Below are positions 1 to 64,000 of a DNA stretch of 64,000 nt, piece by piece (positions within the stretch are counted from its first letter, which is position 1; each line of letters begins with the position of its first letter). The notes below the pieces were generated by a model that was not told the DNA's origin, did not search any database, and saw only the letters and a program-made list of their open reading frames with translations. This stretch comes from a virus, in IMG/VR virus record IMGVR_UViG_3300046817_000745, positions 1 to 64,000 of that record. One strand, given 5' to 3'. The translations under genes and the position numbers were made by a program.

Positions 1-1
1 C

Positions 2-490
2 GTCACCCCGGTCCCCGACGGCACACCGATTCCGCACGGCCGGTCCACACCGCCGCAGGTCGGCCAGGTGGTGCCTGCGGACGACGTCGCCGAGAAGCTG
101 GAGACCGAGCCGGGCGAGCATGTCGTGCGCCGCCGTCGCGTCATGTTCGGGGACGACGGCGCCGCGACTCAGATCGGCGTCTCCTACATCCCGCTGTCGA
201 TCGCACGGGGAACGGAGCTGGAGCGTCCCGCCCGCTTGCGTGGCGCGGTGCCTGCCGCTCTGCGGCGCGCCGGCTACCCGCCGCGCACCGCCCGCGAGTG
301 GGTCACCGCCCGGATGCCGGCCGCGGAAGAGGCCAAGATCCTGCGGATCACCGCGGGTGTCCCCGTGCTGCGCACGCTCCGCCTGACATGTACGGATCTC
401 GACGTGCCCGTCGAGGTGCTGGAAATCATCTTCAGCGCCGATATCTACGAGCTGGAATACGAACTGCAGATCCATGAGGAGGAATCGTGA
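2..490 (+). CDS. GntR-family transcriptional regulator, C-terminal part (UTRA domain), partial
   Basis: The reading frame is open from the left edge, so the N-terminal winged helix is missing from view. What remains matches a UTRA effector-binding domain: an Arg-rich strand (VVRRRRVMF), a helix with PRTAREW, then VLRTLRLT and a final strand where PVEVLEI leads to YELEYEL. GntR/UTRA proteins are ligand-responsive repressors; in actinomycete conjugative elements such a protein (KorSA-type) controls transfer genes. The stop overlaps the GTG of the DUF2637 gene, so the regulator is probably co-translated with the transfer-like genes. Its exact operator and ligand cannot be read from the sequence. 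Confidence 0.8.
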   Translation, partial: VTPVPDGTPIPHGRSTPPQVGQVVPADDVAEKLETEPGEHVVRRRRVMFGDDGAATQIGVSYIPLSIARGTELERPARLRGAVPAALRRAGYPPRTAREWVTARMPAAEEAKILRITAGVPVLRTLRLTCTDLDVPVEVLEIIFSADIYELEYELQIHEEES

Positions 491-1368
491 AGCCGGGCCG
501 CAAGAACACAGACGCAGTCGAGGCGATCACCTTTTGGGTGGTCGGCGCCGGCCTGTGCACGATCCCCCTCCTGGTCTTCTTTTTCTCCTTCGGGAACGTC
601 GGTGCATTCGCGGAAAGCCTCGGCATGCCGCACCGCATCGCCTACCTCAACGGGCCGGCCATCGACCTGGCCGCCACCGTGTGCGTCGTCGCGTCCTCGT
701 ACCTCTCGACCAAGGATCTCTCTGAGAGCAGGCTGTGGCCGCTGCACCTGGCCACGTTCGTCTGCGGGCTGATGATGATCCTGCTGAACACCGCGGGCGC
801 ACTGCACACCCGGCAGTGGCGACTGGCATCCGTCGACTGCGTCGGCCCCGTCCTGCTGATCGGCTGGGGCGCCCTGGCGCCTTGGCTGTGGCGCAATCTG
901 ACCGAGGCGCGGCGCGGTGCTGCCGCCCCGGCAACCGGGCGCATTTCCGCCCGGCAACGAACGTCCACTGCCGCCCCGGAAATGCCGGCCGCACCCGGCA
1001 ACAGGGCGGCAGTGGACCCGGCAGCGGGCGGCAGTACTGCCGCCCCGGCATTGCCGCCCGCTGTCACTGACTTCCGGAAGCCTGCCGCCCCCCGGGGCGG
1101 AAACGTGCTCGAGTTCGCTGCCGCCCCTGGCCGGCGTTCCGCCCCCAACTGGGCGCAGCTCGCGCTGCCGCTGTGGAACCGCCATGTCGAGACGACCGGC
1201 CGCACGCCGACCGCCACAGAGCTGGCCGCCGCGCTGCGCCACACACATCCGAGCCTCGACGTACCCAAGAGCGACCGGTCTGAGCGCAACATCCGATCGG
1301 CCACCGAGGATCTCTGGCTGTCGACGGTGGCGGATGCACCGAAGACCAAGCAAGAGGAGGCCGGCTGA
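487..1368 (+). CDS. DUF2637 membrane protein (Spd/transfer-associated)
   Basis: The 293-residue product has about four hydrophobic helices in its first 135 residues (near 14-36, 52-70, 84-104 and 111-131), the DUF2637 pattern of actinomycete plasmids and integrative elements. A Pro/Ala-rich linker (about 140-215) joins them to a soluble C-terminal domain that contains LPLWNRHVE and TATELAAALR. Such proteins sit beside TraB translocases and are thought to work at the membrane in intermycelial DNA spread. GTG start overlaps the upstream stop (GTGA) and its own stop overlaps the next ATG, so the three genes are translationally coupled. The linker DNA carries repeated CTGCCGCCC motifs. Confidence 0.75.
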   Translation: MKPGRKNTDAVEAITFWVVGAGLCTIPLLVFFFSFGNVGAFAESLGMPHRIAYLNGPAIDLAATVCVVASSYLSTKDLSESRLWPLHLATFVCGLMMILLNTAGALHTRQWRLASVDCVGPVLLIGWGALAPWLWRNLTEARRGAAAPATGRISARQRTSTAAPEMPAAPGNRAAVDPAAGGSTAAPALPPAVTDFRKPAAPRGGNVLEFAAAPGRRSAPNWAQLALPLWNRHVETTGRTPTATELAAALRHTHPSLDVPKSDRSERNIRSATEDLWLSTVADAPKTKQEEAG

Positions 1369-3575
1369 TGCGCATGCGCCACGCCACACGCCACGCCACG
1401 CCACACGAAAACGTCGGCGCGATCGGGAATCTGGACGCCCAGGGCGCCGACCTTGTGCTGCGTGGCGTGGCGAGCGGATCGATCGATCCCTACGCGACCA
1501 GCGGCTACGCACAGACTGTCACGCAAACGATCGCCACGAGCCCCTACTCGGCAGTTCCCTCTCTCGCTGCCCTCGTGGCGGATCAGATCACCCCCGGCCT
1601 GGCGGACCGCACCGGCCCGGGAGCGTTCCAGAGACTGCAAGACTGGCACGTCATTCCTGCCGGTGTCATCGCCGGAGCACTCATCTGCGGTGCCGAATCG
1701 CACCACCAGCCGCTGCACGCATGGTTCGGTGGCGGGTTCACCGCAGCCGGGATCGCCGCCACCGCGGTCTACGGGGCCGTGCACGTCGCGCGCGCGATCA
1801 ACGGCGAGGACGAAGGCTCGGTCTCCGGCGGAGTACACGTGATCGGCCTGGGCGGCATCGGACTGGCGGCATTCGGCATCGCGTCGATTTCCGGTGCGAG
1901 TCCTCTCACTGCCGGGGTCGGCATCGGGCTGCTCACTGCCGGGTACTACGCCTGGTTCCAGACCCGGCACTCGCGGCTGCAGGATCAGCGCGGATTCCTG
2001 GTTGGCCACACTGCCGCTGCCACCCCGGCAGTCCTCGGAATGCCGGGCGGCATTGCCGCCCCCGTTGCCGCCCCCGTTGCCGGGCAGCTCGCATCCCATG
2101 AGGAGGCGATCGTGTATCGGGCGTTCGCCGACATGGGCATCGAACCGATCACCCTGCGCGCGTTCGAGCGCATCGACAAGGACGCTTTCAACGTGATCGT
2201 CGGGCTGCCCGGCAGCCGCGCGGACGACCCCGAGTCGGTGGTGCGCCGCAGTGAGACGCTCAAGAGCAACCTGCGCGCCACCCAGATCGCGGTCGAGGCC
2301 CTGCCGGACCAGGGTAACGAGGTCGCGCTCATGGCCCGGTTCGGTTCGGCCAGCCCGATCCTGGAAACCATCCCCTGGCCCGGACCGCAGACTGATGATG
2401 TGACCCAGCCTATTCGGATGGGGCTGACGCATTACGGTTCACCGGTCATGGTGCATTTCGCGAAAAGGCACACCCTGTTCGCCGGGAAGACCCGACGTGG
2501 AAAGTCCGCCGGTGTGCAGGTTGCCGTGTGTTCGATCGGGGCCACGAGAAACGGCCAGCTGTGGTTCCTCGATTTGAAGCCGGGTCAATTGGCGCTTGGT
2601 CCGTTCGAGCCGCTGTCCGCGCAGTTCGCCGACACCCTGCCCAAGGCCGCGCTGCTGATCGCCGCTGCGGTCGCCGCGATGGAGGAGAACGGAGAGATCC
2701 TCAAGGAAGAGCGCGAGCGCACCGGCGTCCCGGTGTGGGAGTGGGACCCGGCCGTGCACGGCTCCGGCATCTTCCTCGTCATCGACGAGCTCGCGGATTT
2801 CCTGCGCCTGGACCCCGAGATCTACGAGCAGTGGCTGCGCCTGATGCAGCTGGGCGCCGGCCTCGGCGTCTACATCATCGGCGCCACCCAGTCGCCGTCC
2901 GCGAAGGCGCTGGGCAACTCGACCGACGGCGGCAGCCAGTTCGGCGACATCTTCGGCTACCAGGCCAAGGGCGCCACCCAGGCCGGAGTCATCTTCGGGC
3001 AGGGCGCGTGGGGCGAGGGGTGGAAGCCGAGCGAGCGCAACCTGCCGCTGCAGGGCATGTTCCTGCTGCGCTCTCCTGAGCACACGCACCCGGTGGTCAG
3101 CCGCGGCGACTTCATCGAGCCGAACAGCGCGATGCGGATCGCCGCCGAGATCGCGGACGGCCAGCTCGCCCAGCTGCACCCGCGTACACAGGCCGCCGTC
3201 GACCGGGTGCTCGCCATGGGCGTCCCGGAGGGAACCGGCCCAGAAGGCGCCCGGCCCGCCGGAGGACAGCCGCAGGACGCACGTCCGTACGGGCGCCCGC
3301 GTCTGGTCACGCTCTACCCGGACGGTACGAAGGTCGACCCGCGGCACGAAGACATGTGGGACCTGCTCGGGTCGCTCGGCGAGCGCGGCGCGACCGTGGG
3401 CGATCTCTCCCTGGCCGCCAAGCGCGCCGGACATGAGCGATGCTCACTCGCCTGGGTGCGCGACCTGTGCAAGAACTGGCGCACCGCCGGGAACGTCATG
3501 GTCGAGGAGGGTAAGGAGCCGCGGTATTGGCGCGACGACGACACCCTCAAGCGGCGCGCCCGCCAGGAGGCATGA
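1368..3575 (+). CDS. FtsK/SpoIIIE-type DNA translocase (TraB-like), membrane anchored
   Basis: The 735-residue protein has a hydrophobic N-terminal part (about 95-200, three or four membrane helices) followed by a P-loop ATPase. The Walker A is GKTRRGKS near residue 374, with RR where GS is usual; Walker B is FLVIDELAD near 468. The region LGVYIIGATQSPSAK fits the sensor strand of FtsK proteins. The C-terminus (QPQDARPYG onward) resembles the DNA-reading winged helix seen in TraB. Family knowledge: a hexameric motor that moves double-stranded DNA, the sole essential transfer protein of Streptomyces plasmids. Position after GntR and DUF2637 genes supports transfer over cell-division FtsK. A phage role cannot be excluded. 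Confidence 0.82.
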   Translation: MRMRHATRHATPHENVGAIGNLDAQGADLVLRGVASGSIDPYATSGYAQTVTQTIATSPYSAVPSLAALVADQITPGLADRTGPGAFQRLQDWHVIPAGVIAGALICGAESHHQPLHAWFGGGFTAAGIAATAVYGAVHVARAINGEDEGSVSGGVHVIGLGGIGLAAFGIASISGASPLTAGVGIGLLTAGYYAWFQTRHSRLQDQRGFLVGHTAAATPAVLGMPGGIAAPVAAPVAGQLASHEEAIVYRAFADMGIEPITLRAFERIDKDAFNVIVGLPGSRADDPESVVRRSETLKSNLRATQIAVEALPDQGNEVALMARFGSASPILETIPWPGPQTDDVTQPIRMGLTHYGSPVMVHFAKRHTLFAGKTRRGKSAGVQVAVCSIGATRNGQLWFLDLKPGQLALGPFEPLSAQFADTLPKAALLIAAAVAAMEENGEILKEERERTGVPVWEWDPAVHGSGIFLVIDELADFLRLDPEIYEQWLRLMQLGAGLGVYIIGATQSPSAKALGNSTDGGSQFGDIFGYQAKGATQAGVIFGQGAWGEGWKPSERNLPLQGMFLLRSPEHTHPVVSRGDFIEPNSAMRIAAEIADGQLAQLHPRTQAAVDRVLAMGVPEGTGPEGARPAGGQPQDARPYGRPRLVTLYPDGTKVDPRHEDMWDLLGSLGERGATVGDLSLAAKRAGHERCSLAWVRDLCKNWRTAGNVMVEEGKEPRYWRDDDTLKRRARQEA

Positions 3576-4765
3576 TGGCCCGCCGCAGACGACGCTCCGG
3601 GTACTTCGCTCGGGAGTCCCGCAAGGCGAAGCGGGCGATGCGCCCGGACCGGATCGCGGCCCGGTTCATCTCCGGAGGCAGGCACCAGAGCTTCAAGTCG
3701 ATCGCCACATCCCCGTTCAAGCTGCACACCGTCACCTCAGGCAAGAACCGGCGCCAGCAGTATCAGGCGCTCAAACGGCGGGAGCAGCGCGCAGCCACGG
3801 CGCAGAAGCGCAAGGCGCAACGGGAAGCCGCGGCGCAGAAGAGGGCGTACGCACGCCGCGCCGCCGAGCTGAAGAAGCTCGCGCCGAAGCCGCCGCGCAA
3901 GCCTCGGGTGAAGTCACCGCCGATCGCGGTCAACCCGCGCACCGGCAAGCCGATCACCCTGGCGCAGGCGATGAAGTCGCTGAAGGACGCGCAGGATCGC
4001 GCCGACCGCCTCGCCGCCGGCCTGCCCGGCGATCCGCCGGCTAAGAAGACGGACACACCGCGCGCTGCAGCGGCGAAGAAGCCGGCAGCGAAGAAGGCAG
4101 CACCGCGCAAGCGGGCTGCGAAGAAGACCCCGCCTCCGCCGCCACCGCCTCCCGCCGTACCCGGCAAGAACCTGCGCGGCCTGTACCTGGCAGCCACCTG
4201 TGCGTGCCAGGGCACCGGCCGGATCTACACCGAGAAGAACGGCATGATCGCCGGTTCCGTCTCGTGCCCGGAGCACGGCCGCGCCGCACGCGGAGGCCGA
4301 AAGATCACATCGCGGCGCGCCGTGAAGAACGCGGGCCTGCCCGGGCTCGCCTCCTGGCTGGAGACCAAGGCGAGCGCCGGCCGCGGCAACCTCGACAAGA
4401 AACAGCAGCGGGCCGCCGACCGCGCTGATCGCAAGATCCGGTACGCCGGGCCCACCGAGGTGTGCGGCGCCTGTGACGACGGCATCGTCAACCGCGAGCT
4501 GACCGACCAGCTGCGTGCGCGGTACATCGCCCGGATCGTGGCTGATCGCGACGCTGCAGGCCGCAAGCCGTTGGGCGCGCGCAAGCTGGAAGCGATGGCG
4601 CGCAAGGCGTACCCGTATGACCACTGCCGTGCGTGCCGCGGACTGGCTGTCATTCCGGATCCGCACGCGGGAGCGTGGCTGGACCGGGCGCAGCTGCACG
4701 CGCAGCACCAACCCACCGCACGCGAACTGGCGACGGGCCGGGTCGTACCGGGCCGACGCACCTGA
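3575..4765 (+). CDS. Basic Lys/Ala/Pro-rich protein with Cys-rich metal-binding motifs
   Basis: Two adjacent ATGs (3572 and 3575) overlap the translocase stop; 3575 is better spaced from AGGAGG. The first 200 residues are strongly basic and end in histone H1-like AAKKPAAKKAA repeats and an eight-proline run. The C-terminal half holds CACQGTG with SCPEHG, then CGACDDG with CRACRG, which look like two zinc-binding units of the DnaJ CxxCxG type. This suggests a nucleic-acid-binding accessory of the transfer-like operon. No family is recognised, so function is inferred only from composition, motifs and neighbours. Confidence 0.7.
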   Translation: MARRRRRSGYFARESRKAKRAMRPDRIAARFISGGRHQSFKSIATSPFKLHTVTSGKNRRQQYQALKRREQRAATAQKRKAQREAAAQKRAYARRAAELKKLAPKPPRKPRVKSPPIAVNPRTGKPITLAQAMKSLKDAQDRADRLAAGLPGDPPAKKTDTPRAAAAKKPAAKKAAPRKRAAKKTPPPPPPPPAVPGKNLRGLYLAATCACQGTGRIYTEKNGMIAGSVSCPEHGRAARGGRKITSRRAVKNAGLPGLASWLETKASAGRGNLDKKQQRAADRADRKIRYAGPTEVCGACDDGIVNRELTDQLRARYIARIVADRDAAGRKPLGARKLEAMARKAYPYDHCRACRGLAVIPDPHAGAWLDRAQLHAQHQPTARELATGRVVPGRRT

Positions 4766-4769
4766 GCGC

Positions 4770-4782
4770 TACATTGCAGACA
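4770..4782 (+). promoter_or_regulatory. Leaderless promoter candidate for the 76-residue gene
   Basis: TACATT (4770-4775) lies six bases before the ATG at 4782, and no ribosome-binding site precedes that ATG. In actinobacteria this spacing puts the transcription start at or next to the initiation codon. No convincing -35 hexamer is seen. Confidence 0.4.
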
Positions 4783-5012
4783 TGACCACTCGGCTGCAGG
4801 CACTCGTGGTGATCCGGGCCGGAACGGAGCGGGCGCGCTGGCCCGACATCCAGCCCGGCGATGTGTGGGACGACACCGACGACCTCAACGCCTCCCGGCT
4901 GATCAGTGCCGGCCTGGCAACCGCGGCGCCGGCAGGCACGGTCAACTACCCGCATCACTCCCTGGCCCTGCTCGACGGGGTGCCGGGGCTGCGCAAGGCG
5001 GTGAGCAACTGA
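4782..5012 (+). CDS. Small hypothetical protein (76 aa)
   Basis: The product begins MTTRLQALVVIRAG and contains GDVWDDTDDLNASRLISAG. It is soluble and has no recognised domain. Its stop overlaps the next ATG (TGATG), so the two are probably co-translated. The likely start is the ATG just after a -10 box, which implies a leaderless message. The general look (a short alpha/beta domain with SRLISAGLATAA) resembles small phage head-region proteins, but no function can be assigned. Confidence 0.6.
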   Translation: MTTRLQALVVIRAGTERARWPDIQPGDVWDDTDDLNASRLISAGLATAAPAGTVNYPHHSLALLDGVPGLRKAVSN

Positions 5013-5278
5013 TGACGATCTATACCCGTCACCCGTTGTGGGGGCCGGGATCCGCGCAGCGGCTGCCCCGCCCGAGCATGTCTGTGCGAGTCCGGATCCG
5101 CCCGGGCGTCCTGTCCGGTCTGTACGCAGCGGTCAGCCGGGACGTCTCGAAAGGCGCGCCGCAGGCGCCGCGCACTCCGACGCGTCCGGCCAATGAAACC
5201 GACTTCACTGCGGACGGCGTCGCCGAGCCGGGCAGCGAGGTGCCCATGCCGCAGTGGCACCCGGGCGTCACCAACTAG
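5012..5278 (+). CDS. Small hypothetical protein (88 aa)
   Basis: The gene starts within the upstream stop codon. The product is rich in Arg and Pro, with no membrane segment, Cys pair or known motif; it contains VRVRIRPGVLSGLYAAVSRDVS and an acidic tail. It is the last gene before a fresh promoter at 5.3 kb. Function unknown. Confidence 0.55.
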   Translation: MTIYTRHPLWGPGSAQRLPRPSMSVRVRIRPGVLSGLYAAVSRDVSKGAPQAPRTPTRPANETDFTADGVAEPGSEVPMPQWHPGVTN

Positions 5279-5294
5279 CCAGGACTACAGACCC

Positions 5295-5331
5295 TCGTGA
5301 TATCCGGCGGAGCCGGTAGTGTTGTCATCAG
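5295..5331 (+). promoter_or_regulatory. Promoter with CTTGTCATCAG-type element (lipoprotein gene)
   Basis: TCGTGA (5295-5300), 16 bases, then TAGTGT (5317-5322) running straight into TTGTCATCAG (5322-5331). The same 10-mer follows -10 boxes at 6.3, 46.95 and 48.66 kb, so it is a shared start-site element or operator. Confidence 0.55.
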
Positions 5332-5344
5332 AGGGGTGAAGACA

Positions 5345-5776
5345 GTGAAGATCACTGTACGAGGGATTGCCGCAGTCGCAGTGTGCACAGCTCTGGCGGG
5401 GTGCGGCGGACCGCCTGGACACACCGCCGCGGCATCTCCGGTTCGAGCGGCTGCCGCCAACCCGGTCACGCTCTTGGCGCGAATGCACGTTCCGATCCCG
5501 CCAGGGGTGAGCGTCGGGAGCGTGGACATCTACGGCGACCGGTACGCGAGCGCCTCGTTCGCCGACGGAGAGTTGGTCACGGTGTCCACCTACGCCACCG
5601 AGGCGGCCGAGGCCGCGGGCATCGCACGCAACAGCGCTCCGAGCGACGTGAACAAACTGCTCACGGGCGCCCTGTTCACCGTGACGGTGACCGGCGTGGA
5701 CTCGGGCAGCGGCGGGATCAGCTTCCCGGAGAGCCCGGCATTGCTCGCGCAGGAGACAGGTTCGCAGGTCAAGTGA
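5345..5776 (+). CDS. Secreted lipoprotein, small
   Basis: From the GTG at 5345 the 143-residue product begins with a short basic segment, a hydrophobic stretch GIAAVAVCTAL and the lipobox LAGC, which predicts acylation at the Cys and exposure outside the membrane. The mature part has no recognised domain; it is Ala/Ser/Thr-rich with VTLLARMHVPIPPGVSVG. It has its own promoter and terminator, typical of a gene expressed apart from the late operon. A phage lipoprotein of this kind could be a prophage-expressed surface or superinfection-exclusion factor, but that is inference from topology alone. Confidence 0.7.
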   Translation: MKITVRGIAAVAVCTALAGCGGPPGHTAAASPVRAAAANPVTLLARMHVPIPPGVSVGSVDIYGDRYASASFADGELVTVSTYATEAAEAAGIARNSAPSDVNKLLTGALFTVTVTGVDSGSGGISFPESPALLAQETGSQVK

Positions 5777-5796
5777 TTGCGGTATGTCATAGATAG

Positions 5797-5829
5797 GCGG
5801 GACTGTCGGCCGCACTCCGACAGTCCCGC
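5797..5829 (+). terminator. Intrinsic terminator-like hairpin
   Basis: A perfect 13-bp stem (GCGGGACTGTCGG with CCGACAGTCCCGC) and a seven-base loop, directly downstream of the lipoprotein gene. No T-tract follows, as is common in actinobacteria. Confidence 0.75.
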
Positions 5830-5862
5830 TGTCGCGTCATTCTAGAGAACGGAGATCGGACC

Positions 5863-6267
5863 ATGGCACTTCGCCGCCCGCCCCGTGACTGGTCAAGGCG
5901 CGTGGTCGATGAGACCGGCCGCCCGGTCAACCACGACTACTTCCACGAGCTGTCCCCGGCATTCACGACGGCACAGGATGCGGGTGCCACGACCGAGCTC
6001 CTGCCGGTGACGCAGCACAGCAGTTCGATGGCCGTGCGCCCGGGACCGCGACCTCTGCCGAAGTGGTATCTGGACTGGGAGGAGCGTGCCAGTAGCCTGG
6101 GTGCGTTCTGGAAGCAGGTCGACAAGAGGTTCGCGCAGCTCAGCGAGTACGTGTCCGGCAAGTCGCAGTTCGACGACGGCCAGGTCCGCAAATGGTCGGA
6201 GCACATACGGACCCAGCTGCCCGAAGCCGGTCGGATACCTGATTGGCGCATCCCCGTAGGCCGATGA
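5863..6267 (+). CDS. Hypothetical protein (134 aa)
   Basis: The start is supported by GGAG about ten bases upstream. The product has an N-terminal segment with RPPRDWSRRVVDETGRPV and a central WYLDWEERASSLGAFWKQVDKRF helix, so it is probably alpha-helical and soluble. No known domain is recognised. It lies alone between a terminator and the promoter at 6.3 kb. Confidence 0.6.
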   Translation: MALRRPPRDWSRRVVDETGRPVNHDYFHELSPAFTTAQDAGATTELLPVTQHSSSMAVRPGPRPLPKWYLDWEERASSLGAFWKQVDKRFAQLSEYVSGKSQFDDGQVRKWSEHIRTQLPEAGRIPDWRIPVGR

Positions 6268-6274
6268 CGCCGGG

Positions 6275-6329
6275 TTGTCACCCTGCCGCGCCGTGCTAGA
6301 CTTGTCATCAGATAGACAGTTCAGGGAAG
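6275..6329 (+). promoter_or_regulatory. Strong sigma-70-like promoter with start-site element and extended RBS
   Basis: TTGTCA (6275-6280), 16 bases, TAGACT (6297-6302), then TTGTCATCAG (6302-6311) and the extended ribosome-binding signal TTCAGGGAAG (6320-6329) before the ATG at 6337. This is the clearest example of the genome's promoter architecture. Confidence 0.72.
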
Positions 6330-6336
6330 ACGAAGG

Positions 6337-6603
6337 ATGAGGGTCGACATGAGCAAGGTCACTGTGGTTCTCGCTGACGGCATTGCGACGTACGACCGTG
6401 CATCGCGTGGTGTCGAGATGGCGCTTCAGCGTCGCTTTGACAACCCGACCGGCATCGCCACACACAGCCCCGACAAGCCCGGTTACTACCTGTTCGATGT
6501 GCGCAACTGGTGGGACGGCCCGAGCGAGATCCAGGACAACGGCGACGGCACGCTCACGTACACCAATCCTTGGGACGGACACAGCGACACGTTCACCGTC
6601 TGA
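6337..6603 (+). CDS. Small hypothetical protein (88 aa)
   Basis: The ATG lies seven bases after the extended ribosome-binding signal, the same spacing as in other genes of this set; a second in-frame ATG is at 6349. The product is acidic with aromatic residues (DVRNWWDGPSEI, YTNPWDGHSD), probably a small beta-rich fold. No domain recognised. It heads the small-protein operon that runs to 9.36 kb and so is probably expressed early or from the prophage. Confidence 0.65.
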   Translation: MRVDMSKVTVVLADGIATYDRASRGVEMALQRRFDNPTGIATHSPDKPGYYLFDVRNWWDGPSEIQDNGDGTLTYTNPWDGHSDTFTV

Positions 6604-6622
6604 CCGAGGGGATGTGTTGATC

Positions 6623-6895
6623 ATGGCCAAACGCTACTACTGCCCGGCTCAGCAACTCGGCTGGGGCTGTGACCGAGGCAGCGGAACCGCCCCTCGGCCG
6701 AAGTGCCGTTACTGCGGTACGGAGCTGATCACAGAGACCGGGTCGCACTGCGTCTTCCACTGGCGCGCGGACAGTCGCTACCAGGCCAAGGACGCCGTGC
6801 GCGTGTACCAGTCCCCGAAGGCCGCACAGAAATACGCAGACGATCACGGCGATGACCTGGTCGTGCGCTGGATCGATGAAGGGGCATCCCGATGA
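6623..6895 (+). CDS. Small Cys-rich protein, probable zinc ribbon (90 aa)
   Basis: Near the N-terminus YYCPAQQLGWGC and CRYCGTEL give four cysteines in two pairs, a likely zinc site. The remainder holds VYQSPKAAQKYADDHGDDL, a helical segment. In-frame GTG (6614) and TTG (6617) could also serve as starts, closer to the GAGGG. The stop overlaps the next ATG. It may bind nucleic acid or protein; no family is recognised. Confidence 0.6.
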   Translation: MAKRYYCPAQQLGWGCDRGSGTAPRPKCRYCGTELITETGSHCVFHWRADSRYQAKDAVRVYQSPKAAQKYADDHGDDLVVRWIDEGASR

Positions 6896-7734
6896 CACGA
6901 TTCGCCAATCTCACCGCTCTGCGCGAGCACCTGCGCAACCCGGCCGAGCCGATGTTCATCGGTGGCCAGGATGATCGGGATGAGCGTACGGCCTTCCTCA
7001 AGGCACTGGCCGACAATCCGACCCTCGCCCTGAGCAAGGCCGGGCGGCTGATGTGCTACCGCTACGAGAAGACCTGGTACGTCTCCGCCCCGGGCGTGGC
7101 ACGCACCGTTCCGACGGCCCTGTTCCACGTCACGACCAAGGCCAAGGCGCTGCTGTTCGCCGAGCTGCTCGAGCAAGGGCTCGACCTGCCGTGGGACGGC
7201 GACGACGTCGTCGAGGAGATGCGGGCGTATCCCGCTGCGCACGACGGACGCACGGCACCGGGCGCGATCCTGCGCCTGGTCGCGGGCAACCCGGTCCTGG
7301 ACAAGGACGGGACCGTGGCGCAGTGGGTATCCGACGAGGACGTATCCGACGCACGGCGCGGACGTGTCAAGATCCGTGAGACGGCGGCCGGGTACACCGA
7401 GCGAATCAAGGTTTCCGAGATCGAGATCGGCGACAGAATCTCGTACGCGTACGCGGGGTACACCTTGCCGATCTCGCTGCGTGCTGCCGGGGTCTCGGCC
7501 ACGCGGCAGTACTACCACTTGACGATCCGGGCCACCGTCCTGGACGACGGACAGAACATGACGCGGCACGGCAACAACTACGACGAGTTCAAGGACGGCA
7601 TGCGCTTCAAGGTGCGGGACGCGTCCTGGTTCAACGACGACACCGACGCACAGGGCGTGCTCGCGGCCGGCCACGCGCCGACGGTCGAGTGGATGACCAC
7701 GGTGCTGCGCAAGCCGAAGAAGGCTTCGAAATGA
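6892..7734 (+). CDS. Hypothetical protein (280 aa)
   Basis: This is the largest protein of the small-gene operon. The N-terminal part is helical (FANLTALREHL; LLFAELLEQGLDLPW); the C-terminal half reads as beta-strands (RVKIRETAAGYTERIKVSEI; YYHLTIRATVLDDG). It is not membrane-bound and has no catalytic motif I can name. The ends overlap neighbours by ATGA, so it is translated together with the Cys-rich proteins around it. Confidence 0.6.
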   Translation: MTRFANLTALREHLRNPAEPMFIGGQDDRDERTAFLKALADNPTLALSKAGRLMCYRYEKTWYVSAPGVARTVPTALFHVTTKAKALLFAELLEQGLDLPWDGDDVVEEMRAYPAAHDGRTAPGAILRLVAGNPVLDKDGTVAQWVSDEDVSDARRGRVKIRETAAGYTERIKVSEIEIGDRISYAYAGYTLPISLRAAGVSATRQYYHLTIRATVLDDGQNMTRHGNNYDEFKDGMRFKVRDASWFNDDTDAQGVLAAGHAPTVEWMTTVLRKPKKASK

Positions 7735-8069
7735 CCGATCTCGCCGTACAGCTTCAACAAATCGCCGACGCCGACCACGCGCGCCAGCCGCTGTGCTCCG
7801 GCTGCGGACGCGGCGGCACGCCGTACGAGCACAACGGCGTGCGGTTCGACGGTCTGCACGCGCACCGAGGCGACCGCGTCTGCTCTCTGTGTCTGCGCGC
7901 CCGCGCCGACGACGAAGGCGTCGACATCCTGGTCACGGACGACCGCCCCGGCTACGGGTCGTACGTCTGCAACACCGCCCGCGACGGTGACAAGATTGCG
8001 GTGCAGCTCCCGCCGCATCTGCGCGGTATCGACGGACGCGATGCTCGGCGCAAAGGGAAGGGCGTCTGA
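7731..8069 (+). CDS. Small Cys-rich protein (112 aa)
   Basis: ATG overlaps the previous stop. CSGCGRGG and, about 30 residues on, CSLCLRARADDEG form a CxxC...CxxC pair, a typical structural zinc site. The C-terminus is basic (DARRKGKG). It resembles neither a known regulator nor a nuclease; a role as a small binding protein is plausible because several neighbours share the Cys-pair design. Confidence 0.6.
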   Translation: MTDLAVQLQQIADADHARQPLCSGCGRGGTPYEHNGVRFDGLHAHRGDRVCSLCLRARADDEGVDILVTDDRPGYGSYVCNTARDGDKIAVQLPPHLRGIDGRDARRKGKGV

Positions 8070-8072
8070 GAT

Positions 8073-8333
8073 ATGAGCCACACCAAAACCACTGGCAAAG
8101 ACCCGGTGCTCGTAGACATCACGGACTGCTGCTGTGGCAGGCTGCACGTGATGTCCCAGCTCGCCTGGGAGAAGTACCGCCGGGCCGTGGCGGGCAAGCC
8201 GTCCGCGATGCCGGTCGGCAACGGGTTCGGCTGCTGGCGAGTGCCACGCATCTTCATCGCCTGCCACGGGCTCGTGGCCGCCGAGATACCGGCACTGGCG
8301 GAGCGCTACGGCTGGGCCGAGGTCCGACCGTGA
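8073..8333 (+). CDS. Small hypothetical protein (86 aa)
   Basis: The product has a DCCCGRLHV motif near residue 18 and a further Cys-containing segment (FGCWRVPRIFIACHG). Four to five cysteines and a His suggest metal binding. GAG(A) upstream gives a weak ribosome-binding site three bases after the preceding stop. No known domain. Confidence 0.55.
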   Translation: MSHTKTTGKDPVLVDITDCCCGRLHVMSQLAWEKYRRAVAGKPSAMPVGNGFGCWRVPRIFIACHGLVAAEIPALAERYGWAEVRP

Positions 8334-8575
8334 CGCAGTGCCCGTGGACGATCAGAGCGTCCGTGGACATCACCGTGCAGTGCGGCCGGAACAAGCACGG
8401 CGGCGACCCGCACCACCGCGGCAAGCACACCAACCCGGCGGCCGCTAACGGGTACACGGTGATTTCGTGGCTGGCCGGCGACCGCCGGGAGTACACCGGC
8501 GAGTGGCCCGGGCCGTGTGACAAGACCCCGGGGTGCGTCCTGCACCTCGGTCATCGCGGAAGGTGCGCGACATGA
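8330..8575 (+). CDS. Small Cys/His-rich protein (81 aa)
   Basis: The GTG start overlaps the upstream stop. The first half carries QCGRNKHGGDPHHRGKH and the end CDKTPGCVLHLGHRGRC, two Cys/His clusters in which the second resembles a CxxxxxCxLHxGHxxxC metal knuckle. The middle is YTVISWLAGDRREYTG. A zinc-bound mini-domain is likely; function unknown. Confidence 0.55.
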   Translation: MTQCPWTIRASVDITVQCGRNKHGGDPHHRGKHTNPAAANGYTVISWLAGDRREYTGEWPGPCDKTPGCVLHLGHRGRCAT

Positions 8576-9057
8576 CCGAGATCATCGAGTTCCTGACGAA
8601 GCGGTACGACGAAAAGGAAGCCGCCGCGCGCGCTGCCGACAGAGCCGATCCCGCCCCCTGGACAGCCGAAGCCACCGATAAAGGCGACACCCGCGAACGC
8701 AGCGGCCACGGCTTCGGGGGTGTCATCGCGGCCGACGACGTCGCGCTGTGGGACACCGAAGGCAGTCGCACACTGTGCATGACAGCACCGACTTCGCGGC
8801 ACGTCGCGATGCACGATCCGGCCCGGGTGCTCGCCGAAGTTGCGGCGAAGCGGAAGCGGCTCGCCCTGCACAAGCCCGGGCCAGTCGGAAAATACGGCGA
8901 CCCGGTGCCGCGCTGCCTTGTGTGCCTGAGCGACCGGGCCGGGCGGCTGAGCGACGACTGGCAGGCGGACGTGTACCCGTGCGCGACGATCCTGCTGGAC
9001 GCCGCCGTCTATGCCGACCACATCGACTACCAGCAGAAATGGAGCGTCGATGACTGA
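8572..9057 (+). CDS. DUF6221-like protein
   Basis: Start ATG overlaps the preceding stop. The sequence shows the features I associate with DUF6221 of actinobacteria and their phages: an N-terminal helix MTEIIEFLTKRYDEKEAAAR, a central DPARVLAEVAAKRKRLALH, and a C-terminal YADHIDYQQKW. Family function is unknown. Its presence supports a Streptomyces-like host range. It sits in the small-protein operon downstream of the 6.3-kb promoter. Confidence 0.65.
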   Translation: MTEIIEFLTKRYDEKEAAARAADRADPAPWTAEATDKGDTRERSGHGFGGVIAADDVALWDTEGSRTLCMTAPTSRHVAMHDPARVLAEVAAKRKRLALHKPGPVGKYGDPVPRCLVCLSDRAGRLSDDWQADVYPCATILLDAAVYADHIDYQQKWSVDD

Positions 9058-9355
9058 GATCGACGCACGCACCCGGCTGCGGATGGAGCGGCACAGGGCC
9101 GCGAGGGATGATTTCGCCTTCTGGATCTACCGGCTGGCGACCGCAGCCCTGGCCGAACAGGACGCCGAGATCGCCCGGCTCAAGGACGAGCTGGCGGACG
9201 CGCAGCACCGCCCGGTGCTGCACGCTACGGGGATGCAGTGCGAGAAGATCATCGCATCGGGCGAGGCCGACGGCGAGCTGCCGGGCACACTGCTGCGCTC
9301 GACCGACGACACACGCAGCTGGGAGCGCACGGCGGTAGGCTGGCAAATACGGTGA
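9050..9355 (+). CDS. Small hypothetical protein (101 aa), helical
   Basis: The gene starts inside the end of the previous one. It encodes a helix-rich N-terminus (LRMERHRAARDDFAFWIYRL) and a coiled-coil-like AEQDAEIARLKDELADAQ, then a short beta region. It is the last gene of the operon and is followed by a strong hairpin. No recognised domain. Confidence 0.55.
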   Translation: MTEIDARTRLRMERHRAARDDFAFWIYRLATAALAEQDAEIARLKDELADAQHRPVLHATGMQCEKIIASGEADGELPGTLLRSTDDTRSWERTAVGWQIR

Positions 9356-9367
9356 GGTCGACGGTCA

Positions 9368-9402
9368 AAGGCCCGGGCTGCTCTCAAGAGCGCCCGGGCC
9401 TT
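9368..9402 (+). terminator. Strong intrinsic terminator-like hairpin
   Basis: GGCCCGGGC and GCCCGGGCC pair, and the inner GCTCT/AGAGC extends the stem, with only a CA loop and one unpaired T. It closes the 6.3-9.4 kb operon and insulates the group that follows. Confidence 0.8.
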
Positions 9403-9458
9403 CGCCGTGTCGTGCGCCTCTGGTATCCGCCACCTCGTCCGCAGTACGCTACCCGCGT

Positions 9459-9475
9459 ATACCACTTGTCGTCAG
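9459..9475 (+). promoter_or_regulatory. Promoter candidate with CTTGTCGTCAG element
   Basis: TATACC (9459-9464) then TTGTCGTCAG (9466-9475), one base off the 10-mer found at four other starts. It lies between the 9.4-kb terminator and the gene at 9491. Confidence 0.5.
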
Positions 9476-9490
9476 ATATGGGGTTCGACC

Positions 9491-9769
9491 ATGGGGTTCG
9501 GAAACGTTGTCAACGAGATCAAGCACATGCTCAGCGAGGTCACGGGCGAGGCGGCCCGTGCGGCGGAGGCGGCACTGACCGGTCTGGAGGCCGAGGCCGG
9601 CAAGGTGCAGGCCACCGTCAGCGATCTGCTGGCGCAGGCCAAGGCCGACGCCGAGGCGGCTGTGGCGGCTGCCGAGCCCGAGGTCAAGGCCGCCGTCAGC
9701 GAGCTGGTTACCAGGCTCGAGGCGGACATCCAGACCGCACTCGCCGCTCTGGCCGCGCACGGTCTCTGA
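9491..9769 (+). CDS. Alanine-rich helical protein (92 aa)
   Basis: The product is almost wholly Ala, Glu and Leu in heptad-like order (VTGEAARAAEAALTGLEAE and similar repeats), predicting a long amphipathic helix or coiled coil. The start GATATGGGGTTCGACC offers only a weak ribosome-binding site. Proteins like this precede lysin genes in several actinophages, yet a role in lysis is only suggested by position. Confidence 0.6.
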   Translation: MGFGNVVNEIKHMLSEVTGEAARAAEAALTGLEAEAGKVQATVSDLLAQAKADAEAAVAAAEPEVKAAVSELVTRLEADIQTALAALAAHGL

Positions 9770-9775
9770 GCTGCG

Positions 9776-10714
9776 ATGCCTGTCTACGCACGCGGTATCG
9801 ACTACGCGTGGCAGCACCCCAACATGCAAGCGATCAAGGACGCCGGGTACGACTACATCATCCGGTACTACTCACGTGATCCAAGCAAGAACCTGACCCG
9901 CGCCGAGGCCGATAGTGCAGCCAAGGTCGGCCTGTGGGTCGTCGGGAACTGGGAGCACACCGCGAACGACGCGCTCGGCGGCCACAGCGCAGGAGTCGCG
10001 AACGCACGCCTGGCCAGGTCGCTCGCCGATGCCTGCAGACAGCCGCTGACCCGGCCGATCTATGAGAGCGACGACTTCGACGTCACCCCCGAGCAGGAAG
10101 CCATCGTCACCGAGTACCTGCGTGGCTGGGACTCAGTCATCGGCGTCGCCGAGGTCGGCGAATACGCGGGCTTCTACCCGCTGCGCGCGCAGCGCGACGC
10201 GGGCGTGACATCGTGGGAGTGGCAGCCGCGGGCGTGGTCCGGCGGCCAGTGGGAGCCGCGGGTGAACATCCGCCAGGTCGGCACCGCGATCGTCGGCGGC
10301 GTCGAGGTGGACGTCAATGAGGCGTGGACAGCGGATTATGGGCAGTGGCGCCCGAATGTGGATCCTTTCGCGCCGATCCCGGCTCCAATTACGTCGAAGG
10401 AGATTGATATGGCACGACTGTTCGACGTCCAAGCGGACCCGGCGAACGCCGCGAACGCCCCCGGCATCTGGGCCGCGGTGGAGGGTGTGGGCTACTTCCA
10501 CGTGACGGACACGACCGAGCTGCCCACGTATCGGGCCGGGGGCACGCCGGAGGGGCCGGTGAGCTACGCGCAGCACCTGACGATGCTGGCAGCGTCAGCG
10601 AAGATCACCCTGTCGGATGCACAGGTCGCGACGCTGGGCGCGGCGATTGCGGCCGGGCTGCCGACACACATCACCGGCACCCAGACCACAACGGTTTCCG
10701 AGACGCTGGACTAG
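9776..10714 (+). CDS. DUF1906 (Rv2525c-like) glycoside-hydrolase-like protein, probable endolysin
   Basis: The N-terminal 190 residues fit the DUF1906 glycosidase-like TIM barrel: GIDYAWQHPNMQAIKDAGYD, IIRYYS, then VVGNWEH, PIYESDDFD and VDVNEAW, strands that line the active site in this fold. A C-terminal extension (about 215-312) with ARLFDVQADPANA resembles a second, unknown module also seen attached to phage lysins. Family proteins act on cell-wall glycans or are thought to. Neighbouring peptidase-like genes support a wall-degrading role at lysis or infection. Confidence 0.72.
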   Translation: MPVYARGIDYAWQHPNMQAIKDAGYDYIIRYYSRDPSKNLTRAEADSAAKVGLWVVGNWEHTANDALGGHSAGVANARLARSLADACRQPLTRPIYESDDFDVTPEQEAIVTEYLRGWDSVIGVAEVGEYAGFYPLRAQRDAGVTSWEWQPRAWSGGQWEPRVNIRQVGTAIVGGVEVDVNEAWTADYGQWRPNVDPFAPIPAPITSKEIDMARLFDVQADPANAANAPGIWAAVEGVGYFHVTDTTELPTYRAGGTPEGPVSYAQHLTMLAASAKITLSDAQVATLGAAIAAGLPTHITGTQTTTVSETLD

Positions 10715-10766
10715 CAGCTGCGCGGTCTCGGACTGTCCCCCGATTACATGATCTGAGAGGGCTTCG

Positions 10767-11723
10767 ATGCCACACACACCTCGGCACGGCATGTACGGAC
10801 GGCTGCCGGGCGACCCGACCCGGCCGCGGATGCGCCTGTCCCGCTCATTGACCGGGGTCGTGCCCGCGTATCCGACCGCCGTCGACTACCTCGACCGGCT
10901 GCGCAACTGGCAGATGCTGGGAAACGACCAGTACGGGGACTGCGTAGCCGTCACGTGGAGCAACCTGCGCCGGCTGACCACCGCCTGGCTGGCCACCGAG
11001 ACGTACCCGTCGCTGTCGCAGGTGGAATCGCTGTACAAGACGCAGAACCCCGGGTTCCCGTCGCAGGACGACGGCATGGACATCCAGACGTGCTTGGAGT
11101 ACCTGGCCAAGACGGGCGGCCCGGACGGTGTCAAGGCGCTCGGCTTCGCCGCGGTCGACCACACCAACCCGGCCGAGGTCAAGGCCGCCATCGCCCTGTT
11201 CGGTGCGGTGTGGGTCGGCTTCGACGTGCTCTCGGCCAACGAAACCGAGTTCGACAGCGGCCAGCCGTGGGACTACGTGTCCGGATCGCCCGACGTCGGC
11301 GGCCACTCGGTGCTGGTCGGCGGGTACGGCGCGAGTGGGACAGGGCAGCTCGGAGGTGACGAGCGGTTCATCACCTGGGCGCAGGAGACCAGTTTCACGG
11401 ACAGGTTCTGGTCCAAGCAGGTCTCAGAGTGCTGGGCTGTCATCTGGCCCGAGCACCTGGGGTCGGCGGATTTCCTGGCCGGAGTCGACCTGCAGCAGCT
11501 CGCCACCGACTACACAGAGATCACCGGCCAGCCGTTCCCGGCACCGGTGCCGCCGGCCCCGGGGCCTCCCCCGCCCCCGCCCGCTCCGGGGCCGGCGCCC
11601 GGCCCCACGCCTCCGCCGGTGCCGCCGCAGCCTCCGGTCCCGGCACCCCCGGGTGCCATCGCGTGGCTGATCCAGCTCCTGGAGCACCTGATCAAGATTC
11701 TGAATCAGTGGGCCGGCCAGTGA
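10767..11723 (+). CDS. Papain-like cysteine peptidase-fold protein with Pro-rich linker
   Basis: Residues 1-235 look like a papain-like fold: DQYGDCVAV with candidate nucleophile Cys59, then VGGHSVLVGGYG with His180, and ITWAQETSF in the place where the third catalytic residue of C1/C39-type enzymes falls. A Pro-rich stretch of about 45 residues leads to a short amphipathic end (WLIQLLEHLIKILNQW). Related phage proteins are annotated as peptidoglycan amidases/endopeptidases or as structural. Start is supported by GAGAGGG upstream. Substrate not known; a lysis or wall-entry role is inferred from neighbours. Confidence 0.62.
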   Translation: MPHTPRHGMYGRLPGDPTRPRMRLSRSLTGVVPAYPTAVDYLDRLRNWQMLGNDQYGDCVAVTWSNLRRLTTAWLATETYPSLSQVESLYKTQNPGFPSQDDGMDIQTCLEYLAKTGGPDGVKALGFAAVDHTNPAEVKAAIALFGAVWVGFDVLSANETEFDSGQPWDYVSGSPDVGGHSVLVGGYGASGTGQLGGDERFITWAQETSFTDRFWSKQVSECWAVIWPEHLGSADFLAGVDLQQLATDYTEITGQPFPAPVPPAPGPPPPPPAPGPAPGPTPPPVPPQPPVPAPPGAIAWLIQLLEHLIKILNQWAGQ

Positions 11724-12280
11724 CGATCCCGGTCTTCGCCCCCGGGGACGTCTGGGCGGTGGACGCACCCGGATTCGGACGTATCCCGATCATCCTCGGG
11801 TCGTGGTTGACCGGGCACCCTGCACCCACCGATCACGTCGTCACCGTCCACCACCAGGACAAGAATGGCGTGTGGTGGGGCATCGAGGGGCGTCCGTCCG
11901 GCGTCGGCTGGGTCGACATGTCCAGCTACTTCGCCACCAGGGCGCAGTTGCGCGCAGCGCGCGGCAACGTCCGCCAGCCACGCACGGACGCGCAGCGAGC
12001 AGCCGTCTGCAAGCTGATGGAGGGCCTGCTCGGCACGAGCTACGACTGGGTCGGTGGGATCGTCGCCGACTTCGACACCGCGCTGCACGCCGGGGAACTG
12101 GCCAAGTTGATCGATCACTGGTGGGGGTGGGACAACGGCGCCGCACAGCCCGCCCACGTGGTCTGTTCCAGTGCGGCGGCGTGGGCATATCGGAACCTGG
12201 GGCTCGTATCCCCGCCGGTGGGGAACGCCGAGCTGGTCACGCCCGCCGACTGGTGGCGGTTCAACGGACAATGGCAGTAG
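11720..12280 (+). CDS. Permuted NlpC/P60-like (YiiX-type) protein
   Basis: GTG at 11720 overlaps the previous stop. DHVVTVHH with His39 near the N-terminus and VVCSSAAAWAYR with Cys149 near the C-terminus show the inverted His-then-Cys order of permuted NlpC/P60 enzymes. The family includes peptidoglycan peptidases and amidases/acyl hydrolases. The middle contains MEGLLGTSYDWVGG, typical of the helix before the catalytic strand. It completes a three-gene group that would attack the host wall. Confidence 0.6.
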   Translation: MTIPVFAPGDVWAVDAPGFGRIPIILGSWLTGHPAPTDHVVTVHHQDKNGVWWGIEGRPSGVGWVDMSSYFATRAQLRAARGNVRQPRTDAQRAAVCKLMEGLLGTSYDWVGGIVADFDTALHAGELAKLIDHWWGWDNGAAQPAHVVCSSAAAWAYRNLGLVSPPVGNAELVTPADWWRFNGQWQ

Positions 12281-12296
12281 AGAGGGATCGAACACC

Positions 12297-12626
12297 ATGA
12301 GCGGGCAGTACACCGACGAGCAGCTCGAGGCGGACCACCTCGCGACCGGGCACACCGCACCGCGGATCACCCCCGAGCACGTGGACGAGATGATCGCCCA
12401 CGTGCGTTTCTGGCAGCCCGAGGGCACCACGATGACCGTCTGCCTGTTGGAGCTGGTGAACGGGTTCCAGACCATCGGGTACTCCGCCGCGGCCAGCTCG
12501 GACAACTTCGACGTGGAGATCGGCCGCAACCTTGCCCGCGAGCACGCCCGCAGTCAGATCTGGGTCCTCGAGGGCTACCTGCTGCGCCAGCAGCTGCACG
12601 ACCAGGAAACTCAGCAGAAGGTGTAA
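12297..12626 (+). CDS. Phage gp49/gp66-like conserved protein (PF13876-type)
   Basis: The 109-residue product matches the small phage family by its core: ITPEHVDEMIAHVRF, TVCLLELVNGFQTIG, NFDVEIGRNLAREHA and IWVLEGYLLRQQL. The function of this widespread phage family is not known. The ATG is preceded by AGAGGGATCG. It lies between the wall-active proteins and the terminase. Confidence 0.7.
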   Translation: MSGQYTDEQLEADHLATGHTAPRITPEHVDEMIAHVRFWQPEGTTMTVCLLELVNGFQTIGYSAAASSDNFDVEIGRNLAREHARSQIWVLEGYLLRQQLHDQETQQKV

Positions 12627-12629
12627 CCG

Positions 12630-12881
12630 GTGACGACGCTGAACGGCGAGATCGCGCGCAGTGAGCCCGGCAAGCTGAACGAGCAGCTGGCCGGGAAGGT
12701 CTGGCTCACGCAGAAACGGGGCGAGTGGCCTGTCACGCTGTGGACGAACGCCAGTGGCGTCCTTCACTGGCTGGCCGACAACCCCGACGGATCTGCGTGG
12801 GAGTACGAGATCACGCCGACCCGCCGGGTGCAGGCCGTTCGGCCGGAGCCCTATCTGCAGGAGGCAGTCAATGACGGATGA
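12630..12881 (+). CDS. Small hypothetical protein (83 aa)
   Basis: GTG start three bases after the previous stop. The protein contains GKVWLTQKRGEWPVTLW and LADNPDGSAWEYEI, a probable small beta-barrel. Its end overlaps the next gene by 11 bases. Function unknown. Confidence 0.55.
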   Translation: MTTLNGEIARSEPGKLNEQLAGKVWLTQKRGEWPVTLWTNASGVLHWLADNPDGSAWEYEITPTRRVQAVRPEPYLQEAVNDG

Positions 12882-13503
12882 CGCGCGCATCGCCGAGTTC
12901 GGTGCGTTCACGCCCGAGGGGCGGCTCACGCCCGGCTACGGCGACCACTACCTGTTCTTCGTCGGGCGCGACGACGTGCACGGCATCCTACTCAAGATGC
13001 TCACCGCCGAGACCCTCGGGCTCAAGCTGAACATGTTCGGGTACGACGACGACGCGCTCAACGACGCGATCCTCACGCTGCTGCAGAACCCGAACGTGCG
13101 CGTGCAGGGCACCCTGGACAAGTCGCAGTCCGGTGGCGTGCACGAGCGCGCGATCCTCGAGCACGACGCGGCCAACGATCCTGCGTTCTTCAACTCGTTC
13201 GTGGTCGGCCAGTCGGCGACACACCAGATCAGCCATACCAAGGGCGGTGTCCTGCTCGGACAGGGACTCGGCTTCGAGGGATCCACCAACTGGTCGGCAT
13301 CGGGTGAAGGCACCGGAATCAAGCTCGACCCGTCACAGAAGCCGGCTCCCGGCTTCAAGGCGCAGAACAACACGCTGTTGGTGTCGGCCAACCCGGTGTT
13401 CCTGTCCCGGTTCGGCGCCCGGCTGGACACCGAACACATCGCGGCGGTGCAACAGCAGCACCTGAACATGCTAAACAAGGTGCTGTCCGATCGGGCACAC
13501 TGA
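12871..13503 (+). CDS. Phospholipase D/nuclease-like protein with one degenerate HKD motif
   Basis: The 210-residue product carries a single PLD-type motif: His122-Thr-Lys124, then GSTNWS with Asn140. The Asp of HxKxxxxD is replaced by Leu and only one motif is present; single-motif PLD enzymes act as homodimers (for example Nuc). The protein also contains VGRDDVHGILLKML upstream, typical of the first beta-alpha unit. It may be a phosphodiesterase acting on nucleic acid or lipid, or a catalytically altered form. It lies just before the packaging genes. Confidence 0.6.
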   Translation: MTDDARIAEFGAFTPEGRLTPGYGDHYLFFVGRDDVHGILLKMLTAETLGLKLNMFGYDDDALNDAILTLLQNPNVRVQGTLDKSQSGGVHERAILEHDAANDPAFFNSFVVGQSATHQISHTKGGVLLGQGLGFEGSTNWSASGEGTGIKLDPSQKPAPGFKAQNNTLLVSANPVFLSRFGARLDTEHIAAVQQQHLNMLNKVLSDRAH

Positions 13504-13733
13504 TGTTCCCTGAGCTGCACAGCGAGCTGAGCACCGATATCCCGCCCTACGACGTGCTCAGCCGGGCCCGGATGGCGGTCCGGCTGGTCGAGCGGATCAT
13601 GACGCAGCACGGAGACATCAGGTGCTGCCGGTGCTGGTTCTGCCTCGCGGCGCGCGACCTTGGCTGCCAGGTGCGCCCGGAGTTCGTCGGAGCCGAGCCG
13701 TTCGCACCACTCAGCACGCCCGTGGCACGCTGA
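13503..13733 (+). CDS. Small Cys-rich protein (76 aa)
   Basis: ATG overlaps the previous stop (TGATG). A cluster of four cysteines, CCRCWFC, sits in the middle with another at LGCQVR, suggesting metal binding. The helix before it (VLSRARMAVRLVERIMTQHG) is amphipathic. It lies immediately before the large terminase, a place where small terminases often occur, but it shows no HTH and is short, so that role is not claimed. Confidence 0.5.
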   Translation: MFPELHSELSTDIPPYDVLSRARMAVRLVERIMTQHGDIRCCRCWFCLAARDLGCQVRPEFVGAEPFAPLSTPVAR

Positions 13734-13737
13734 GTCC

Positions 13738-15456
13738 GTGACAAGCCTGCTGAAAGAGTGGGCACGGCGGATGGACCCCGAGGTGGTCGTCGAATCCGCC
13801 TCGACCCGCTGGCGGCGCATCGCCCGCCCGGAGCAGCTGCTGCCCGAAGGCGACTGGCGGGTCATCTATTTTCAGGGCGGCCGGGGAAGCGGCAAGACGA
13901 GGTCGGGGTCCGCAGCCCTGGCAGAGCTGATCGAATCCGACCTTGAACTGGACCCGCCCGGGGAGTACGGCATCATCGCTCCCACGTACCGGGACGCCTG
14001 GACGGTGTGCGTCGAAGGCGAGGCGGGGATCCTGCGGGCGCTGGGCACCACGGCCGGTGAGGTCAAGCACGGGCTCTCGCGCACGGTCGACTACGCATAC
14101 CGCAGCTACGGGGAGATCGGCCTGCGCAGCGGGCACGTGATCTACGTCGACTCGGCCGACGACGGCGCACTGCGCGTGCAGGGCAAGAACCTGCGCGCGG
14201 CGTGGGGTGACGAGATCGGCCTGTGGAAACGCTGGCAGATCGCATGGGAGGAGTCGGTCCGGTTCGCCGTCCGCAAGGGCTCGTCGAAGATCATCGTCAC
14301 GGGCACGCCGAAGGCGTCCCGCCCGGCACGCAAGCTGGTGCGACGGCTGATCCGCGCCGGACGCGGCGATGACGAGTTCGGCGACGGTCCGGTGATCGTG
14401 CGTCGGTTGCGCACGATCGACAACATCCTCAACCTGTCCGAATCGTTCTTCCGATCGGTGGTCGGCGCGGCCAAAGGCACTCGGCTCGAACGCCAGGAGC
14501 TCGAGGGCGAGCTGCTCGACGACGTCGCCAATGCGTTGTGGACGCGCGAGATGCTCGAAGCCGCGCAGTGCCCCGGCGTCGGCGAGGAGGGCGGTCCCGA
14601 GTACCTGACATCGATCAAGATAGGCGTCGACCCGTCCGACGGCACCGAGGAGTCCGACGAACAGGCGTACACCATCGCCGGCCTCGGGCCGATGCGTGAT
14701 CAGGTCTACGTCATCGAGTCGTGGGGAGGGCAAGAGGCTCCGGCCCCGTTCGCCCGCCGGTTCCTGATCCGGGCGGCCGAGCTGGGCGCGACCGTCATCG
14801 TGGAGAAGAACCACGGCGGCAAGTGGATGATGCAGCTGATCGAGCAGATACAGCGCGCACTGCTCGAGGAGGGGGTCATCAAGAACCGGGTACCGGTGGA
14901 AGAGATCCACGCGAGCGAATCCAAACGCACTCGAGCCGAGCCGATATCCGGCCTGTACGAACGCGGCATCGTCAAGCACTGCCAGAAGGTGGCCCGGTTC
15001 CAGCTGGCGGATCCAGACACCGGCAAGCTGCAGTGGCGCGAAGAGGCGGAGCGGTTCACCGAACTCGAGGACCAGCAGGCGACATTCATCGGGGCAGCCG
15101 GCGAGCGCTCCCCCGACCGGCTCGACTCCCTGGTGTGGGCGTGCAGCCCGTTCCTGTCTCTGAGCTTCGGCCCAGTGACGCGCGCCCGGGTGGCCCAGTG
15201 GGTCCGCAGCGGAGGACAACTGGCGGACAGCGTGCCACTGGATCGCGACCGCGGCGGCGACCCGATCGCCGCGCCGGACCCGCAGGATGAACGTGTCGCG
15301 GTGCCGAGGGCGTTGCGGCGCCAGCAGCTCCAGGGTGCGGCCGCGGCTGGTGGCTTCGGCGAGCTGGACGCGTGGGGTCCGCAGGATCCCGACGATGCAC
15401 CTGAAAACGGCCGGCGCGGCAATGTGCACTCGTGGTCCGGATCGTCGCCGTTCTAG
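13738..15456 (+). CDS. terL: Terminase large subunit
   Basis: From the GTG at 13738 the protein has 572 residues. Walker A QGGRGSGKT (46-54) and Walker B-associated Asp158-Glu159 (WGDEIG) mark the packaging ATPase. The nuclease domain shows IGVDPSD with Asp298 and ends with SPDRLDSLVWA, Asp463, the usual metal-binding acids of RNase H-like terminases. The enzyme pumps DNA into the prohead through the portal encoded next and cuts the concatemer. No clear small-subunit gene is adjacent; a candidate lies at 61 kb. Confidence 0.93.
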   Translation: MTSLLKEWARRMDPEVVVESASTRWRRIARPEQLLPEGDWRVIYFQGGRGSGKTRSGSAALAELIESDLELDPPGEYGIIAPTYRDAWTVCVEGEAGILRALGTTAGEVKHGLSRTVDYAYRSYGEIGLRSGHVIYVDSADDGALRVQGKNLRAAWGDEIGLWKRWQIAWEESVRFAVRKGSSKIIVTGTPKASRPARKLVRRLIRAGRGDDEFGDGPVIVRRLRTIDNILNLSESFFRSVVGAAKGTRLERQELEGELLDDVANALWTREMLEAAQCPGVGEEGGPEYLTSIKIGVDPSDGTEESDEQAYTIAGLGPMRDQVYVIESWGGQEAPAPFARRFLIRAAELGATVIVEKNHGGKWMMQLIEQIQRALLEEGVIKNRVPVEEIHASESKRTRAEPISGLYERGIVKHCQKVARFQLADPDTGKLQWREEAERFTELEDQQATFIGAAGERSPDRLDSLVWACSPFLSLSFGPVTRARVAQWVRSGGQLADSVPLDRDRGGDPIAAPDPQDERVAVPRALRRQQLQGAAAAGGFGELDAWGPQDPDDAPENGRRGNVHSWSGSSPF

Positions 15457-15467
15457 CCGGTCGGCGT

Positions 15468-15480
15468 TACCCTGCAGACA
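15468..15480 (+). promoter_or_regulatory. Promoter candidate before the 41-residue gene
   Basis: TACCCT (15468-15473) followed by GCAGACA, the same kind of post -10 sequence as other starts here (GCAGACATG at 4776, GCTGACAAG at 15657). No clear -35 is visible. Confidence 0.35.
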
Positions 15481-15512
15481 GACGTTCTGATCAACGACGG
15501 GTTGGAGCTGCA

Positions 15513-15638
15513 ATGCCGTGGTGCGGGTTCGTCGGGATGCTTGGGCTTCCTGTGCTGGAGAAGAAGACGCCGCCGAGGGTCAACTGCGGGCGAAAGCGCG
15601 GAGTGACCAAGAGCGTGAAGTCTCGCCGGAAGCGGTGA
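15513..15638 (+). CDS. Very small basic protein (41 aa)
   Basis: A short gene starting at an ATG after GTTGGAGCTGCA. The product has PWCGFVGMLGLPVLEKK then a strongly basic tail (GRKRGVTKSVKSRRKR), suggesting nucleic-acid binding. It has promoters on both sides. It is small, so the call rests on spacing, upstream signals and coding-like composition. Confidence 0.45.
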   Translation: MPWCGFVGMLGLPVLEKKTPPRVNCGRKRGVTKSVKSRRKR

Positions 15639-15650
15639 GCCGACCAGCAA

Positions 15651-15684
15651 TACTCTGCTGACAAGCGATCACCTCGAGGAGAGC
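15651..15684 (+). promoter_or_regulatory. Promoter candidate for the head-gene operon
   Basis: TACTCT (15651-15656) then GCTGACAAGCGATC, matching TAGACT-GCTGACAAGTGAT at 61.7 kb almost base for base, followed by GAGGAGAG before the portal GTG. CTGCTGACAAG is close to the reverse complement of CTTGTCATCAG. Confidence 0.5.
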
Positions 15685-15685
15685 C

Positions 15686-17266
15686 GTGGCCAAGGCGCAG
15701 GGCAGTGAGGCGTCCGACATGGGGAAGGTCTACGCCTTCCCGGACATCAAGCCCGCATCCAAGCGTGAGCTGCTCGGCAAAGAGCTGGGGACTCAGTTCG
15801 ACCTCGGCCAGCGGCTGTTCGCCTGGTACGGCGAGGGCGACGTCTTCGACTACGGCGAGTACACCGCGCGGGACATGAAAGCGATGTTCCGCCGGGACGG
15901 CATCTGCTCGGCCGTCGAATCGGTGCTCACCCTGCCGATCCGCGAAGCCGACTTCTCGATCGAGCCCGCCAGGGGCGATCAGGGCGAGGCCGAGTTCGCG
16001 CGCGGCGTGCTGCTGACTCCGGACACCGACGGCGGCATGATGACCCCCGCGCACGAGCTGGTCGGGCAGGTCACCAGCGCGCAGATATACCGCCGGGCGT
16101 TCTTCGAGAAGGTGTGGAAGGTCCGCGAGTCGGACGGAAAGATCGTGTACGACAAGATCGCGTTTCGCCCGCCCGCCACCTGCCAGGCACGGTACAACTC
16201 GCGCACCGCTGTCCCGAACGGCTTCCGCCAGCAGGTCTGGCTGTTCGGCGGCAACCTGATGCTCACCAAGGAACAGAAGGTCCCCGGCTACGTCGACATC
16301 CCGAAGGTCCGTTCCTTCATCCACACACACGGTAAGCACCGCGAGCCGCTGATCGGCGTGTCGGAGATGGACGTCAGCTACTGGGTGTATCAGACCAAGA
16401 TGAAGCTGCTGTTCCTCTGGTACTACTTCCTGGAGAACCAGGCGATGCAGCGCATCGTCGCGTACGGCCCCGGCCAGCCCGAGGCCAACGCAGCCGCCGA
16501 TGACATCTCCCAGCTCAAGGGTGCGGGCGTGGTCGGGCTCATCCACGCGCCCGACGGTAAGAAGGCGTTCGAGGTCATATCCCAGCCACCCGACGCCGGC
16601 AAGTTCTTCACCGAAGCCATGATGTTCCTGGAGGGCTGGCAGACGCAGAGCGTGCTGGCCGGATTCATGGGACTGGTCGGTGGCGCGACGGCCGGCAAAG
16701 GTGCGTACTCGCTCTCTCAGGATCAGAGCGCGTTCTACCTCAAGTCTCGCCAGGCCGTCGCGAAGGAGATCGCTGAATCGATCTCCTTCGACGTCATGCG
16801 CCCGCTGGTGCTGCTCAACTACGGCCCTGGCGCTGCCTTCCCCAACTGGAAGTTCGGCCCGCTGCAGGATGAACAGCTGCAAGCGCTGATCACCTTGTTC
16901 GGCACACTGGCGGCCGCGCCCGTGCTGCACATCCCCATGCCGGTGTTCGACCTGATCACCGAGCGGATGTCGACGATCCTGCAGCTGGACATCGACCAGG
17001 TGCACACCGCGCTGGTGTCCACTGCGCAGCAGCGCGCCGAGCAGCTGGCGTCCCAACCGCCTCCGGGCATGCCGCCCGCGGCCGCGGCGGGGCTCGGGCA
17101 GGTGCAGGGTCTAGTCGGCGCGGCGCAGAATCTGACCCGCCAGGCTGCACAGAAACAGGGCGGTGTGCCCGAAGGACTGCGCGGTGTGCCGTCCGGTGCG
17201 CCCGCGCCACCCCCGGCGCCGTCTCGCCTCGGTGCGGGCGGGCAGAATCCGCCAGGGCCGGCATGA
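15686..17266 (+). CDS. Portal protein (DUF935/Mu gp29-like)
   Basis: The 526-residue protein follows the terminase and has the DUF935-type portal features: MKAMFRRDGICSAVESVLTLPIREADF at the wing, then ISQLKGAGVVGLI and a C-terminal Pro/Gln-rich tail. Twelve copies would form the ring at the head vertex through which DNA is packaged and ejected. GTG start is supported by GAGGAGAG four bases away. Its stop overlaps the MuF-like gene, as is usual for portal/MuF pairs. Confidence 0.88.
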   Translation: MAKAQGSEASDMGKVYAFPDIKPASKRELLGKELGTQFDLGQRLFAWYGEGDVFDYGEYTARDMKAMFRRDGICSAVESVLTLPIREADFSIEPARGDQGEAEFARGVLLTPDTDGGMMTPAHELVGQVTSAQIYRRAFFEKVWKVRESDGKIVYDKIAFRPPATCQARYNSRTAVPNGFRQQVWLFGGNLMLTKEQKVPGYVDIPKVRSFIHTHGKHREPLIGVSEMDVSYWVYQTKMKLLFLWYYFLENQAMQRIVAYGPGQPEANAAADDISQLKGAGVVGLIHAPDGKKAFEVISQPPDAGKFFTEAMMFLEGWQTQSVLAGFMGLVGGATAGKGAYSLSQDQSAFYLKSRQAVAKEIAESISFDVMRPLVLLNYGPGAAFPNWKFGPLQDEQLQALITLFGTLAAAPVLHIPMPVFDLITERMSTILQLDIDQVHTALVSTAQQRAEQLASQPPPGMPPAAAAGLGQVQGLVGAAQNLTRQAAQKQGGVPEGLRGVPSGAPAPPPAPSRLGAGGQNPPGPA

Positions 17267-17970
17267 CCACCCCGACGCAGCAGCCCGCCGCACAGCCGCC
17301 GCAGCAGACGGGTCCGAGCGATGCGGATCTGGCCGCCGCTGCTGCGGCGGCACTCGCGGCCGCGATCACCGTCCCGGCCGTCACCGCACTTCTCGCGGGG
17401 CTGTACGCCAAAGCGGGTTTCGAGCGGCCGGCGCTGCAGTCGGCGCTACAGATCATCATGGCGATGCCTCCCGAGGCGACCGGGATCGCTGGGCCGGCCA
17501 CCGCGCAGGTCGCCTACCTCAACCAGGTCCGTCGCGGGCAGATGGTCGTGTCGATCGGCCGAAGGCTGACAGGTGACATACGCAGCGCACGGTCGGAGGG
17601 CCGCAGCGTGGTCACCGCACTGCTGAACGGCGTGACGCGCGAACGCCGCTACTTCGGGATGCACCGGGACGCGATCTGGTCCCGCGCGCAGGCGGCCATG
17701 GCCGTCGACATGGCGGCTCTGCAGTACGGTCTGCTGCTCGGCTGGCATACCCACCGGGATGACCGGACCACGCCGGAGTGCCTGGCGGCTGACGGGAAAA
17801 ACTTCCGCGCCGACTCGATGCCGTTGATCGGCTTCCCGGGCGCGACGCACTCCAAGTGCCGCTGCAAGCCGGTCGCGCCATACCCCGGCGCGCCGCTGTT
17901 GCCGTCGGCGGGCAACACCCCGGCGCGCACTGTCCGGTTGCAGCGTCGGATGGCGCGCAGGATGTCGTAA
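17263..17970 (+). CDS. MuF-like head morphogenesis protein
   Basis: After a low-complexity N-terminus, the C-terminal half shows the MuF/SPP1 gp7 signature: WHTHRDDRTTPECLAADGK with downstream FPGATHSKCRCKPV, including the conserved His and two C-terminal cysteines. MuF proteins bind the portal and may leave the virion with DNA. The ATG overlaps the portal stop (ATGA). The length, 235 residues, fits the minimal MuF domain without a fused toxin; the following gene may supply the extra modules. Confidence 0.8.
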   Translation: MTTPTQQPAAQPPQQTGPSDADLAAAAAAALAAAITVPAVTALLAGLYAKAGFERPALQSALQIIMAMPPEATGIAGPATAQVAYLNQVRRGQMVVSIGRRLTGDIRSARSEGRSVVTALLNGVTRERRYFGMHRDAIWSRAQAAMAVDMAALQYGLLLGWHTHRDDRTTPECLAADGKNFRADSMPLIGFPGATHSKCRCKPVAPYPGAPLLPSAGNTPARTVRLQRRMARRMS

Positions 17971-17980
17971 GGAGGCGGGC

Positions 17981-18430
17981 ATGGAAGATCAGATGCGCCA
18001 GTACGCACCCTACCCGGCAGAGCTGGCAGATCTCGTGGCAGGGCTGAAGTACAAGTCCGAGGACGGGTGGACGTCCGGATTGGTCGACGTCGAACGCGAC
18101 CACGCCGGGGTGCACACCGGCCCGGCCGGAGGGCTGACGCTGGTCATCGTCCGGGTGGGGCCGGACACCTACGACCACGGGCGCATCCTGCGGGTCGGGC
18201 ACTACTTCCCGGTCCCGGCCGCCACGTACGATCGCCGATCCTGGCAACGCTGGCTGTTCGAGCGCGTCCGGGACGTGGAGACCCACGAGGCCATGGAGCA
18301 CTTCGTCATCGACGGCAAGCGGCCTTACGCGCCCAGCCACGGCCCGGGCAACGACCCGTACATGGTCCGCGAGACGGGCACCGACATGGATCGCAGGACC
18401 GCGTACACCGGAGAGGTGAACCCGGCATGA
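17981..18430 (+). CDS. Hypothetical structural-region protein (149 aa)
   Basis: AAGGAGG precedes the ATG by a good distance. The protein has LKYKSEDGWTSGLVDVERD, VIVRVGPDTYDHGRILRVGHYF and WQRWLFERVRDVETHEAMEHF, a compact alpha/beta domain seen, from memory, in actinophage head regions without known function. It overlaps the next gene by ATGA. Confidence 0.6.
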   Translation: MEDQMRQYAPYPAELADLVAGLKYKSEDGWTSGLVDVERDHAGVHTGPAGGLTLVIVRVGPDTYDHGRILRVGHYFPVPAATYDRRSWQRWLFERVRDVETHEAMEHFVIDGKRPYAPSHGPGNDPYMVRETGTDMDRRTAYTGEVNPA

Positions 18431-19794
18431 CGTTCGCGCGCAAGACCGAGGTGCCGCTGGTCGCGCTCAAGCAGCGCACGGCCAGCGGCATGCGTGCTCT
18501 GGCAGGCAAGATCGATGAGGAGCTGCCCGGGATGGTCGCGCCGCAGCACCTGCGCGACGCGGCCCGTGCGCTGGAATCCGGCAACCATGTCGGTGCAAAA
18601 CGCCATTTGCAGGCTGCAATGCACACCATGACACCGCTGTCCCTCACCCGGCACGGCGTGCTGGACGATCACGGCCACTCCCTGGCCAAGGTCAACATGG
18701 ACCTGATCAATCGGCACCACATGCTGGTCAGTGACCTGGAGGACGGCGAGAACCACAACCAGGGCGTCCGCGCCACTCCGGCAACCTTCACCCAGCCGAG
18801 CACCCTGCCGCTCGGCGGTTCGATGAACTCGCAGCAGGTCCGCGGTGCTGCGAGTGACGGCGGGCCCGGCGCACCCAAGACGGTGCGGACCGCGATGGTG
18901 CCTGCTCCGCGGCAGAATACCGGCACTGACCGGGCGGTGGCCGGCGGCCCGAAGGCTCCGAGCCGGAAGGAGAACCAGCTTCCCGCACGTCCGACGCCGC
19001 AGGCGGTGTTGTCCTGGGCAGATCTCTACGATCTCATCGAACTATCCACGCAGACGGGCCGACTGGCAGCCACACCCGCCCCTCGCGGTCGCCCGGGCGG
19101 ACCGGGGCTGTACGACGTCAAGGGCATGGGCCACACCGCCTATCTCCAGCAGATCGTGAAGGCGCTGATCCGTAAGCGGGGAATGCCGCCGGACAAGGCA
19201 TACGCGATTGCCCGGGGAGCGATTCGCCGCTGGGCGTCTGGCGGTGGCAAGGTGCATCCCGAAGTCCGGGCGGCTGCAACGGCTGCGGAGAGTGGAGAGC
19301 TCGCCCGCCAGAGGCAGGCAAAATCCGACCATGAACACACCGCTGACTCGTGGGCAGGTGTGTTCGACCTGGTCGGCACTGCGGCGGGTGCTGCTCTCGA
19401 CCCCCGGACGGTCACAGGCCAGTTCGGGGCCGGAGGCCAGCAACCACCGCCCGCTGCGGCGCCCGCGGCATCTCCGGCTGAGAAGAAACGTCAACTGCTG
19501 GCCCAGGCGGCTGCGGACCGGCAGAAGGCAAGAGACCTGGCCAAGCAGCTGGCCGTGTTAGTGGCCGCAAGCAAGGCGACGACCAAGACGACTGCGCAAG
19601 CCACCAAGGCGGGGGCAACAGGGAAGACAGCCAGCTCAACCCCGGCAAAGAAGGCTGCCACGGCTCCGGCAGCACAGACTGCCGGAGCAGCCAGGAAACC
19701 GACGAAGAAGCAACAGGTTGCTGCACTCAAAACGCAGATAGCCGCACTGCTCGCCAAAGCTGCACAAGAGACGGCACAGGCGGCGAAGCTGTGA
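18427..19794 (+). CDS. Modular head-region protein with H1-like Lys/Ala-rich tail (455 aa)
   Basis: Residues about 1-100 form a helical, His-containing domain (SLTRHGVLDDHGHSLAKVNMD). A middle segment MGHTAYLQQIVKALIRKRG with AIARGAIRRWASGGGKVHPE resembles a small helical unit recurrent in actinophage structural proteins. Then DPRTVTGQFG, a tag like the RDxxGRF tags in the next protein, and a basic tail of KATTKTTAQATKAG type that may bind DNA. Neighbours argue for a virion protein. No enzymatic motif is visible. Confidence 0.6.
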   Translation: MTFARKTEVPLVALKQRTASGMRALAGKIDEELPGMVAPQHLRDAARALESGNHVGAKRHLQAAMHTMTPLSLTRHGVLDDHGHSLAKVNMDLINRHHMLVSDLEDGENHNQGVRATPATFTQPSTLPLGGSMNSQQVRGAASDGGPGAPKTVRTAMVPAPRQNTGTDRAVAGGPKAPSRKENQLPARPTPQAVLSWADLYDLIELSTQTGRLAATPAPRGRPGGPGLYDVKGMGHTAYLQQIVKALIRKRGMPPDKAYAIARGAIRRWASGGGKVHPEVRAAATAAESGELARQRQAKSDHEHTADSWAGVFDLVGTAAGAALDPRTVTGQFGAGGQQPPPAAAPAASPAEKKRQLLAQAAADRQKARDLAKQLAVLVAASKATTKTTAQATKAGATGKTASSTPAKKAATAPAAQTAGAARKPTKKQQVAALKTQIAALLAKAAQETAQAAKL

Positions 19795-22700
19795 CACGGC
19801 CGACTGAGACAGGAATCAGCAGCCAGGCGGCCGATCTGCTACCCGGTCCGGACGATCGAACTGCAGTGGCCATGTTCACAGCACACCGGATCGACGACAT
19901 GCTCACAGCCCTGGCGCACGCCGATGAGCGGATGCAGGCCATGCGCACGTCCGACGGCGAACTACGGCACTACCACAGCCTGCACTTCGACGAGCACATC
20001 GCGAACGTCATGCAGGACGCAGGCCAGCTCAAGGACAACATGCTGGAGCACTACCCCGCCGAAGCCGCCGAGTGGCGGGCGCTGGTGCAGGTGATGGATC
20101 TGGTGTCGGGGTACAGCCTTAATCCGCGATCCGGCATGATCTCCCTTGACCTGCCGCCCGGTGCGCTGGCTCCGGTATCGGGTGGCGTGGACGACCACCA
20201 CATCACGGTGGTCTACCTCGGGCCCGACGTGGATGACGAGGCGTTCGCGGAGGCGTGCCGCCGGGCACAGGAAGCGGCATCGGCGATGCCGGGGCCATTG
20301 ACGGGCACAGTCGGCGGAATCGGCTCGTTCAAGCCGTCGGACGGCAGCGATGGGAAGACACCCGCATGGGCCGGTGTCGTGCTGCCCGGTGCCGACCGGA
20401 TCCAGGACGCACTGAAAGATCTATCGGCCAGCCAGCACAAGGACTGGAAGCCACACGTCACCGTGGCGTACGTGGGTCCTGGCGAGTCACTTCCCGACCC
20501 GGTCCCGCAGACTCCCGTGACGTTCACACACCTGTCGGTGCACCGCGGCCGGGATGAAGTGGTCCGCTACCCGCTCGGCGGCGGCCCGGTGGACATGGCG
20601 AAGTCGGTGAGCTCGACAGCCAAGGCCGCATCGTTCGCGCACCTCCTGCAGTCGATCGCGTATGACGCATCACACACCCAGCGGCACTCGAAGGCGATGC
20701 TCGCCGACACAGACGAGACGTGCTGGCAATTCGACGCAGACCACGCCGAGAAGCACATGCACGGCACCGCCGGGCACGTCCACAAACTCGCCGAGCTGAT
20801 CCACGACAACTACCCCGCCGAAGAGAAGTGGCTGGGGAAACTGACGGCGAAGGAAGATCTGTCCACCGTCTCCGACGGGGCGCTGGAGCTCGGCATTGCA
20901 GGACAGCTCGGACACGCCGGCACCTCGATCGGCGGACAGGTGCTGCTCGCCGGCTGGGAGCAGCAGACTCGCGACGCGCAGGGGCGGTGGGTGAAAGGTC
21001 TGCGTTTCTCGGTCAAGCCCTACGGCGTGGTCGAGGACAGGTTCGCAGGCGGGAATGAGAAGGGCGAGATTTGGAACAAGGTCCCGACAGCGCACCGGAT
21101 TACGGCGCACCACGGCAAGACCGAGGTCGGGCACCTGGACTGGAACGTCCACCACGGCGGCGTCGACATGGTGCACACCGAGGAGAAATTCCGCGGCCGC
21201 GGCGTGGCCATGAACCTGTTCGACCGGGCTCGGGAGTACGCCGCTGAAAACGGCCTGATACTGCCGAACACCGAGCACGCGATTCCGATCTCGCCCTCGG
21301 GGCTCGGCTTCCACGAGGCACTGTCACAGCGCAACCGTCCCGGCTCCGAGGTGACCGGTCAGGTGCCTCTGATCCCCCGAAAGGGCGCCAACCGAACCAC
21401 CGCGCTGTCACTCGAGCTGGGCAGCTGGCACGATGCCTGGGTCCACGAGATGCGCGGCGCGCACGGCGAGTGGATCCGCGGCGCGGAAGGACAGGGCCCT
21501 GCCCCGAGCGACCGCACCCCCTACCGGGTTCCGCCGCACAGCCGACTGGTCAACCTGCGCTCGCCGTACCCCGACCCGGCCGACCATCCGTTCTTCAAGG
21601 CACACCCGATGAGCAGCGCCAACATCGTGCACGCCTACTCGGTGGCCACTGAGCAGCAGAAGGCGCAGGGCATGCGCTGGTATGCCGACGCCGGTCTGCT
21701 CGGCGCCGCAATCGCGCACGGCGATCACCATCTCGGGGCCGGGCTGCTCTCGGCCTACTCACCGCAGACGTCGTGGCCGATCAACATGTTCAACGCCGCG
21801 CGCTCGGTCGAGATGGGACGTCCGATCGGCCCGCACGAGGGCACGACCGTGATGACCAGTCACGCCAACGCCGCACGCAAGATCATGGATGGCGCCAGCT
21901 TTGATGAGGCACTGCCCGGCCCGAAGACCAACGCATTCGCCCGGCTGATCGAGACCGAGGGGAAAGACAAGCCGGATGATCCGTTCGGGGAGGTTGTGGT
22001 CGACAGACATGCTGTGTCCGTGGCGGCCGGAGAACGGCTCAGTGACAAGGAACCGGTTCCGATCGGTGATGACAGGTACTACCAGGTGGTCGCCGACGAA
22101 TATCGCAAGGCAGCGATCGATGCCAGCCGGCGGGAGGGCTACACGATCTCGCCCAGCCAGATGCAGGCGATCACTTGGCTGGTGCAGCAGTCGGCGAATG
22201 AGGCACAGGACGCTCATACGCCGTCAAAGGGTTCAGCGGCGTCGATGGCGAAAGGCCGGGTCACGCGAACTGCCAACGCCTGGAAGAACTGGCTCGCTTA
22301 CGCCCGGCTGCAGAACGTCGCTACCGCATCCGGCACTACAGCCCTTGCGACAGAGCTAGAGCTGCACAACGCCTGGATGACCGAGCTGCGGGATGAGCGC
22401 GGTCGATTCGCGACGTCGGGCGGTGTGATGTCCGAGCACGTCAACCCGGAAGGGTTCTCGCTGCACCAGCGCACGGGACAACCGCCGCGCGGCGGATTCA
22501 TGGTCTCCCTGCCGGGACACACGCACCAATACCCGGACTCGATCATGAAAGACAAGCACAAGCTCGCCGAGGCGCTCGACAAGATGCTGATGGACGAACG
22601 TGAGACCTTCAGCAAACCTGATGTCTACTTGGGTGGGTGGGTCAGCGACGGTATGCTGTGGTTGGACCCGTCGGAGAACGTCGCCGACCGTGATGAGGCG

Positions 22701-22928
22701 GTCAAGACGGGGCAGAGCCGGGATCAGGTCGCAATCTGGGACGTCGTAGGGGGTCGGGAAATTGACACCGGAGGAACAGGCGGGGCCACCACCGAGCACG
22801 CCACCCCGGGCATTTCTGGCAGTCCCCCCGGGCTACGCGGACTTACCCGAAGCCGAGCGCAAGGCCGAAGCCCTGAAGCTGGCGCAGGCATTGCAGGACA
22901 GGCAATTAGGGTCGATCTCGGGCGATAA
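19791..22928 (+). CDS. Multidomain head-region protein: 2H phosphoesterase, GNAT-like and further modules
   Basis: The 1045-residue protein is a string of modules. Residues 130-255 carry two HxT motifs, HHITVVYLG (His137) and PHVTVAYV (His222), the signature of 2H phosphoesterases (RNA ligase/cyclic phosphodiesterase type). Residues 400-540 contain KFRGRGVAMNLFDRA (467-473), a GNAT acyl-CoA loop. Residues 575-845 hold YSPQTSW (656-662) and VVVDRHAV (735-741). A last module has YLGGW (946-950). Three linkers share a W..RD/RG..G.W/F tag at 389-400, 550-561 and 862-873. Placement between MuF and prohead protease suggests virion delivery of effectors, which is inference. Confidence 0.72.
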   Translation: MTRPTETGISSQAADLLPGPDDRTAVAMFTAHRIDDMLTALAHADERMQAMRTSDGELRHYHSLHFDEHIANVMQDAGQLKDNMLEHYPAEAAEWRALVQVMDLVSGYSLNPRSGMISLDLPPGALAPVSGGVDDHHITVVYLGPDVDDEAFAEACRRAQEAASAMPGPLTGTVGGIGSFKPSDGSDGKTPAWAGVVLPGADRIQDALKDLSASQHKDWKPHVTVAYVGPGESLPDPVPQTPVTFTHLSVHRGRDEVVRYPLGGGPVDMAKSVSSTAKAASFAHLLQSIAYDASHTQRHSKAMLADTDETCWQFDADHAEKHMHGTAGHVHKLAELIHDNYPAEEKWLGKLTAKEDLSTVSDGALELGIAGQLGHAGTSIGGQVLLAGWEQQTRDAQGRWVKGLRFSVKPYGVVEDRFAGGNEKGEIWNKVPTAHRITAHHGKTEVGHLDWNVHHGGVDMVHTEEKFRGRGVAMNLFDRAREYAAENGLILPNTEHAIPISPSGLGFHEALSQRNRPGSEVTGQVPLIPRKGANRTTALSLELGSWHDAWVHEMRGAHGEWIRGAEGQGPAPSDRTPYRVPPHSRLVNLRSPYPDPADHPFFKAHPMSSANIVHAYSVATEQQKAQGMRWYADAGLLGAAIAHGDHHLGAGLLSAYSPQTSWPINMFNAARSVEMGRPIGPHEGTTVMTSHANAARKIMDGASFDEALPGPKTNAFARLIETEGKDKPDDPFGEVVVDRHAVSVAAGERLSDKEPVPIGDDRYYQVVADEYRKAAIDASRREGYTISPSQMQAITWLVQQSANEAQDAHTPSKGSAASMAKGRVTRTANAWKNWLAYARLQNVATASGTTALATELELHNAWMTELRDERGRFATSGGVMSEHVNPEGFSLHQRTGQPPRGGFMVSLPGHTHQYPDSIMKDKHKLAEALDKMLMDERETFSKPDVYLGGWVSDGMLWLDPSENVADRDEAVKTGQSRDQVAIWDVVGGREIDTGGTGGATTEHATPGISGSPPGLRGLTRSRAQGRSPEAGAGIAGQAIRVDLGR

Positions 22929-22953
22929 CACAGGCTCAAGCAGCGCAGATTAA
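22762..22953 (+). CDS. Small overlapping ORF or frameshifted C-terminus (63 aa)
   Basis: Starting at a TTG after GGGGG, this frame overlaps the end of the multidomain gene. Its second half (YADLPEAERKAEALKLAQAL) is helix-like and has a G/C-rich third codon position, while the other frame loses coding character there. It is either a separate small gene or the real C-terminus of the long protein, joined by a +1 shift at the six-C run 22824-22829. Confidence 0.4.
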   Translation: MTPEEQAGPPPSTPPRAFLAVPPGYADLPEAERKAEALKLAQALQDRQLGSISGDNTGSSSAD

Positions 22954-22995
22954 CCCCCGATACGCCGCAGAGATACGTTTCCGTTCGGCAAGCGC

Positions 22996-23001
22996 TATCA
23001 T
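22996..23001 (+). promoter_or_regulatory. Weak promoter candidate before the His-rich protein
   Basis: TATCAT (22996-23001) followed by GCCCACAG, placed 49 bases before the ATG at 23050 in a short noncoding gap. No convincing -35 box. Confidence 0.3.
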
Positions 23002-23049
23002 GCCCACAGAAACGATCTCTGCGCAGGTGCGCACGGGAGGTTGGGCCAC

Positions 23050-24054
23050 ATGGCGACGTACGCCGGAACGCGGCCGGGTTCAGGCGACAACTTCAAGAAG
23101 TTGTCGGGAACCCTGGCAGCCCGCGGAGCGCACAATCCCGATGCCCTGGCGGCCTGGATCGGCCGGGGCAAGTACGGGCGCAAGGGCATGTCGAAACTGT
23201 CCGCCAAGGGCGGCCACCACGCACACAGCAACCCTCTCGGGCTCGCCTCGGAAGAAGGCGGCGAGCACAGCCACGTCGTGACGCACAGCCACGAGTTCGC
23301 ATCGCTCGCGCACACGCACGAGGACGCCGGGGCCGGATACGAGCCCGGCGGGAGTATGCGCGAGGGCCAGGGTTCGTCCGGCGGTGTGGGTGACTTCGAG
23401 AGCGGCTCGTCCAAGCTGCGCACGCCGCAGGAGGGTGACCAGCGCTCGACCGGCTTCCGCAGTCAGCGTCTCGGCGTCGGCGCGCGCGCCGGGAACTACG
23501 GATCCATGTCCAACACCGGCGGCCGGGCTGTGTCCCTGGCGCAGCGGCTGCCCGTGACCAGCCCGTGGGACGTGGTGATCAGCCGGGGCATCGACGGCAG
23601 CGCGCAGGTGAGGCACCGCCGCGGCGGTACGGGTATCGGATCGATCCGGCGTATAGACGGCGGCGGATGGACTGCCACCCCCGACGGCGGCAGTCCGTTG
23701 CCGGGCCACCCGCACCAGAGGGCCGCGCTCATGGAGCTGCTCGGCACCTGGAACCGCAGTGCGACCACACCCGACCGGGCCGGGGTGCCATACGCCCAGC
23801 CGGCTCAGCAGACTCCCTTGATGGAGAAGTTCGGTGTTCCGGCGATCCGCGCGCTGGCCACTCCGACGGTGTCGGCCGGAGACGGTCCGCGGACCACCAT
23901 GGCTGACGCCAGCTCCGGGTCCGACGACACGGACGGCCTGACGCCGAAGGGCAAGGCGATCTACGCCAAGCTGCGGAGCCGCGGCTTCCCGGCCGAGCGG
24001 GCACTCGCGTTCGCCAAGCGCGCGCAGAACATGGGTCCGAAGGCCGCAGCGTGA
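23050..24054 (+). CDS. His-rich modular head-region protein
   Basis: GGGAGG is nine bases before the ATG. The N-terminal 50 residues (FKKLSGTLAARG, ALAAWIGRGKYGRKGM) form a helical unit common in actinophage structural proteins. Residues about 56-95 are rich in His, with HSHVVTHSHEF and AHTHEDAG, a repeated HxH pattern that could bind metal. The middle has RLPVTSPWDVVISRGIDG, and the C-terminus ends in a helical KAIYAKLRSRGFPAERALAFAKRA unit. It precedes the prohead protease with an ATG/GTGA overlap. Probable minor head protein. Confidence 0.6.
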   Translation: MATYAGTRPGSGDNFKKLSGTLAARGAHNPDALAAWIGRGKYGRKGMSKLSAKGGHHAHSNPLGLASEEGGEHSHVVTHSHEFASLAHTHEDAGAGYEPGGSMREGQGSSGGVGDFESGSSKLRTPQEGDQRSTGFRSQRLGVGARAGNYGSMSNTGGRAVSLAQRLPVTSPWDVVISRGIDGSAQVRHRRGGTGIGSIRRIDGGGWTATPDGGSPLPGHPHQRAALMELLGTWNRSATTPDRAGVPYAQPAQQTPLMEKFGVPAIRALATPTVSAGDGPRTTMADASSGSDDTDGLTPKGKAIYAKLRSRGFPAERALAFAKRAQNMGPKAAA

Positions 24055-25235
24055 CCACCGCCGTCCTCACCCCATTCACCGGCACACGGGCTGTGGAACT
24101 GGGCAACCGGGTGTGGCGCAAACGTGTCCTGCCCGTCGGCGATGTCGAGTACAAGGGCCGGATGCTGCACTTCACCCGCGAGTACCTGGCCGGGCTGGCG
24201 CAGGCGTTTCACGAGCGTGCCTATGATCAGGTGCCGTTCCAGCTGGCCGGGGATGACAACCGGCACACTAACGACGTCGAGCGGTTCGGCGGCCAGATCA
24301 CCTCTTTCGACCTGGAGAAGGACGGGCTGTATCTCAAGCTCGAGGCCACCGAGCGCGGTGAGAAGGTCTTGAAGGACAATCCGAATCTCGGAGTGTCCGC
24401 CAGGATCGTGGAGGACTACGCGCGCAGCGACGGCAAGTTTTTCACCGCAGCCGTACAGCACGTGCTCGGCACGCTCGATCCGCGCATCCCCGCACTTGGC
24501 GGATGGCAGGCAGTCGAAGCGTCCAACGACGCCGACACAGTCTTGGATCTTTCAACATCGGTATTCGCGGGCGAGGAGAAGCCAGTGCCTGAATTCACCA
24601 CCGAGGAGCGCGGGCGGCTCGCGAAGCTGCTGCAGATCCCCGAGGACAAGATCGATGCCTTGACGAAGCTGGCCGGCACGGACCTCGATCTGCTGGCCGG
24701 CGAGGGCCAGGGTGTGGGCAGCGCGGAGCTGAGTGACGAAGAGCTGGCGCAGCTGATCGCCGACATGCCCGAGGAAGAGCTGGCCGCACTGCAGGCCGAG
24801 TTCGAGAACGAGGTCGCGGCCGCGGCGCCCGGGCTGTCCAATCAGACCGCGATGGCGATCGAGATGGCGAACGTGCGCGCCGACGAGAACGAGCGGCAGC
24901 TCTCGGTCATCACCGCTGAGCTGGACGCCCAGCGTTTCGCCGCGGAGAAGGCCCGGTTCGTGCGCGACTCCGGCGTACCGCCGTTCATCATGGACCTGGC
25001 GCAGCCGCTGCTGGAGGGGACCGGGCACACCGTCGACCTGTCGAATGGCAAGGCGGTCGACGCCGGGCAGATCGTGCGCAAGATCCTCACCGAGTACGCC
25101 AAGGCCGCCCGGATGATGGACCTGTCGATCGAGATGGGTTCGCCGATGGACGAGCCCGACCAGCAGGGCGCCGCCGCGGAAGCGCGCGACGACATCGTGG
25201 GCCGGGCCCGTGAACAGATGTTCGGGATGCGGTAG
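24051..25235 (+). CDS. Prohead protease/scaffold (Mu gpI-like)
   Basis: The N-terminal 165 residues resemble Mu-type proteases: VPFQLAGDDNRHTNDVERF, GLYLKLEATERGEKVL and NLGVSARIVEDYA, ending DPRIPALGGW. The C-terminal half is acidic and helical (LSDEELAQLIADMPEEELAAL), as expected for a fused scaffold that is removed on head maturation. The exact nucleophile cannot be named from sequence alone. GTG at 24051 overlaps the previous stop; the major capsid gene is three genes downstream. Confidence 0.8.
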   Translation: MTTAVLTPFTGTRAVELGNRVWRKRVLPVGDVEYKGRMLHFTREYLAGLAQAFHERAYDQVPFQLAGDDNRHTNDVERFGGQITSFDLEKDGLYLKLEATERGEKVLKDNPNLGVSARIVEDYARSDGKFFTAAVQHVLGTLDPRIPALGGWQAVEASNDADTVLDLSTSVFAGEEKPVPEFTTEERGRLAKLLQIPEDKIDALTKLAGTDLDLLAGEGQGVGSAELSDEELAQLIADMPEEELAALQAEFENEVAAAAPGLSNQTAMAIEMANVRADENERQLSVITAELDAQRFAAEKARFVRDSGVPPFIMDLAQPLLEGTGHTVDLSNGKAVDAGQIVRKILTEYAKAARMMDLSIEMGSPMDEPDQQGAAAEARDDIVGRAREQMFGMR

Positions 25236-25239
25236 TCCG

Positions 25240-25443
25240 ATGCCACGATACGTCGTGACCACGACGACCACAGTCGCCGGCAGCGGGTACAACCAGCCGC
25301 CGCGCACGGTGGTCACGCGCCAGGTGGTCGAGCTGAACGCAGCCGAGGTCACAGCGGTCGGAGCTGGCAACCTGCGCGCGGTGTCCGCGTCGAACACGCA
25401 CGAGACGTCCGGCGAGGCGTTCGCCGTGAGCAACGGATTCTGA
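25240..25443 (+). CDS. Small hypothetical head protein (67 aa)
   Basis: The ATG lies four bases after the protease stop. The product is a beta-rich, Thr/Val-rich domain (RYVVTTTTTVAGSG; TVVTRQVVELNAAEV). A decoration or linking role is possible from position. No Cys or membrane segment. Confidence 0.55.
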   Translation: MPRYVVTTTTTVAGSGYNQPPRTVVTRQVVELNAAEVTAVGAGNLRAVSASNTHETSGEAFAVSNGF

Positions 25444-25456
25444 GGAGGCAGGGCTG

Positions 25457-25960
25457 ATGTCTGCGGTTCTCCCGCACTACAAGCAAGGGCCGATCAACAA
25501 GCAGGTGTCCGCGCTGGTCATCGGCGGAATGATCGTGGCTCCGACGACCGCCGGCACGAACCCGAGCGCCGATCTTTCCGTGGCCCCGTGTTCGGCCGCC
25601 AACACCCGGTACTACCTGGGCGTGGCCGGCAAGGACGCCAACGTCATCGCGGTGCAGACCGGCGCGGCCAACACGTACGGCCAGCCCGCGATCGACATCA
25701 GCGTGCTGGACGACTACACCGCCGTCTACTACGGCGGTGTGGACATCTGGGTCTGGTATCAGGGCGCGGTGGCGGAGGGTGATCTTCTGATCATCAGCGC
25801 CACCACGGCCGGAACGGTGATCACCAACGGCGCCGGCACCGACCCGACGAAGATCGTGGGCAAGTGCACACACCCCGGCGGAGTCAGCGCCGGCATGCTC
25901 GTCGCCAACACGCTCATCGGCGGCAGCACATACTTCCTGGGCCGAGCCAGGATCTTCTGA
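25457..25960 (+). CDS. Capsid decoration protein (DUF2190-like)
   Basis: GAGG precedes the ATG by 9-12 bases. The 167-residue product is beta-rich with VSALVIGGMIVAPTTAG, YYLGVAGKDA and GDLLIISATTAGTVITN, the sort of repeats seen in DUF2190-type capsid-stabilising proteins. It immediately precedes the major capsid protein, the usual place of decoration proteins in this phage type. Confidence 0.65.
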   Translation: MSAVLPHYKQGPINKQVSALVIGGMIVAPTTAGTNPSADLSVAPCSAANTRYYLGVAGKDANVIAVQTGAANTYGQPAIDISVLDDYTAVYYGGVDIWVWYQGAVAEGDLLIISATTAGTVITNGAGTDPTKIVGKCTHPGGVSAGMLVANTLIGGSTYFLGRARIF

Positions 25961-25972
25961 GAGGGATGGCCG

Positions 25973-26884
25973 ATGCCGACAGGTGCACGCGGTTATTCGG
26001 ATTCACCCCGGATAACCGTCAATGAGCTGCTGAAGGACCCGCTGGTCATCCCGGCGTTGATCCTGGACATCACGCAGAACGAGTTCATCGTGGACTCGGT
26101 GCTGCGTAACGGCGGAGCGGCGCCGTCCGGCGCGGTCAGGTACTCCGAGTCGACGCCGCTGTACGCGGACGACTACCCCGAGGTGCGAGCCGAGTTCGGC
26201 GAGGTCCCGGTCGTGCCGACCTCGATCGGCATCCCGCGCGTGGTGTTCACCCACGAGCGCGCGATGGCGATCATGGTCTCGGACGAGATGCGCCGACGCC
26301 AGACCATCGACCCGGTGACCCGCCAGCTGCTGCAGGTCAAGAACACGATGGTCTACAGCTGGAACACGGCGTTCTACTCCGCCGTGGTGGCCAACGCCTC
26401 GATCCAGACCCTCGCGGTGTCCAATGCCTGGGCCAGCGCTTCGGCGACGATCCGCGCGGACATCGCGCAGGCGTGCTACCTGGTGGAGAACGCCAACATC
26501 GTCTCTCCGTCCGGCGTGACGCAGTGGCTGGGCTTCGAAGCCGACACGCTGATCATCAACCACGGCACCAAGAACTCGCTGCTGCAGAGCTCGACGTTCG
26601 CCGCGCCGTACATCGGCGACATCGCGTCGGAGAACCTGCTGTACACCGGCGTGTTGCCACAGAAGATCTTCAACCTGGACGTGCTGGTCTCTCGGCAGGT
26701 CCCGGCCGGCAACGCGATCGTCATGCAGCGGCACCGGGCCGGCTTCTACGCCGATGAGCTGCCGTTCCTCGCGGGTCCGCTCTACCGGGACGAGCCGCGC
26801 AAGACCTGGCGCACGGACACCCAACGGGCCAGCGCCATCGGCCTGGACCAGCCTCTGGCCATCACGCTGCTGTCAGGAGTGTGA
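25973..26884 (+). CDS. Major capsid protein (HK97 fold)
   Basis: The 303-residue protein has an N-arm (ITVNELLKDPLVIPALILD), an E-loop-like RYSESTPLYADDYPEVRAEFGEVPV, an A-domain helix/strand pattern, and TLIINHGTKNSLLQ and RDEPRKTWRTDTQRA near the end. Order (protease, decoration, capsid) and length fit a siphophage capsid. GAGAGGGATGGCCG supplies the ribosome-binding site. Confidence rests on context and fold-like pattern more than on a single motif. Confidence 0.82.
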   Translation: MPTGARGYSDSPRITVNELLKDPLVIPALILDITQNEFIVDSVLRNGGAAPSGAVRYSESTPLYADDYPEVRAEFGEVPVVPTSIGIPRVVFTHERAMAIMVSDEMRRRQTIDPVTRQLLQVKNTMVYSWNTAFYSAVVANASIQTLAVSNAWASASATIRADIAQACYLVENANIVSPSGVTQWLGFEADTLIINHGTKNSLLQSSTFAAPYIGDIASENLLYTGVLPQKIFNLDVLVSRQVPAGNAIVMQRHRAGFYADELPFLAGPLYRDEPRKTWRTDTQRASAIGLDQPLAITLLSGV

Positions 26885-26885
26885 G

Positions 26886-27281
26886 ATGCCCCGCTACCAG
26901 GCGCTGATGAACCTCTCCCTGCCACGCAAGGGAGACGTCGAGAAGCAGACCGACCTGATCCCGCCTGGCGACACGTTCGAAGCGGACGAAGCCCGGGTGC
27001 AGAACCTGCTGAATCCGAGGTACGGACCGCCGCGGATCCGCAGGATCGAAGAGCAGGGCCAGGATATGCCGCTGATCCTGCCGCGGCACGTCTCCAACCC
27101 GCAGTTCGGGCCACCGGCGGGCACCCGGCCCGATCCCAAGGGGTCCAGCGCCATTCAGGTTCTGTCGAAGATCCCGGAGCTCACCGAGCCGATGCCGGAC
27201 AGCGAGCAGCAGCCGGCGGAAGAGGCGGTTGACCTGCCGCCGCGGCGTGTCCGCGCAGCAGCTCGAACCGCGGCAGGGTAA
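26886..27281 (+). CDS. Hypothetical head-tail region protein (131 aa)
   Basis: The start follows the capsid stop by one base. The protein has LVDSL-free, Pro- and Arg-rich sequence (GDTFEADEARVQNLL; RYGPPRIRRIEEQG) and an acidic/basic tail. The fragment DEARVQNLLNPRYGP resembles small adaptor-like proteins placed after the capsid gene, but no domain is certain. Confidence 0.5.
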   Translation: MPRYQALMNLSLPRKGDVEKQTDLIPPGDTFEADEARVQNLLNPRYGPPRIRRIEEQGQDMPLILPRHVSNPQFGPPAGTRPDPKGSSAIQVLSKIPELTEPMPDSEQQPAEEAVDLPPRRVRAAARTAAG

Positions 27282-27284
27282 GCC

Positions 27285-27944
27285 ATGGCGTCATCGGGGA
27301 TTCCAAGCGAGCCGGTGGCCGCCGTCGTGACGTGTCCGCGGTGTGGGAAGCCCGTGCGACGCAACATGATCAATGTCAACGGCACGCTGTCCCGGTGCGC
27401 CGGCTGTGAGTGGCAGTTCATCCCCGGCCTGGTCACGGTCGGGGCAGCTCCCGGCGTCCCGACCAGCGGCACAGCGACCACGAACCTGGTGACCAACACC
27501 AAGGGCTCGATCGTCATCGTCACCCTGAGCGGGTTCACGCTGACCTTCGTGTACGTCAACGGCATCCAGGTCGGCACGACCAACGCGGCCTATGCGGTAC
27601 CGGCCGGCGGCACGATCTCGGTCACGTACTCTGTGGCCGGTACCTGGACATGGGTGTTGCCGGCCAGCAACGGCGCGGTGACGGCCGGCGCAGTGGCGCT
27701 CCCGATCGCCGCAGGCGGCGCAGCGTTCTCAGCCGGCGAGCAGATCTACTACAGCGATGCAGCGGCGTCGGAGATCGTGGTCGTCGGCCCGGGTTCGATC
27801 GCGACGTCGATCGTGATCGCAGCTCCTGGATTCGCGAACGCCCACGGCAGTGCGAAGACCTTCGGCGACCTGGTGCTCGCACCCGCCTACTCCGGCGTAG
27901 GGGTCGGCGAGGCTGTCCCGTCGGCACCGGGGTGGGGGTTCTGA
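27285..27944 (+). CDS. Zinc-ribbon plus beta-domain protein, probable virion protein
   Basis: The first 45 residues form a zinc ribbon: CPRCGKPVRRN and, 20 residues later, CAGCEWQF. The rest is a glycine/threonine/valine-rich beta region with YVNGIQVGT and GTISVTYSVAGTWTW. Similar VNG/TWTW segments occur in the proteins at 29421 and 31381, suggesting a small family of virion beta domains. Role unknown; possibly a decoration or head-fibre component. Confidence 0.55.
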   Translation: MASSGIPSEPVAAVVTCPRCGKPVRRNMINVNGTLSRCAGCEWQFIPGLVTVGAAPGVPTSGTATTNLVTNTKGSIVIVTLSGFTLTFVYVNGIQVGTTNAAYAVPAGGTISVTYSVAGTWTWVLPASNGAVTAGAVALPIAAGGAAFSAGEQIYYSDAAASEIVVVGPGSIATSIVIAAPGFANAHGSAKTFGDLVLAPAYSGVGVGEAVPSAPGWGF

Positions 27945-28261
27945 TGGCGATCAACCGCTACCGCCTGAACTCGAAGGTCACCCTCGCAGCTGGGACGTAC
28001 GCACCCGACGTGGAGACGGGCGCGGCGTCAACCACTCCGCTCGGCGTCGGGTCGCCCGCCAACTTCGGCACCGGCAGCTACGGCCAGGGAGTGGGCAAGT
28101 GGGGCAGCGGAGCCGGCGCGGCCGGAGGCTCGACCACCTGGCTGGCCGGAATGGAGCTGCTGCTCGACCCGGCGGGGTCGCTCTACACCGCGATCGGCGG
28201 CAGCAACCTGACGCAGATCACCTCGGCCGACAACATCGGCCACTCCGGCTTGAGCAACTGA
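27944..28261 (+). CDS. Small hypothetical structural protein (105 aa)
   Basis: ATG overlaps the previous stop. The protein begins YRLNSKVTLAAGTYAPDVETGA and ends with YTAIGGSNLTQITSADNIGH. It is Gly/Ser-rich and lacks motifs. Probably a capsid-surface or head-completion protein from position. Confidence 0.5.
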   Translation: MAINRYRLNSKVTLAAGTYAPDVETGAASTTPLGVGSPANFGTGSYGQGVGKWGSGAGAAGGSTTWLAGMELLLDPAGSLYTAIGGSNLTQITSADNIGHSGLSN

Positions 28262-28272
28262 GGGGAGCGGAT

Positions 28273-28569
28273 ATGCCGACGGCAGGAAACAAGCAGCCGG
28301 ACAGCCCGGACACTGCGGCTGACAAGCCGGACCCCCGTGATGCGCGGATCGTCGAGCTGGAGCAGCAGCTGGCCGCGATCCAGCGTCCGACGATCACGAT
28401 CCAGGGCCTTCCAGTGCGCCTCAAGGTCGAGCCGCCCCACTCGGAGCTGCACTACGCCGGGCGGATCATCGGTACCGATTACACCGAGGTCCCCGCGAAC
28501 ATGGCGTCCGCGTACATGGAAGCCGCAGCCGACGCGGGCGTGACCCTCACCCAGGATCAGGAGGGCTGA
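28273..28569 (+). CDS. Small hypothetical protein with coiled-coil start (98 aa)
   Basis: GGGGAG lies upstream of the ATG. Residues 20-38 (ARIVELEQQLAAIQRP) form a short coiled coil; the rest is a beta-rich domain with TIQGLPVRLKVEPPHSELHYA. The design (trimerising helix plus beta domain) fits a head fibre or decoration protein, but this is inference. Confidence 0.5.
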   Translation: MPTAGNKQPDSPDTAADKPDPRDARIVELEQQLAAIQRPTITIQGLPVRLKVEPPHSELHYAGRIIGTDYTEVPANMASAYMEAAADAGVTLTQDQEG

Positions 28570-28570
28570 C

Positions 28571-29179
28571 ATGCCCGGGGCGCCTCTTCTCTACACACCG
28601 CCGAACTACACCACCACCAATGTGGTGTACGGGACCGGCATCCTGTTCACCGCAGCGACCGGCACCGCGGTTCCGTCCGATCAGAACCTCGGCGTGGGAA
28701 GTGCATGGACCGGCCTGGGGTGGGCGTACGTCGGCTCAACCGAGGCCGGTGTCACGGTCACGTTCAACCCGACCACGCAGAACATCTCGGTCGAGGAGCA
28801 GCCCACACCGGTCGGTGTGGCCGTCAACACCGCCGAGCTGCAGGTCACCACCTCCATGTCGGAGGAGACCCTGTCCAACGTCAACCTCGCGTACGGCAAC
28901 TGCGGCACGGTCGCGATCACTCCGCCCGGGGCGGGACAGCCGGGTAAGTCGGTGCTGACGCTGTCGACCAACTTCACCAGCGTGGCGGTCGCAGTGGTCG
29001 GCAAGAACCTGTACGGCTTCGCCCGGGTGGTCTTCGTCCCGGTCGTCGTCTCCGCCGGCCAGGTGCAGACCGCGTACCGCCGCGCCGCGCAGCAGCGGCT
29101 CTACCCGCTGACCCTCTCGGCGATCTGCCCGTTCAACCAGATCACCTACACCGACCTGACGGCAATCGCGACCTCGTAA
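28571..29179 (+). CDS. Major tail tube protein
   Basis: The 202-residue product has the sequence rhythm of tail-tube subunits: VTVTFNPTTQNISVEEQPTPVG, then AELQVTTSMSEETLSNVNLAYG, followed by the beta strands FARVVFVPVVVSAGQ. Multiple copies would stack around the tape measure. It lies before the connector genes rather than after the tail terminator, slightly unusual for the order. A different assignment (the 165-residue protein at 31381) is possible. Confidence 0.65.
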   Translation: MPGAPLLYTPPNYTTTNVVYGTGILFTAATGTAVPSDQNLGVGSAWTGLGWAYVGSTEAGVTVTFNPTTQNISVEEQPTPVGVAVNTAELQVTTSMSEETLSNVNLAYGNCGTVAITPPGAGQPGKSVLTLSTNFTSVAVAVVGKNLYGFARVVFVPVVVSAGQVQTAYRRAAQQRLYPLTLSAICPFNQITYTDLTAIATS

Positions 29180-29191
29180 GGAGACCGGACG

Positions 29192-29419
29192 ATGGGCGCC
29201 AACGTGCGGATCGTCAAGGCGGACACGACGTTCACCTATGACGGCGTGAGCCAGTCGGTTGCGATGGGGACGATCATCGACATCCCCGCCGGCTCCGCAC
29301 TGGAGACCGCGATCGGAGCGGGCAACCTGGCCGCGCTCGGCGCCGCGGGCACACCGACCGCAACGTCCATCGCGATGGGCGGAGCCATGCTGATGGACGC
29401 CCAAGACGCAGGGAGCTGA
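29192..29419 (+). CDS. Small hypothetical virion-region protein (75 aa)
   Basis: GGAGACCGG precedes the ATG. It reads VRIVKADTTFTYDGVSQ followed by GTIIDIPAGSALETAIGAGNL, resembling the 67-residue protein at 25240 (a short beta unit ending in an AGNL-like turn). Function unknown; probably structural. Confidence 0.5.
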   Translation: MGANVRIVKADTTFTYDGVSQSVAMGTIIDIPAGSALETAIGAGNLAALGAAGTPTATSIAMGGAMLMDAQDAGS

Positions 29420-29420
29420 T

Positions 29421-29843
29421 ATGTCCGTCCCGACCCCGACCTTCCCGGCGACCACCGTCAAGGTCGCCAACACCACCGGACAGAACGTGCGAGTCGCGCT
29501 CACAGGCGGCACGTCGACCTTCATCTACACGTACGACCAGCTCGGTACCCAGGTGCAGGTCGGGACCACCACACCTCAGAACGTCCTGCTGCCGCCGGGA
29601 TACTCGATCTCGGCCACGTTCTCGGTCGCACCGACCTGGGCGTGGACCGACCCGTACGACGTGTCGGACTACCCTCCCGTCTACTCGCAGCCGAACCAGA
29701 TCACCGCGCAGGTATCCCCGAACAACCTGCTGCAGCAGCTTCCCGGCAACGTCTACGCACCGACCCGCAACCTGGGGGGCGGCACCGGGTGCTGGGCGGG
29801 CGTCGCATCCGCGGCCGGGCTGTCGGTGGGAGTGAGCAACTGA
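29421..29843 (+). CDS. Hypothetical virion protein (140 aa), beta-rich
   Basis: ATG follows GGGAGC. The first half (VKVANTTGQNVRVALTGG; YSISATFSVAPTWAWTDP) resembles the beta domain of the 27285 product, with the same ATFSV/TWxWT pattern. The second half has Pro, Gln and Asn-rich loops. Likely structural; possibly a neck or decoration component. Confidence 0.5.
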   Translation: MSVPTPTFPATTVKVANTTGQNVRVALTGGTSTFIYTYDQLGTQVQVGTTTPQNVLLPPGYSISATFSVAPTWAWTDPYDVSDYPPVYSQPNQITAQVSPNNLLQQLPGNVYAPTRNLGGGTGCWAGVASAAGLSVGVSN

Positions 29844-29844
29844 C

Positions 29845-29898
29845 ATGGTGACGCGTACGGTCGGCAGCACCGCGCCTTTGTGCACAGGTGCGCCGTGA
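29845..29898 (+). CDS. Possible 17-codon coupling ORF
   Basis: An ATG at 29845 opens a 17-codon frame that ends exactly over the GTG of the next gene (GTGA). It could hand ribosomes to the connector gene, which has only a weak ribosome-binding site of its own. Low confidence. Confidence 0.25.
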   Translation: MVTRTVGSTAPLCTGAP

Positions 29899-30443
29899 CC
29901 ACTATGTACGCCTCGCTGGCAGACCTGAAGCTGGTCATGGACAGCACCGACACGGGCACCGGCACCGCGGCGCAGCTGTCCGACGCACAACTCACCCTCG
30001 CGCTGCAGGCGGCGTCCAACCGGGTCAGCGTGTACGCCGGCAACGTCTATGACAGCTCTACGCCGCAGTCCGTACCACCGGACATCTTCCATGATCTGAC
30101 CCTCGACCTGGCTGCGTTCTGGGCGACCGTCACGTACCTCAAGAACAAGGAAATGCCGCAGAACCACCCGGTGCTGCTGCGGTACAAGGACGCGCAAGGC
30201 GTTCTGAACGCCGTGCGCGACGGCAAGCTGCGGCTCGACGTCACGGCACCCGGCGGGGTCGGGCAGGAAACCGGCGTAGTGATCAACAGGATCCCGCGGA
30301 TCTTCACCGGAGACGACTCGAACACCACGATCAACCCGATGACCGGCTCGCTGCAGGCTGACGTTCCCTCCGACATGTGGCGGCCCGGGTACGCGGACAT
30401 CGCCGAGCAGCTCGGCGAGGGAAGCGCCTGGTACCAGGGATGA
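29895..30443 (+). CDS. Head-tail connector protein (DUF1320/gp6-like)
   Basis: From the GTG at 29895 the protein reads MTTMYASLADLK, with LSDAQLTLALQAASNRVSVYAG soon after. This helical pattern is typical of head-completion adaptors that dock under the portal. A second start at 29904 is possible. It overlaps the next gene by ATGA, and order (adaptor, neck, terminator) fits siphophages. Confidence 0.65.
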   Translation: MTTMYASLADLKLVMDSTDTGTGTAAQLSDAQLTLALQAASNRVSVYAGNVYDSSTPQSVPPDIFHDLTLDLAAFWATVTYLKNKEMPQNHPVLLRYKDAQGVLNAVRDGKLRLDVTAPGGVGQETGVVINRIPRIFTGDDSNTTINPMTGSLQADVPSDMWRPGYADIAEQLGEGSAWYQG

Positions 30444-30970
30444 CCGCAGCGTTCGCCGACCGGATCGCACAGCTGCGGGAGATGGTCGGCAGCCGTGAAG
30501 GAGAGATCCGCGCCAGTGTCGTTGTCGACCAGGTGTACGCCCATTTCCAGCATGAGCACCTGGAGCTGCACCATCCCCGCGGTGGAAAGGCGAAGTTCCT
30601 CGAGCAGCCGCTGTTCGCGCACCACAAGGACTACCTGGCCGACTACGCGCACACCGTGCTGCGTGACGGCGGCCGCGCGGCAATGGTGCGCTCGGCCGAT
30701 CACCTGTCCGACCAGGTCGAGATCCACGCACCGCGCGAGTGGGGCGATCTGATGAAGTCCGGACACCCGCAGGTGCATCTCGGAGATCATGAGATCTACG
30801 ACAAGCCGCCGAGAGTGCACCGGCTCACCAAGGCGGAGCTGCGTGTCAAGAGCCGTGCCATCCTGCGGGCACGGCTGGCGGCGGGCCTCACGGTGTACTT
30901 CATGCGGGGCGGCAAAGTCGTGCGCATCCCGGGCAAGAACGAGCCGCACGAGCTGCGGGGGCGGCTGTGA
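30440..30970 (+). CDS. Neck/minor tail protein (gp10/HK97-like), putative
   Basis: 176 residues from the overlapping ATG. It begins with a helix (FADRIAQLREMVGSREGEIRAS) then DQVYAHFQHEHLELHHPRGGK with many His residues and ends with a basic domain YFMRGGKVVRIPG. The place between connector and tail terminator is where head-tail joining proteins occur. No firm family match. Confidence 0.55.
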   Translation: MTAAFADRIAQLREMVGSREGEIRASVVVDQVYAHFQHEHLELHHPRGGKAKFLEQPLFAHHKDYLADYAHTVLRDGGRAAMVRSADHLSDQVEIHAPREWGDLMKSGHPQVHLGDHEIYDKPPRVHRLTKAELRVKSRAILRARLAAGLTVYFMRGGKVVRIPGKNEPHELRGRL

Positions 30971-31377
30971 CCGCGCAGACAAAGCTGGTCATAGACTGGA
31001 TCTCATCTCTGGGGTGGGACACCCGCCAGGAGGCGGGCTACCCTCTGCTGCCCGGTCCGGAGATCCTGGCCGAGCCGGACAAGGCGGTGCACATCACGTG
31101 CACCGGTGGTCCCGGGTACACCACCGAGGAACCCGCCACCGACGGCTTCAGCTTTCAGGCGCGCGTCCGCGGGCCGTCCGACGACCCGCTCGCCGCCGAC
31201 ACGGCCGCCGGACTGCTCGACTCGATGATCCTGGGCGCGAGCTTCCCGGCCAATGTGGACGGCACGCACATCCACCACGTGCACCGGATGGGCTCCGGCC
31301 CGTCGCCGCTACCCCTCGACCCGGCGGATCGCCGCTTCGAGTATGCCTGCAGCTACATAATGATCGCGGGAGTGTGA
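30967..31377 (+). CDS. Tail terminator protein
   Basis: 136 residues, GTG start over the previous stop. The C-terminal DRRFEYACSYIMIAG and the N-terminal VIDWISSLGW fit tail-terminator proteins, which cap the tube and join it to the head. The middle FSFQARVRGPSDDPLAADTAAGLL is the usual strand-helix unit. Assigned from motif pattern and position. Confidence 0.65.
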   Translation: MTAQTKLVIDWISSLGWDTRQEAGYPLLPGPEILAEPDKAVHITCTGGPGYTTEEPATDGFSFQARVRGPSDDPLAADTAAGLLDSMILGASFPANVDGTHIHHVHRMGSGPSPLPLDPADRRFEYACSYIMIAGV

Positions 31378-31380
31378 AGC

Positions 31381-31878
31381 ATGGCCACTGGACCACGGAC
31401 GCTGATCCAGCCGATCCCGTTCAACCTGTACCCCAATCTGCAGGCGTCTTCGGTCTTCTCGCCGTCGGGCAACGGCTTCGACACCGGGTCGCCGGGTGGG
31501 TCGTTCACCGCCTGGACCGTGGCGTCCACACTGGGTGTGATCATCCCGAACAACGGGTCGGTCCTGCTGTGGTACGTCAACGGAGCCACGGCCGCCGTGC
31601 CATACCAGGTGCTGGTCGGGGACGTGATCGGCAACACCGGGCAGGTGGCCCCGGCCACCACGATCGCCGGCACGATCACCGCCAGCTCCTCCGGCTGGCT
31701 GGGCCCCTGGTCGCCCGCCACGTACAACCAGCAGGCCCCGGCGAGTGTGACCTACGCAGGAGCGACCAACACGCAGGCACTGACGGCTGCCGCGCAGGGC
31801 TGCGTCGTGGTCGACTTCACCACCCCCACCATCACGTTCGCCGTGCGCGCGTACACGCTGACCCCCGTCTCGCCGTAA
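31381..31878 (+). CDS. Tail structural protein (165 aa), beta-rich
   Basis: The gene follows the tail terminator, where the tube gene often lies. The product is Thr/Ala/Val-rich with VNGATAAVPYQVLVGDVIG, TASSSGWLGPWSPATYNQQAP and TFAVRAYTLTPVSP. It may be a tube or tail-surface protein, or a decoration protein related to the 27285 and 29421 products. The better tube candidate is at 28571. Confidence 0.5.
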   Translation: MATGPRTLIQPIPFNLYPNLQASSVFSPSGNGFDTGSPGGSFTAWTVASTLGVIIPNNGSVLLWYVNGATAAVPYQVLVGDVIGNTGQVAPATTIAGTITASSSGWLGPWSPATYNQQAPASVTYAGATNTQALTAAAQGCVVVDFTTPTITFAVRAYTLTPVSP

Positions 31879-31888
31879 GGAGCCGCCC

Positions 31889-32341
31889 ATGCCGAAATTC
31901 GACGCCGGGACCGTGGTCGAGCCACTCGACTACGATTTCACCACCGTGAAGGGGTACCCGCACCACAAGGCCAAGGGACTGATCCCCGAGCCCAGCGAGA
32001 AGCAGATCGCGTCATTCATCGGAAGCCTGCGCGACTTGATGAAGGACGCGGGGGCGATGGTCGACGGTGGCGACGCCGAGGACATCGCCAATCCGATGGC
32101 GTTCCTCAAGCAGCTCGACTCGTACGACCCGGCGAAGTTCCTCGATCTGTACGCAGGCATGAGCACCGCCTACGCCGATCTGTGTTCAGGCAACCCCTCA
32201 GTCGAGGAGATCTCGGCACTTCCGCTGCGTGTGCGGCTGCGGTTCTTCGCCTGGCTGATGGAAGAGGTGGTCTCCCCGGAAGCCGGACCCGGCGCTGGGA
32301 TAGCGGTGGTGACACCGCTGCGGTCCGCAGCCGCCGGGTAA
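31889..32341 (+). CDS. Tail assembly chaperone (gpG-like)
   Basis: 150 residues with AAGGAG upstream. The protein is mostly helical: EKQIASFIGSLRDLMKDAG, LKQLDSYDPAKFLDLYAGM and LPLRVRLRFFAWLMEEVV. Directly upstream of the tape measure and overlapped by a second ORF in the -1 frame, it matches the gpG/gpGT pair that wraps the tape measure during tail assembly. The stop lies at 32339-32341. Confidence 0.7.
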   Translation: MPKFDAGTVVEPLDYDFTTVKGYPHHKAKGLIPEPSEKQIASFIGSLRDLMKDAGAMVDGGDAEDIANPMAFLKQLDSYDPAKFLDLYAGMSTAYADLCSGNPSVEEISALPLRVRLRFFAWLMEEVVSPEAGPGAGIAVVTPLRSAAAG

Positions 32342-32610
32342 TCCTCTGCATTGTCCGCCGGCACCTGCACATCGGACCGGCCGAGTGGGACGCGCTGAGC
32401 TGGGACTACCAGCGGATGTACCTAGAGCACCTGGACGAGGATGAGGAGATCCCGTTCAGCCTGGGCACTGCGGACCCCGTCGAGTCACCAGGACACGGCG
32501 CCGGGCCGTCGGTCAGAGAGAACGTGGACACCGGCGCGTCCGTGCTGGATATCAGCGCCATGCGGGCCGAGCTCGAGGAGGCGCGGCGTGTGCGGAAAGG
32601 CGGTTCCTGA
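32182..32610 (+). CDS. Tail assembly chaperone, -1 frameshift extension (gpGT-like)
   Basis: This frame is open across the end of the gpG-like gene and encodes, after the slip, HLHIGPAEWDALSWDYQRMY and LDISAMRAELEEARRVRK; only that part looks like real protein. No good start codon exists for it alone, so it is most likely made by a -1 shift as a fusion. Candidate slip site CCCGGAA at 32275-32281 (P-site CCG to CCC), non-canonical. The stop overlaps the tape measure ATG. Confidence 0.6.
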   Translation: MFRQPLSRGDLGTSAACAAAVLRLADGRGGLPGSRTRRWDSGGDTAAVRSRRVILCIVRRHLHIGPAEWDALSWDYQRMYLEHLDEDEEIPFSLGTADPVESPGHGAGPSVRENVDTGASVLDISAMRAELEEARRVRKGGS

Positions 32611-35600
32611 TGTTTGACGCGGGCGCCATCGAAGCCACGCTTACTGTCCACCTCGATCAGTTCAACCGTGACCTGGACAAGGCCGAGGAGCGGATCCGCC
32701 GGATCGAGGCGGAGAAGCACATCGTCAAGATCTCCGCCGTCTTCGACACCGCCTCGATGACCCGTGCCCGCAAGATGTTCGCCGACCTGGACATGCAGAT
32801 ATCCCGGGATGCGGCGATGCGGCTCAAGACCAGCCCGCAGGGGTCGGTGCTCGGCTCGCTCAACGCGCTGTTCTCCCCGCACCCGGTGGCTGGATCTCCG
32901 ACCGCGCAGCAGTCCGGTCAGCAGGGCCTGCTCGGCAAGATGTTCAACACACCCGGCGGAGGCGCAGGCCGGCCGGGGCCGGCTGCTGGGCCGCAACAGC
33001 AGCCTCCCGGCCGCACCACGGGCCCTGCACCGGGCCCGGGCGGCGTGGGGCCCGCTATGACCGTCCCGGGCCAGCAGAGGGACTCCAAGGGCAGATTCAC
33101 GTCCGGAGGCGGCGGCGGAGGCAGTAGCAACAGCCTGCTGTTCAAGCTGCTCTCTCAGATGCTGGGCGGTGATAAGAGGGCGCAGGACGTCGTCTCGGCG
33201 TTGACGCCGAACACCAAGGCACTTACAGGATTCATCAACAAGCTCGGGTCGGCGGCCGGCCCCGGCATTCTGGGCATCAGCGCGAAGAGAGCCAGCCAGG
33301 TGGGGGTTGGCGGATCACTGCTGGGCGCGCTGCCCGCGCTGCTGGGGCCGTTGGCCGCGCTCGGTGTCGGCGGGGCGGGCGCGGGCGTGCTCGCACTCGG
33401 GGCCAAGACACTGATCGGGACCAAGCAGGACCCCGGCCAGCTCTACAACCCGGCGCAGAAGGCCGGCGCGGCGCTGCAGGGCGGTCTGAAGACCGCGGCG
33501 CAGCCGCTGGTCAAACCACTCGAACAGGCGTTTTCACAGATTCCGTCCTTGATCAAAAGCATCACCCCGGCGTTGACTCAGCTGTTCGCCGGGGCATCGA
33601 CCTTGATCCAGCCATTCCTCCAGGGAATCACCGCGCTGGCCAAAGACGTGCTGCCGGGGCTCGGTCAGGCGTTCCGGGTCGTGGCCCCGCTGATGGAGCC
33701 GTTCCTGTCCTCGATCGGCCAGCTTTTCAAGAACCTGCTACCCGGGCTCTTGTCAATGTTAAAGGCCGTACAACCGATTCTTGGTGTGCTAGAGGGAGTC
33801 GTCGGCCGGGTCGGAACCGCACTAGGCGGCTTGTTTTCCGCAATAGCGCCGGTCATGCAACCGGCAAGTGTGCTGCTCAAGGCCGTCTTAGACCTCGTCC
33901 TATCTCTACTGCCGATCATAGGTCAGTTGGCAGCAATTTTCGCGTCAGCCTTGGCGCCCGCTTTTCAGATGTTCGCCGGCCTGCTCAACCAGCTCGTGCC
34001 GGTGCTGATCCCGATCGGCAAGATCCTCGCCCAGCTGGCCGGGGCCGTGCTCGTCGACCTGGTCGGAATTCTCCAGCCGCTGGTCCAGCTGATCGGCGCA
34101 CTGGCGCCATCCTTCGGCATCCTGGCCAAGGTGCTCGGCGACGTCTTCAACGCGCTGGAGAACACCGGCATCTTCCAGGTGCTCGCCTCTGCGCTGGAAA
34201 GCGTCGTCGGACCGCTGGCCAGCTTTATCAACATGTTGGTGGCACAGCTCGCACCTTTCATCCCGCCGCTGCTGCAGATCTTCCAGTCGCTGGTCAACGC
34301 CGGTATCAACGTCTTCGTCACCGCGATCCTCACGCTACTGCCGATACTCACCCAGCTCGTTCAGGCACTGCTGCCGCCACTGCTCAAGATCATCGTTGCG
34401 CTCACTCCGACCATTGCCCAGCTGGCCCAGCTGATGGCTCGGGGGCTGGGAGACGCGATCGTGGCCATAGCCAATGTCCTGGCGCCGCTGCTGGTGCTGA
34501 TCGTGAAGTTGATCGTCGGTGTGGTCAACTGGCTGAACAGCACACACCTGCTCCTGCCGGTTCTCGGCCTGCTGATGCTGGCTATCGCACCCATACCCAC
34601 GGCGATCGGCCTGATTGCCCTGGCGATCGGATACCTGGCGGAGCACTGGCAACGCATTTGGGGTGACATCAAACAGTGGGCAAAAGACGCCTGGGACTTC
34701 ATCTACAACGGATTCGGGAAGTATCTGCTGCCACTGCTCGGTCCGGTCGGCCTGATCGCGCTGGGTGTGATCGAGCTGCTCAAGCACTGGAAACAGGTAT
34801 GGGGCGACATCAAGCAAGTCGGTCTCGACTTCTACCAGTGGATCTGGAAAGACTTCGGTGCCAAGATCTCAAACTTCATCACCAAGACCGTACCCAGCTG
34901 GTTCGACACCGCGGTCGGCGCGATCAAGACCGCCTGGAACAAGGTCGAGGACGTTTTCAAAGTCCCGGTGAATTTCTTGATCAACACCGTGTACGACGGT
35001 GGGATCCGCCGGTTCTGGAACGACGTGATGGGCGCGATCGGGCTCGGGTCGCTCGACCTGCCGCTCATCAAGGGACTGGCATCAGGTGGGAAGATCCACA
35101 ATGGCACCGGGCCGCGCGCCGACGATGTGCTCATTCGGGCCAGCCGTGGGGAAACCGTCGTGTCGGCCGCGCACTCGGCCATGCTCGCGCCGCTGTTCGC
35201 AGCCGTCGGTGTTCCTGGGTACGCAGGCGGCGGGGTCGTCGGTGACGTCGGCGGGGTCGTCGCAGCCCTGCTGACGGGCAACACCGGCGCATTGACCAAC
35301 TCGCTCATGGATCTGGTCGGTGTGTCCAAGGGCACGTCGGGCGATCTGGCCCAGATGGTCACCGGCATCCCAAAGAAGATCATTGGTGACGCCGTGCACT
35401 GGGTCTCCGGGTCGATCGGCGGGATCATCAGTGCACTCTTCGGCACGAAGTCGGCAGGCAGTGCCCTCGCCGGGATAGCAGGCGTTGTGCCGGGCATAGC
35501 GAACGCCCGGCTGGCTCAGCTGATGTACCCGAAGTGGGCCAGTGGGTCCGACTGGGCCGCGTGGAACTACGTCGCGATGCGGGAATCCGGATGGTCCAAC

Positions 35601-36071
35601 ACCGCGAACAACCCGTCATCCGGCGCGTACGGCATCGCGCAGGCCCTGCCGTACACCAAGATGCCGAAAGCGGCCTGGCCGCCGTCCGCAGGCGGCAGCG
35701 CCGACCCGGCCACACAGATCATGTGGATGATCAGTTACATGCTCGGACGGTACGGTGGGCCGGTCGGCGCGGCCGCGCACGAGCAGCAGTTCAACTGGTA
35801 CGGCGGCGGATTGGACGCGGTCTTCAGCCACCCCACCGTGATCGGTGTCGGCGAGCGCGGGCCCGAGGCGGTTAGCGTCACACCACTCGCGTCGTACGGG
35901 CTGCGCGGTAAAGACCGCCTCGATCAGCTCATCGCGGCGCTCGGCAACGACCGGCCGATGATCGGCACGTATCAGACGGCGTTCTACGGCACCGGAGACA
36001 CCGCGTACGCCATGCGCGAGCTGGCTCGCACACTGCGCGTGTCCCGGCTGCAGGCGGTGGTGGGAAGATGA
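32610..36071 (+). CDS. Tape measure protein with C-terminal lytic transglycosylase-like domain
   Basis: The 1153-residue protein starts with a coiled-coil region (FNRDLDKAEERIRRIEAEK), then a Gly/Pro-rich linker and many hydrophobic helices (about 370-720) typical of tape measures. Near the end YVAMRESGWSNTANNPSSG with Glu992 and GAYGIAQALP fit a lysozyme-like SLT domain, useful for crossing the wall at infection. Length sets the tail length. A lower-GC stretch at about 33.72-33.96 kb contains two TTA codons (33759 and 33888). ATG overlaps the preceding stop. Confidence 0.88.
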   Translation: MFDAGAIEATLTVHLDQFNRDLDKAEERIRRIEAEKHIVKISAVFDTASMTRARKMFADLDMQISRDAAMRLKTSPQGSVLGSLNALFSPHPVAGSPTAQQSGQQGLLGKMFNTPGGGAGRPGPAAGPQQQPPGRTTGPAPGPGGVGPAMTVPGQQRDSKGRFTSGGGGGGSSNSLLFKLLSQMLGGDKRAQDVVSALTPNTKALTGFINKLGSAAGPGILGISAKRASQVGVGGSLLGALPALLGPLAALGVGGAGAGVLALGAKTLIGTKQDPGQLYNPAQKAGAALQGGLKTAAQPLVKPLEQAFSQIPSLIKSITPALTQLFAGASTLIQPFLQGITALAKDVLPGLGQAFRVVAPLMEPFLSSIGQLFKNLLPGLLSMLKAVQPILGVLEGVVGRVGTALGGLFSAIAPVMQPASVLLKAVLDLVLSLLPIIGQLAAIFASALAPAFQMFAGLLNQLVPVLIPIGKILAQLAGAVLVDLVGILQPLVQLIGALAPSFGILAKVLGDVFNALENTGIFQVLASALESVVGPLASFINMLVAQLAPFIPPLLQIFQSLVNAGINVFVTAILTLLPILTQLVQALLPPLLKIIVALTPTIAQLAQLMARGLGDAIVAIANVLAPLLVLIVKLIVGVVNWLNSTHLLLPVLGLLMLAIAPIPTAIGLIALAIGYLAEHWQRIWGDIKQWAKDAWDFIYNGFGKYLLPLLGPVGLIALGVIELLKHWKQVWGDIKQVGLDFYQWIWKDFGAKISNFITKTVPSWFDTAVGAIKTAWNKVEDVFKVPVNFLINTVYDGGIRRFWNDVMGAIGLGSLDLPLIKGLASGGKIHNGTGPRADDVLIRASRGETVVSAAHSAMLAPLFAAVGVPGYAGGGVVGDVGGVVAALLTGNTGALTNSLMDLVGVSKGTSGDLAQMVTGIPKKIIGDAVHWVSGSIGGIISALFGTKSAGSALAGIAGVVPGIANARLAQLMYPKWASGSDWAAWNYVAMRESGWSNTANNPSSGAYGIAQALPYTKMPKAAWPPSAGGSADPATQIMWMISYMLGRYGGPVGAAAHEQQFNWYGGGLDAVFSHPTVIGVGERGPEAVSVTPLASYGLRGKDRLDQLIAALGNDRPMIGTYQTAFYGTGDTAYAMRELARTLRVSRLQAVVGR

Positions 36072-37483
36072 CCGATCCGGTGCTGAGCGCAGGCCAGTAC
36101 TCCATCGACGGACTGGTGTTCGGGTCCGGTCAGATGATCTCGATAGCCAAGACGGAGATCAGCCCCGGTGCCGCAGTGACACAGGACACCCAGCTGATCG
36201 CCAACGACGGAAGACGATTCGGCTTCGACGTGCTGCCCGGGATGGCGGTCATCTTCACCGGGCAGGCGTTCCAGCAGGGCGATACCGGCCTGGCCCAGAT
36301 GAACGCGTACGACACCTTCGCCGCCACCTGGGGAAGGAAAGCCGTCCGGCGGACACCCGGGGCGGTCAGCACCCTGCGGATGTACTACCGGGGCAGCTCG
36401 GTGACCCGGCGGGTGTACGGCAGGGGGCGGGCATGTACGCCGGTCCTCGGCCTGGCCAGCCAGGGGTACATTCCGTTCACCGCCGAATTCGACTGCGCCG
36501 ACAGTGTGTTCTACGGAGACGTGCTCAACTCCTTCACCCTGGGCACCGCCTACGCGTTCACCGGTGGCGGCGTCGCACCGCCGCTCACCCCTCCGGTGGC
36601 GCTGGCCGCGGTCCAGACCGCGAACAACATGATTCCCGCGGCGGACAGCGACTTCGAACTGCCCTGGACGGGGAGCTGGACACCGCAGACGCTGATCTCA
36701 TCCCTCGGCCAGTCGACCGACTGGGCCGCGATCGGCACGCACTCGATGAAGGCAGCGGTCACCGGAGCGGGCACCGCGATCGTCAACTATGCAAATCTGT
36801 CGGTGCTTGCCGGGCTGTCCTACGGAGCGGGGCTGCGCGTCCGGGTCAGCTCGGGCAGCGGGACGGCGACGTTGACCGGGCAATGGCTCAACGGCGCGCT
36901 GGGCGTCATCGGGTCCCCGGTCACCTTCGGCACGGCGACGGCGACCACCAGCGGCACGGGGGTCCAAGTCGGCGGACTGCAGAGTGCCCCGGCCGGGGCG
37001 GCATGGCTCACCCTATCCCTCAGCTACGCGGCGGCCGGCGCCGTCAGCTTCTACGCGGACACGGTCATCGTCACCCAGGGCGTATATCAGAACAATGCGA
37101 TCCTGAACTCTGGAACCACTGACACCTGGCCGGTTATCACGATCACGGGTCCGTGCACTAATCCATCGATCATCTACCAGGGCAGTTCGACATCGCTTAC
37201 GCTGCAGACCGCCCTGGCCGCGAATCAGACGGCTGTGATATCCACCGTGCCGTGGAACCGGTACGTCGGAATCACCAGCTCGATCGGAGCCGATCCGTAC
37301 GGATCCGTCGCGGTCGCCGCGTCGCTGTCCGGAGTGGTGCGCGGCAGCCCGCTGGACGCTTTGATGATCCCGGCCGGATCCTTGACACCGGTCACATACT
37401 CAGCTCAAGACCTGACAGGGACATCGCGCTGCACCGTGTCTTGGCGCAATGCTTTCAAGATGCTAGGAGGCTCGACTCCGTGA
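36068..37483 (+). CDS. Distal tail protein (Dit-like) with inserted beta-sandwich domain
   Basis: The first 150 residues (DGLVFGSGQMISIAKTEI; FDVLPGMAVIFTGQAF; GYIPFTAEFDCADSVFYG) match the Dit pattern of siphophage baseplates. A central part of about 150 residues reads as a carbohydrate-binding-like jelly roll (DFELPWTGSWTPQ; GTHSMKAAVTGAG; FYADTVIVTQG), then Dit-like sequence resumes. Insertions of this type help bind the cell wall. ATG overlaps the tape measure stop. Confidence 0.72.
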   Translation: MTDPVLSAGQYSIDGLVFGSGQMISIAKTEISPGAAVTQDTQLIANDGRRFGFDVLPGMAVIFTGQAFQQGDTGLAQMNAYDTFAATWGRKAVRRTPGAVSTLRMYYRGSSVTRRVYGRGRACTPVLGLASQGYIPFTAEFDCADSVFYGDVLNSFTLGTAYAFTGGGVAPPLTPPVALAAVQTANNMIPAADSDFELPWTGSWTPQTLISSLGQSTDWAAIGTHSMKAAVTGAGTAIVNYANLSVLAGLSYGAGLRVRVSSGSGTATLTGQWLNGALGVIGSPVTFGTATATTSGTGVQVGGLQSAPAGAAWLTLSLSYAAAGAVSFYADTVIVTQGVYQNNAILNSGTTDTWPVITITGPCTNPSIIYQGSSTSLTLQTALAANQTAVISTVPWNRYVGITSSIGADPYGSVAVAASLSGVVRGSPLDALMIPAGSLTPVTYSAQDLTGTSRCTVSWRNAFKMLGGSTP

Positions 37484-38454
37484 GCTGGGTTCAAGGACTG
37501 TGGGCCGTCGATGGGAACACCCTGGACGCATCGCTGTGGCGCCAGCAGCTGTTCGCGTCCACTCTCAAGAGATCCGGGATCATGGCCCCCGCGGATCTCA
37601 AGGTCACGGCGTTCAGCACACCCGGAGCGGGTGTGAACGTGGCCGGCGGCTCCTGCGTCATCGCCGGCCAGGAGCTCTCCGGCGGTCAGCAGGGCAGTTA
37701 CTACGGCTTCAACAACGGGGTGGACGTGGTGACCGTGGCGGCCACCGGAGGATCACCCCGTTCCGACCTGATCATCGCCAGGGTCGAAGACCCTACGTTC
37801 AGCGGATCATCCTGGCCGTGGAACCCGGCGACACAGAACCTGATCTATTCGCGCGATCTCTCAGGTGTGTCGTCCAGCGCGACGACCGTACCGGGAGGTA
37901 CGACCGGCATCCCGCTTGCCCGTATCGACGTACCCGCCAGCACCTCGGCGATCACCAACGCCATGATCACGGATCTGCGGGCACTGGCCAACCCGGCTCG
38001 GCAGAACGACCTCTACGTCCTGACACCGGTGGCGACGGACGCGATGTCTGCAGCCACGGACAGCAAGACCGTGATGCGCAACTGGGGGCCGGCGTTCCCC
38101 ACCGTCTACATCCCGACGTGGGCCGTGCTGATGCGCATGGTCTTCACCGTCTCGGCAAGCCTGGTCGGGGGCGGCACCTTTGGATGCGCCATCGTGCTGC
38201 AGGTGAAGGTCGGACCGTCGATCACGTCGCAGATCAGCGGGATGGGTGACTCGGCGGTGGGTACGAACACCATCGGATTCCAGTCGGTCGGTCTTCTCGG
38301 CGACACCGTCAACGTGTCCTCGCTGCAGGGACAGACCGTGACAGTGCAGCCGCAGGCCCGGATCATCAACAGCGCCAGCGTGCAGGGATCGGTGACGATC
38401 AACGGAGCCTCTACGGAGACCCTGCAGTGCTACTTCCTCGAAGCGCCACAGTAG
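37480..38454 (+). CDS. Baseplate/minor tail protein (324 aa)
   Basis: GTG at 37480 with TAGGAGG nine bases upstream. It contains LWRQQLFASTLKRSGIMAP, VIAGQELSGGQQGSYYGFNNG, LARIDVPASTSAITNAMITD, then a beta-rich C-terminus. The first half resembles the ring of baseplate proteins that carry side fibres; the C-terminal half may bind a receptor. Position between Dit and tail hub supports a baseplate role. Confidence 0.6.
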   Translation: MSWVQGLWAVDGNTLDASLWRQQLFASTLKRSGIMAPADLKVTAFSTPGAGVNVAGGSCVIAGQELSGGQQGSYYGFNNGVDVVTVAATGGSPRSDLIIARVEDPTFSGSSWPWNPATQNLIYSRDLSGVSSSATTVPGGTTGIPLARIDVPASTSAITNAMITDLRALANPARQNDLYVLTPVATDAMSAATDSKTVMRNWGPAFPTVYIPTWAVLMRMVFTVSASLVGGGTFGCAIVLQVKVGPSITSQISGMGDSAVGTNTIGFQSVGLLGDTVNVSSLQGQTVTVQPQARIINSASVQGSVTINGASTETLQCYFLEAPQ

Positions 38455-39750
38455 ATGGCAGAGCAGTGGCAGTACTTCGCACAGCGCATCCTGGATGGCA
38501 CGTGGCTGGACCGGGTCGGTGCGCAGATGACGTCCGTCACGATGACCTGGGACCTGGCGACCGACCAGTTCCAAGGAACGATCACTCCGCAGGACAGGGA
38601 CCGCACCGCGAGCGACGGGCGTCCGCTCTTCGACGAATGGTCGACTGCGATCTACGCCGTCGAGTCCGGGATCATCCGCTGGGGCGGTCTGCTGATCGAC
38701 TCTGAGTTCACCGGTCCCGGGTGGGTCCTGGGCGCCGTCGGGTTCCGGGGGTACCCGAACGGCAACATGTACAACGGGGCCGTCTGGACACAGAACGCCA
38801 TTGATCCGCTGGACGTGGTCCGCTACATCTGGTCGTACCTACAGACGCAGCCGGGAGGAAATCTCGGACTGGTCGCGGACACCACAGCCAGCACAGCACG
38901 GGTCGGCGCGGCCACCTACGTCACCGCACCGGGGAACCAGAGCCTGACCCAGATCGCGACGGCTGCCAACCTGACTCTGGCGCAGATCCAGGCACTGAAC
39001 TCGACAGCGAACCGGAGCGCTAACGGGTACACATACCAGTCGTTGCCCGCAACAGGCAACGTGCCGGCCGGGGTGCCAGTCATCACCGCGCTCAGTCCGT
39101 ACACCCTCGCCTGGTACAACGGCACCGACTGCGGGCAAGAGCTGTCCAACCTTGCGCAGAGCGCGCCGTTCGGCATGTCGGAGTCGCACGCGTGGGCCGA
39201 CGCGGGCCAGAACACCGTGTCCCACAGGCTGGTACTCGGATACCCGCGGATCGGCACGCGGCAGCAGAACCTGCGCTTCGTCGAGGGCGAGAACATCACC
39301 GCGCTGGTCGACGTATCCCGCAACGGGGTCGACTACGCCAACGAACTGCTCGGGATCGGCGCAGGCACTGGCTCGGCCGCGGTCCGGACCACAGTCGGGT
39401 CACCGGATCCGTACCGGCTCAGGCGGTGCGGATCAGTCGTCAACCAGATGATCACCGACGCAGGCCAGCTCTCGTCCCTCGCCCAGCGGATGCTGACGAC
39501 GCTGCAGGCCCCCCTGGCAGGCCAGATCGGTAGCTGCACCTGGCTGAACCATCCGAACGCGCCGCTCGGAAGCTTCGCCCAGGGAGACGACGTCCTGATC
39601 TCGGTGAAGAACGGATGGTTGGCCGGACAGGACATCTGGCACCGGATCACGTCGTACACGTACAACCCGGCGACCATGACCGGGACACTCACCATGGCCC
39701 GCAGTGATTCCTTCACCTATGAGCCGTCCGCGACTACGGTGACAGCATGA
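38455..39750 (+). CDS. Tail hub/minor tail protein with inserted LysM-like domain
   Basis: The 431-residue protein begins right after the previous stop. Its N-terminal part (SVTMTWDLATDQFQGTITPQD; RWGGLLIDSEF) and C-terminal ring-like segment (GDDVLISVKNGWLAGQDIWHRI) look like a hub protein. Between about 157 and 210 the sequence YVTAPGNQSLTQIATAANL with LTLAQIQALNS is LysM-like, a peptidoglycan-binding module. It would tie the baseplate to the wall during infection. The insertion interrupts the hub domain. Confidence 0.65.
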   Translation: MAEQWQYFAQRILDGTWLDRVGAQMTSVTMTWDLATDQFQGTITPQDRDRTASDGRPLFDEWSTAIYAVESGIIRWGGLLIDSEFTGPGWVLGAVGFRGYPNGNMYNGAVWTQNAIDPLDVVRYIWSYLQTQPGGNLGLVADTTASTARVGAATYVTAPGNQSLTQIATAANLTLAQIQALNSTANRSANGYTYQSLPATGNVPAGVPVITALSPYTLAWYNGTDCGQELSNLAQSAPFGMSESHAWADAGQNTVSHRLVLGYPRIGTRQQNLRFVEGENITALVDVSRNGVDYANELLGIGAGTGSAAVRTTVGSPDPYRLRRCGSVVNQMITDAGQLSSLAQRMLTTLQAPLAGQIGSCTWLNHPNAPLGSFAQGDDVLISVKNGWLAGQDIWHRITSYTYNPATMTGTLTMARSDSFTYEPSATTVTA

Positions 39751-42700
39751 TCGACAGCCAGCTAGCCGCGGCGGTCGCTTCGCTCATGGACGAAGTGAAG
39801 AGACTGCAGGGACAGGTCAAGGGGATGCAGCTGTCCCAGACCCGCAGCCAGCTGGGCCATTCCAGCATCGACGACGGGTCACTCGCCGTCATCAGCGGCG
39901 GGTCGGTCCGACAGATCATCGGCCTGCAGAGCGACGGCACGGTCACCACCGTCGACCAGAACGCGCCTGCCCCGCCGGTGCCTTCGACGCCGACCGTCAC
40001 ACCCGCGCCAGGGGGGCTGACGGTCGCATGGGACGGCTTGTTCTCCGGCGGCTCGGCGCGGCCGCTCGATTTCGCCGACGTCGAGGTGCACGTCTCCATC
40101 ACCCCGGCTTTCACTCCGAACAGCACCACGCTGCGCGGCACGATGATCAAGGCCGGACAGGTCACCGTGCAACCGCTGGCATCCACCACCACCTACTACG
40201 CCGGCTTGGTCGCGGTCAACACCTCGGGCAACAAGAGCACGGTGAGCACTGAGGTAGCAGGGGTACCTCAGACGGCTCTGATCTCACCGGTCACCGCCAG
40301 TGAGATCGGGTACATCGGCGTTCTGAACGCCAATCCGTACCTGACGGGCGGCGACGGCACCGGCTGGGCATCAGGCGGCGGGACACCGGGATCCGCCATC
40401 ATCGTCACGAGCCCGTCCGCTGAACCGCCGTACACGTACACACAGCGTCCGGTTTCGCACATCGCCGGTGCTTCCGCCGCGTCACGTGTCGTCGGGACGC
40501 CGGTACAGCCGCCTCCCGTACTCATGACCATCTCGCCGACGGTGGTGCCCCTGGCAGGGGCAGGCGTCCCGGGAGTATCCGGCACGGTCAGCGTCGTCAC
40601 CAGTCAGCCCGCCGGATCGCCCTACACGTATGCGCTGCAGCTGGTCTCCAACACTGCGGGCGGGGGCACCGCCTACGAGCCGGGGCCGCCTGCGTTCCCT
40701 GCGATCCCCGGGCAGCAGTACCTGGTAACCGGCCTGTTCTACACACCGGCAACGTCCGTCTCTCTCGGGTTGTCGTTCTTCCTCAATGGTGTGTGGATCT
40801 GTGACGTCACCCAGGTGACACCCGTCTCCGCGAACACCTGGACGCAGGTTGCGGCGGTGGTCACCGCACCGTCCGGATCCAACTCGGCGGGCCCCGTATT
40901 CTTCACCCCGGGCCAATTCAGCCAGTACACCATGTACGGCCAGGCAGTCACCGCACTGCCACAAGTCCCCGGCGCGCTGATCCAGGCGGGGACAGTCTCC
41001 GCAATACAGATCGCGGCCGGGACAGTGGTCGCCGGGATCATCGACGGAACCACGGTCGAAACCGCCACGCTTGTTCTGGACACATCGGGCGTAGGCACGG
41101 GCGAGTTCGTCTACAACGGCGTGGGCACCTTCGGCAACTTGATCGGGTCGTGGGCGGCCGCGGCCGGCATCGACGCGTTCGGGAACCCGTACCCTGCCGG
41201 GTTGACTGCGACTCAGGGGCAGTTGACGGGTATCGGAGTCGTCCAGGCAGACATCATCCAAAGCATCCTCGAGGCATGCACCGTCAACAATGCCCTGATC
41301 AACGGTCCCAGTGTCGTGGGCGGAACCTCTCTGGAGACCGCCATCGTCTTCGACACGATCGGCGGAAACCTGCTGATCTACGCGAAGAGCACTGCGTCGA
41401 CCACGCTCACTGGCGAGGGGACGTGGACTGCTCCGGCCGGGTCATCCGGAACCGCCAAAATCGAGTGTTGGGGCGCGGGAGGCGGAGCCGGAAACAACGC
41501 CTCGGGCGCGGGAGGCGGTGGCGGCGGAGGCGGGGAATACGCCTGCGAGCCCACCTACCCGGTCGTAGCGGGACAGGTATACACGTACAACACGGGGGTG
41601 GGCGGTAGCGGAACCACCAACGGGGCAGGCGGCAACGGAAACGACACCTGGTTCGACGCAGGGAACGTATATGCACACGGCGGCCATGGCGGCGGCACGA
41701 ACCCGACCGGTTTCTGGGTCGGGTCCCCGGGAGGGACCGGCTCTGCCAACACCACCCGTTTCAACGGCGGCAACGGCGGCAACGGCTTCGGGCCCAACGG
41801 AGGCGGTGGCGGCGGAGGCAGCAGCGCGGGCCCGGCTGCAGTCGGAGGATCCGGGCACGACGCGAGCGGGGGGACAGGAGGAGCCGGCGGGACGGCGCCC
41901 ACAGGCGGTGGCACCGGCGGGGCTGCGGGGAACAACACCGCAGCAGGAAACGCCGGCACCGTTCCCGGCGGCGGTGGCGGCGGGTCGGGCACCAACGGAG
42001 GATCCAGCAGCAGAACCGATGTGTTCCACCCCACGGGGACATACTCCTACTACGGTGCCGACAACACCGAGGGATTCCCCCGAACCCTAAGCAACACCAA
42101 CGGGAACATGCAGCAGGGGTGCCCCAACGACTCCAACCTCGGGACGTTCTTCAGCTTCGCGCATTACAACTCATCGAATATCGTGAGCACGCTGAGTGGC
42201 AGAACGATCGACGCGGTGAGTATCACCGTTGACTGTCTGCATTCTTGGTACAACTCGGGAATGACCGTGTACCTGGACTATTCAGGCGTCAGCTCATTCC
42301 CGTCACCTATCTCAATCCCCGGCTCGACACACATCGGAAGCTACGGGATCGGAGAGGGACAAACAGAGACGATCTCCGTTCCGAACAGCGTCGGAGCAGC
42401 GTTCCAGAGCGGCGCAGCCCAGAGCCTGTACTTCCACGGGCCCAACCAGGGCTTGGCATACTCCGGATTCTTCCAGGGCGGCACCGGAGGGAATGCACCA
42501 CACCTGAACGTCGCCAGCCATGCGGGGTCGAGCCCGGTTCCGTCAGGTAACGGCGCAGACGGGCAGCTGAAGATCACCTACGTCAACTCGGTGGTCCTGG
42601 TGGCATCGTTCTCCGGAGTGGCGTTCACCGACGCATACGGGAACTCGATCCCGGTCGGCATGATGGTGAACACGGTCAAGGCGATCCAGCCGGGGTCGAG

Positions 42701-43058
42701 CCCGGCCGTGGCGGAGACCTGGCACACCTTGACCCTCAAGGCCGGATTCTCCAGCAACGGGTCCCCGGCGCCACCGTGCAGCTACCAGTTCGAACCCGCC
42801 GGAGGCGGGCGGGTGCGCCTGAGAGGCAGAGTGAATCTCACGGCCAATCAAGTAGCCGGCGCACCGTTCGCCGATATCCCGGCGAACTATACCCCGGTGT
42901 TCAACCATGAGATGCAGTGCAGCAACACCCTCAGCGGAATCACGGCGGGTAGAGGACCGATATACACGGACTCAGCATCCAATCAATTGAAGCTGACCGT
43001 GGCTGGAACCAGTGGTAATTTCATTTACCTGGACGGCGTCGTCTTCGACATCGACTAA
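39747..43058 (+). CDS. Tail fibre/receptor-binding protein with glycine-rich domain
   Basis: The 1103-residue protein has a coiled-coil N-terminus (LMDEVKRLQGQVKGMQ), a fibronectin-like region (PTVTPAPGGLTVAWDGLF), beta domains, then a long Gly-rich part (about 555-755) introduced by GTWTAPAGSSGTAKIECWG. That start is typical of polyglycine-helix receptor domains of phage fibres. The end resembles a small beta domain (WHTLTLKAGF; GRVRLRGRVNLTANQ). It is the last large tail gene and probably decides host range. Confidence 0.75.
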   Translation: MIDSQLAAAVASLMDEVKRLQGQVKGMQLSQTRSQLGHSSIDDGSLAVISGGSVRQIIGLQSDGTVTTVDQNAPAPPVPSTPTVTPAPGGLTVAWDGLFSGGSARPLDFADVEVHVSITPAFTPNSTTLRGTMIKAGQVTVQPLASTTTYYAGLVAVNTSGNKSTVSTEVAGVPQTALISPVTASEIGYIGVLNANPYLTGGDGTGWASGGGTPGSAIIVTSPSAEPPYTYTQRPVSHIAGASAASRVVGTPVQPPPVLMTISPTVVPLAGAGVPGVSGTVSVVTSQPAGSPYTYALQLVSNTAGGGTAYEPGPPAFPAIPGQQYLVTGLFYTPATSVSLGLSFFLNGVWICDVTQVTPVSANTWTQVAAVVTAPSGSNSAGPVFFTPGQFSQYTMYGQAVTALPQVPGALIQAGTVSAIQIAAGTVVAGIIDGTTVETATLVLDTSGVGTGEFVYNGVGTFGNLIGSWAAAAGIDAFGNPYPAGLTATQGQLTGIGVVQADIIQSILEACTVNNALINGPSVVGGTSLETAIVFDTIGGNLLIYAKSTASTTLTGEGTWTAPAGSSGTAKIECWGAGGGAGNNASGAGGGGGGGGEYACEPTYPVVAGQVYTYNTGVGGSGTTNGAGGNGNDTWFDAGNVYAHGGHGGGTNPTGFWVGSPGGTGSANTTRFNGGNGGNGFGPNGGGGGGGSSAGPAAVGGSGHDASGGTGGAGGTAPTGGGTGGAAGNNTAAGNAGTVPGGGGGGSGTNGGSSSRTDVFHPTGTYSYYGADNTEGFPRTLSNTNGNMQQGCPNDSNLGTFFSFAHYNSSNIVSTLSGRTIDAVSITVDCLHSWYNSGMTVYLDYSGVSSFPSPISIPGSTHIGSYGIGEGQTETISVPNSVGAAFQSGAAQSLYFHGPNQGLAYSGFFQGGTGGNAPHLNVASHAGSSPVPSGNGADGQLKITYVNSVVLVASFSGVAFTDAYGNSIPVGMMVNTVKAIQPGSSPAVAETWHTLTLKAGFSSNGSPAPPCSYQFEPAGGGRVRLRGRVNLTANQVAGAPFADIPANYTPVFNHEMQCSNTLSGITAGRGPIYTDSASNQLKLTVAGTSGNFIYLDGVVFDID

Positions 43059-43086
43059 GCCAGACAAGACAACACGAGGAGTCCGC

Positions 43087-43371
43087 ATGACGATAAACCC
43101 GCCCAACTTCGGGGCGTTCCAGCTGCAGCTGACGCAGGCCGTTCTGGATGTCAGGAACGCGATGGACCAGGCGAACAACCTGAACGACTACATCGTCTCG
43201 GAAGGTGGAGGCACCTTCCTGACCGGCCTCGGGTTCAGCACTGCCGACGCCGCAGTCGTCACCAGCACCTTCGCCAACCTCGCATCTCTGACCGCCGTCT
43301 ACAAGGGCGGTACGCCAGGCGCGGCATTCAACTACCGGGCCAACGGAAACCTGCTCTGGTCGGGCAACTAA
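43087..43371 (+). CDS. Small tail-associated protein (94 aa)
   Basis: CACGAGGAG precedes the ATG. It reads FGAFQLQLTQAVLDVRNAMDQ then LTGLGFSTADAAVVTSTFANLA, mostly helical with a final FNYRANGNLLWSGN. From position it may be a fibre chaperone or minor tail protein. No certain family. Confidence 0.55.
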   Translation: MTINPPNFGAFQLQLTQAVLDVRNAMDQANNLNDYIVSEGGGTFLTGLGFSTADAAVVTSTFANLASLTAVYKGGTPGAAFNYRANGNLLWSGN

Positions 43372-43420
43372 GCGCAGCCGCTCGACGGCTACGCTCGGCT
43401 CTACGTAAGGAGAGACGACA

Positions 43421-43891
43421 ATGGCTGAGCATCTATACGAAGTCGGCTGGACGTACACGTCCGGCGCGGCTGCCCATGCGATCGGAGAGATCATCCCGGC
43501 GACGCTCGCCACGAATAAGCGTCCTCCGGAGATCCGCGAAATCGGGATGTTCATCAACACGCCCGGGGCGGGTGTCGCCCAGATCGGTATCGGCCAGCCC
43601 GCGGCCATCGGTATCACCCCGGGCACGCTGGCCACCGCCCAGGCCACCGCCACCTACGACACGATCGCGGGCAACACCACGGTTGCGGGAAGTTGGGGCA
43701 CCGCGCCGACTGTGCCGGGCACATTTCGGCGCCGGGCAGATCTTCAGGCCGTGGCCGGGGCCGGGCTCATCTGGACCTGGAACCCGGGTGAGTTCGTCCT
43801 GTGGTCTGGAGCCGCCATCAACACGATCGTTCTGTGGCAATTGTCCGCACAGGTCGTCATCTACGACTTGTACATCAAGGTCGCCGAGTAG
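43421..43891 (+). CDS. Minor tail/virion protein (156 aa)
   Basis: AAGGAGAG lies eight bases before the ATG. The sequence has GAAAHAIGEIIPATLATNKRP, IGMFINTPGAGVAQIGIG and FVLWSGAAINTIVLWQLSAQ, a beta-rich domain with many small residues. Probably a tail-tip or fibre-associated protein. No enzymatic motif. Confidence 0.55.
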   Translation: MAEHLYEVGWTYTSGAAAHAIGEIIPATLATNKRPPEIREIGMFINTPGAGVAQIGIGQPAAIGITPGTLATAQATATYDTIAGNTTVAGSWGTAPTVPGTFRRRADLQAVAGAGLIWTWNPGEFVLWSGAAINTIVLWQLSAQVVIYDLYIKVAE

Positions 43892-43943
43892 CTGCAGATG
43901 TGCTGAGTGGAACTAGTCGCACCTCCGAGAGAGAAGGCAAGGA

Positions 43944-44234
43944 GTGGGATGGCTGACTGGATTGACTCGCTTCTGGCGCGAGCTGCTGCGCGACATTCTG
44001 CTTACCGGATCGGGCCTGGCAGTGGTGGGAAGCCAGGTCGTATCGGCCCAGCCGAGCCCGCTGCTCATCGGGGCCGGCCTCAGCCTCACGTTCCCGTCTA
44101 CGTTCGTGAAGATCCGCGAGATCCTGATCTCCCCCTCTGGTACCGAGGGTGTATCTGGGCCACCATCGGAGCCGCCTGGGCCGGCGCCGTCGTCGGTGCC
44201 GTCCGGGCCACGGTCGGGGGGCGCTGGTGAATAG
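43944..44234 (+). CDS. Small membrane protein, holin-like, probably frameshifted
   Basis: GAGAAGG precedes the GTG at 43944. The product has a hydrophobic segment LTGSGLAVVGSQVVS and a second, PLLIGAGLSLTF, as in small holins. After codon 64 the frame loses coding character (third-position G+C falls) while the -1 frame becomes coding-like and ends at 44230, over the next gene's GTG. A slip or mutation in the C5 run 44131-44135 would join them. Holin role is inferred from topology and position after the tail genes. Confidence 0.5.
   Translation: MGWLTGLTRFWRELLRDILLTGSGLAVVGSQVVSAQPSPLLIGAGLSLTFPSTFVKIREILISPSGTEGVSGPPSEPPGPAPSSVPSGPRSGGAGE
44131..44230 (+). other. -1 frame continuation of the holin-like protein
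   Basis: In the -1 frame from the CCCCC run the sequence reads LWYRGCIWATIGAAWAGAVVGAVRATVGG, shown here in part: CIWATIGAAWAGAVVGAV is a convincing membrane helix with nearly all codons ending in G or C. The stop TGA at 44228-44230 overlaps the GTG at 44227, the same coupling pattern as elsewhere in this genome. Confidence 0.5.
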
Positions 44235-44577
44235 GCTCTGGGAGCACTTACGACTCGGGCCGATGACCGGTGGCGCGAAAAAAGGACTGCTCTACATCGT
44301 GGGGCTGGGCATTCTCATCAACGCCGGGGTGTACTTCCTGTCCGTCAGATCGGTGAACTCCCTGGCGGTGCAGCAACACGCACAGTGCAAGTTCTACGAC
44401 GACCTCGGCAGTTCACCGATCACAGCCGTGCCGGGTGCCAAGGCGTCGATCCTCGGCGTGTCGCTTGTGTCGGATGCCAGGGTGGCGTGGCACCGGCTCG
44501 GCTGTTCCGGCACGCAACAGCCTGCCGCGCCATCGTTCCTGCAGTGGGCCGCATACTACAAATTGCCCGCTGATTGA
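44227..44577 (+). CDS. Single-pass membrane protein, holin or spanin-like candidate
   Basis: 116 residues from GTG 44227. One membrane helix LLYIVGLGILINAGVYFL follows a basic N-terminus (about 1-20), leaving an 80-residue outer domain with HAQCKFYDDLG and HRLGCSG, two Cys that may pair. This N-in/C-out shape, directly after a holin-like gene, fits a lysis accessory protein. No known family. Confidence 0.55.
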   Translation: MNRLWEHLRLGPMTGGAKKGLLYIVGLGILINAGVYFLSVRSVNSLAVQQHAQCKFYDDLGSSPITAVPGAKASILGVSLVSDARVAWHRLGCSGTQQPAAPSFLQWAAYYKLPAD

Positions 44578-44590
44578 TAGCGTGAGCATA
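44578..44590 (+). promoter_or_regulatory. Possible leaderless promoter
   Basis: TAGCGT (44578-44583), six bases, then the ATG at 44590, with no ribosome-binding site. The spacing equals that at 4770-4782. Confidence 0.3.
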
Positions 44591-44862
44591 TGAGCAGGCA
44601 GGACAGCCGAGTAGTCGAACGCACCGTCGCGGCGCTGGAGACGCTACTGGCTTCCGGCGTCCGGCAGGTGGACGTGCGCCGCGTGCTCGTGCTGCTCGGC
44701 CGGCCCGCGCCAGAGCCGAACGGCGCGCCCGAGCCGCGCCCGCAACTCGACCCGCGTGCAGATCCGCTGACCGGCTGCCTGCCGGTGACCGCACAGGGAG
44801 GACACAGTGACAGCTCAGACGAGAAAAAGCCCCGCACCCGCCAAGTCGGCTTCCGCGGCTGA
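44590..44862 (+). CDS. Small hypothetical protein (90 aa)
   Basis: The N-terminal half is helical (VVERTVAALETLLASGVRQVDVRRVL), the second half Pro-rich. The end overlaps the next gene by 56 bases, where composition is less convincing. No domain recognised. It lies at the right end of the rightward late region. Confidence 0.45.
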   Translation: MSRQDSRVVERTVAALETLLASGVRQVDVRRVLVLLGRPAPEPNGAPEPRPQLDPRADPLTGCLPVTAQGGHSDSSDEKKPRTRQVGFRG

Positions 44863-45076
44863 ATCCAAGGCCGCTAAGAAGCACACGCGAGCTGCGGACC
44901 CCGAGCCCACACACCGGGTGGTCCGGGAGATCGTGATCGGCGGCACGTCGCGCGCCGTCGGAGATCTGGTGCACCTGGACGGGCTGAACGCGGCCGAGCT
45001 GGAGAGTCACGGGTACGTGGTCAAGGCGCAAACGGCGGAGCCGGGCGACGGGAACGACCCGACACCCGGCTCCTAG
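44807..45076 (+). CDS. Small hypothetical protein (89 aa)
   Basis: GGGAGGACACA precedes the GTG at 44807. After a basic Lys/Ala-rich start, HRVVREIVIGGTSRAVGDLVHL and LNAAELESHGYVVKA form a short beta-alpha unit like those of phage head-fibre or 'Rho-N-like' small proteins; none is certain. It ends nine bases from the convergent DUF397 gene, with no hairpin between them. Confidence 0.55.
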   Translation: MTAQTRKSPAPAKSASAAESKAAKKHTRAADPEPTHRVVREIVIGGTSRAVGDLVHLDGLNAAELESHGYVVKAQTAEPGDGNDPTPGS

Positions 45077-45084
45077 TGGGTTGA

Positions 45085-45279
45085 TCAGAGGACGAATTCG
45101 TCGAAGTCGCCGCGGCGGACGCCCTCGATGAACGCCGCGAGCTTCTCCGGCGTGGTCGCCACGATCGCGTTCGGCTCGTCGGACTCCCGGATCAGGATGA
45201 TCCCGGCGTCCTGCCGGGCCATCTCCAGGCAGTTGCCCTGCGAGTTGCTCGCGCTCGACTTCTTCCACTCAATGACCAT
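45085..45279 (-). CDS. DUF397 domain protein
   Basis: From the ATG at 45279 the 64-residue product fits DUF397: WKKSSASNSQGNCLEMA, IILIRESDEPNAIVA and the final KLAAFIEGVRRGDFDEF. DUF397 genes are abundant in Streptomyces and usually lie next to an XRE (WhiJ-like) regulator. Here no XRE gene is adjacent, so it is an orphan. AGGAAGGGAAC gives the ribosome-binding site. It ends the leftward block and meets the late genes head to tail. Confidence 0.8.
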   Translation of the reverse strand: MVIEWKKSSASNSQGNCLEMARQDAGIILIRESDEPNAIVATTPEKLAAFIEGVRRGDFDEFVL

Positions 45280-45326
45280 GCGTGTTCCCTTCCTCAGCCG
45301 GCCGGGGCTCTCCCGGCCGGACGCTC

Positions 45327-45620
45327 TCACCCGTACCGGCTGCGGGCACGGTCGATGCCCCGCTGCACCGTCTTGACGTCTTTGCGCAGCGCGGCCGCCA
45401 GCGGGAGGGCAGCCGTGCGTGAGCCGCCCTCGGCCAGGATGTACGCCAGCGTCACATCCGACATGGTGTGCGGGGTCGGGACGCCCGCGAGCAGTCGCAT
45501 GGCCACCACTTCATCGGCAGGGCCGTGCACGGTGTCGACGGTCAGTCCGTCCGATGGGATGCGGCGGGCGGACTTGAGCCGGGCCGCGCTGATCCGGCCG
45601 GTATCCGTGTCGATGCTCAT
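45327..45620 (-). CDS. Small hypothetical protein, possible HTH (97 aa)
   Basis: ATG overlaps the upstream stop. Toward the end, VTLAYILAEGGSRTAALPLAAALRKDVKTVQRGIDRAR reads in part as a helix-turn-helix (LPLAAALRKDVKTVQRGI), suggesting DNA binding. The N-terminal half is basic (AARLKSARRIP). Possible regulator of the leftward genes; not matched to a family. Confidence 0.5.
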   Translation of the reverse strand: MSIDTDTGRISAARLKSARRIPSDGLTVDTVHGPADEVVAMRLLAGVPTPHTMSDVTLAYILAEGGSRTAALPLAAALRKDVKTVQRGIDRARSRYG

Positions 45621-46105
45621 GCGGCACCGCCGCTGAGTCTGCGGTCCGACACGGACAGCTTGCGCCGGGTGTTGCTCTCCAGTTCGTCGATCTCCGAGGA
45701 GTACAGCCCCTCGTGGTGCCCGCGGTCGAGGTGGACCGGCTGCTCGGGAAAGGCGCGCTCCCACGCCCGGAAGTACAGCCCGCCCAGGGCTCCGTGCAGC
45801 GGGATTTTGATGCTGACCCCGTAGCAGATGCAGACGATCTCCGCCCAGGTCCCGGGCCGGGTGTCCTGTCCGGCCGCCACTCGCTCGAGCAGTTCGCGGG
45901 CGTGCGACCGGTAGACGAACTCGGTGTCCATCAGCGCGTGCGTCGGGATCACCAGCCGGAAACCACGCCAGAGCTGCGCGGCACACTCCGGATGCCGCTC
46001 CTGCGCGGCGGCGATCTCCTCCTCGGCCCACACCAGCTGGCCAAGCGGACCGCGCAAATCAGAAATCGTGCCTTTGACCAGTTCGTCGAGTTCGGTGTCA
46101 GCCAT
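45617..46105 (-). CDS. Hypothetical protein (162 aa)
   Basis: A soluble alpha-helical protein with LGQLVWAEEEIAAAQERHP, FRLVIPTHALMDTEFVYRSHARELLER and AEIVCICYGVSIKIPLHGALG. I associate such 'HALMDTEFVYRxHARELLER' segments with actinophage accessory proteins, but know no function. It overlaps the 97-residue gene by ATGA and lies two bases from the upstream gene, so it is part of one operon. Confidence 0.6.
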   Translation of the reverse strand: MADTELDELVKGTISDLRGPLGQLVWAEEEIAAAQERHPECAAQLWRGFRLVIPTHALMDTEFVYRSHARELLERVAAGQDTRPGTWAEIVCICYGVSIKIPLHGALGGLYFRAWERAFPEQPVHLDRGHHEGLYSSEIDELESNTRRKLSVSDRRLSGGAA

Positions 46106-46106
46106 C

Positions 46107-46589
46107 TCAGGCTCCGATCAGGTCGGTCAGGTGCACGCGCGGGGCCTTGCGGCTCTTGGGCGCGCGGGGGTCGGGCATCTGGTAGACGTCGATCACGGCG
46201 TCGAGCAGTTCACGGTCCTCGGCGCGGTAGCCGGACACGCGCAGCAGCTGCAGCCCGCGGCGTCCTGCGGCGGCCAGGCCGATCTGCGCCGGGCCGGCGC
46301 CGTCGTGCGTCTCGCGCCACACGGCGGCCGTCTTGCGCCCGACCGGACTGGCGTAGCGGCGCACCAGGTCGCCGTCGGCTCCGCGCTCGCGCAGCTGCTC
46401 GGCGACGGTCAGGACGCCTTCGGCGGCGTTGACGCGGTTGGCCAGTCGGAGCAGGACATCACGGCGACGGGCCGGGGAGTCGAAGGATCCGACCCGGGCG
46501 CGCGCGGCGCGGCCGGTGCGTGCGGGTGCGGCCTTGGCCTGGCGGTCGCGCGGAGGGCAGATGTTGCGGGCGATGTCACTGTACGACAT
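46107..46589 (-). CDS. Hypothetical basic protein (160 aa)
   Basis: The gene is preceded by the extended ribosome-binding signal GATCAGGGAAG (46609-46599). The product starts SYSDIARNICPPRDRQ, has an Arg/Ala-rich low-complexity part, then helices VNAAEGVLTVAEQLRERGA and GDLVRRYASPVGRKTAAVWRE. Probably nucleic-acid-associated from charge. No domain recognised. Confidence 0.55.
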   Translation of the reverse strand: MSYSDIARNICPPRDRQAKAAPARTGRAARARVGSFDSPARRRDVLLRLANRVNAAEGVLTVAEQLRERGADGDLVRRYASPVGRKTAAVWRETHDGAGPAQIGLAAAGRRGLQLLRVSGYRAEDRELLDAVIDVYQMPDPRAPKSRKAPRVHLTDLIGA

Positions 46590-46598
46590 TTCGATCTT

Positions 46599-46609
46599 CT
46601 TCCCTGATC
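46599..46609 (-). promoter_or_regulatory. Extended RBS (start-associated sequence)
   Basis: On the minus strand GATCAGGGAAG, nine bases before the ATG at 46589; one of the recurring start-associated sequences. Confidence 0.6.
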
Positions 46610-46618
46610 TGTCTCGGA

Positions 46619-46918
46619 CTAGCTGTGCTGGCTGCGACGGGTCACGTGGATCTGCTCGGTCGGGGCGGGCTCTTCGGTCTGCTCGACCTGCAGACCCTCG
46701 CAGATCTGCGTGCTGTACCAGCCGAAGTGCTCGTTGAGGTCGTCAATCGCCTCATCGCGCGAGCGGTGCGAGGACTGGATCGCGAACCCCTGCCGGCCGT
46801 CGTAGTAGGACACGACACTCCAGCCGAAGTGGGCGATCTCCTCGACACCGTGCCACTGGCGGCCGCCGTAGAACGGCCAGAGGTGCGAGTAGAGCGTGAT
46901 GCGCTGGCTTTTACTCAT
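46619..46918 (-). CDS. Small hypothetical protein (99 aa)
   Basis: The start at 46918 lies right after a GATCAGGGAAG signal and has its own promoter-like element upstream. The product reads SQRITLYSHLWPFYGGRQW, IAHFGWSVVSYYDGRQGFAI and SRDEAIDDLNEHFGWYS, a small alpha/beta domain rich in aromatic residues. No family is recognised. Confidence 0.6.
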   Translation of the reverse strand: MSKSQRITLYSHLWPFYGGRQWHGVEEIAHFGWSVVSYYDGRQGFAIQSSHRSRDEAIDDLNEHFGWYSTQICEGLQVEQTEEPAPTEQIHVTRRSQHS

Positions 46919-46924
46919 CTTGAT

Positions 46925-46965
46925 CTTCCCTGATCTGGCCCTTAACTGATGACAACTACAGCTTA
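46925..46965 (-). promoter_or_regulatory. Promoter/operator with TTGTCATCAG and extended RBS
   Basis: Read on the minus strand: TAAGCT (46965-46960), then TTGTCATCAG (46955-46946) and GATCAGGGAAG (46935-46925) before the ATG at 46918. The -10 overlaps the stop of the upstream gene. Confidence 0.5.
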
Positions 46966-47285
46966 GCAGATTCCTCCGCCGCAGGAAACTTCCACCCGGA
47001 TCCGCAAGGGCCGGGAATCCCCCGGCGCAGCCAGGCATCGACCTGCTCGATGTCGAACCACCGGTACGCGCGCTTCGAGTCGTCGACCTTGTGCGTGGTG
47101 TCCGCCGGCTGCGGGAACGGCTCGCCGGCTGCGTTCCGCGTGCCGCGGTGCCACCAGTCCCGGATCCGGCGCCGGTCCAGCGGCGGATCGATTGCGTAGC
47201 GCTCCGACAGGATGGCCGCGAGCCCCTGGAACCCGGCCATGCCGTTCTCGGTCTTCCACAACGGCTTGCCGGTCTTCGGTGCCAT
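46956..47285 (-). CDS. Excisionase/MerR-like winged-helix DNA-binding protein (109 aa)
   Basis: From the ATG at 47285 (GGGAGGAG upstream) the protein reads LAAILSERYAIDPPLDRRRIRDWW followed by RWFDIEQVDAWLRRG. A helix-turn-helix with a trailing wing that ends in WFDIEQVDAWL is the pattern of excisionase/MerR-like phage proteins. It may bend DNA or regulate the leftward genes. No integrase is found in the window, so regulation is the more direct guess. Confidence 0.55.
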   Translation of the reverse strand: MAPKTGKPLWKTENGMAGFQGLAAILSERYAIDPPLDRRRIRDWWHRGTRNAAGEPFPQPADTTHKVDDSKRAYRWFDIEQVDAWLRRGIPGPCGSGWKFPAAEESAKL

Positions 47286-47308
47286 CGTCATCTCCTCCCA
47301 CGCGCTGG

Positions 47309-47345
47309 GCAGTGCCGCCGCCTCGTGGGGAGGCGACGGCACTGC
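47309..47345 (-). terminator. Terminator-like hairpin after the DUF932 gene
   Basis: GCAGTGCCG..CGCCTC pairs with GAGGCG..CGGCACTGC across a short loop, with one mismatch. It lies 14 bases downstream of the DUF932 stop in the leftward direction. Confidence 0.65.
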
Positions 47346-47358
47346 GGTCAACTACAGG

Positions 47359-48615
47359 TTACCGCCGGACGGACACGGCCTCCAGAGCGGGCACTGCGAG
47401 GCGCTCGACCTCGTAGGCCCGGTCCGGGTCCTCGAGCGTCTGGGCGTACGCGGTCAGCGCGTTGGCGACGCCGCCCGCCGTGGGCTGGCCGGACAGGATG
47501 AAGAAGTCCAGGACGCTCTTGGACTCCTCGGCGCTCAGGCCGAGCCCGGCGCAGACCTTCGGCACGACCTCGGTCGGGCTGGCGATCTGGACGGCGGCCT
47601 TCTCCTCGAACCCGGTGATCAGGCTGGCCAGGTACTCGGGAGTCAGCCACTGGGTGACTGCGTCGGTGGTCTCCGACTTGACCAGCGCACCGGCCGCCCG
47701 GACCGTGGCCAGTGACGGGCGGATGACGCCCTCGGACAGGACTCGGCCGAGGTGGACCTTGCGGATGCCCTGGCGCACGTCCGTCCAGCCGTTGGAGCAG
47801 CGCACCAGGCAGACCACCGGGGTCAGGTTGTAGGCGCCGGACCCGGTCTCGGAGTTGTCGAAGTCCAGACCCATGTAGGCGACCGGCTCTTCGCCGTGGT
47901 TGAAGATGTGGTGCTCGCCGTACTGCGCGCGCAGTGCGGCCATGTCGCGGTGCCCGGCGCGACGCGGGCCGCGGTCGGTGCCGCCGTTGCCGTCGAACGG
48001 GCTGCGGTAGCCCTCGAGCAGGCCCTCGGCGCGTGCGTAGACCTCGGGAAACTCGAACCGCACGCGCATCCGGGTCTCGGACAGGTCCGAGACGTTGACG
48101 ATCGGCGCGACGCCGGCCGCCTGGATGCCCTGGGTCACGGCCATCAGCATGTCAAGGTTGTCCATCGACAGGTTGAACCGGTCGGACAGGACCGCGCGGG
48201 CCACGCCCGGGGCTCCGTCGTCGCCGCGGAAGAGCCGTAGCAGGAAGCTGCGGGCGTCGGGCGCGTGCAGCTCGGTGCCGTCGCCGCCCTTGCGGCCGTG
48301 CAGCCATCCGTTGACGTTGCCGTCGATCAGGTCGTTGCGGCCCGCCTCGCGCATCCTGCGGAAGTAGGTCTGGCCGACGCCCAGCTTGTCCGCCAGGCCG
48401 CGATCGGCGATCTCGGTCAGCGCGTAGGTCCCGGCCGCGGAGGTGACGCCGTCCTCGGTGATCTCGGCGACGGTGTTGGCGACCACGAGCTGACCGTCAC
48501 GGCTCCAAACCTGGCGGGCCGGCGCGACGACGTCGAGCTTGTGCGCGTTCTGCGAGTTGAGGATGTCCAGCAGTTCCTGTGCGCTGGCGTTCCTCGCGGT
48601 GAGCTGAACGGTCAT
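47359..48615 (-). CDS. DUF932 phage/plasmid-like protein
   Basis: The 418-residue protein fits the DUF932 family: ITEDGVTSAAGTYALTEIADRGLADKL near the start, LSDRFNLSMDNLDMLMAVTQGIQ in the centre, and FDNSETGSGAYNLTPVVCLVRCSNG. The family is common in phages and plasmids and often lies near single-strand-binding and recombination genes; function is not settled. It has its own promoter (48.66-48.70 kb) and terminator, so it is expressed as a separate unit. Confidence 0.75.
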   Translation of the reverse strand: MTVQLTARNASAQELLDILNSQNAHKLDVVAPARQVWSRDGQLVVANTVAEITEDGVTSAAGTYALTEIADRGLADKLGVGQTYFRRMREAGRNDLIDGNVNGWLHGRKGGDGTELHAPDARSFLLRLFRGDDGAPGVARAVLSDRFNLSMDNLDMLMAVTQGIQAAGVAPIVNVSDLSETRMRVRFEFPEVYARAEGLLEGYRSPFDGNGGTDRGPRRAGHRDMAALRAQYGEHHIFNHGEEPVAYMGLDFDNSETGSGAYNLTPVVCLVRCSNGWTDVRQGIRKVHLGRVLSEGVIRPSLATVRAAGALVKSETTDAVTQWLTPEYLASLITGFEEKAAVQIASPTEVVPKVCAGLGLSAEESKSVLDFFILSGQPTAGGVANALTAYAQTLEDPDRAYEVERLAVPALEAVSVRR

Positions 48616-48695
48616 CTTCCCTGATCCCTTCGCCTGAGTCCGCCTGCGGCGGTCTCACTGATGACAACATTAGCAGTTCCCCGGCCACACCACAA
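48616..48695 (-). promoter_or_regulatory. Strong promoter with TTGTCATCAG element and extended RBS for the DUF932 gene
   Basis: On the minus strand: TTGTGG (48695-48690), 17 bases, TAATGT (48672-48667), running into TTGTCATCAG (48667-48658), and GATCAGGGAAG (48626-48616) touching the ATG at 48615. This is the best -35/-10 pair on the minus strand. Confidence 0.7.
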
Positions 48696-48714
48696 GTCGG
48701 GGGCGGACACGGAA

Positions 48715-48744
48715 GAGGGCCCTTCGTTGGCGCGAAGGGCCCTC
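48715..48744 (-). terminator. Terminator hairpin
   Basis: GAGGGCCCTTCG and CGAAGGGCCCTC, a perfect 12-bp stem with a six-base loop. It lies downstream (leftward) of the SSB gene and upstream of the DUF932 promoter, so it separates the two transcription units. Confidence 0.75.
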
Positions 48745-48792
48745 GCAAACCGGATGCTGCACCTGGCGTGAGAAGCGGTGTTTCCTGTGCTC

Positions 48793-48870
48793 CGACTCCA
48801 GTAGAGGAGTCGAAGTGTGCACCTCGGCCGCGCGGCTCCGGGGGGATGGAGAGCTCACGCGCGGCCGAGG
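48793..48870 (-). other. Two further hairpins in the SSB-DUF932 gap
   Basis: A 7-bp stem (CGACTCC/GGAGTCG, 48793-48812) and a 13-bp stem (CCTCGGCCGCGCG at 48822-48834 with its complement at 48858-48870, 23-base loop). With the 48715 hairpin they make three consecutive structures in a 275-base noncoding stretch; they may be a composite terminator or a structured RNA. Confidence 0.5.
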
Positions 48871-48890
48871 GCGTCTTTCACCAGGCCAGC

Positions 48891-49937
48891 CTACTGGGCC
48901 CACGGCGGGGGCGGGGCCCCCTGCTGACCGGCGGGCTCGGGCTGCGCCGCCGGGGGTGCGGCCTGCTGGCCGTTCCACGGAGGCGGCTGCGGCCCGTTCA
49001 CGGGCGGCATGGCCGGCTGCTGCGGCTGCGGCTGCGGCTGCTGGAACGGAGCCGGCGCCGCGCCGTAGCCGGGGGCGGGCGCGTACTGCTGCGGCTGCGG
49101 CGGCTGGCCGTTCATCGGCTGCGCGTATCCCTGGCCCTGCTGCGCGGGGTCGTACCCGCCTGCGGCAGGTGCGGGCGGCTGCGCCCACGGCGGCATGCCC
49201 GTACCGGGCCCGGGCTGGCCACCGGCCGGGGCCATGGCGGGCGCCGGAGTCTGCCAGGGGTCAGCGGCCACGGGCATCGCGGCAGGCTGCTGGGGACCGC
49301 CGTACGGCGCCTGCGCCGGGTACCCGGGCTGCGGCGGGAACGGCGGCTGTCCGTATCCCTGCGGCTGGCCGTATCCCTGCTGCGGTGGGTACTGCTGCTG
49401 CTGCGGGTACTGCGGTTGGCCGTATCCCGGCTGTGCGCCGTAGCCGGGCATCTGCGCCGGCTGCTGCGACTGGAACGTTGGCCAGGTCGTCGGAGCGCCG
49501 GGCCTCGCCGGACGCACGTCGCGCACCTTGTTGCGGGTGACACCCTCGTACTCCTCCTGAATGATCTTCAGGAGCACCGGCCGCCCGATCATCGCCTGGG
49601 CCACCTGCTCGGGAGTCCAGCCCAACACCCAAAACGGCTGCTGCTGCGGGTTGGCCGGGTCCGGGACCGGGATGCCCAGGGCCGCCAGGTGCTTGAACAT
49701 GATCCCGAGCGCCTCCGGCTTGTCGGCGGTGATCGTTACCGGCTGCTTGATCTGCGTGCGCCCGGCGTTGGGGCCGGTCGACACGCGGTACCGCACGTCC
49801 CACTGACCTTTGTCGCCCGCCCTGGTGCGGCCCCACGTGCTCGCCTCGACCACGGCGTCGACCTCACCGGCGTCGTAGACGAAGATCGAGCTGTCGGCCT
49901 GCCCGTACAGCGTTCCGAAGTCATACTGCTGGCTCAT
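48891..49937 (-). CDS. Single-strand DNA-binding protein with long Gln/Pro/Gly/Tyr-rich tail
   Basis: The N-terminal 140 residues (VVEASTWGRTRAGDKGQWDVRYRV; QIKQPVTITADKPEALGIMFKHL; VLLKIIQEEYEGVTRNKVRDV) resemble phage DUF669-type ssDNA-binding proteins with an OB-like fold. Residues 150-348 are of low complexity, with GYGQPQ-type repeats and two copies of PPWAQ, one at the very end. SSB tips often recruit other replication proteins. Start has GGAAGTAG upstream. The neighbours are Sak4 ATPase, Cas4-like nuclease and SNF2 helicase. Confidence 0.7.
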   Translation of the reverse strand: MSQQYDFGTLYGQADSSIFVYDAGEVDAVVEASTWGRTRAGDKGQWDVRYRVSTGPNAGRTQIKQPVTITADKPEALGIMFKHLAALGIPVPDPANPQQQPFWVLGWTPEQVAQAMIGRPVLLKIIQEEYEGVTRNKVRDVRPARPGAPTTWPTFQSQQPAQMPGYGAQPGYGQPQYPQQQQYPPQQGYGQPQGYGQPPFPPQPGYPAQAPYGGPQQPAAMPVAADPWQTPAPAMAPAGGQPGPGTGMPPWAQPPAPAAGGYDPAQQGQGYAQPMNGQPPQPQQYAPAPGYGAAPAPFQQPQPQPQQPAMPPVNGPQPPPWNGQQAAPPAAQPEPAGQQGAPPPPWAQ

Positions 49938-49940
49938 GAT

Positions 49941-50738
49941 CTACTTCCTTCTTCCCTGGAGAACCTGCGCGAGCATGCTCTCAGCGGTGTACCCGGGGTG
50001 GGTTGGATCCCCGATCCTCATGGTGTATGGCAGGCGCCCTCCCAGGCGCTCGCCGGTCTCGTACTGCGGATGCGGCCCGATGAACATCAGGCGGCTGCCG
50101 TCCCGCTCGGCCCCGAGATATCCGAGCACATCCACGTAGTAGGGCAGGAAGTCCTGCGCCTGGCCCTGCACCATCGGGCGCCAGCGGCCGTCCTTCAGGT
50201 GCGTACCGGCCACGAAGGTCATCGACCACAGCGGCTTGACCGGGTGTGTGATCAGGTCGCGATAGGCCCGGACCATCTGGTTGACCTGCCGCAGCAGAGC
50301 TCCCCACTTGTCCCGGTCCATCTGGTTGCCCTTGGTCAGATCGTCGATGATCCGCTGCTGGACCTCGGTGACCGAGTCCATCCCGCCGGAGTTGAACGGA
50401 TGCTGGCCGGAGTTGAGCACGCTGTACGTCGCGGTGACCGTCCGCGCATCACGCACCAGCACGATCGCGGTGTCCCAGCTGCCGTCAGCCTGCGGCGGCG
50501 GCTCGCGCATCGGGTCCCACTCGATTTTGCGCGACGGGGTCCAGTAGGAGGAGCCTTCGACGTCGAGCACGAAGCGCGGAGCCGGCCCCGAGTCGGCGAA
50601 GGTGCTCTTGCCCGCCTTCGGCAGGCCGTGTACGAGGAACGAGAGGCCCTGGACACGGCGGCGGTGCTGCGGTGGCGACTGCATCTGCGGCTGCCGGACG
50701 AACGCCGCGGGCACGTACTGCTGCGGCTGGACGCTCAC
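49941..50738 (-). CDS. Sak4-like RecA-type ATPase (recombinase)
   Basis: The GTG at 50738 overlaps the upstream stop, giving 265 residues. Walker A HGLPKAGKST (37-46) and FVLDVEGSSYW just after match the Sak4/AAA_24 P-loop recombinases of phages, which anneal single strands together with a phage SSB, as encoded next. MREPPPQADGSWDTAIV and TFVAGTHLKDGRW follow. Role in recombination or replication restart is inferred from family and neighbours. Confidence 0.75.
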   Translation of the reverse strand: MSVQPQQYVPAAFVRQPQMQSPPQHRRRVQGLSFLVHGLPKAGKSTFADSGPAPRFVLDVEGSSYWTPSRKIEWDPMREPPPQADGSWDTAIVLVRDARTVTATYSVLNSGQHPFNSGGMDSVTEVQQRIIDDLTKGNQMDRDKWGALLRQVNQMVRAYRDLITHPVKPLWSMTFVAGTHLKDGRWRPMVQGQAQDFLPYYVDVLGYLGAERDGSRLMFIGPHPQYETGERLGGRLPYTMRIGDPTHPGYTAESMLAQVLQGRRK

Positions 50739-50977
50739 CCGAGGACCGCGTTCCACATCGCGACGCAGCCCAGCACCAGGCCGAACATGGCGGCCAGGAC
50801 GAACAACACGTAGAAGACCGTCCCCGCCATGTCTTTGATCCTGGTACGCCGCGCATCCTCGGCAGCACTGCGCAGTGCGAGCTCTGCGGCCTTCTCCTGG
50901 TAGTGGGCGGTTTGCTCGCCGAGGATGGCCTCGAGCACACTCTTGGGGGTGGGTTTGCCTGTCGGTTCGGTCGTCAT
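50735..50977 (-). CDS. Small membrane protein inside the recombination operon (80 aa)
   Basis: An N-terminal helix (SVLEAILGEQTAHYQEKAAELALRS) leads to one strong membrane segment (VFYVLFVLAAMFGLVLGCVAMW) at the C-terminus. A GATCAGGGAAG signal sits before it, inside the end of the nuclease gene. The reason for a membrane protein between nuclease and recombinase is unknown; it could tether the replication machinery. No family recognised. Confidence 0.6.
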   Translation of the reverse strand: MTTEPTGKPTPKSVLEAILGEQTAHYQEKAAELALRSAAEDARRTRIKDMAGTVFYVLFVLAAMFGLVLGCVAMWNAVLG

Positions 50978-51951
50978 ATCTTCGCCATCTCTTCCCTGAT
51001 CGTGCGGAGCGCGTCGTCCCGGTAGTACTCGTAGGGGTCCGCCTGCCGGAACCGTCCACTGCGGACAAGACTAGCAGACCAGTCGCTCCCGTCGTCCATC
51101 ATCGGGCAGATTTCCCGGAAGGTGCACCACCACTTGCAGTCCGTCGGGATCTGCGTGGGGTACATCTGCGAGCGCTGCACCTGGTCGATCACAGACAGGT
51201 CGCCGCCACTGCGCTGGTATGCGTCGTCGAGCATCGAGCGGGCCCACATGATCTGCTGCGCCACGCTCTGCACCCGCAGCAGCGTCGCGTCGATCTCCTG
51301 CGGAGTGTAGGTGAACGGGTCACGGCGGTAGTAGGGCGGCTGCGCACTGCCGGTGCGCTTCACCCGGCGCAGCGTGTCGATCGTGCCACCCGCGATCTTC
51401 GGGCCGTCTGCCGCGCTGGCAAGGTGCTGTACCAGCGTGTAGAGCTTCATCTGCGGGTCAAGGCGTAGTTGCTCGGCGCGCTCGAAGGTGGCCCCGGTCT
51501 TGTAGTCGCGGAACATCAGCGCGCCGTCGGAGATCCGCAGGGCCACCTGATCCAACCGGGCGCGCAGCTGCACTCCGGGCACTCCGGGCAGGTCGACCCG
51601 CAGATCGGTCTCGGTGGCCACGATCTTGAAGTCTGCGTCCTCGCCGCTCTCGACCAGCCACTCCAGGTAGCCGGACACCATCGCCTCGGCCAGGTCCGCC
51701 TCCTTCGCCAAGTCCGCCGCGAAGTCGGGATGTTTGGCGGCCTCGGCCTTGTACAGCAGTGCGAGCACCGCGACCGGGTCGAGCTGGTATCCGAAATGGC
51801 CCTCGAGCGCGGTGTGCACCCGCTTGCCGAGCTCCCTGTTGCCGACGGGCGACTCATCGGTGGGCACGAATCCTAGGTAGTATGTCAAGTACCAATTACG
51901 TCGGCACCTGAGCCACGCATAGATCTCCGACTGCGAGATCAGCATCGTCAT
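50974..51951 (-). CDS. Cas4/RecB-like PD-(D/E)XK nuclease with Fe-S cysteines
   Basis: The 325-residue protein shows the nuclease core: His46, RLDQ with Asp134, RDYKTG with Asp149 and Lys151, and QMKLY (167-171). Cys16 (LRCRRNW) and C-terminal Cys272, Cys276 and Cys282 (CKWWCTFREIC) are placed as in Cas4/AddB-type 4Fe-4S nucleases. It would resect DNA ends for the Sak4/SSB system. The start may be ATG 51951 (over the upstream stop) or 51945, better spaced from GGGAGG. Confidence 0.82.
   Translation of the reverse strand: MTMLISQSEIYAWLRCRRNWYLTYYLGFVPTDESPVGNRELGKRVHTALEGHFGYQLDPVAVLALLYKAEAAKHPDFAADLAKEADLAEAMVSGYLEWLVESGEDADFKIVATETDLRVDLPGVPGVQLRARLDQVALRISDGALMFRDYKTGATFERAEQLRLDPQMKLYTLVQHLASAADGPKIAGGTIDTLRRVKRTGSAQPPYYRRDPFTYTPQEIDATLLRVQSVAQQIMWARSMLDDAYQRSGGDLSVIDQVQRSQMYPTQIPTDCKWWCTFREICPMMDDGSDWSASLVRSGRFRQADPYEYYRDDALRTIREEMAKI
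50991..51001 (-). promoter_or_regulatory. Extended RBS within the nuclease gene
   Basis: GATCAGGGAAG on the minus strand, inside the last codons of the nuclease gene and 13 bases before the ATG at 50977. Its conservation inside coding sequence shows it serves the downstream start. Confidence 0.5.
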
Positions 51952-52163
51952 CCTCCCTGCTTTCCTTCCAGTATTTCTCCGGTGATCACCCGATACTGAG
52001 GGCGAACGAACGACTGCATCTCATCGAACGCACTGTGTGCAGACTGCTCGGTGGCGAACGGAATCCTGACCACCAGGCCGCCGTTCCGTCTCTCGATCTC
52101 AACGCCGTCATACGGATGCAGGAATGCGATCTCCACGTACCAGTCGCCTTCTGCCTCACTCAT
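51948..52163 (-). CDS. Small hypothetical protein (71 aa)
   Basis: The product begins EGDWYVEIAFLHPYDGVEIERR and has VVRIPFATEQSAHSAFDEM, a short alpha/beta domain. It overlaps both neighbours, the nuclease and the helicase, and is therefore in the same operon. No function is recognised. Confidence 0.55.
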   Translation of the reverse strand: MSEAEGDWYVEIAFLHPYDGVEIERRNGGLVVRIPFATEQSAHSAFDEMQSFVRPQYRVITGEILEGKQGG

Positions 52164-54015
52164 CGTCGCCTGCGATCAGCCAGCGCAGCAGGTCGGCATC
52201 GCGGGTGAGCTCGGCCGCGCGCTCGCCCTTCTGCTCGCCGAGCTGGAACAGCCGCTCCTCGACCGTGCCGGGGGTGATGGAGTAGACGATGCGGACACCG
52301 CCCTGCGCCGTGCCCTGCTGCCCGATCCGGTCGATGCGGCAGATCTTCTGATCGCGCGAGCGCCAGCTCGGGTCCGGCTGCATGAAGAAGATCGTGTGAG
52401 CCGCGGTGAGCGTGATCGACTCCGCGCCGGCCGCGGTGATGAAGATGACCTGGCAGTCGCCGCGCTGGAACCAGGTCACCGCCTGGTCCATGGCGTCCGC
52501 GGTCATCCCGCCGACGATCTTGCAGTGTGTGATCTTCTTAGCGGCCAGGGCCTTCTCGGCGAGCGCGACCAGCTGCGGCGAGTTGGCGGATACGACCAGC
52601 TGGCCTTCCTCGTCCTCGAGGAAGTCGAGCAGGTCGGCCACCTTCGATGACGGCATGATCATTCGGGGCCGCAGCACCGTGAACCCGTCACCGTCCTCGC
52701 CCTCGGTGACCTCGAGCATGGACGATGCCAGCTGGCACAGGCGGGTGAACGCCACCAGATCGTTCGACGCAACGACCAGCCTGCCCTCGAGCTCGACCAG
52801 TGCCTGCTTGGCGATCTCTTTGTACGTGCGCTTCTGCGCCGGGGACATCTGCGGATAGCGGAACACCGGCTCGAGGCGGGTCGGCAGGAACGGCAGCGCG
52901 ACCTTGCGCGGGATCCGCCGGATCAGCGGCTGGACGAAGGAGTGGAAGGTCTCCGCGGTGTCCGGCCGGATGCCGAGCACGGTGGTCCCGCCGTGGAAAT
53001 TGATCTCTTTGACGGCGAACAGGTCCAGGTAGCGACTGCGGGACGGCGCGGTGGCGACGTCCAGGCCGTGCAGCAGCGGCCAGAGCTGGCCGATGTGGTC
53101 GGCGACCGGCGTGCCGGTGGCCAGCCAACGGTATTCCGCCTGGTGCAGCATCCACCACAGCGCGCGGGTCTGCTTCGAGCGTGCGTCCTGCATTCGGTGC
53201 GCCTCGTCGGCGATCACCGTGCGCCAGGGTGTTCCCGTCAAGTTTAGATCCTTCGGGTGCACCTCACACCGGGCCGCGGCGATGCCTTCGTCGATGCCGC
53301 CGCACGCCTTGCACCGGATGAACCGGACGCCGGGGTACGCCTCGAGCCGCGTGTGCGCGCGTACGTTCGGCCAGCCGATGATCCACACATCTCCGTCGTC
53401 CCGCTCGATCGCCTGGCGGCGGCGAAGCGCCGTGCCGTCGACCACGACCGTGCGCAGCTCCGGCGCCCAGTGCGCAAACTCGCGCTCCCAGTTGCGGATC
53501 GCCGCGACCGAGCAGACGACCAGCGCCGGCAGCGGGTCGGGGCCGAGCTCCTTCGCCAGCTGCAGTGCGCGGATCAGCTGAGGCGTCTTGCCGTTGCCCT
53601 GCTCATCGCCGAGGATCGCATGGCGCCGGTCGTATAGGTATACAGCTCCGCCGCACTGGAACGGGTAGAGCTTGCGCGGCCGCCCGTCTGGGAACGGCAG
53701 GCTGAGCTCGTCCAGCTCATCGAGGCACGGCGAGATGCCGTCGTACTCGCCGTCGTCCAGGGCGCTGCGCAGCTTCCAGGCGTACACCACGTCGTCGTAT
53801 GCGTTCTTGGACCACGCTTGCAAATCGGGGCCGACGTCCAGCGGCTGGCCGGACCATAGCATGTGCAGCGTGACGACGGTCGCCCACGACAGCGGGGCGT
53901 GCCAGGTCCCTGCGTTCTTGTCGAAGTTGCAGCCGGGCATCTGGGCAGTGAGGTGGTTCTCCACCGTGCTGCACCCGATCACTATCTTGCGGTCGATGAT
54001 CTCAGCCCATGCCAT
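52156..54015 (-). CDS. SNF2-family (SF2) DNA helicase/translocase
   Basis: The 619-residue protein has an N-terminal HARP-like part (CNFDKNAGTWHAP), Walker A DEQGNGKT (137-144), the DEAH box (270-273), TGTPV (motif III region) and RIDRIGQ (motif VI). Between motifs I and II a CKACGG...CEVH cluster (Cys235, Cys238, Cys250, His253) is probably a zinc knuckle. Phage enzymes of this type remodel forks or displace proteins. It overlaps its neighbours on both sides. Confidence 0.85.
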   Translation of the reverse strand: MAWAEIIDRKIVIGCSTVENHLTAQMPGCNFDKNAGTWHAPLSWATVVTLHMLWSGQPLDVGPDLQAWSKNAYDDVVYAWKLRSALDDGEYDGISPCLDELDELSLPFPDGRPRKLYPFQCGGAVYLYDRRHAILGDEQGNGKTPQLIRALQLAKELGPDPLPALVVCSVAAIRNWEREFAHWAPELRTVVVDGTALRRRQAIERDDGDVWIIGWPNVRAHTRLEAYPGVRFIRCKACGGIDEGIAAARCEVHPKDLNLTGTPWRTVIADEAHRMQDARSKQTRALWWMLHQAEYRWLATGTPVADHIGQLWPLLHGLDVATAPSRSRYLDLFAVKEINFHGGTTVLGIRPDTAETFHSFVQPLIRRIPRKVALPFLPTRLEPVFRYPQMSPAQKRTYKEIAKQALVELEGRLVVASNDLVAFTRLCQLASSMLEVTEGEDGDGFTVLRPRMIMPSSKVADLLDFLEDEEGQLVVSANSPQLVALAEKALAAKKITHCKIVGGMTADAMDQAVTWFQRGDCQVIFITAAGAESITLTAAHTIFFMQPDPSWRSRDQKICRIDRIGQQGTAQGGVRIVYSITPGTVEERLFQLGEQKGERAAELTRDADLLRWLIAGDDE

Positions 54016-54319
54016 GGCCGGCCTGCTTCTGTCGCAGGAGCAGCTGGTGTCCTGCCTCGGTCAAAGACGACGGTGACTTGAAGAGTTTGATCAGTTCTCG
54101 ACCGACAATCGTGAGCCGCACCGGGTCACCGTGGCCGTTGCCGACGTCGATCAGACCGTACTGTCCGAGTACGCGGAATGTCTCGCTGTTCACGGTGTAG
54201 TTCGTGCCAGGCAAAGTCCAACGACTGCGCGGAGCGACGATGAAGACCACACCATCGCCTTGGTCCTGCGTGTCAATCGTGCGGAGTAGGACCAAAGATG
54301 CACGTGTAAGGGGTTGCAT
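54002..54319 (-). CDS. Winged-helix-like small protein (105 aa)
   Basis: A promoter and an extended ribosome-binding signal (GATCAGGGAGG) precede it. The protein reads TRASLVLLRTIDTQ, SETFRVLGQYGLIDVGNG and SLTEAGHQLLLRQKQ, the helix-strand order of a winged helix of MarR/phage-regulator type. It may regulate or load the helicase encoded 14 bases into its end. No family certain. Confidence 0.55.
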   Translation of the reverse strand: MQPLTRASLVLLRTIDTQDQGDGVVFIVAPRSRWTLPGTNYTVNSETFRVLGQYGLIDVGNGHGDPVRLTIVGRELIKLFKSPSSLTEAGHQLLLRQKQAGHGMG

Positions 54320-54323
54320 TCTT

Positions 54324-54349
54324 CCTCCCTGATCTCGCTGCCGACCCTA
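54324..54349 (-). promoter_or_regulatory. Promoter candidate with extended RBS
   Basis: On the minus strand TAGGGT (54349-54344), then CGGCAGCGAGATCAGGGAGG (signal at 54334-54324) before the ATG at 54319. CTGCTGACATC lies a few bases upstream, close to the CTGATGACAA element. The -10 overlaps the stop of the resolvase gene. Confidence 0.45.
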
Positions 54350-54811
54350 CAAGATGTCAGCAGTATGGAGACTAGCACGCCAGTGGGCCGGCAGGTTGCC
54401 GGTCCGTAGGCACCACGCCACGAGGTGCTGGGCTGCGCTCTGCGCGTCGTCTTTCCCGGCCGGCCAGATGCCCAGGGACCGCAGCACGGTCGGGTTGGCG
54501 ACCTTGCGGTCGTCGGGCGCGGCGGGGGTCAGGATCCGCACGTGGCGGGATGTGGCCAGATACCGGGCCACGCCGATCATCTCGATCGTCTGGTGCACCG
54601 GCTCCTGCGTGAGCTTGTGCGTCTGCGGGCCGATGTGGAATCGCTCCCATCCGACCACACCGCCGTAGTTCCACCGTGTGCAGAACAGATCGATCATGTC
54701 TGCGGCGCGCTGTGGCGGGAACTCGTCGGTCCAGAAGTCTTGACCGCCGATCAGCGTCGCCAGGCCGGTCATCCCGCCGGGGTCGATCCACATCACAGCC
54801 GGAGGCAGCAT
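54347..54811 (-). CDS. RuvC-like Holliday junction resolvase
   Basis: 154 residues with the RNase H-fold acids of RuvC: WIDPGGMTGLA (Asp10), VGWERFHIG (Glu56) and GKDDAQSAAQH (Asp121/122, His129). The size and TPAAPDDRKVA segment fit actinophage resolvases that process branched DNA before packaging. Located between polymerase-linked genes and the helicase, consistent with late replication. Start ATG 54811. Confidence 0.78.
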   Translation of the reverse strand: MLPPAVMWIDPGGMTGLATLIGGQDFWTDEFPPQRAADMIDLFCTRWNYGGVVGWERFHIGPQTHKLTQEPVHQTIEMIGVARYLATSRHVRILTPAAPDDRKVANPTVLRSLGIWPAGKDDAQSAAQHLVAWCLRTGNLPAHWRASLHTADIL

Positions 54812-54822
54812 TTTGATCCTCT

Positions 54823-55113
54823 CTACACCAGTCGTTTCGGGACCTTGCGCAGCGGAGCGCGGTCAGTCATCGGTCGGATGAAGGGGTTCAGACCGCCATC
54901 ACGCCCGCGCGACCACAGCCGCTTCCAGCAGTAGGAACAGTTCTCGAAGTGCACGTCGCAATGGTGCGGCACGTGGTACCCGCGCAGCCAACACGCCGGG
55001 CGCCACAGCCACGCGTATCCGCGGTCGGTGCAGTGCCACCAGACGGCATGGATGCGGTTGCCTCCGTTGAGTTTGCGACGGTACCAGCGGTCGAAACGGC
55101 TGCGGAGGCTCAC
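54823..55113 (-). CDS. Trp-rich Cys-containing small protein (96 aa)
   Basis: The protein has nine Trp residues in its first 70 (VWWHCTDRGYAWLWRPACW; WKRLWSRGRDG) and a DVHFENCSYCWKR knuckle with a CxxC. It is basic and may bind nucleic acid through a zinc site. It has a similar feel to the two micro-proteins at 57.2-57.5 kb (YCxTC with Trp). No family known. Confidence 0.55.
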   Translation of the reverse strand: MSLRSRFDRWYRRKLNGGNRIHAVWWHCTDRGYAWLWRPACWLRGYHVPHHCDVHFENCSYCWKRLWSRGRDGGLNPFIRPMTDRAPLRKVPKRLV

Positions 55114-55116
55114 CGG

Positions 55117-55440
55117 TCAGTCCCTCGCGTCGATGAGCAGCGGCGTGAGAGATCCGCCGTCGAAGCCGTGTGTCGGCGGGATCTTGGTCCACACTCGGCC
55201 CTTCTGGTCCAGCCAGCCGACCCGCCGCAGCGTCGCGAAGTGCAGGGCGGCCGCGTCCCACGCCAGCTCCATCAACTCCAGGTCTTTGACCGCGGTCGGC
55301 GTGACGCCGCCGGACTCCTGGCGCGCCGCCTCCCACTCGCTGAACGAGATGTGACGCGGGTCGACGGGTGTCTTCCACTCCTCGCCTCGGTACGTGTGCA
55401 TGTCGGTCTGCGCTCCGGGGTACCTCACGACTTCACCCAT
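55117..55440 (-). CDS. Small hypothetical protein (107 aa)
   Basis: The ATG at 55440 lies just inside the end of the polymerase gene. The product reads GEEWKTPVDPRHISFSEWEAAR, VKDLELMELAWDAAALHFATLRR and WLDQKGRVWTKIP. A soluble helix-rich protein with no known domain. Translation is probably coupled to the polymerase. Confidence 0.55.
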   Translation of the reverse strand: MGEVVRYPGAQTDMHTYRGEEWKTPVDPRHISFSEWEAARQESGGVTPTAVKDLELMELAWDAAALHFATLRRVGWLDQKGRVWTKIPPTHGFDGGSLTPLLIDARD

Positions 55441-57206
55441 CTCTCTGTCAATACCTTCCCATCCCACGTGATCGGGACTTGGTACGTGTCGCGATCGGTC
55501 AGGATCCTGGTCATCGTAGCCAGGGCGTCCTCAGCGTGCTCGGCCGGGAACTCGGCCAGTACTTCGTCATGGATGGTAAGACGCAGATAAGGACTGAACC
55601 CGGCCGCATCCAGCGCGATCACGCCCTTTTTCAAGATCTCGGCGGCGTGGCCCTGGATCTTGTAGTTCAGCCCTGCATAGCTTTTGCCGCGGTCGGTGTA
55701 CAGCACCCGCCCGGTGGGCGTGGTCACGAATCCGCGGCGGCCGGCGTTCTCCTCGGCCCGGCACCGCGCGGTGATCTGTGACATCAGCCGGTCAAGGCCG
55801 GGGTAGAGCCGGCCGAATGCGGTATACACCGGCCGGGCCTGCTCGACTGGCACGCCCGCGGTCACCGCCATTTTCTCCAGCCCGGATCCGTAGATCTTCG
55901 CGTAGGTGGCGTTTTTGGTCACCTGGCGGCGGGTGTCCTTCTTATCGATCTGCTCGGGGTCGGTCTGGAAGATCTGCCCTGCCATCAGCCGGAAGAAGTC
56001 GACACCGCTCGCGTCGGCGCGGTGGAACATCTCGATCATGCCGGGGTCGGCCGAGAAGTGCGCGGCCAGGCGTGCCTCGATCTGGTCGGCGTCGATCGTC
56101 ACGAACGCGTTTCCGGGCCGCGGCCGGTACGCTCCGCGGATCATCGGCACGTCCCGGTCGAAGGTCTGCATCGGCGGGTCGGTGACGCTCTGGCGTGAGG
56201 TGCGCGCCTGGATCGTGTTGATCGAGGCGTGGATGACGTCGTCGGCGTCGCGCAGGTCGAGGAATTTGCGCAGGTGCGTGTTCACGATCTTGTCGGCCTT
56301 GCGGGCGCCGGTGATCGTCTCAATCAGCCGGCGGTGTGCAGGGTACTCGGCTGCGTACATCCGCAGCGTGTCCTTGTCCATCGACGGCTGGCCGGTCTTC
56401 GTCCACGACAGCGTCGGGATCCCGACGGCATTGAGCACCCGCTCGAGCTGGGCGGAGGAGTTGACCGAGGTGACGCCGTGCTCCCCGCGCAGCCATGCCT
56501 TCGCGTCGTGCTCCCACGCCGTGACCTGCTCGATCGAGCGCTCGATGTACGGCACGTCGAGCATCATCCCGGTGTCCATCATCTGCGCCGCGATACGAGC
56601 GGTGGCCCGTTCCAGGTCGTACGCCTCCCGGTACTTGGCGAGCACCTCGGGGCCGATCTTGTTCCAGATGTGCGCGGTCAAGACCGGGTCGAGCGCGGAG
56701 TACGCGGTGTATCCGGGGTACTCGATCGGCACAGTCGCCCACGTCCAGTGGTTGGTGGCCATCGCGTCGTGCAGCACCTGCTCGCCGATCATGGCGCGCG
56801 GGTCGATCATCTTCGCGGAGACGGGCTTGAGCCCGTGCAGGGCGATCGAGTCGTGCAGATGGCAGGCGATCAGCGTGTCGTGGATTTTCGACCAGTCGAG
56901 TTTCAGCCCGAGCTGGGCGAGCACCCGCCAGTCGTACGCGCTCTGATGCGCGGCCAGCTCGCCGCGGTACTTGCGCAGGATCTCCAGCAGACCGCCGCCC
57001 CACAGGTGCGCGGGGGCAGCCCATCCGGTGCGCATGTCGCCGATCTGGACCATGCGGCACACGTCCCGGTACGGGGAGAGACCCGCCGACTCCGTGTCGA
57101 AGCACAGCGGACCCTGCCGACGTTCCCCGGCCCATCGCTGGCACTCGGCCAGCTCATCGATCGACATGATCGTGCGCAGGCTGACGCCGTCCAGCGCGCC
57201 GGCCAT
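55425..57206 (-). CDS. DNA polymerase I (family A) with 3'-5' exonuclease
   Basis: The ATG at 57206 overlaps the upstream stop (TGATG), giving 593 residues; a TTG at 57218 is possible. The exonuclease site shows CFDTES (Asp37, Glu39), Asp92 and Asp173. The polymerase has motif A TIDADQIEARL (Asp372, where the usual form is DYSQIE), motif B R427...K431...Tyr435 (Tyr at the E. coli Phe762 position, as in T7) and motif C HDE (546-548). No 5'-nuclease domain. It is the phage replicative polymerase. Confidence 0.92.
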   Translation of the reverse strand: MAGALDGVSLRTIMSIDELAECQRWAGERRQGPLCFDTESAGLSPYRDVCRMVQIGDMRTGWAAPAHLWGGGLLEILRKYRGELAAHQSAYDWRVLAQLGLKLDWSKIHDTLIACHLHDSIALHGLKPVSAKMIDPRAMIGEQVLHDAMATNHWTWATVPIEYPGYTAYSALDPVLTAHIWNKIGPEVLAKYREAYDLERATARIAAQMMDTGMMLDVPYIERSIEQVTAWEHDAKAWLRGEHGVTSVNSSAQLERVLNAVGIPTLSWTKTGQPSMDKDTLRMYAAEYPAHRRLIETITGARKADKIVNTHLRKFLDLRDADDVIHASINTIQARTSRQSVTDPPMQTFDRDVPMIRGAYRPRPGNAFVTIDADQIEARLAAHFSADPGMIEMFHRADASGVDFFRLMAGQIFQTDPEQIDKKDTRRQVTKNATYAKIYGSGLEKMAVTAGVPVEQARPVYTAFGRLYPGLDRLMSQITARCRAEENAGRRGFVTTPTGRVLYTDRGKSYAGLNYKIQGHAAEILKKGVIALDAAGFSPYLRLTIHDEVLAEFPAEHAEDALATMTRILTDRDTYQVPITWDGKVLTERWVKS

Positions 57207-57328
57207 CAGACGGTCCAATGCTTGGACCAGTCCAGATTACAGGTCGAGCAGTAGTACCCCTTGTAGTAAAGCTCTTTGTATGATGACACGTCATGTCTCA
57301 ACAGCTTGTGCAGCAACGCTCGGATCAT
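57206..57328 (-). CDS. Micro-protein with YYCSTC knuckle (40 aa)
   Basis: A 40-codon gene, read by hand, whose TGA overlaps the polymerase ATG. It begins MIRALLHKLL and has KGYYCSTCNLDWSKHW. It is similar in plan to the next protein upstream (MIRLW... YHCWTCGKGW ... KHWT), so the two look like a tandem duplication. A CxxC with flanking aromatics suggests a mini zinc knuckle. Function unknown. Confidence 0.5.
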   Translation of the reverse strand: MIRALLHKLLRHDVSSYKELYYKGYYCSTCNLDWSKHWTV

Positions 57329-57329
57329 G

Positions 57330-57473
57330 TCACGCCGTCCAGTGCTTGCCAGCCCGGAAGAACAGACCGTTCCAGCCTTTGCCACACGTCCAGCAGTGGT
57401 AGAAGTTCGCGTAGCCGCGGCCGGGGATGGACGTGCGGTGCAGCATCAGCTCATGCGCCCAGAGCCGGATCAT
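57330..57473 (-). CDS. Micro-protein with YHCWTC knuckle (47 aa)
   Basis: The ATG overlaps the stop of the 167-residue gene. The product has MIRLWAHELMLHR and YANFYHCWTCGKGWNG, and ends GKHWTA, paralleling the 40-residue neighbour. Short Cys-pair proteins like these are common in actinophage early regions; no role is known. Confidence 0.5.
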   Translation of the reverse strand: MIRLWAHELMLHRTSIPGRGYANFYHCWTCGKGWNGLFFRAGKHWTA

Positions 57474-57973
57474 CGCGTGACACCCGACCTCGGGATCAGC
57501 GCGAGGAAATGCGGGTGCTCCTGCGCGACCGCGCCGAGTAGCTCGATGACCGGCTTCGACCAGAACGCCTTGCCGGTGCGGTGGTCGATCACGAGGTTGT
57601 CCACGACCTGCTGCTCCGTGTCCAGGAACCACACGTTGTGGCGCGGGATCTCCATCCGCACCGGATCGCCGGGACGCATGGCGCTCAGCTCGGGCGGGCG
57701 GCACTGCCCGCACGGCTCGGACCCCTCGAGCAGGTCGGCGGCAGTGGCCGGCTGGCCGGGGCGCGCCTGCTTCGGCGTGCGGCAGGTGGTGTCCTGGCGG
57801 TGGTAGAGAGTCGAGTCCGAGAGCCGGTGGATCACCCATCCGCCACCTTCGCGCTGGTACAGCGCGATCTCGATCCATCGCGCCCGCTCGCCGTCGTCGG
57901 TGGTCACCTCGGCGGCGAGAACCCCCTCGAACTGCGAGACCACGGCTCCGCGGTGGTCCTTAATAATGATCAT
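57470..57973 (-). CDS. Hypothetical Cys-containing protein (167 aa)
   Basis: The first gene of the leftward operon, with CCTCCCTGAAC (reverse of GTTCAGGGAGG) just upstream. The N-terminal half is beta-rich (WIEIALYQREGGGWVIHRL), then TTCRTPKQARPGQPA with GSEPCGQCRPP, three or four cysteines, and a C-terminal domain VWFLDTEQQVVDNLVI. Possibly a metal-binding regulator of early functions. No family recognised. Confidence 0.6.
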   Translation of the reverse strand: MIIIKDHRGAVVSQFEGVLAAEVTTDDGERARWIEIALYQREGGGWVIHRLSDSTLYHRQDTTCRTPKQARPGQPATAADLLEGSEPCGQCRPPELSAMRPGDPVRMEIPRHNVWFLDTEQQVVDNLVIDHRTGKAFWSKPVIELLGAVAQEHPHFLALIPRSGVTR

Positions 57974-58046
57974 GTGTTCCTCCCTGAACTAGTCCGCAGT
58001 TGAGTCTACAATAGGATCGGCACGAACGTTCAGGGAGGATTTGGCA
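57974..58046 (+). promoter_or_regulatory. Divergent promoter region between the replication operons
   Basis: TACAAT (58007-58012) faces right and TAGACT (58008-58003 on the minus strand) faces left, sharing the central TA. Each side ends in an extended ribosome-binding signal: GTTCAGGGAGG at 58028-58038 and its minus-strand copy at 57989-57979. The -10 boxes overlap, so the two start sites should compete for polymerase. Confidence 0.6.
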
Positions 58047-58976
58047 ATGGGCTGTCTTCATCAGGATTTCGCAGGAAGCGACCCCGTCGTACGCCAGCTC
58101 GGGATCGGCGCGGCCGCCTTGCGGTACCAGGGCCAGGGCTACGCGGTGCTCGCCCTGGCACGCGGCCGCAAACGCCCGCACCGGATTCTGGGTGACTCCG
58201 GCGGCGTGCACTGGGCGAGCATCGACCCGCAGGCCGCGAAGTGGAGCTGGAGCAGGGACCGCGCGGCCAACCTCGGCGTCGCGTGCGGGTCCCCATCTCG
58301 GCTGATCGTGGTCGACCTGGACGTCAAGGGCGGCCGCGACGGACCCGGGGAACTGACCCGGTTCATGGCGCAGTACCAGCTGGGCATCCGTGACGCCGCG
58401 GTGGCGGCCACCCCCTCGGGTGGCACGCACCTGTGGCTGCGCACCCCCGACGGGATGCGGGTACAGGGACGTCCCGGGATCCTGCCCGGCGTCGACATCC
58501 TCGGTGACGGCAACCTCGTGGTCGCCGCGCCCTCGATGGCGATGGTGTCCGGGCGCGGCGGCGAGCAGGTCCCGATCCCGTACCGGTGGACCGCCGGATG
58601 CTACTGCGCCGCCGGCCCGGTCCCGCCCTGGATGCTGGCGTGGATTGCCTCGGCCGGGCCGGGTATGGGCAGCGCCGGATCGGGCAGTGGCGGCGGCGGG
58701 GAGGAGGACGTCGACCTGGACGCGCTGCGCGAGCGCGGCGCGGCGGCCGGCACACGCAACCGCGAGCTGTACCGGGCCGCGTGCAAGCTGCACCGCACAC
58801 TGGCGCCGCAGGACGTGCTCGCGCAGCTCGAGGTGATGTGGCGGGCCGGAGACACGTCGGGGCTGCCGTGGCGCGAGGTGCTGACCCTCAACGAGAGCGC
58901 CCGCAAGTTCATCGACGGACAGCAGCAGCGCGAACGGGCGCTACGCGATGCGTGGGTCAGGAGTGGTATGCGATGA
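58047..58976 (+). CDS. Prim-Pol (archaeo-eukaryotic primase type) bifunctional primase
   Basis: From ATG 58047, eight bases after GGAGG, 309 residues. The prim-pol signature is clear: VVDLDVKGG (Asp90, Asp92), then TPSGGTHLWL (His128), GVDIL with Asp150 and VVAAPS. The C-terminal third (about 210-309) is helical and Gly-rich linked (GSAGSGSGGGGEEDVDLD), as in phage primases that bind a helicase. It would make primers for the family A polymerase. Confidence 0.82.
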   Translation: MGCLHQDFAGSDPVVRQLGIGAAALRYQGQGYAVLALARGRKRPHRILGDSGGVHWASIDPQAAKWSWSRDRAANLGVACGSPSRLIVVDLDVKGGRDGPGELTRFMAQYQLGIRDAAVAATPSGGTHLWLRTPDGMRVQGRPGILPGVDILGDGNLVVAAPSMAMVSGRGGEQVPIPYRWTAGCYCAAGPVPPWMLAWIASAGPGMGSAGSGSGGGGEEDVDLDALRERGAAAGTRNRELYRAACKLHRTLAPQDVLAQLEVMWRAGDTSGLPWREVLTLNESARKFIDGQQQRERALRDAWVRSGMR

Positions 58977-59002
58977 ACGCATCCGAGCGGTCCGGGCAGT
59001 GG

Positions 59003-59038
59003 CGAGGGGCCCGGCGCCTTCCCGTGCCGAGCCCCTCG
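59003..59038 (+). terminator. Terminator-like hairpin after the primase
   Basis: CGAGGGGC and GCCCCTCG flank an inner CGGC/GCCG, forming an imperfect stem 27 bases downstream of the primase stop. Confidence 0.6.
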
Positions 59039-59064
59039 TGAGTCCCGGATGTCCGCACTAGGCT
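59037..59064 (+). promoter_or_regulatory. Promoter candidate for the helicase gene
   Basis: TCGTGA (59037-59042), 16 bases, TAGGCT (59059-59064), the same spacing and -35 as the 5.3-kb promoter. The following 150 bases are noncoding apart from a 16-codon leader ORF. Confidence 0.4.
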
Positions 59065-59169
59065 GGCGGGATCCCCCTGGACCCGAGGATGAACCGCCGC
59101 ACACGAGACCGTCTTGACCCGGTCTTCCCGCGAAACACCGTGAGCACCCGATCGAAAAGGAACGCTCAG

Positions 59170-59220
59170 ATGCGCATCCTACCGCAAGCACCTGCAAACA
59201 CGACAAGGTCACGGCCGTGA
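59170..59220 (+). CDS. Possible 16-codon leader ORF before the helicase
   Basis: AAAAGGAA precedes an ATG at 59170; the frame ends in a TGA that overlaps the helicase GTG (GTGA at 59217-59220). The helicase itself has no ribosome-binding site, so translation may depend on this leader. The peptide has no hydrophobic or attenuator-like run. Confidence 0.35.
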   Translation: MRILPQAPANTTRSRP

Positions 59221-60620
59221 CCGGCGCACCGGCCGCGCCCGCAGCCGTCGGCGTGCTGATGGACATCCTGCACCGCGACTACTACGTGTCGGCCACCACG
59301 GACGGGCGCCTGTTCGCCGTGCGCCTGGACACGCCCTCGGTCATGATCCCGATGCGCGGATCCTCCGGCATGCGCCAGCGCCTGGCCGTGGACATGTACG
59401 TGCAGACCGGCCGGGCCGCGAACAGTGACGCGCTCACCTCGGTCCTGAACCTCGCCGAAGGCGCGGCCATGAGCCGCAAGCGGGTCACCCCGAATCTGCG
59501 GATCGCGCCCTGGCACGGGGCGGTGTACATCGACCTGGGCCGCACGGACGGCAAGGCGGTGGAGCTGAAGCCGGGAGCGTGGCGCGTGGTGGACCGCCCG
59601 CCCGTCCTGTTCACCCGCACGGCGCTCACCGCCGAGCTGCCGCTGCCGGCCGAGGAAGGCCGGATGGAAGAGGCACGGGACCTGATCAACGTGCGCTCGC
59701 CGGACGACTGGGCGCTGTACATCGCCTGCCGGGTCGCGTCCCTCTTCCCCGGCATCACGCACCCGATCGAGGTGATCTCGGGTCCGCCCGGGTCGGCGAA
59801 GACCGCGGCCACCAAGGTCACCTCCAACTGGATCGACGCCTCCCCCGCCATGCTCCCGGTCCCGCGGGACGGGCGCACCTGGGCGGCCATGGCCGGCGGG
59901 CGGTACGTGCTGCCGCTGGACAACGTGAGCGGTGTGGCGCGCTGGTGGTCGGACGCTCTGTGCAAGGCGGCGTCCGGGGACGGCTGGGTGGACCGCGCGC
60001 TGTACACCGACGGAGACCTGTACGTCGCCGCGTTCCAGTCTGTGATCATCCTGAACGGGATCACGCTGGGCGGGCTACAGGGCGACCTGGCCGACCGGCT
60101 CGCGGCGCACCACCTGTCCCGGATCACGGCGTACCGCTCCGATGATGAGGTCGCGGCCACCTGGGCGCTGGCGCATCCCGGGGCGCTGGCCTGGCTGCTG
60201 GACCGCGCCGCGGAGATCCTCGGAGACATGCAGTCCCTGCCGCAGATGACCGGGCCGGACCGCCTGATCCGCTTCTCACAGATCGTGCAGCTGATCGACC
60301 GGCGGTGGCACACCAACGCGCTGGGCGCCTGGCGGGCGGGGCGCATCGGCGTGCTCGAGGACATCGCCGAGGGCGACCTGGTCGCCGTCGCGCTGCGCCA
60401 GGCGGTGCACGCACCGTGGTACGGCACCTCGACCGAGCTGCTGCACCACCTGATGATGCACGGCGGTCTGCAGGACGAGGGCGGGAAGCGGTGGACGCCG
60501 CAGATGCTCAGTGAGCGGTTGGAGCGCACCGGCCAGGCTCTGGCGGCCATCGGCTGGCGGGTCGAGCGGGGTCGCGCGCACGGGGGCAAGCGCATGATCT
60601 GGGTCAACCCGCCGCAATGA
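59217..60620 (+). CDS. SF3/D5-like replicative helicase (P-loop ATPase)
   Basis: The 467-residue protein has Walker A GPPGSAKT (189-196), an Asp-rich Walker B-like LPLDNVS (near 235) and IILNGITL after it. The surrounding helices (WALYIACRVASLFPG; AHHLSRITAYRSDDE) fit the phage/plasmid SF3-D5 helicase class that unwinds origins together with prim-pol primases. Its position next to the prim-pol gene and upstream of the 60.7-kb dyad supports an initiator role. GTG start overlaps a leader ORF. Confidence 0.72.
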   Translation: MTGAPAAPAAVGVLMDILHRDYYVSATTDGRLFAVRLDTPSVMIPMRGSSGMRQRLAVDMYVQTGRAANSDALTSVLNLAEGAAMSRKRVTPNLRIAPWHGAVYIDLGRTDGKAVELKPGAWRVVDRPPVLFTRTALTAELPLPAEEGRMEEARDLINVRSPDDWALYIACRVASLFPGITHPIEVISGPPGSAKTAATKVTSNWIDASPAMLPVPRDGRTWAAMAGGRYVLPLDNVSGVARWWSDALCKAASGDGWVDRALYTDGDLYVAAFQSVIILNGITLGGLQGDLADRLAAHHLSRITAYRSDDEVAATWALAHPGALAWLLDRAAEILGDMQSLPQMTGPDRLIRFSQIVQLIDRRWHTNALGAWRAGRIGVLEDIAEGDLVAVALRQAVHAPWYGTSTELLHHLMMHGGLQDEGGKRWTPQMLSERLERTGQALAAIGWRVERGRAHGGKRMIWVNPPQ

Positions 60621-60639
60621 GTCAAGACGTTGAGTAAGT

Positions 60640-60754
60640 GGTGACGCGGTGACGAGGGTGACGGCTTTTTCTACTACCATCTGCTTCCCCCTCTTAAAAT
60701 CCTAGGGACAGATAGTAGTAGGGAGAGGCGTCACCAGCGTCACCGCTCGTCACC
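60640..60754. other. Origin-like inverted-repeat array (dyad)
   Basis: Three GGTGACG (60640, 60648, 60657) face three CGTCACC (60729, 60738, 60748). Inside, CTACTACCATCTG (60671-60683) faces CAGATAGTAGTAG (60709-60721) with one mismatch. The centre is A+T-rich (CTCTTAAAATCCTAGG). All pairs are centred near 60696. It lies in a 390-base noncoding gap right after the helicase gene, as expected for a replication origin or a regulatory array. Confidence 0.6.
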
Positions 60755-60790
60755 TAACGATCTTGGAAACAGATGCGGCATGCGAGAGAA

Positions 60791-60837
60791 GCGCCACCGA
60801 CAGATGTGGAACGCCAAAAGTGCGCCACCGACAGATG
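60791..60837 (+). repeat. Two 16-bp direct repeats
   Basis: GCGCCACCGACAGATG at 60791-60806 and 60822-60837, 31 bases apart (three helical turns). CAGATGTGGA at 60801 also recurs inverted at 60881-60890. They lie beside the dyad and may be iterons or initiator sites. Confidence 0.55.
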
Positions 60838-61009
60838 ATGCTGTGTTGGACCTCGCCACCGGGTGACGCCTATTTGTAGATCCACATCTGCCCCGAACTG
60901 AGTTTCAGATGATCTCTGCGGGAACTGCGTCGTTGCAGGTCGTGGAGTTGCGTTGTTCGGTTCTTTGAATATGATCTTGAAACCCTATGGAAGGGTGATC
61001 TTGCGGACG

Positions 61010-61023
61010 TATGATGACCGACA
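61010..61023 (+). promoter_or_regulatory. Leaderless promoter candidate
   Basis: TATGAT (61010-61015), seven bases, then ATG at 61023 with no ribosome-binding site. The spacing puts transcription start at the ATG. Confidence 0.45.
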
Positions 61024-61655
61024 TGGACGTACCCCCACGTGCGATGGACGAGATCATGGCCGCCATGATCGGACCGGCACCGGATCACCAGTGCCGCGGG
61101 ACCAACCGGGGCGGAGGGCCATGCGGCAGGGGTCCGGTGCCCGGCGCGACGGTGTGCGCGATGCACGGGGGCAAGGCGCCCGCCGTGGTCGCCAAGGCCG
61201 AGATACGCCTGGCGGAGCGCGAGGCGGTGATGGTCGCGAGGCGCGCCGTGCTCGACCTGACCGACGCCGAGTTGATCGAGCAGTTCGGCAATCCCGGCGA
61301 GACGCTGCAGTGGATCATCGCCATGAGCCGGGCCCTGGCGTCCCGGCTGCACGTCGCGGTCGCCGATCTGTCCGACCTGGTGTATACCGACGCGTTCGGC
61401 AACATTCACGTGCGCGGAGAAGTCAATGCGCTGATGAAGGCGATAGCCCTGGCCGGCTCGCACGCGGAGCGGGCCCTGCGCCTGAACCTGGATCACCGCG
61501 GTCTGCAGGTGCAGGAGCGGCAGCTGGCGCTGCTCGACCGCGCGCTGGACACCGCCCTGGCGCAGGCCGGGCTGGACGCCGACACCCAGCGCACCGTGCG
61601 CCGCGTGCTGCGCACCGAGATCCTGGCCGCAGACGAGACAGCAGACGCGAATTGA
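61023..61655 (+). CDS. CxxHGG zinc-site protein, possible terminase small subunit
   Basis: From ATG 61023 the protein has 210 residues. The N-terminus holds Cys24, Cys34, Cys45 and His48 in CRGTNRGGGPC and TVCAMHGG, a motif I associate with small packaging/terminase-like proteins of phages. The middle is helical (LIEQFGNPGETLQWIIAM) and the end is coiled-coil-like (ERQLALLDRALDTALAQAG). If it is the small terminase it lies 47 kb from the large subunit in this map. The long frame at 61011 adds only four residues. Confidence 0.6.
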   Translation: MDVPPRAMDEIMAAMIGPAPDHQCRGTNRGGGPCGRGPVPGATVCAMHGGKAPAVVAKAEIRLAEREAVMVARRAVLDLTDAELIEQFGNPGETLQWIIAMSRALASRLHVAVADLSDLVYTDAFGNIHVRGEVNALMKAIALAGSHAERALRLNLDHRGLQVQERQLALLDRALDTALAQAGLDADTQRTVRRVLRTEILAADETADAN

Positions 61656-61721
61656 TCGGCCGCCCGGGACAGGCCGAGCCTTTCGCGTGACGTTGCACTA
61701 CTCAGTGAGACCGTGGCAGGG

Positions 61722-61752
61722 TAGACTGCTGACAAGTGATGGTTCAGGGAGG
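61722..61752 (+). promoter_or_regulatory. Promoter with GCTGACAAG element and extended RBS
   Basis: TAGACT (61722-61727), GCTGACAAGTGAT, then GTTCAGGGAGG (61742-61752) before the GTG at 61760. It is nearly identical to the 15651 promoter. The -35 box is not clear. Confidence 0.55.
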
Positions 61753-61759
61753 AAACGCA

Positions 61760-62230
61760 GTGAAGATCAGCGTCCGGGGTGTCGATTACACCCCCGTGCA
61801 CGTCAGCGAAGTAGGGATCTTCAGCATCATCGTCCGCGGTGTGCGGTACGAGTCGGACACCCTGGCGGGCCTACGCAGCAAGGTGTTCCTGCGTGCGCGC
61901 GGGCACGGCGTCAAGGTCACGATCCCGTTCACGGCCATCGAAAACGGTGTGATCCGCAACGGCGTCGCCACCGGATTCCACGAGGTCGACGGCTCGATCC
62001 TGGTGCACTGGGAAGAGACCCCGTACCGCGCCGAGACGCTCGGATGGAGCTGCACCACCCTGGCTCCGCTCACCGAGCACGGCGCCGACCTGTACCGGCA
62101 GCTGTCCGCCGACTACTGGGCGGCGCGCAGCGTCGTCGAGAAATTCGAGCAGCGCCATGCAATCGACCTGAGAAGCAGGATCATCGCGGCGATCTCCGTC
62201 GCGGTCGAGAAGGAGGACAAAGAACTGTGA
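61760..62230 (+). CDS. Hypothetical protein (156 aa)
   Basis: GTG at 61760 is eight bases after GGAGG. The product reads KISVRGVDYTPVHVSEVGIF and later YWAARSVVEKFEQRHAIDLRS, a mixed alpha/beta protein with a basic helical end. No domain recognised. First gene of a small operon on the right end; its stop overlaps the next GTG (GTGA). Confidence 0.6.
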   Translation: MKISVRGVDYTPVHVSEVGIFSIIVRGVRYESDTLAGLRSKVFLRARGHGVKVTIPFTAIENGVIRNGVATGFHEVDGSILVHWEETPYRAETLGWSCTTLAPLTEHGADLYRQLSADYWAARSVVEKFEQRHAIDLRSRIIAAISVAVEKEDKEL

Positions 62231-62931
62231 GCGATCAGACGTTCGGCGCGTGGCTGATGGAGCAGCACGAGCGCCAAGACGCCACGGGCGCGCTTTCGCG
62301 TGCGTGGACACATCTGCGCGAGGCACGCGGGTACAACCGCACCCACACGGCGAAGTCCATCGGCCAGCTGCTCTCCGCCCAGCTCGGCGAGGACTGGCAG
62401 AAGTTGCGCGGAGACGAGTCGATCACCGCGGCCGAGGCCGAGTGGAAGACCGGCACGACGCTGGAGCGGCAGGGAGATCACGGGATGGTGTTGCCACCGG
62501 ATGGGCACCAGCCCCAAGGCATCCCTGAGCCGTGGAAGACCCCGGCCGGTGGCGAGCAGTTGCAGTTGCCCGGCATGCCGTCCGGGTACGCGGTCACCGG
62601 TCCGGATCTCGAGTCGATGATTGCGGCTGTGCCCGTGCCCGCGCCCGCACCGCCCATGGCCATCCTCGTGGTCGACGGATACGAGTACGAGTTGACCCCC
62701 GGCCGCCGCTATGTGCTGGACCTGCGCCCGGTCCTGCGCCAGGACAGCGACAACCCGGCTCCGGCACGTGCGAACACGGCCACCCATGTGGACACAGACA
62801 TCTTCGCGCCGGCTCCGCAGCTGATCGACGACCAGGGCCGGCTCAACTTCGCGGTGCTGTATGCCCTGGCCGACCACACCCTGCCCGAAGGCGCCGACCT
62901 GGCGTCGCTCGGCCTGGCCGGTGATGAGTGA
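62227..62931 (+). CDS. Hypothetical protein (234 aa)
   Basis: The N-terminal 70 residues (TFGAWLMEQHERQDATGALSRAW; TAKSIGQLLSAQLGEDWQKLR) form a helical unit of the YozE-like kind, sometimes seen in phage early proteins. The central part is Pro-rich and the end reads NFAVLYALADHTLPEGADLASLG. A role in early control is only a guess. Overlaps neighbours by GTGA on both sides. Confidence 0.55.
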   Translation: MSDQTFGAWLMEQHERQDATGALSRAWTHLREARGYNRTHTAKSIGQLLSAQLGEDWQKLRGDESITAAEAEWKTGTTLERQGDHGMVLPPDGHQPQGIPEPWKTPAGGEQLQLPGMPSGYAVTGPDLESMIAAVPVPAPAPPMAILVVDGYEYELTPGRRYVLDLRPVLRQDSDNPAPARANTATHVDTDIFAPAPQLIDDQGRLNFAVLYALADHTLPEGADLASLGLAGDE

Positions 62932-63137
62932 TCGTGAGCGGATCCGCCAGGACCGCGCTGATCCGGATCGAGCTGGAGTTCACCGTCACCGACATGGCGA
63001 GCGAGGGTGAGATGCTCGACGCCGTGACCCGCGCGATCGTGGTGGCCAAGCCCGAGCTGGAGTCGCCCAATGGTCAGTGCTCGGTGCGCGTGGTCGCCTC
63101 GCACGTCACGACGAAGCACACAGGAGGATCGCTGTGA
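62928..63137 (+). CDS. Small hypothetical protein (69 aa)
   Basis: GTG overlaps the previous stop. A beta-alpha protein (LIRIELEFTVTDMASEGEML; LDAVTRAIVVAKPEL) resembling small actinophage proteins of unknown function. Its end overlaps the next start. Confidence 0.5.
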   Translation: MIVSGSARTALIRIELEFTVTDMASEGEMLDAVTRAIVVAKPELESPNGQCSVRVVASHVTTKHTGGSL

Positions 63138-63337
63138 GCATGCCCGAGCAGTTCCGGCCGATCGGCGAGCTGGACGACGGAGTCACCGGCGTCGTGATCG
63201 AACGGCGCGACCCGGCGCGCTGGCAGGGCGCCTTGGCCGACGCGGTCGACCTCGCCATCGACGACGCCGAGCCGGTGTACCTGGTCGAGGACGGCAAGCG
63301 CGTCGCCGTCATCACACCGGTTGCCGACCCGCAGTGA
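63134..63337 (+). CDS. Phd/YefM-like small protein (67 aa)
   Basis: GTG at 63134 (ATG 63140 possible) with CAGGAGG upstream. The end, PVYLVEDGKRVAVITPV, is the strand motif of Phd/YefM-type antitoxins, but the N-terminal DNA-binding half is short. It could be a diverged antitoxin-fold protein. The next gene overlaps its stop, as toxin genes do, but that product is not a known toxin. Confidence 0.5.
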   Translation: MSMPEQFRPIGELDDGVTGVVIERRDPARWQGALADAVDLAIDDAEPVYLVEDGKRVAVITPVADPQ

Positions 63338-63537
63338 GTGAGAGCTCGCTCGACGACCTGGCCCGACGCGCGATCGACGCGGTCGCGGCCGGCCAGAAAA
63401 CCATCACGGTGACGCCGGCTGATCACCGGTGCCTCCGGTCGGCCACCGACGAAGACTGGAACAGTGCACTGATCCGCAACGGCTCGGGGCCGATCTACGG
63501 CGTCGGCCTGGATGTGGTGGTGGTGGCAGATGCGTAA
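63334..63537 (+). CDS. Small hypothetical protein (67 aa), paired with the Phd-like gene
   Basis: GTG overlaps the previous stop. It reads SLDDLARRAIDAVAAGQKTITVTPADHRCL then IYGVGLDVVVVADA. No toxin motif (no RelE- or PIN-like residues) is seen. Its end overlaps the next ATG. Function unknown. Confidence 0.45.
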   Translation: MSESSLDDLARRAIDAVAAGQKTITVTPADHRCLRSATDEDWNSALIRNGSGPIYGVGLDVVVVADA

Positions 63538-63721
63538 ACCGCAGCGCGCCCGCGCGACGTGGTTCGCCCTGTACAGGGCGGGCTACCGGCTGCACCGCGA
63601 CCGCGTCAACCGGTGTTGGTGGTTGGAGATGCCCGACAAGTGCATCGGGTGGGCAGGGATCCGCACGCGCGAGCTCAGAAGAGTGCCCGAGACGGCTGCC
63701 AGGACGTGGCGGCCGGTGTAG
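63530..63721 (+). CDS. Small basic protein (63 aa)
   Basis: ATG 63530 lies inside the end of the previous gene. The product is Arg- and Trp-rich (RARATWFALYRAGYRLHRDRVNRCWWLEM). Its end carries the -10 box of the next promoter. Possibly nucleic-acid-binding from charge. No family. Confidence 0.5.
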   Translation: MRKPQRARATWFALYRAGYRLHRDRVNRCWWLEMPDKCIGWAGIRTRELRRVPETAARTWRPV

Positions 63722-63749
63722 TCTGCAGGTGAGGACAAGTTCAGGGAGG
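63719..63749 (+). promoter_or_regulatory. Promoter with extended RBS
   Basis: TAGTCT (63719-63724), then GCAGGTGAGGACAAG and GTTCAGGGAGG (63739-63749), eight bases before ATG 63758. The -10 overlaps the stop of the upstream gene. Confidence 0.5.
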
Positions 63750-63757
63750 AAATGCAG

Positions 63758-64000
63758 ATGGTTCTAGATCATGAAACAGCGGCGGAGCTGCTGTTCATCG
63801 CCGTGACGGCGGTCCCCGCCAGCGTGTCAGAGGCAATGCGTGTGGCTGCCGAGGAGTACACGCGGATCCACGGCGATCTGACGGTCGTCGCAACGCAGAT
63901 GGCGAGCCAGTTCGGCGATCACCCGGAGAGTGCCACCGCGCGGATGCGCCGCTGCCTCGCCGTGGCACCCCTGCACATGGTGGCGCCTGAGCCCAGCGAC
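63758..64000 (+). CDS. Hypothetical protein, N-terminal part (runs off the window)
   Basis: Start by the extended ribosome-binding signal; ATG 63752 is also in frame. The visible 81 residues are helical (AAELLFIAVTAVPASVSEAMRVAAEEYTR) and the frame is open to the right edge. No domain is recognised in this part. Confidence 0.5.
   Translation, partial: MVLDHETAAELLFIAVTAVPASVSEAMRVAAEEYTRIHGDLTVVATQMASQFGDHPESATARMRRCLAVAPLHMVAPEPSD

What the first reader, a model, noticed from the sequence alone, without database searches (positions are those of the whole stretch)
60621..61009. 115-bp nested dyad with iteron-like repeats: probable origin
In the largest noncoding gap, three GGTGACG repeats mirror three CGTCACC repeats around an inner 13-bp inverted repeat and an A+T-rich core, all centred near 60696. 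Two 16-bp direct repeats 31 bases apart follow. The prim-pol and SF3 helicase genes lie just upstream. This is the kind of layout expected for an initiator-bound origin.
Basis: partly seen in the sequence, partly recalled or inferred. Interest (0 to 1): 0.78.

Follow-up and report, generated by a model that had tools for sequence, protein, structure and literature searches.

The report
Phage replication origin beside its helicase
The repeats are almost certainly the start site where this uncultured actinobacterial phage begins copying its DNA, of a kind known from Streptomyces plasmids and staphylococcal islands, and the same seven-letter repeat turns out to mark such start sites beside related helicase genes in many other viruses.

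Summary
Three GGTGACG and three mirrored CGTCACC form the strongest inverted repeat in the 64-kb window and enclose a 65-bp core with an inner 12/13-bp inverted repeat. There are seven GGTGACG copies in the gap against 0.1 expected.

The origin reading is well supported. Directly upstream lie a Prim-Pol gene and a 467-aa ATPase (called RepA here) whose model matches the SaPI5 primase-helicase (Z 20). RepA is 34% identical to a protein of Streptomyces plasmid pFP11, which carries the same kind of nested dyad downstream. About 300 homologues sit in Streptomyces plasmids and integrative elements; 93 gaps downstream hold 778 TGACGCA against 9 expected.

Of these, 59 were non-coding dyads against 1 of 25 for a shuffled control. 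Of the 59, 40 start within 60 bp of a large ORF's 3' end, and of 28 adjacent ORFs tested, 23 match the SF3-helicase domain DUF5906.

Likely mechanism: RepA multimers bind both iteron clusters, melt the core, and Prim-Pol primes bidirectional synthesis. Binding and replication are inferred, not shown. This is a new member of a known kind. The broadly shared iteron is the interesting part.

The parts
58041..58976 (+). Prim-Pol primase/polymerase gene (RepB-like)
   Evidence: PF09250 E 9.8e-27; the start codon is uncertain
59217..60620 (+). 467-aa initiator helicase (RepA/RepPP-like): N-terminal part, ATPase core with GPPGSAKT Walker A, C-terminal winged-helix-like domain (about residues 390-467)
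   Evidence: 34% identical to the pFP11 protein over 95%; model pLDDT 83.9; SaPI5 primase-helicase Z 20.0
60640..60663 (+). left iteron cluster, 3 x GGTGACG, steps 8 and 9 bp
60671..60683 (+). inner inverted repeat, left arm CTACTACCATCTG
60684..60708 (.). core: pyrimidine tract, A+T stretch and TCCTAG (CTTCCCCCTCTTAAAATCCTAGGGA), candidate melting site
   Evidence: same core pattern in 57 of 80 homologous gaps, 0 in 1.21 Mb elsewhere in those loci, once in the window
60709..60721 (-). inner inverted repeat, right arm CAGATAGTAGTAG
60729..60754 (-). right iteron cluster, 3 x CGTCACC, steps 9 and 10 bp
60769..60868 (.). accessory array with 31-bp period: ACAGATG x3 (60769, 60800, 60831), variant iterons CGCCACC x3 (60792, 60823, 60854) and GGTGACG at 60862
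   Evidence: 30-31-bp iteron steps also in L003 and L007
60935..60941 (+). GCAGGTC, one copy of a second motif enriched in homologous origins
   Evidence: GCAGGTCA 115 seen vs 15 expected in 93 gaps; the window has only the 7-mer GCAGGTC
61011..61655 (+). downstream gene of unknown function (phrog_3678; HGGxSTG-like domain); a similar coding start follows the gap in the relatives read

Best explanation
The segment 60621-61009, with the 115-bp dyad 60640-60754 as its core, is the phage's replication origin. RepA, the SF3-like initiator helicase encoded directly upstream, binds the three iterons on each side of the core in opposite orientation, probably through its C-terminal winged-helix-like domain. 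Two RepA multimers assemble facing each other, melt the pyrimidine/A+T core and act as the two fork helicases. The adjacent Prim-Pol makes primers on the exposed strands, giving bidirectional theta-type replication. The 31-bp array to the right is an accessory binding array that probably tunes initiation or couples origins. Shown here: the repeats, their non-randomness, conservation of the layout beside homologous initiators, and the initiator's predicted fold. Inferred: binding, melting, priming, direction and the role of the 31-bp array.
For: Dyad statistics. Relatives L003-L007 (73-81% identical RepA) keep iterons in the same gap; a clear nested dyad is present in L003 and L005, with iteron sequences that differ between phages (GGTGACG, GCGGACG, GCTGACG). 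The homologous proteins of Streptomyces plasmids (34% pFP11) have the nested dyad downstream in pFP11, pSTS2, NBC_01216 and pFRL5. Downstream gaps of 93 homologues hold 778 TGACGCA vs 9.2 expected. The literature reports RepA footprinting on a ~105-bp inverted repeat of the iteron region and bidirectional replication for pWTY27, with iteron binding for pFP11 RepA. Fold: SaPI5 primase-helicase Z 20.0, D5/E5 Z 14-19. SaPI Rep is reported to read iterons downstream of its gene, apparently as two hexamers. For pRN1 a ~100-bp stem-loop downstream of the primase-SF3 gene is required for replication. DNA-only dyad search in IMG/VR: 59 of 119 non-coding dyads vs 1 of 25 control; 40 of 59 within 60 bp of a large ORF 3' end vs 14 of 295 control; 23 of 28 adjacent ORFs match DUF5906 and 18 match D5_N.
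Against: No replication, binding or read-depth data. No GC-skew inflection at 60.7 kb. In L006 and L007 iterons are present but no strong gapless dyad was found. The iterons of the nearest relatives are not identical, so the sequence match to distant plasmids could be partly convergent. The paper that characterised pFP11 itself is not held, so equating its RepA with the homologue found here is an inference. The phage also carries a family A polymerase and could use other origins.
Confidence: 0.88

Rival explanations
1. A transcription terminator or attenuator for the RepA transcript: the long hairpin forms in RNA and stops transcription before the 61011 gene.
For: The dyad starts 20 bp after the RepA stop codon and folds very stably as RNA.
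Against: No terminator-like site was found and there is no T-run after the outer stem. In L003 and in the Streptomyces elements a separate short GC hairpin follows the rep stop and the iteron region lies beyond it. In L005-L007 and pFP11 the array lies hundreds of bases beyond rep, after another gene. A terminator needs no repeated heptamer or 31-bp array.
Confidence: 0.05
2. An operator region: a phage repressor or RepA itself binds the repeats to control the 61011 operon, without being an origin.
For: The gap lies between two genes on the same strand; repeated inverted heptamers suit a regulator. Autoregulation by RepA could coexist with origin function.
Against: Dyads found by DNA pattern sit at the 3' ends of SF3 helicase genes in unrelated viruses, which an operator for unrelated downstream genes would not do. 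No sigma-70-like promoter was found there (other promoter types are not covered).
Confidence: 0.05
3. A single-strand or hairpin origin: the dyad extrudes as a cruciform and is used for rolling-circle or stem-loop-recognised initiation.
For: DNA folding z -8.2. The pWTY27 authors proposed recognition of a folded stem-loop, and pRN1 needs stem symmetry.
Against: In the Streptomyces integrative elements the iterons lie on one side of the core, without the flanking mirrored cluster. No rolling-circle initiator was identified among the genes examined. pWTY27 replication is reported as bidirectional.
Confidence: 0.08

Closest known systems
Streptomyces theta-plasmid Prim-Pol/RepA replicons (pFP11, pWTY27)
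   Same: Prim-Pol gene next to an ATPase gene homologous to RepA (pFP11); iterons and a ~100-bp nested inverted repeat with A+T-rich core near the rep gene; RepA reported to bind the region.
   Different: Here on a 73-kb tailed-phage contig with terminase, portal, capsid and tape-measure genes; dyad only 20 bp after rep; iteron GGTGACG instead of GGGACGCAC (pFP11) or GTGGGAAC (pWTY27). The pWTY27 RepA sequence itself could not be compared.
RepPP modules of actinomycete integrative and conjugative elements (SLP1 SCO4617/SCO4618 type)
   Same: Same two-gene Prim-Pol plus Rep layout; homologous Streptomyces gaps share the CGTCACC iteron and the pyrimidine/A+T/TCCTAR core.
   Different: Those have one-sided iteron arrays and, in L041, an integrase-like gene beside them; the phage has iterons on both sides and no tyrosine integrase was found. 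SCO4618 itself was not compared.
SaPI Rep helicases and their origins
   Same: Best structural match (SaPI5, Z 20.0); iterons directly downstream of the helicase gene.
   Different: About 12% sequence identity; primase is a separate gene; iteron sequence not compared here.
Sulfolobus plasmid pRN1 origin
   Same: ~100-bp inverted structure just downstream of a primase-SF3 helicase gene.
   Different: Archaeal, primase and helicase fused, stem-loop without the iteron clusters seen here.
D5-type (DUF5906/D5_N) helicase origins in phages
   Same: GGTGACG dyads abut such genes in many IMG/VR contigs.
   Different: Sequence similarity to RepA only at profile level (93% probability, ATPase core). Four named phages examined lack GGTGACG.

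Membership tests
Streptomyces Prim-Pol/RepPP replicon (pFP11/pWTY27/SLP1 type) | Prim-Pol gene next to a homologous RepA/RepPP gene | tested here: met
   PF09250 E 9.8e-27; RepA 34% over 95% to the pFP11 protein
Streptomyces Prim-Pol/RepPP replicon (pFP11/pWTY27/SLP1 type) | iterons and long inverted repeat in the non-coding region by the rep gene | tested here: met
Streptomyces Prim-Pol/RepPP replicon (pFP11/pWTY27/SLP1 type) | TGCGTCA iteron spelling common in Streptomyces integrative elements | tested here: inconclusive
   the window shares the CGTCACC part (7 copies) but has no TGACGCA
Streptomyces Prim-Pol/RepPP replicon (pFP11/pWTY27/SLP1 type) | Rep protein binds the iterons; locus replicates autonomously and bidirectionally | not testable with these tools
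   reported for pWTY27 and pFP11 (PMC3583192), not for this phage
SF3/D5-like initiator helicase | SF3/D5 helicase fold | tested here: met
   predicted model: SaPI5 7ola Z 20.0, rmsd 4.5, 373 aligned; D5/E5 Z 14-19; papillomavirus E1 Z 11
SF3/D5-like initiator helicase | recognised by curated D5_N, DUF5906 or VapE profiles | tested here: inconclusive
   the phage protein has no Pfam match; plasmid homologues match VapE only weakly (E 0.02-0.05); profile-profile with D5-type helicases 93%, E 3e-7
SF3/D5-like initiator helicase | ATP-dependent unwinding | not testable with these tools
   needs purified protein
SaPI-type origin | short iterons directly downstream of the helicase gene | tested here: met
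   definition from PMC7581432
DnaA-dependent iteron plasmid origin | DnaA boxes next to the iterons | tested here: not met
   no TTNTNCACA within one mismatch on either strand of 60621-61010
intrinsic terminator | GC stem followed by T-run | tested here: not met
   none in 60400-61200

The most novel reading that the evidence does not exclude
GGTGACG is a shared origin code. SF3-type initiator helicases as far apart as this actinophage's RepA and D5-type helicases of phages with about 41-72% GC genomes recognise the same heptamer, arranged as facing clusters about 65 bp apart immediately 3' of the helicase gene. If so, origins of very many uncultured phages and integrative elements can be read directly from sequence, and iteron switches among close relatives (GGTGACG, GCGGACG, GCTGACG) expose the recognition residues of the C-terminal domain.
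Probability: 0.55. Interest if true: 0.68.

Novelty: new member of a known kind. Interest (0 to 1): 0.52.

Why it matters
It locates the origin of an uncultured 73-kb phage group and ties it to the Streptomyces plasmid and integrative-element replicon, so one replication module is shared by phages, plasmids and conjugative elements. More broadly, a short DNA pattern found SF3 helicase origins across many viruses without using protein information. That makes origin prediction and the evolution of initiator-origin specificity directly testable.

Tried and rejected
Blastn of the gap against phage records found nothing. The first AlphaFold run with five close sequences was poor (pLDDT 49.6) and was not used; a 58-sequence alignment fixed it. 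Profile searches of PDB sequences gave only P-loop noise. GC skew was tried as origin evidence and gave none. A first genome-contig scan with close relatives only found no relatives; the wider alignment found 295. Gapless inverted-repeat scores downstream of the Streptomyces homologues often picked up the rep terminator hairpin, so heptamer enrichment was used instead. pWTY27 itself is not in the collections under its GenBank accession, and the pFP11 and SaPI helicase papers are not held. Terminator, pure operator and DnaA-type origin were considered and rejected. The core pattern was written after seeing the window and about 17 homologues, so its match in the window is partly post hoc; its absence from 1.21 Mb of flanking DNA is not. 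The 28 ORFs were chosen for having a 3' end facing a dyad, and near-identical sequences recur among them (L115 and L175 overlap), so they are not 28 independent cases.

Full report
OBSERVATION. GGTGACG is at 60640, 60648 and 60657, and CGTCACC at 60729, 60738 and 60748. Between them lie the inner arms 60671-60683 and 60709-60721 (12 of 13 paired) and a 25-bp core CTTCCCCCTCTTAAAATCCTAGGGA. The dyad is the best gapless inverted repeat in the 64 kb (20.5 against 14.5 for the next), exceeds 300 of 300 dinucleotide shuffles, and the gap has 7 GGTGACG against 0.1 expected. To its right is a 31-bp-periodic array of ACAGATG and the one-mismatch iteron CGCCACC, ending in another GGTGACG at 60862.

CONTEXT. 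The window is part of a 72,872-bp IMG/VR virus record with large terminase, portal, major capsid and tape-measure genes, a family A DNA polymerase and an SNF2-type helicase. No tyrosine integrase was found. Upstream of the dyad are a Prim-Pol gene (58041-58976) and a 467-aa ATPase gene (59217-60620), here called RepA.

RELATIVES. Five IMG/VR loci encode RepA at 73-81% identity; two of them are identical over the stretch compared. All have iteron arrays between RepA and a similar downstream gene, but the iteron differs: GGTGACG in this phage and L005, GCGGACG in L003/L004, GCTGACG in L006, and a shorter GTGCGTCA in L007. L003 and L005 show a clear nested dyad; L006 and L007 do not by the gapless test. 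More distant homologues lie on Streptomyces plasmids, including pFP11 (34% identity), next to Prim-Pol genes. pFP11 has a 36-bp-arm nested dyad with an A+T/purine-rich 30-bp core, and pSTS2, NBC_01216 and pFRL5 have similar ones. A scan of bacterial genomes found 295 homologues; the 80 kept are all Streptomyces or close relatives. L041, inspected in detail, has a tyrosine-integrase-like gene beyond the iterons, fitting the integrative elements with Prim-Pol plus RepPP modules described in PMC3218068. In 93 downstream gaps TGACGCA occurs 778 times against 9.2 expected (85 gaps), and GGTGACG 458 against 62. A pyrimidine/A+T/TCCTAR core precedes the iterons in 57 of 80 of these and is absent from the other 1.21 Mb; in the window it occurs once, inside the dyad. 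In those elements the first GCGTCA follows 12-13 bp after the core, in the window 22 bp, about one helical turn more.

INITIATOR FOLD. A 58-sequence alignment gave a model of mean pLDDT 83.9. The best solved structures are the SaPI5 primase-helicase (Z 20.0, 373 residues, 12% identity), poxvirus D5/E5, ASFV PrimPol, NrS-1 and PriRep1. Single-sequence Pfam search does not see this, but profile-profile comparison with D5-type helicases gives 93% probability over the ATPase core.

DNA-ONLY TEST. The pattern GGTGACG-N1-6-GGTGACG-N45-75-CGTCACC was run against IMG/VR with no protein information. A shuffled heptamer of the same composition gave 25 matches, one of that quality. The 59 have tandem steps mainly of 10 bp and a median core of 65 bp, the same as here, although the pattern itself limits the core to 45-75 bp. 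Forty of the 59 start within 60 bp of the 3' end of an ORF of at least 300 aa, against 14 of 295 random positions. Of 28 such adjacent ORFs, 23 match DUF5906, 18 D5_N, 5 Pox_D5, 4 the NrS-1 polymerase domain and 3 VapE. Four named phages with related helicases were read: PSA (Listeria), NatCom_2329 (Ruminococcus), Javan105 (Streptococcus) and TPDSL_ph1 (Terrisporobacter). All four lack GGTGACG; the first three show, by eye, inverted repeats around an A+T-rich core just 3' of the helicase gene, with other iterons.

MECHANISM. Published work on this kind of replicon reports RepA footprints on a ~105-bp inverted repeat, with bidirectional replication (pWTY27); origin recognition by the C-terminal domain of SaPI Rep on downstream iterons, apparently as two hexamers; and the need for a ~100-bp structure downstream of the pRN1 primase-helicase gene. 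By analogy RepA should load on both iteron clusters, melt the core and run outward, with Prim-Pol priming. No DnaA box is present, fitting a self-sufficient initiator. None of these steps was tested here for this phage.

NOVELTY. This is a new phage member of the known SF3-helicase/downstream-iteron origin kind. What I did not find described is the recurrence of GGTGACG across such divergent helicases; one search of the held library for GGTGACG with phage and origin gave nothing relevant, which is weak evidence of novelty because most subscription papers are missing.

Noticed in passing
L005 7460-7813 (-), L006 7508-7861 (-), L007 7564-7953 (-): A 117-129-aa protein encoded between RepA and the origin in three relatives is homologous to the C-terminal ~77 residues of RepA (35% identity, E 2e-5; own-genome hit 60372-60614). 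It could be a stand-alone origin-binding regulator. No separate copy was found in the window's phage.
   Followed up: partly
window 57978-57989 and 58028-58039: Perfect 12-bp inverted repeat TCCTCCCTGAAC / GTTCAGGGAGGA between the divergent genes just upstream of Prim-Pol, a candidate operator.
   Followed up: no
L019 (Microbacterium phage Zeta1847 gp37): A RepA-like ATPase (31% identity) lies in one 870-aa protein with a TOPRIM primase domain, so this helicase pairs with two unrelated primase types.
   Followed up: no
gaps downstream of rep in 93 homologues; window 60935-60941: Second motif GCAGGTCA enriched in these origins (115 vs 15 expected); function unknown.
   Followed up: partly
window 1368-3575: FtsK/SpoIIIE-like gene on a tailed-phage contig, a type also used for DNA transfer by Streptomyces plasmids and integrative elements.
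   Followed up: no
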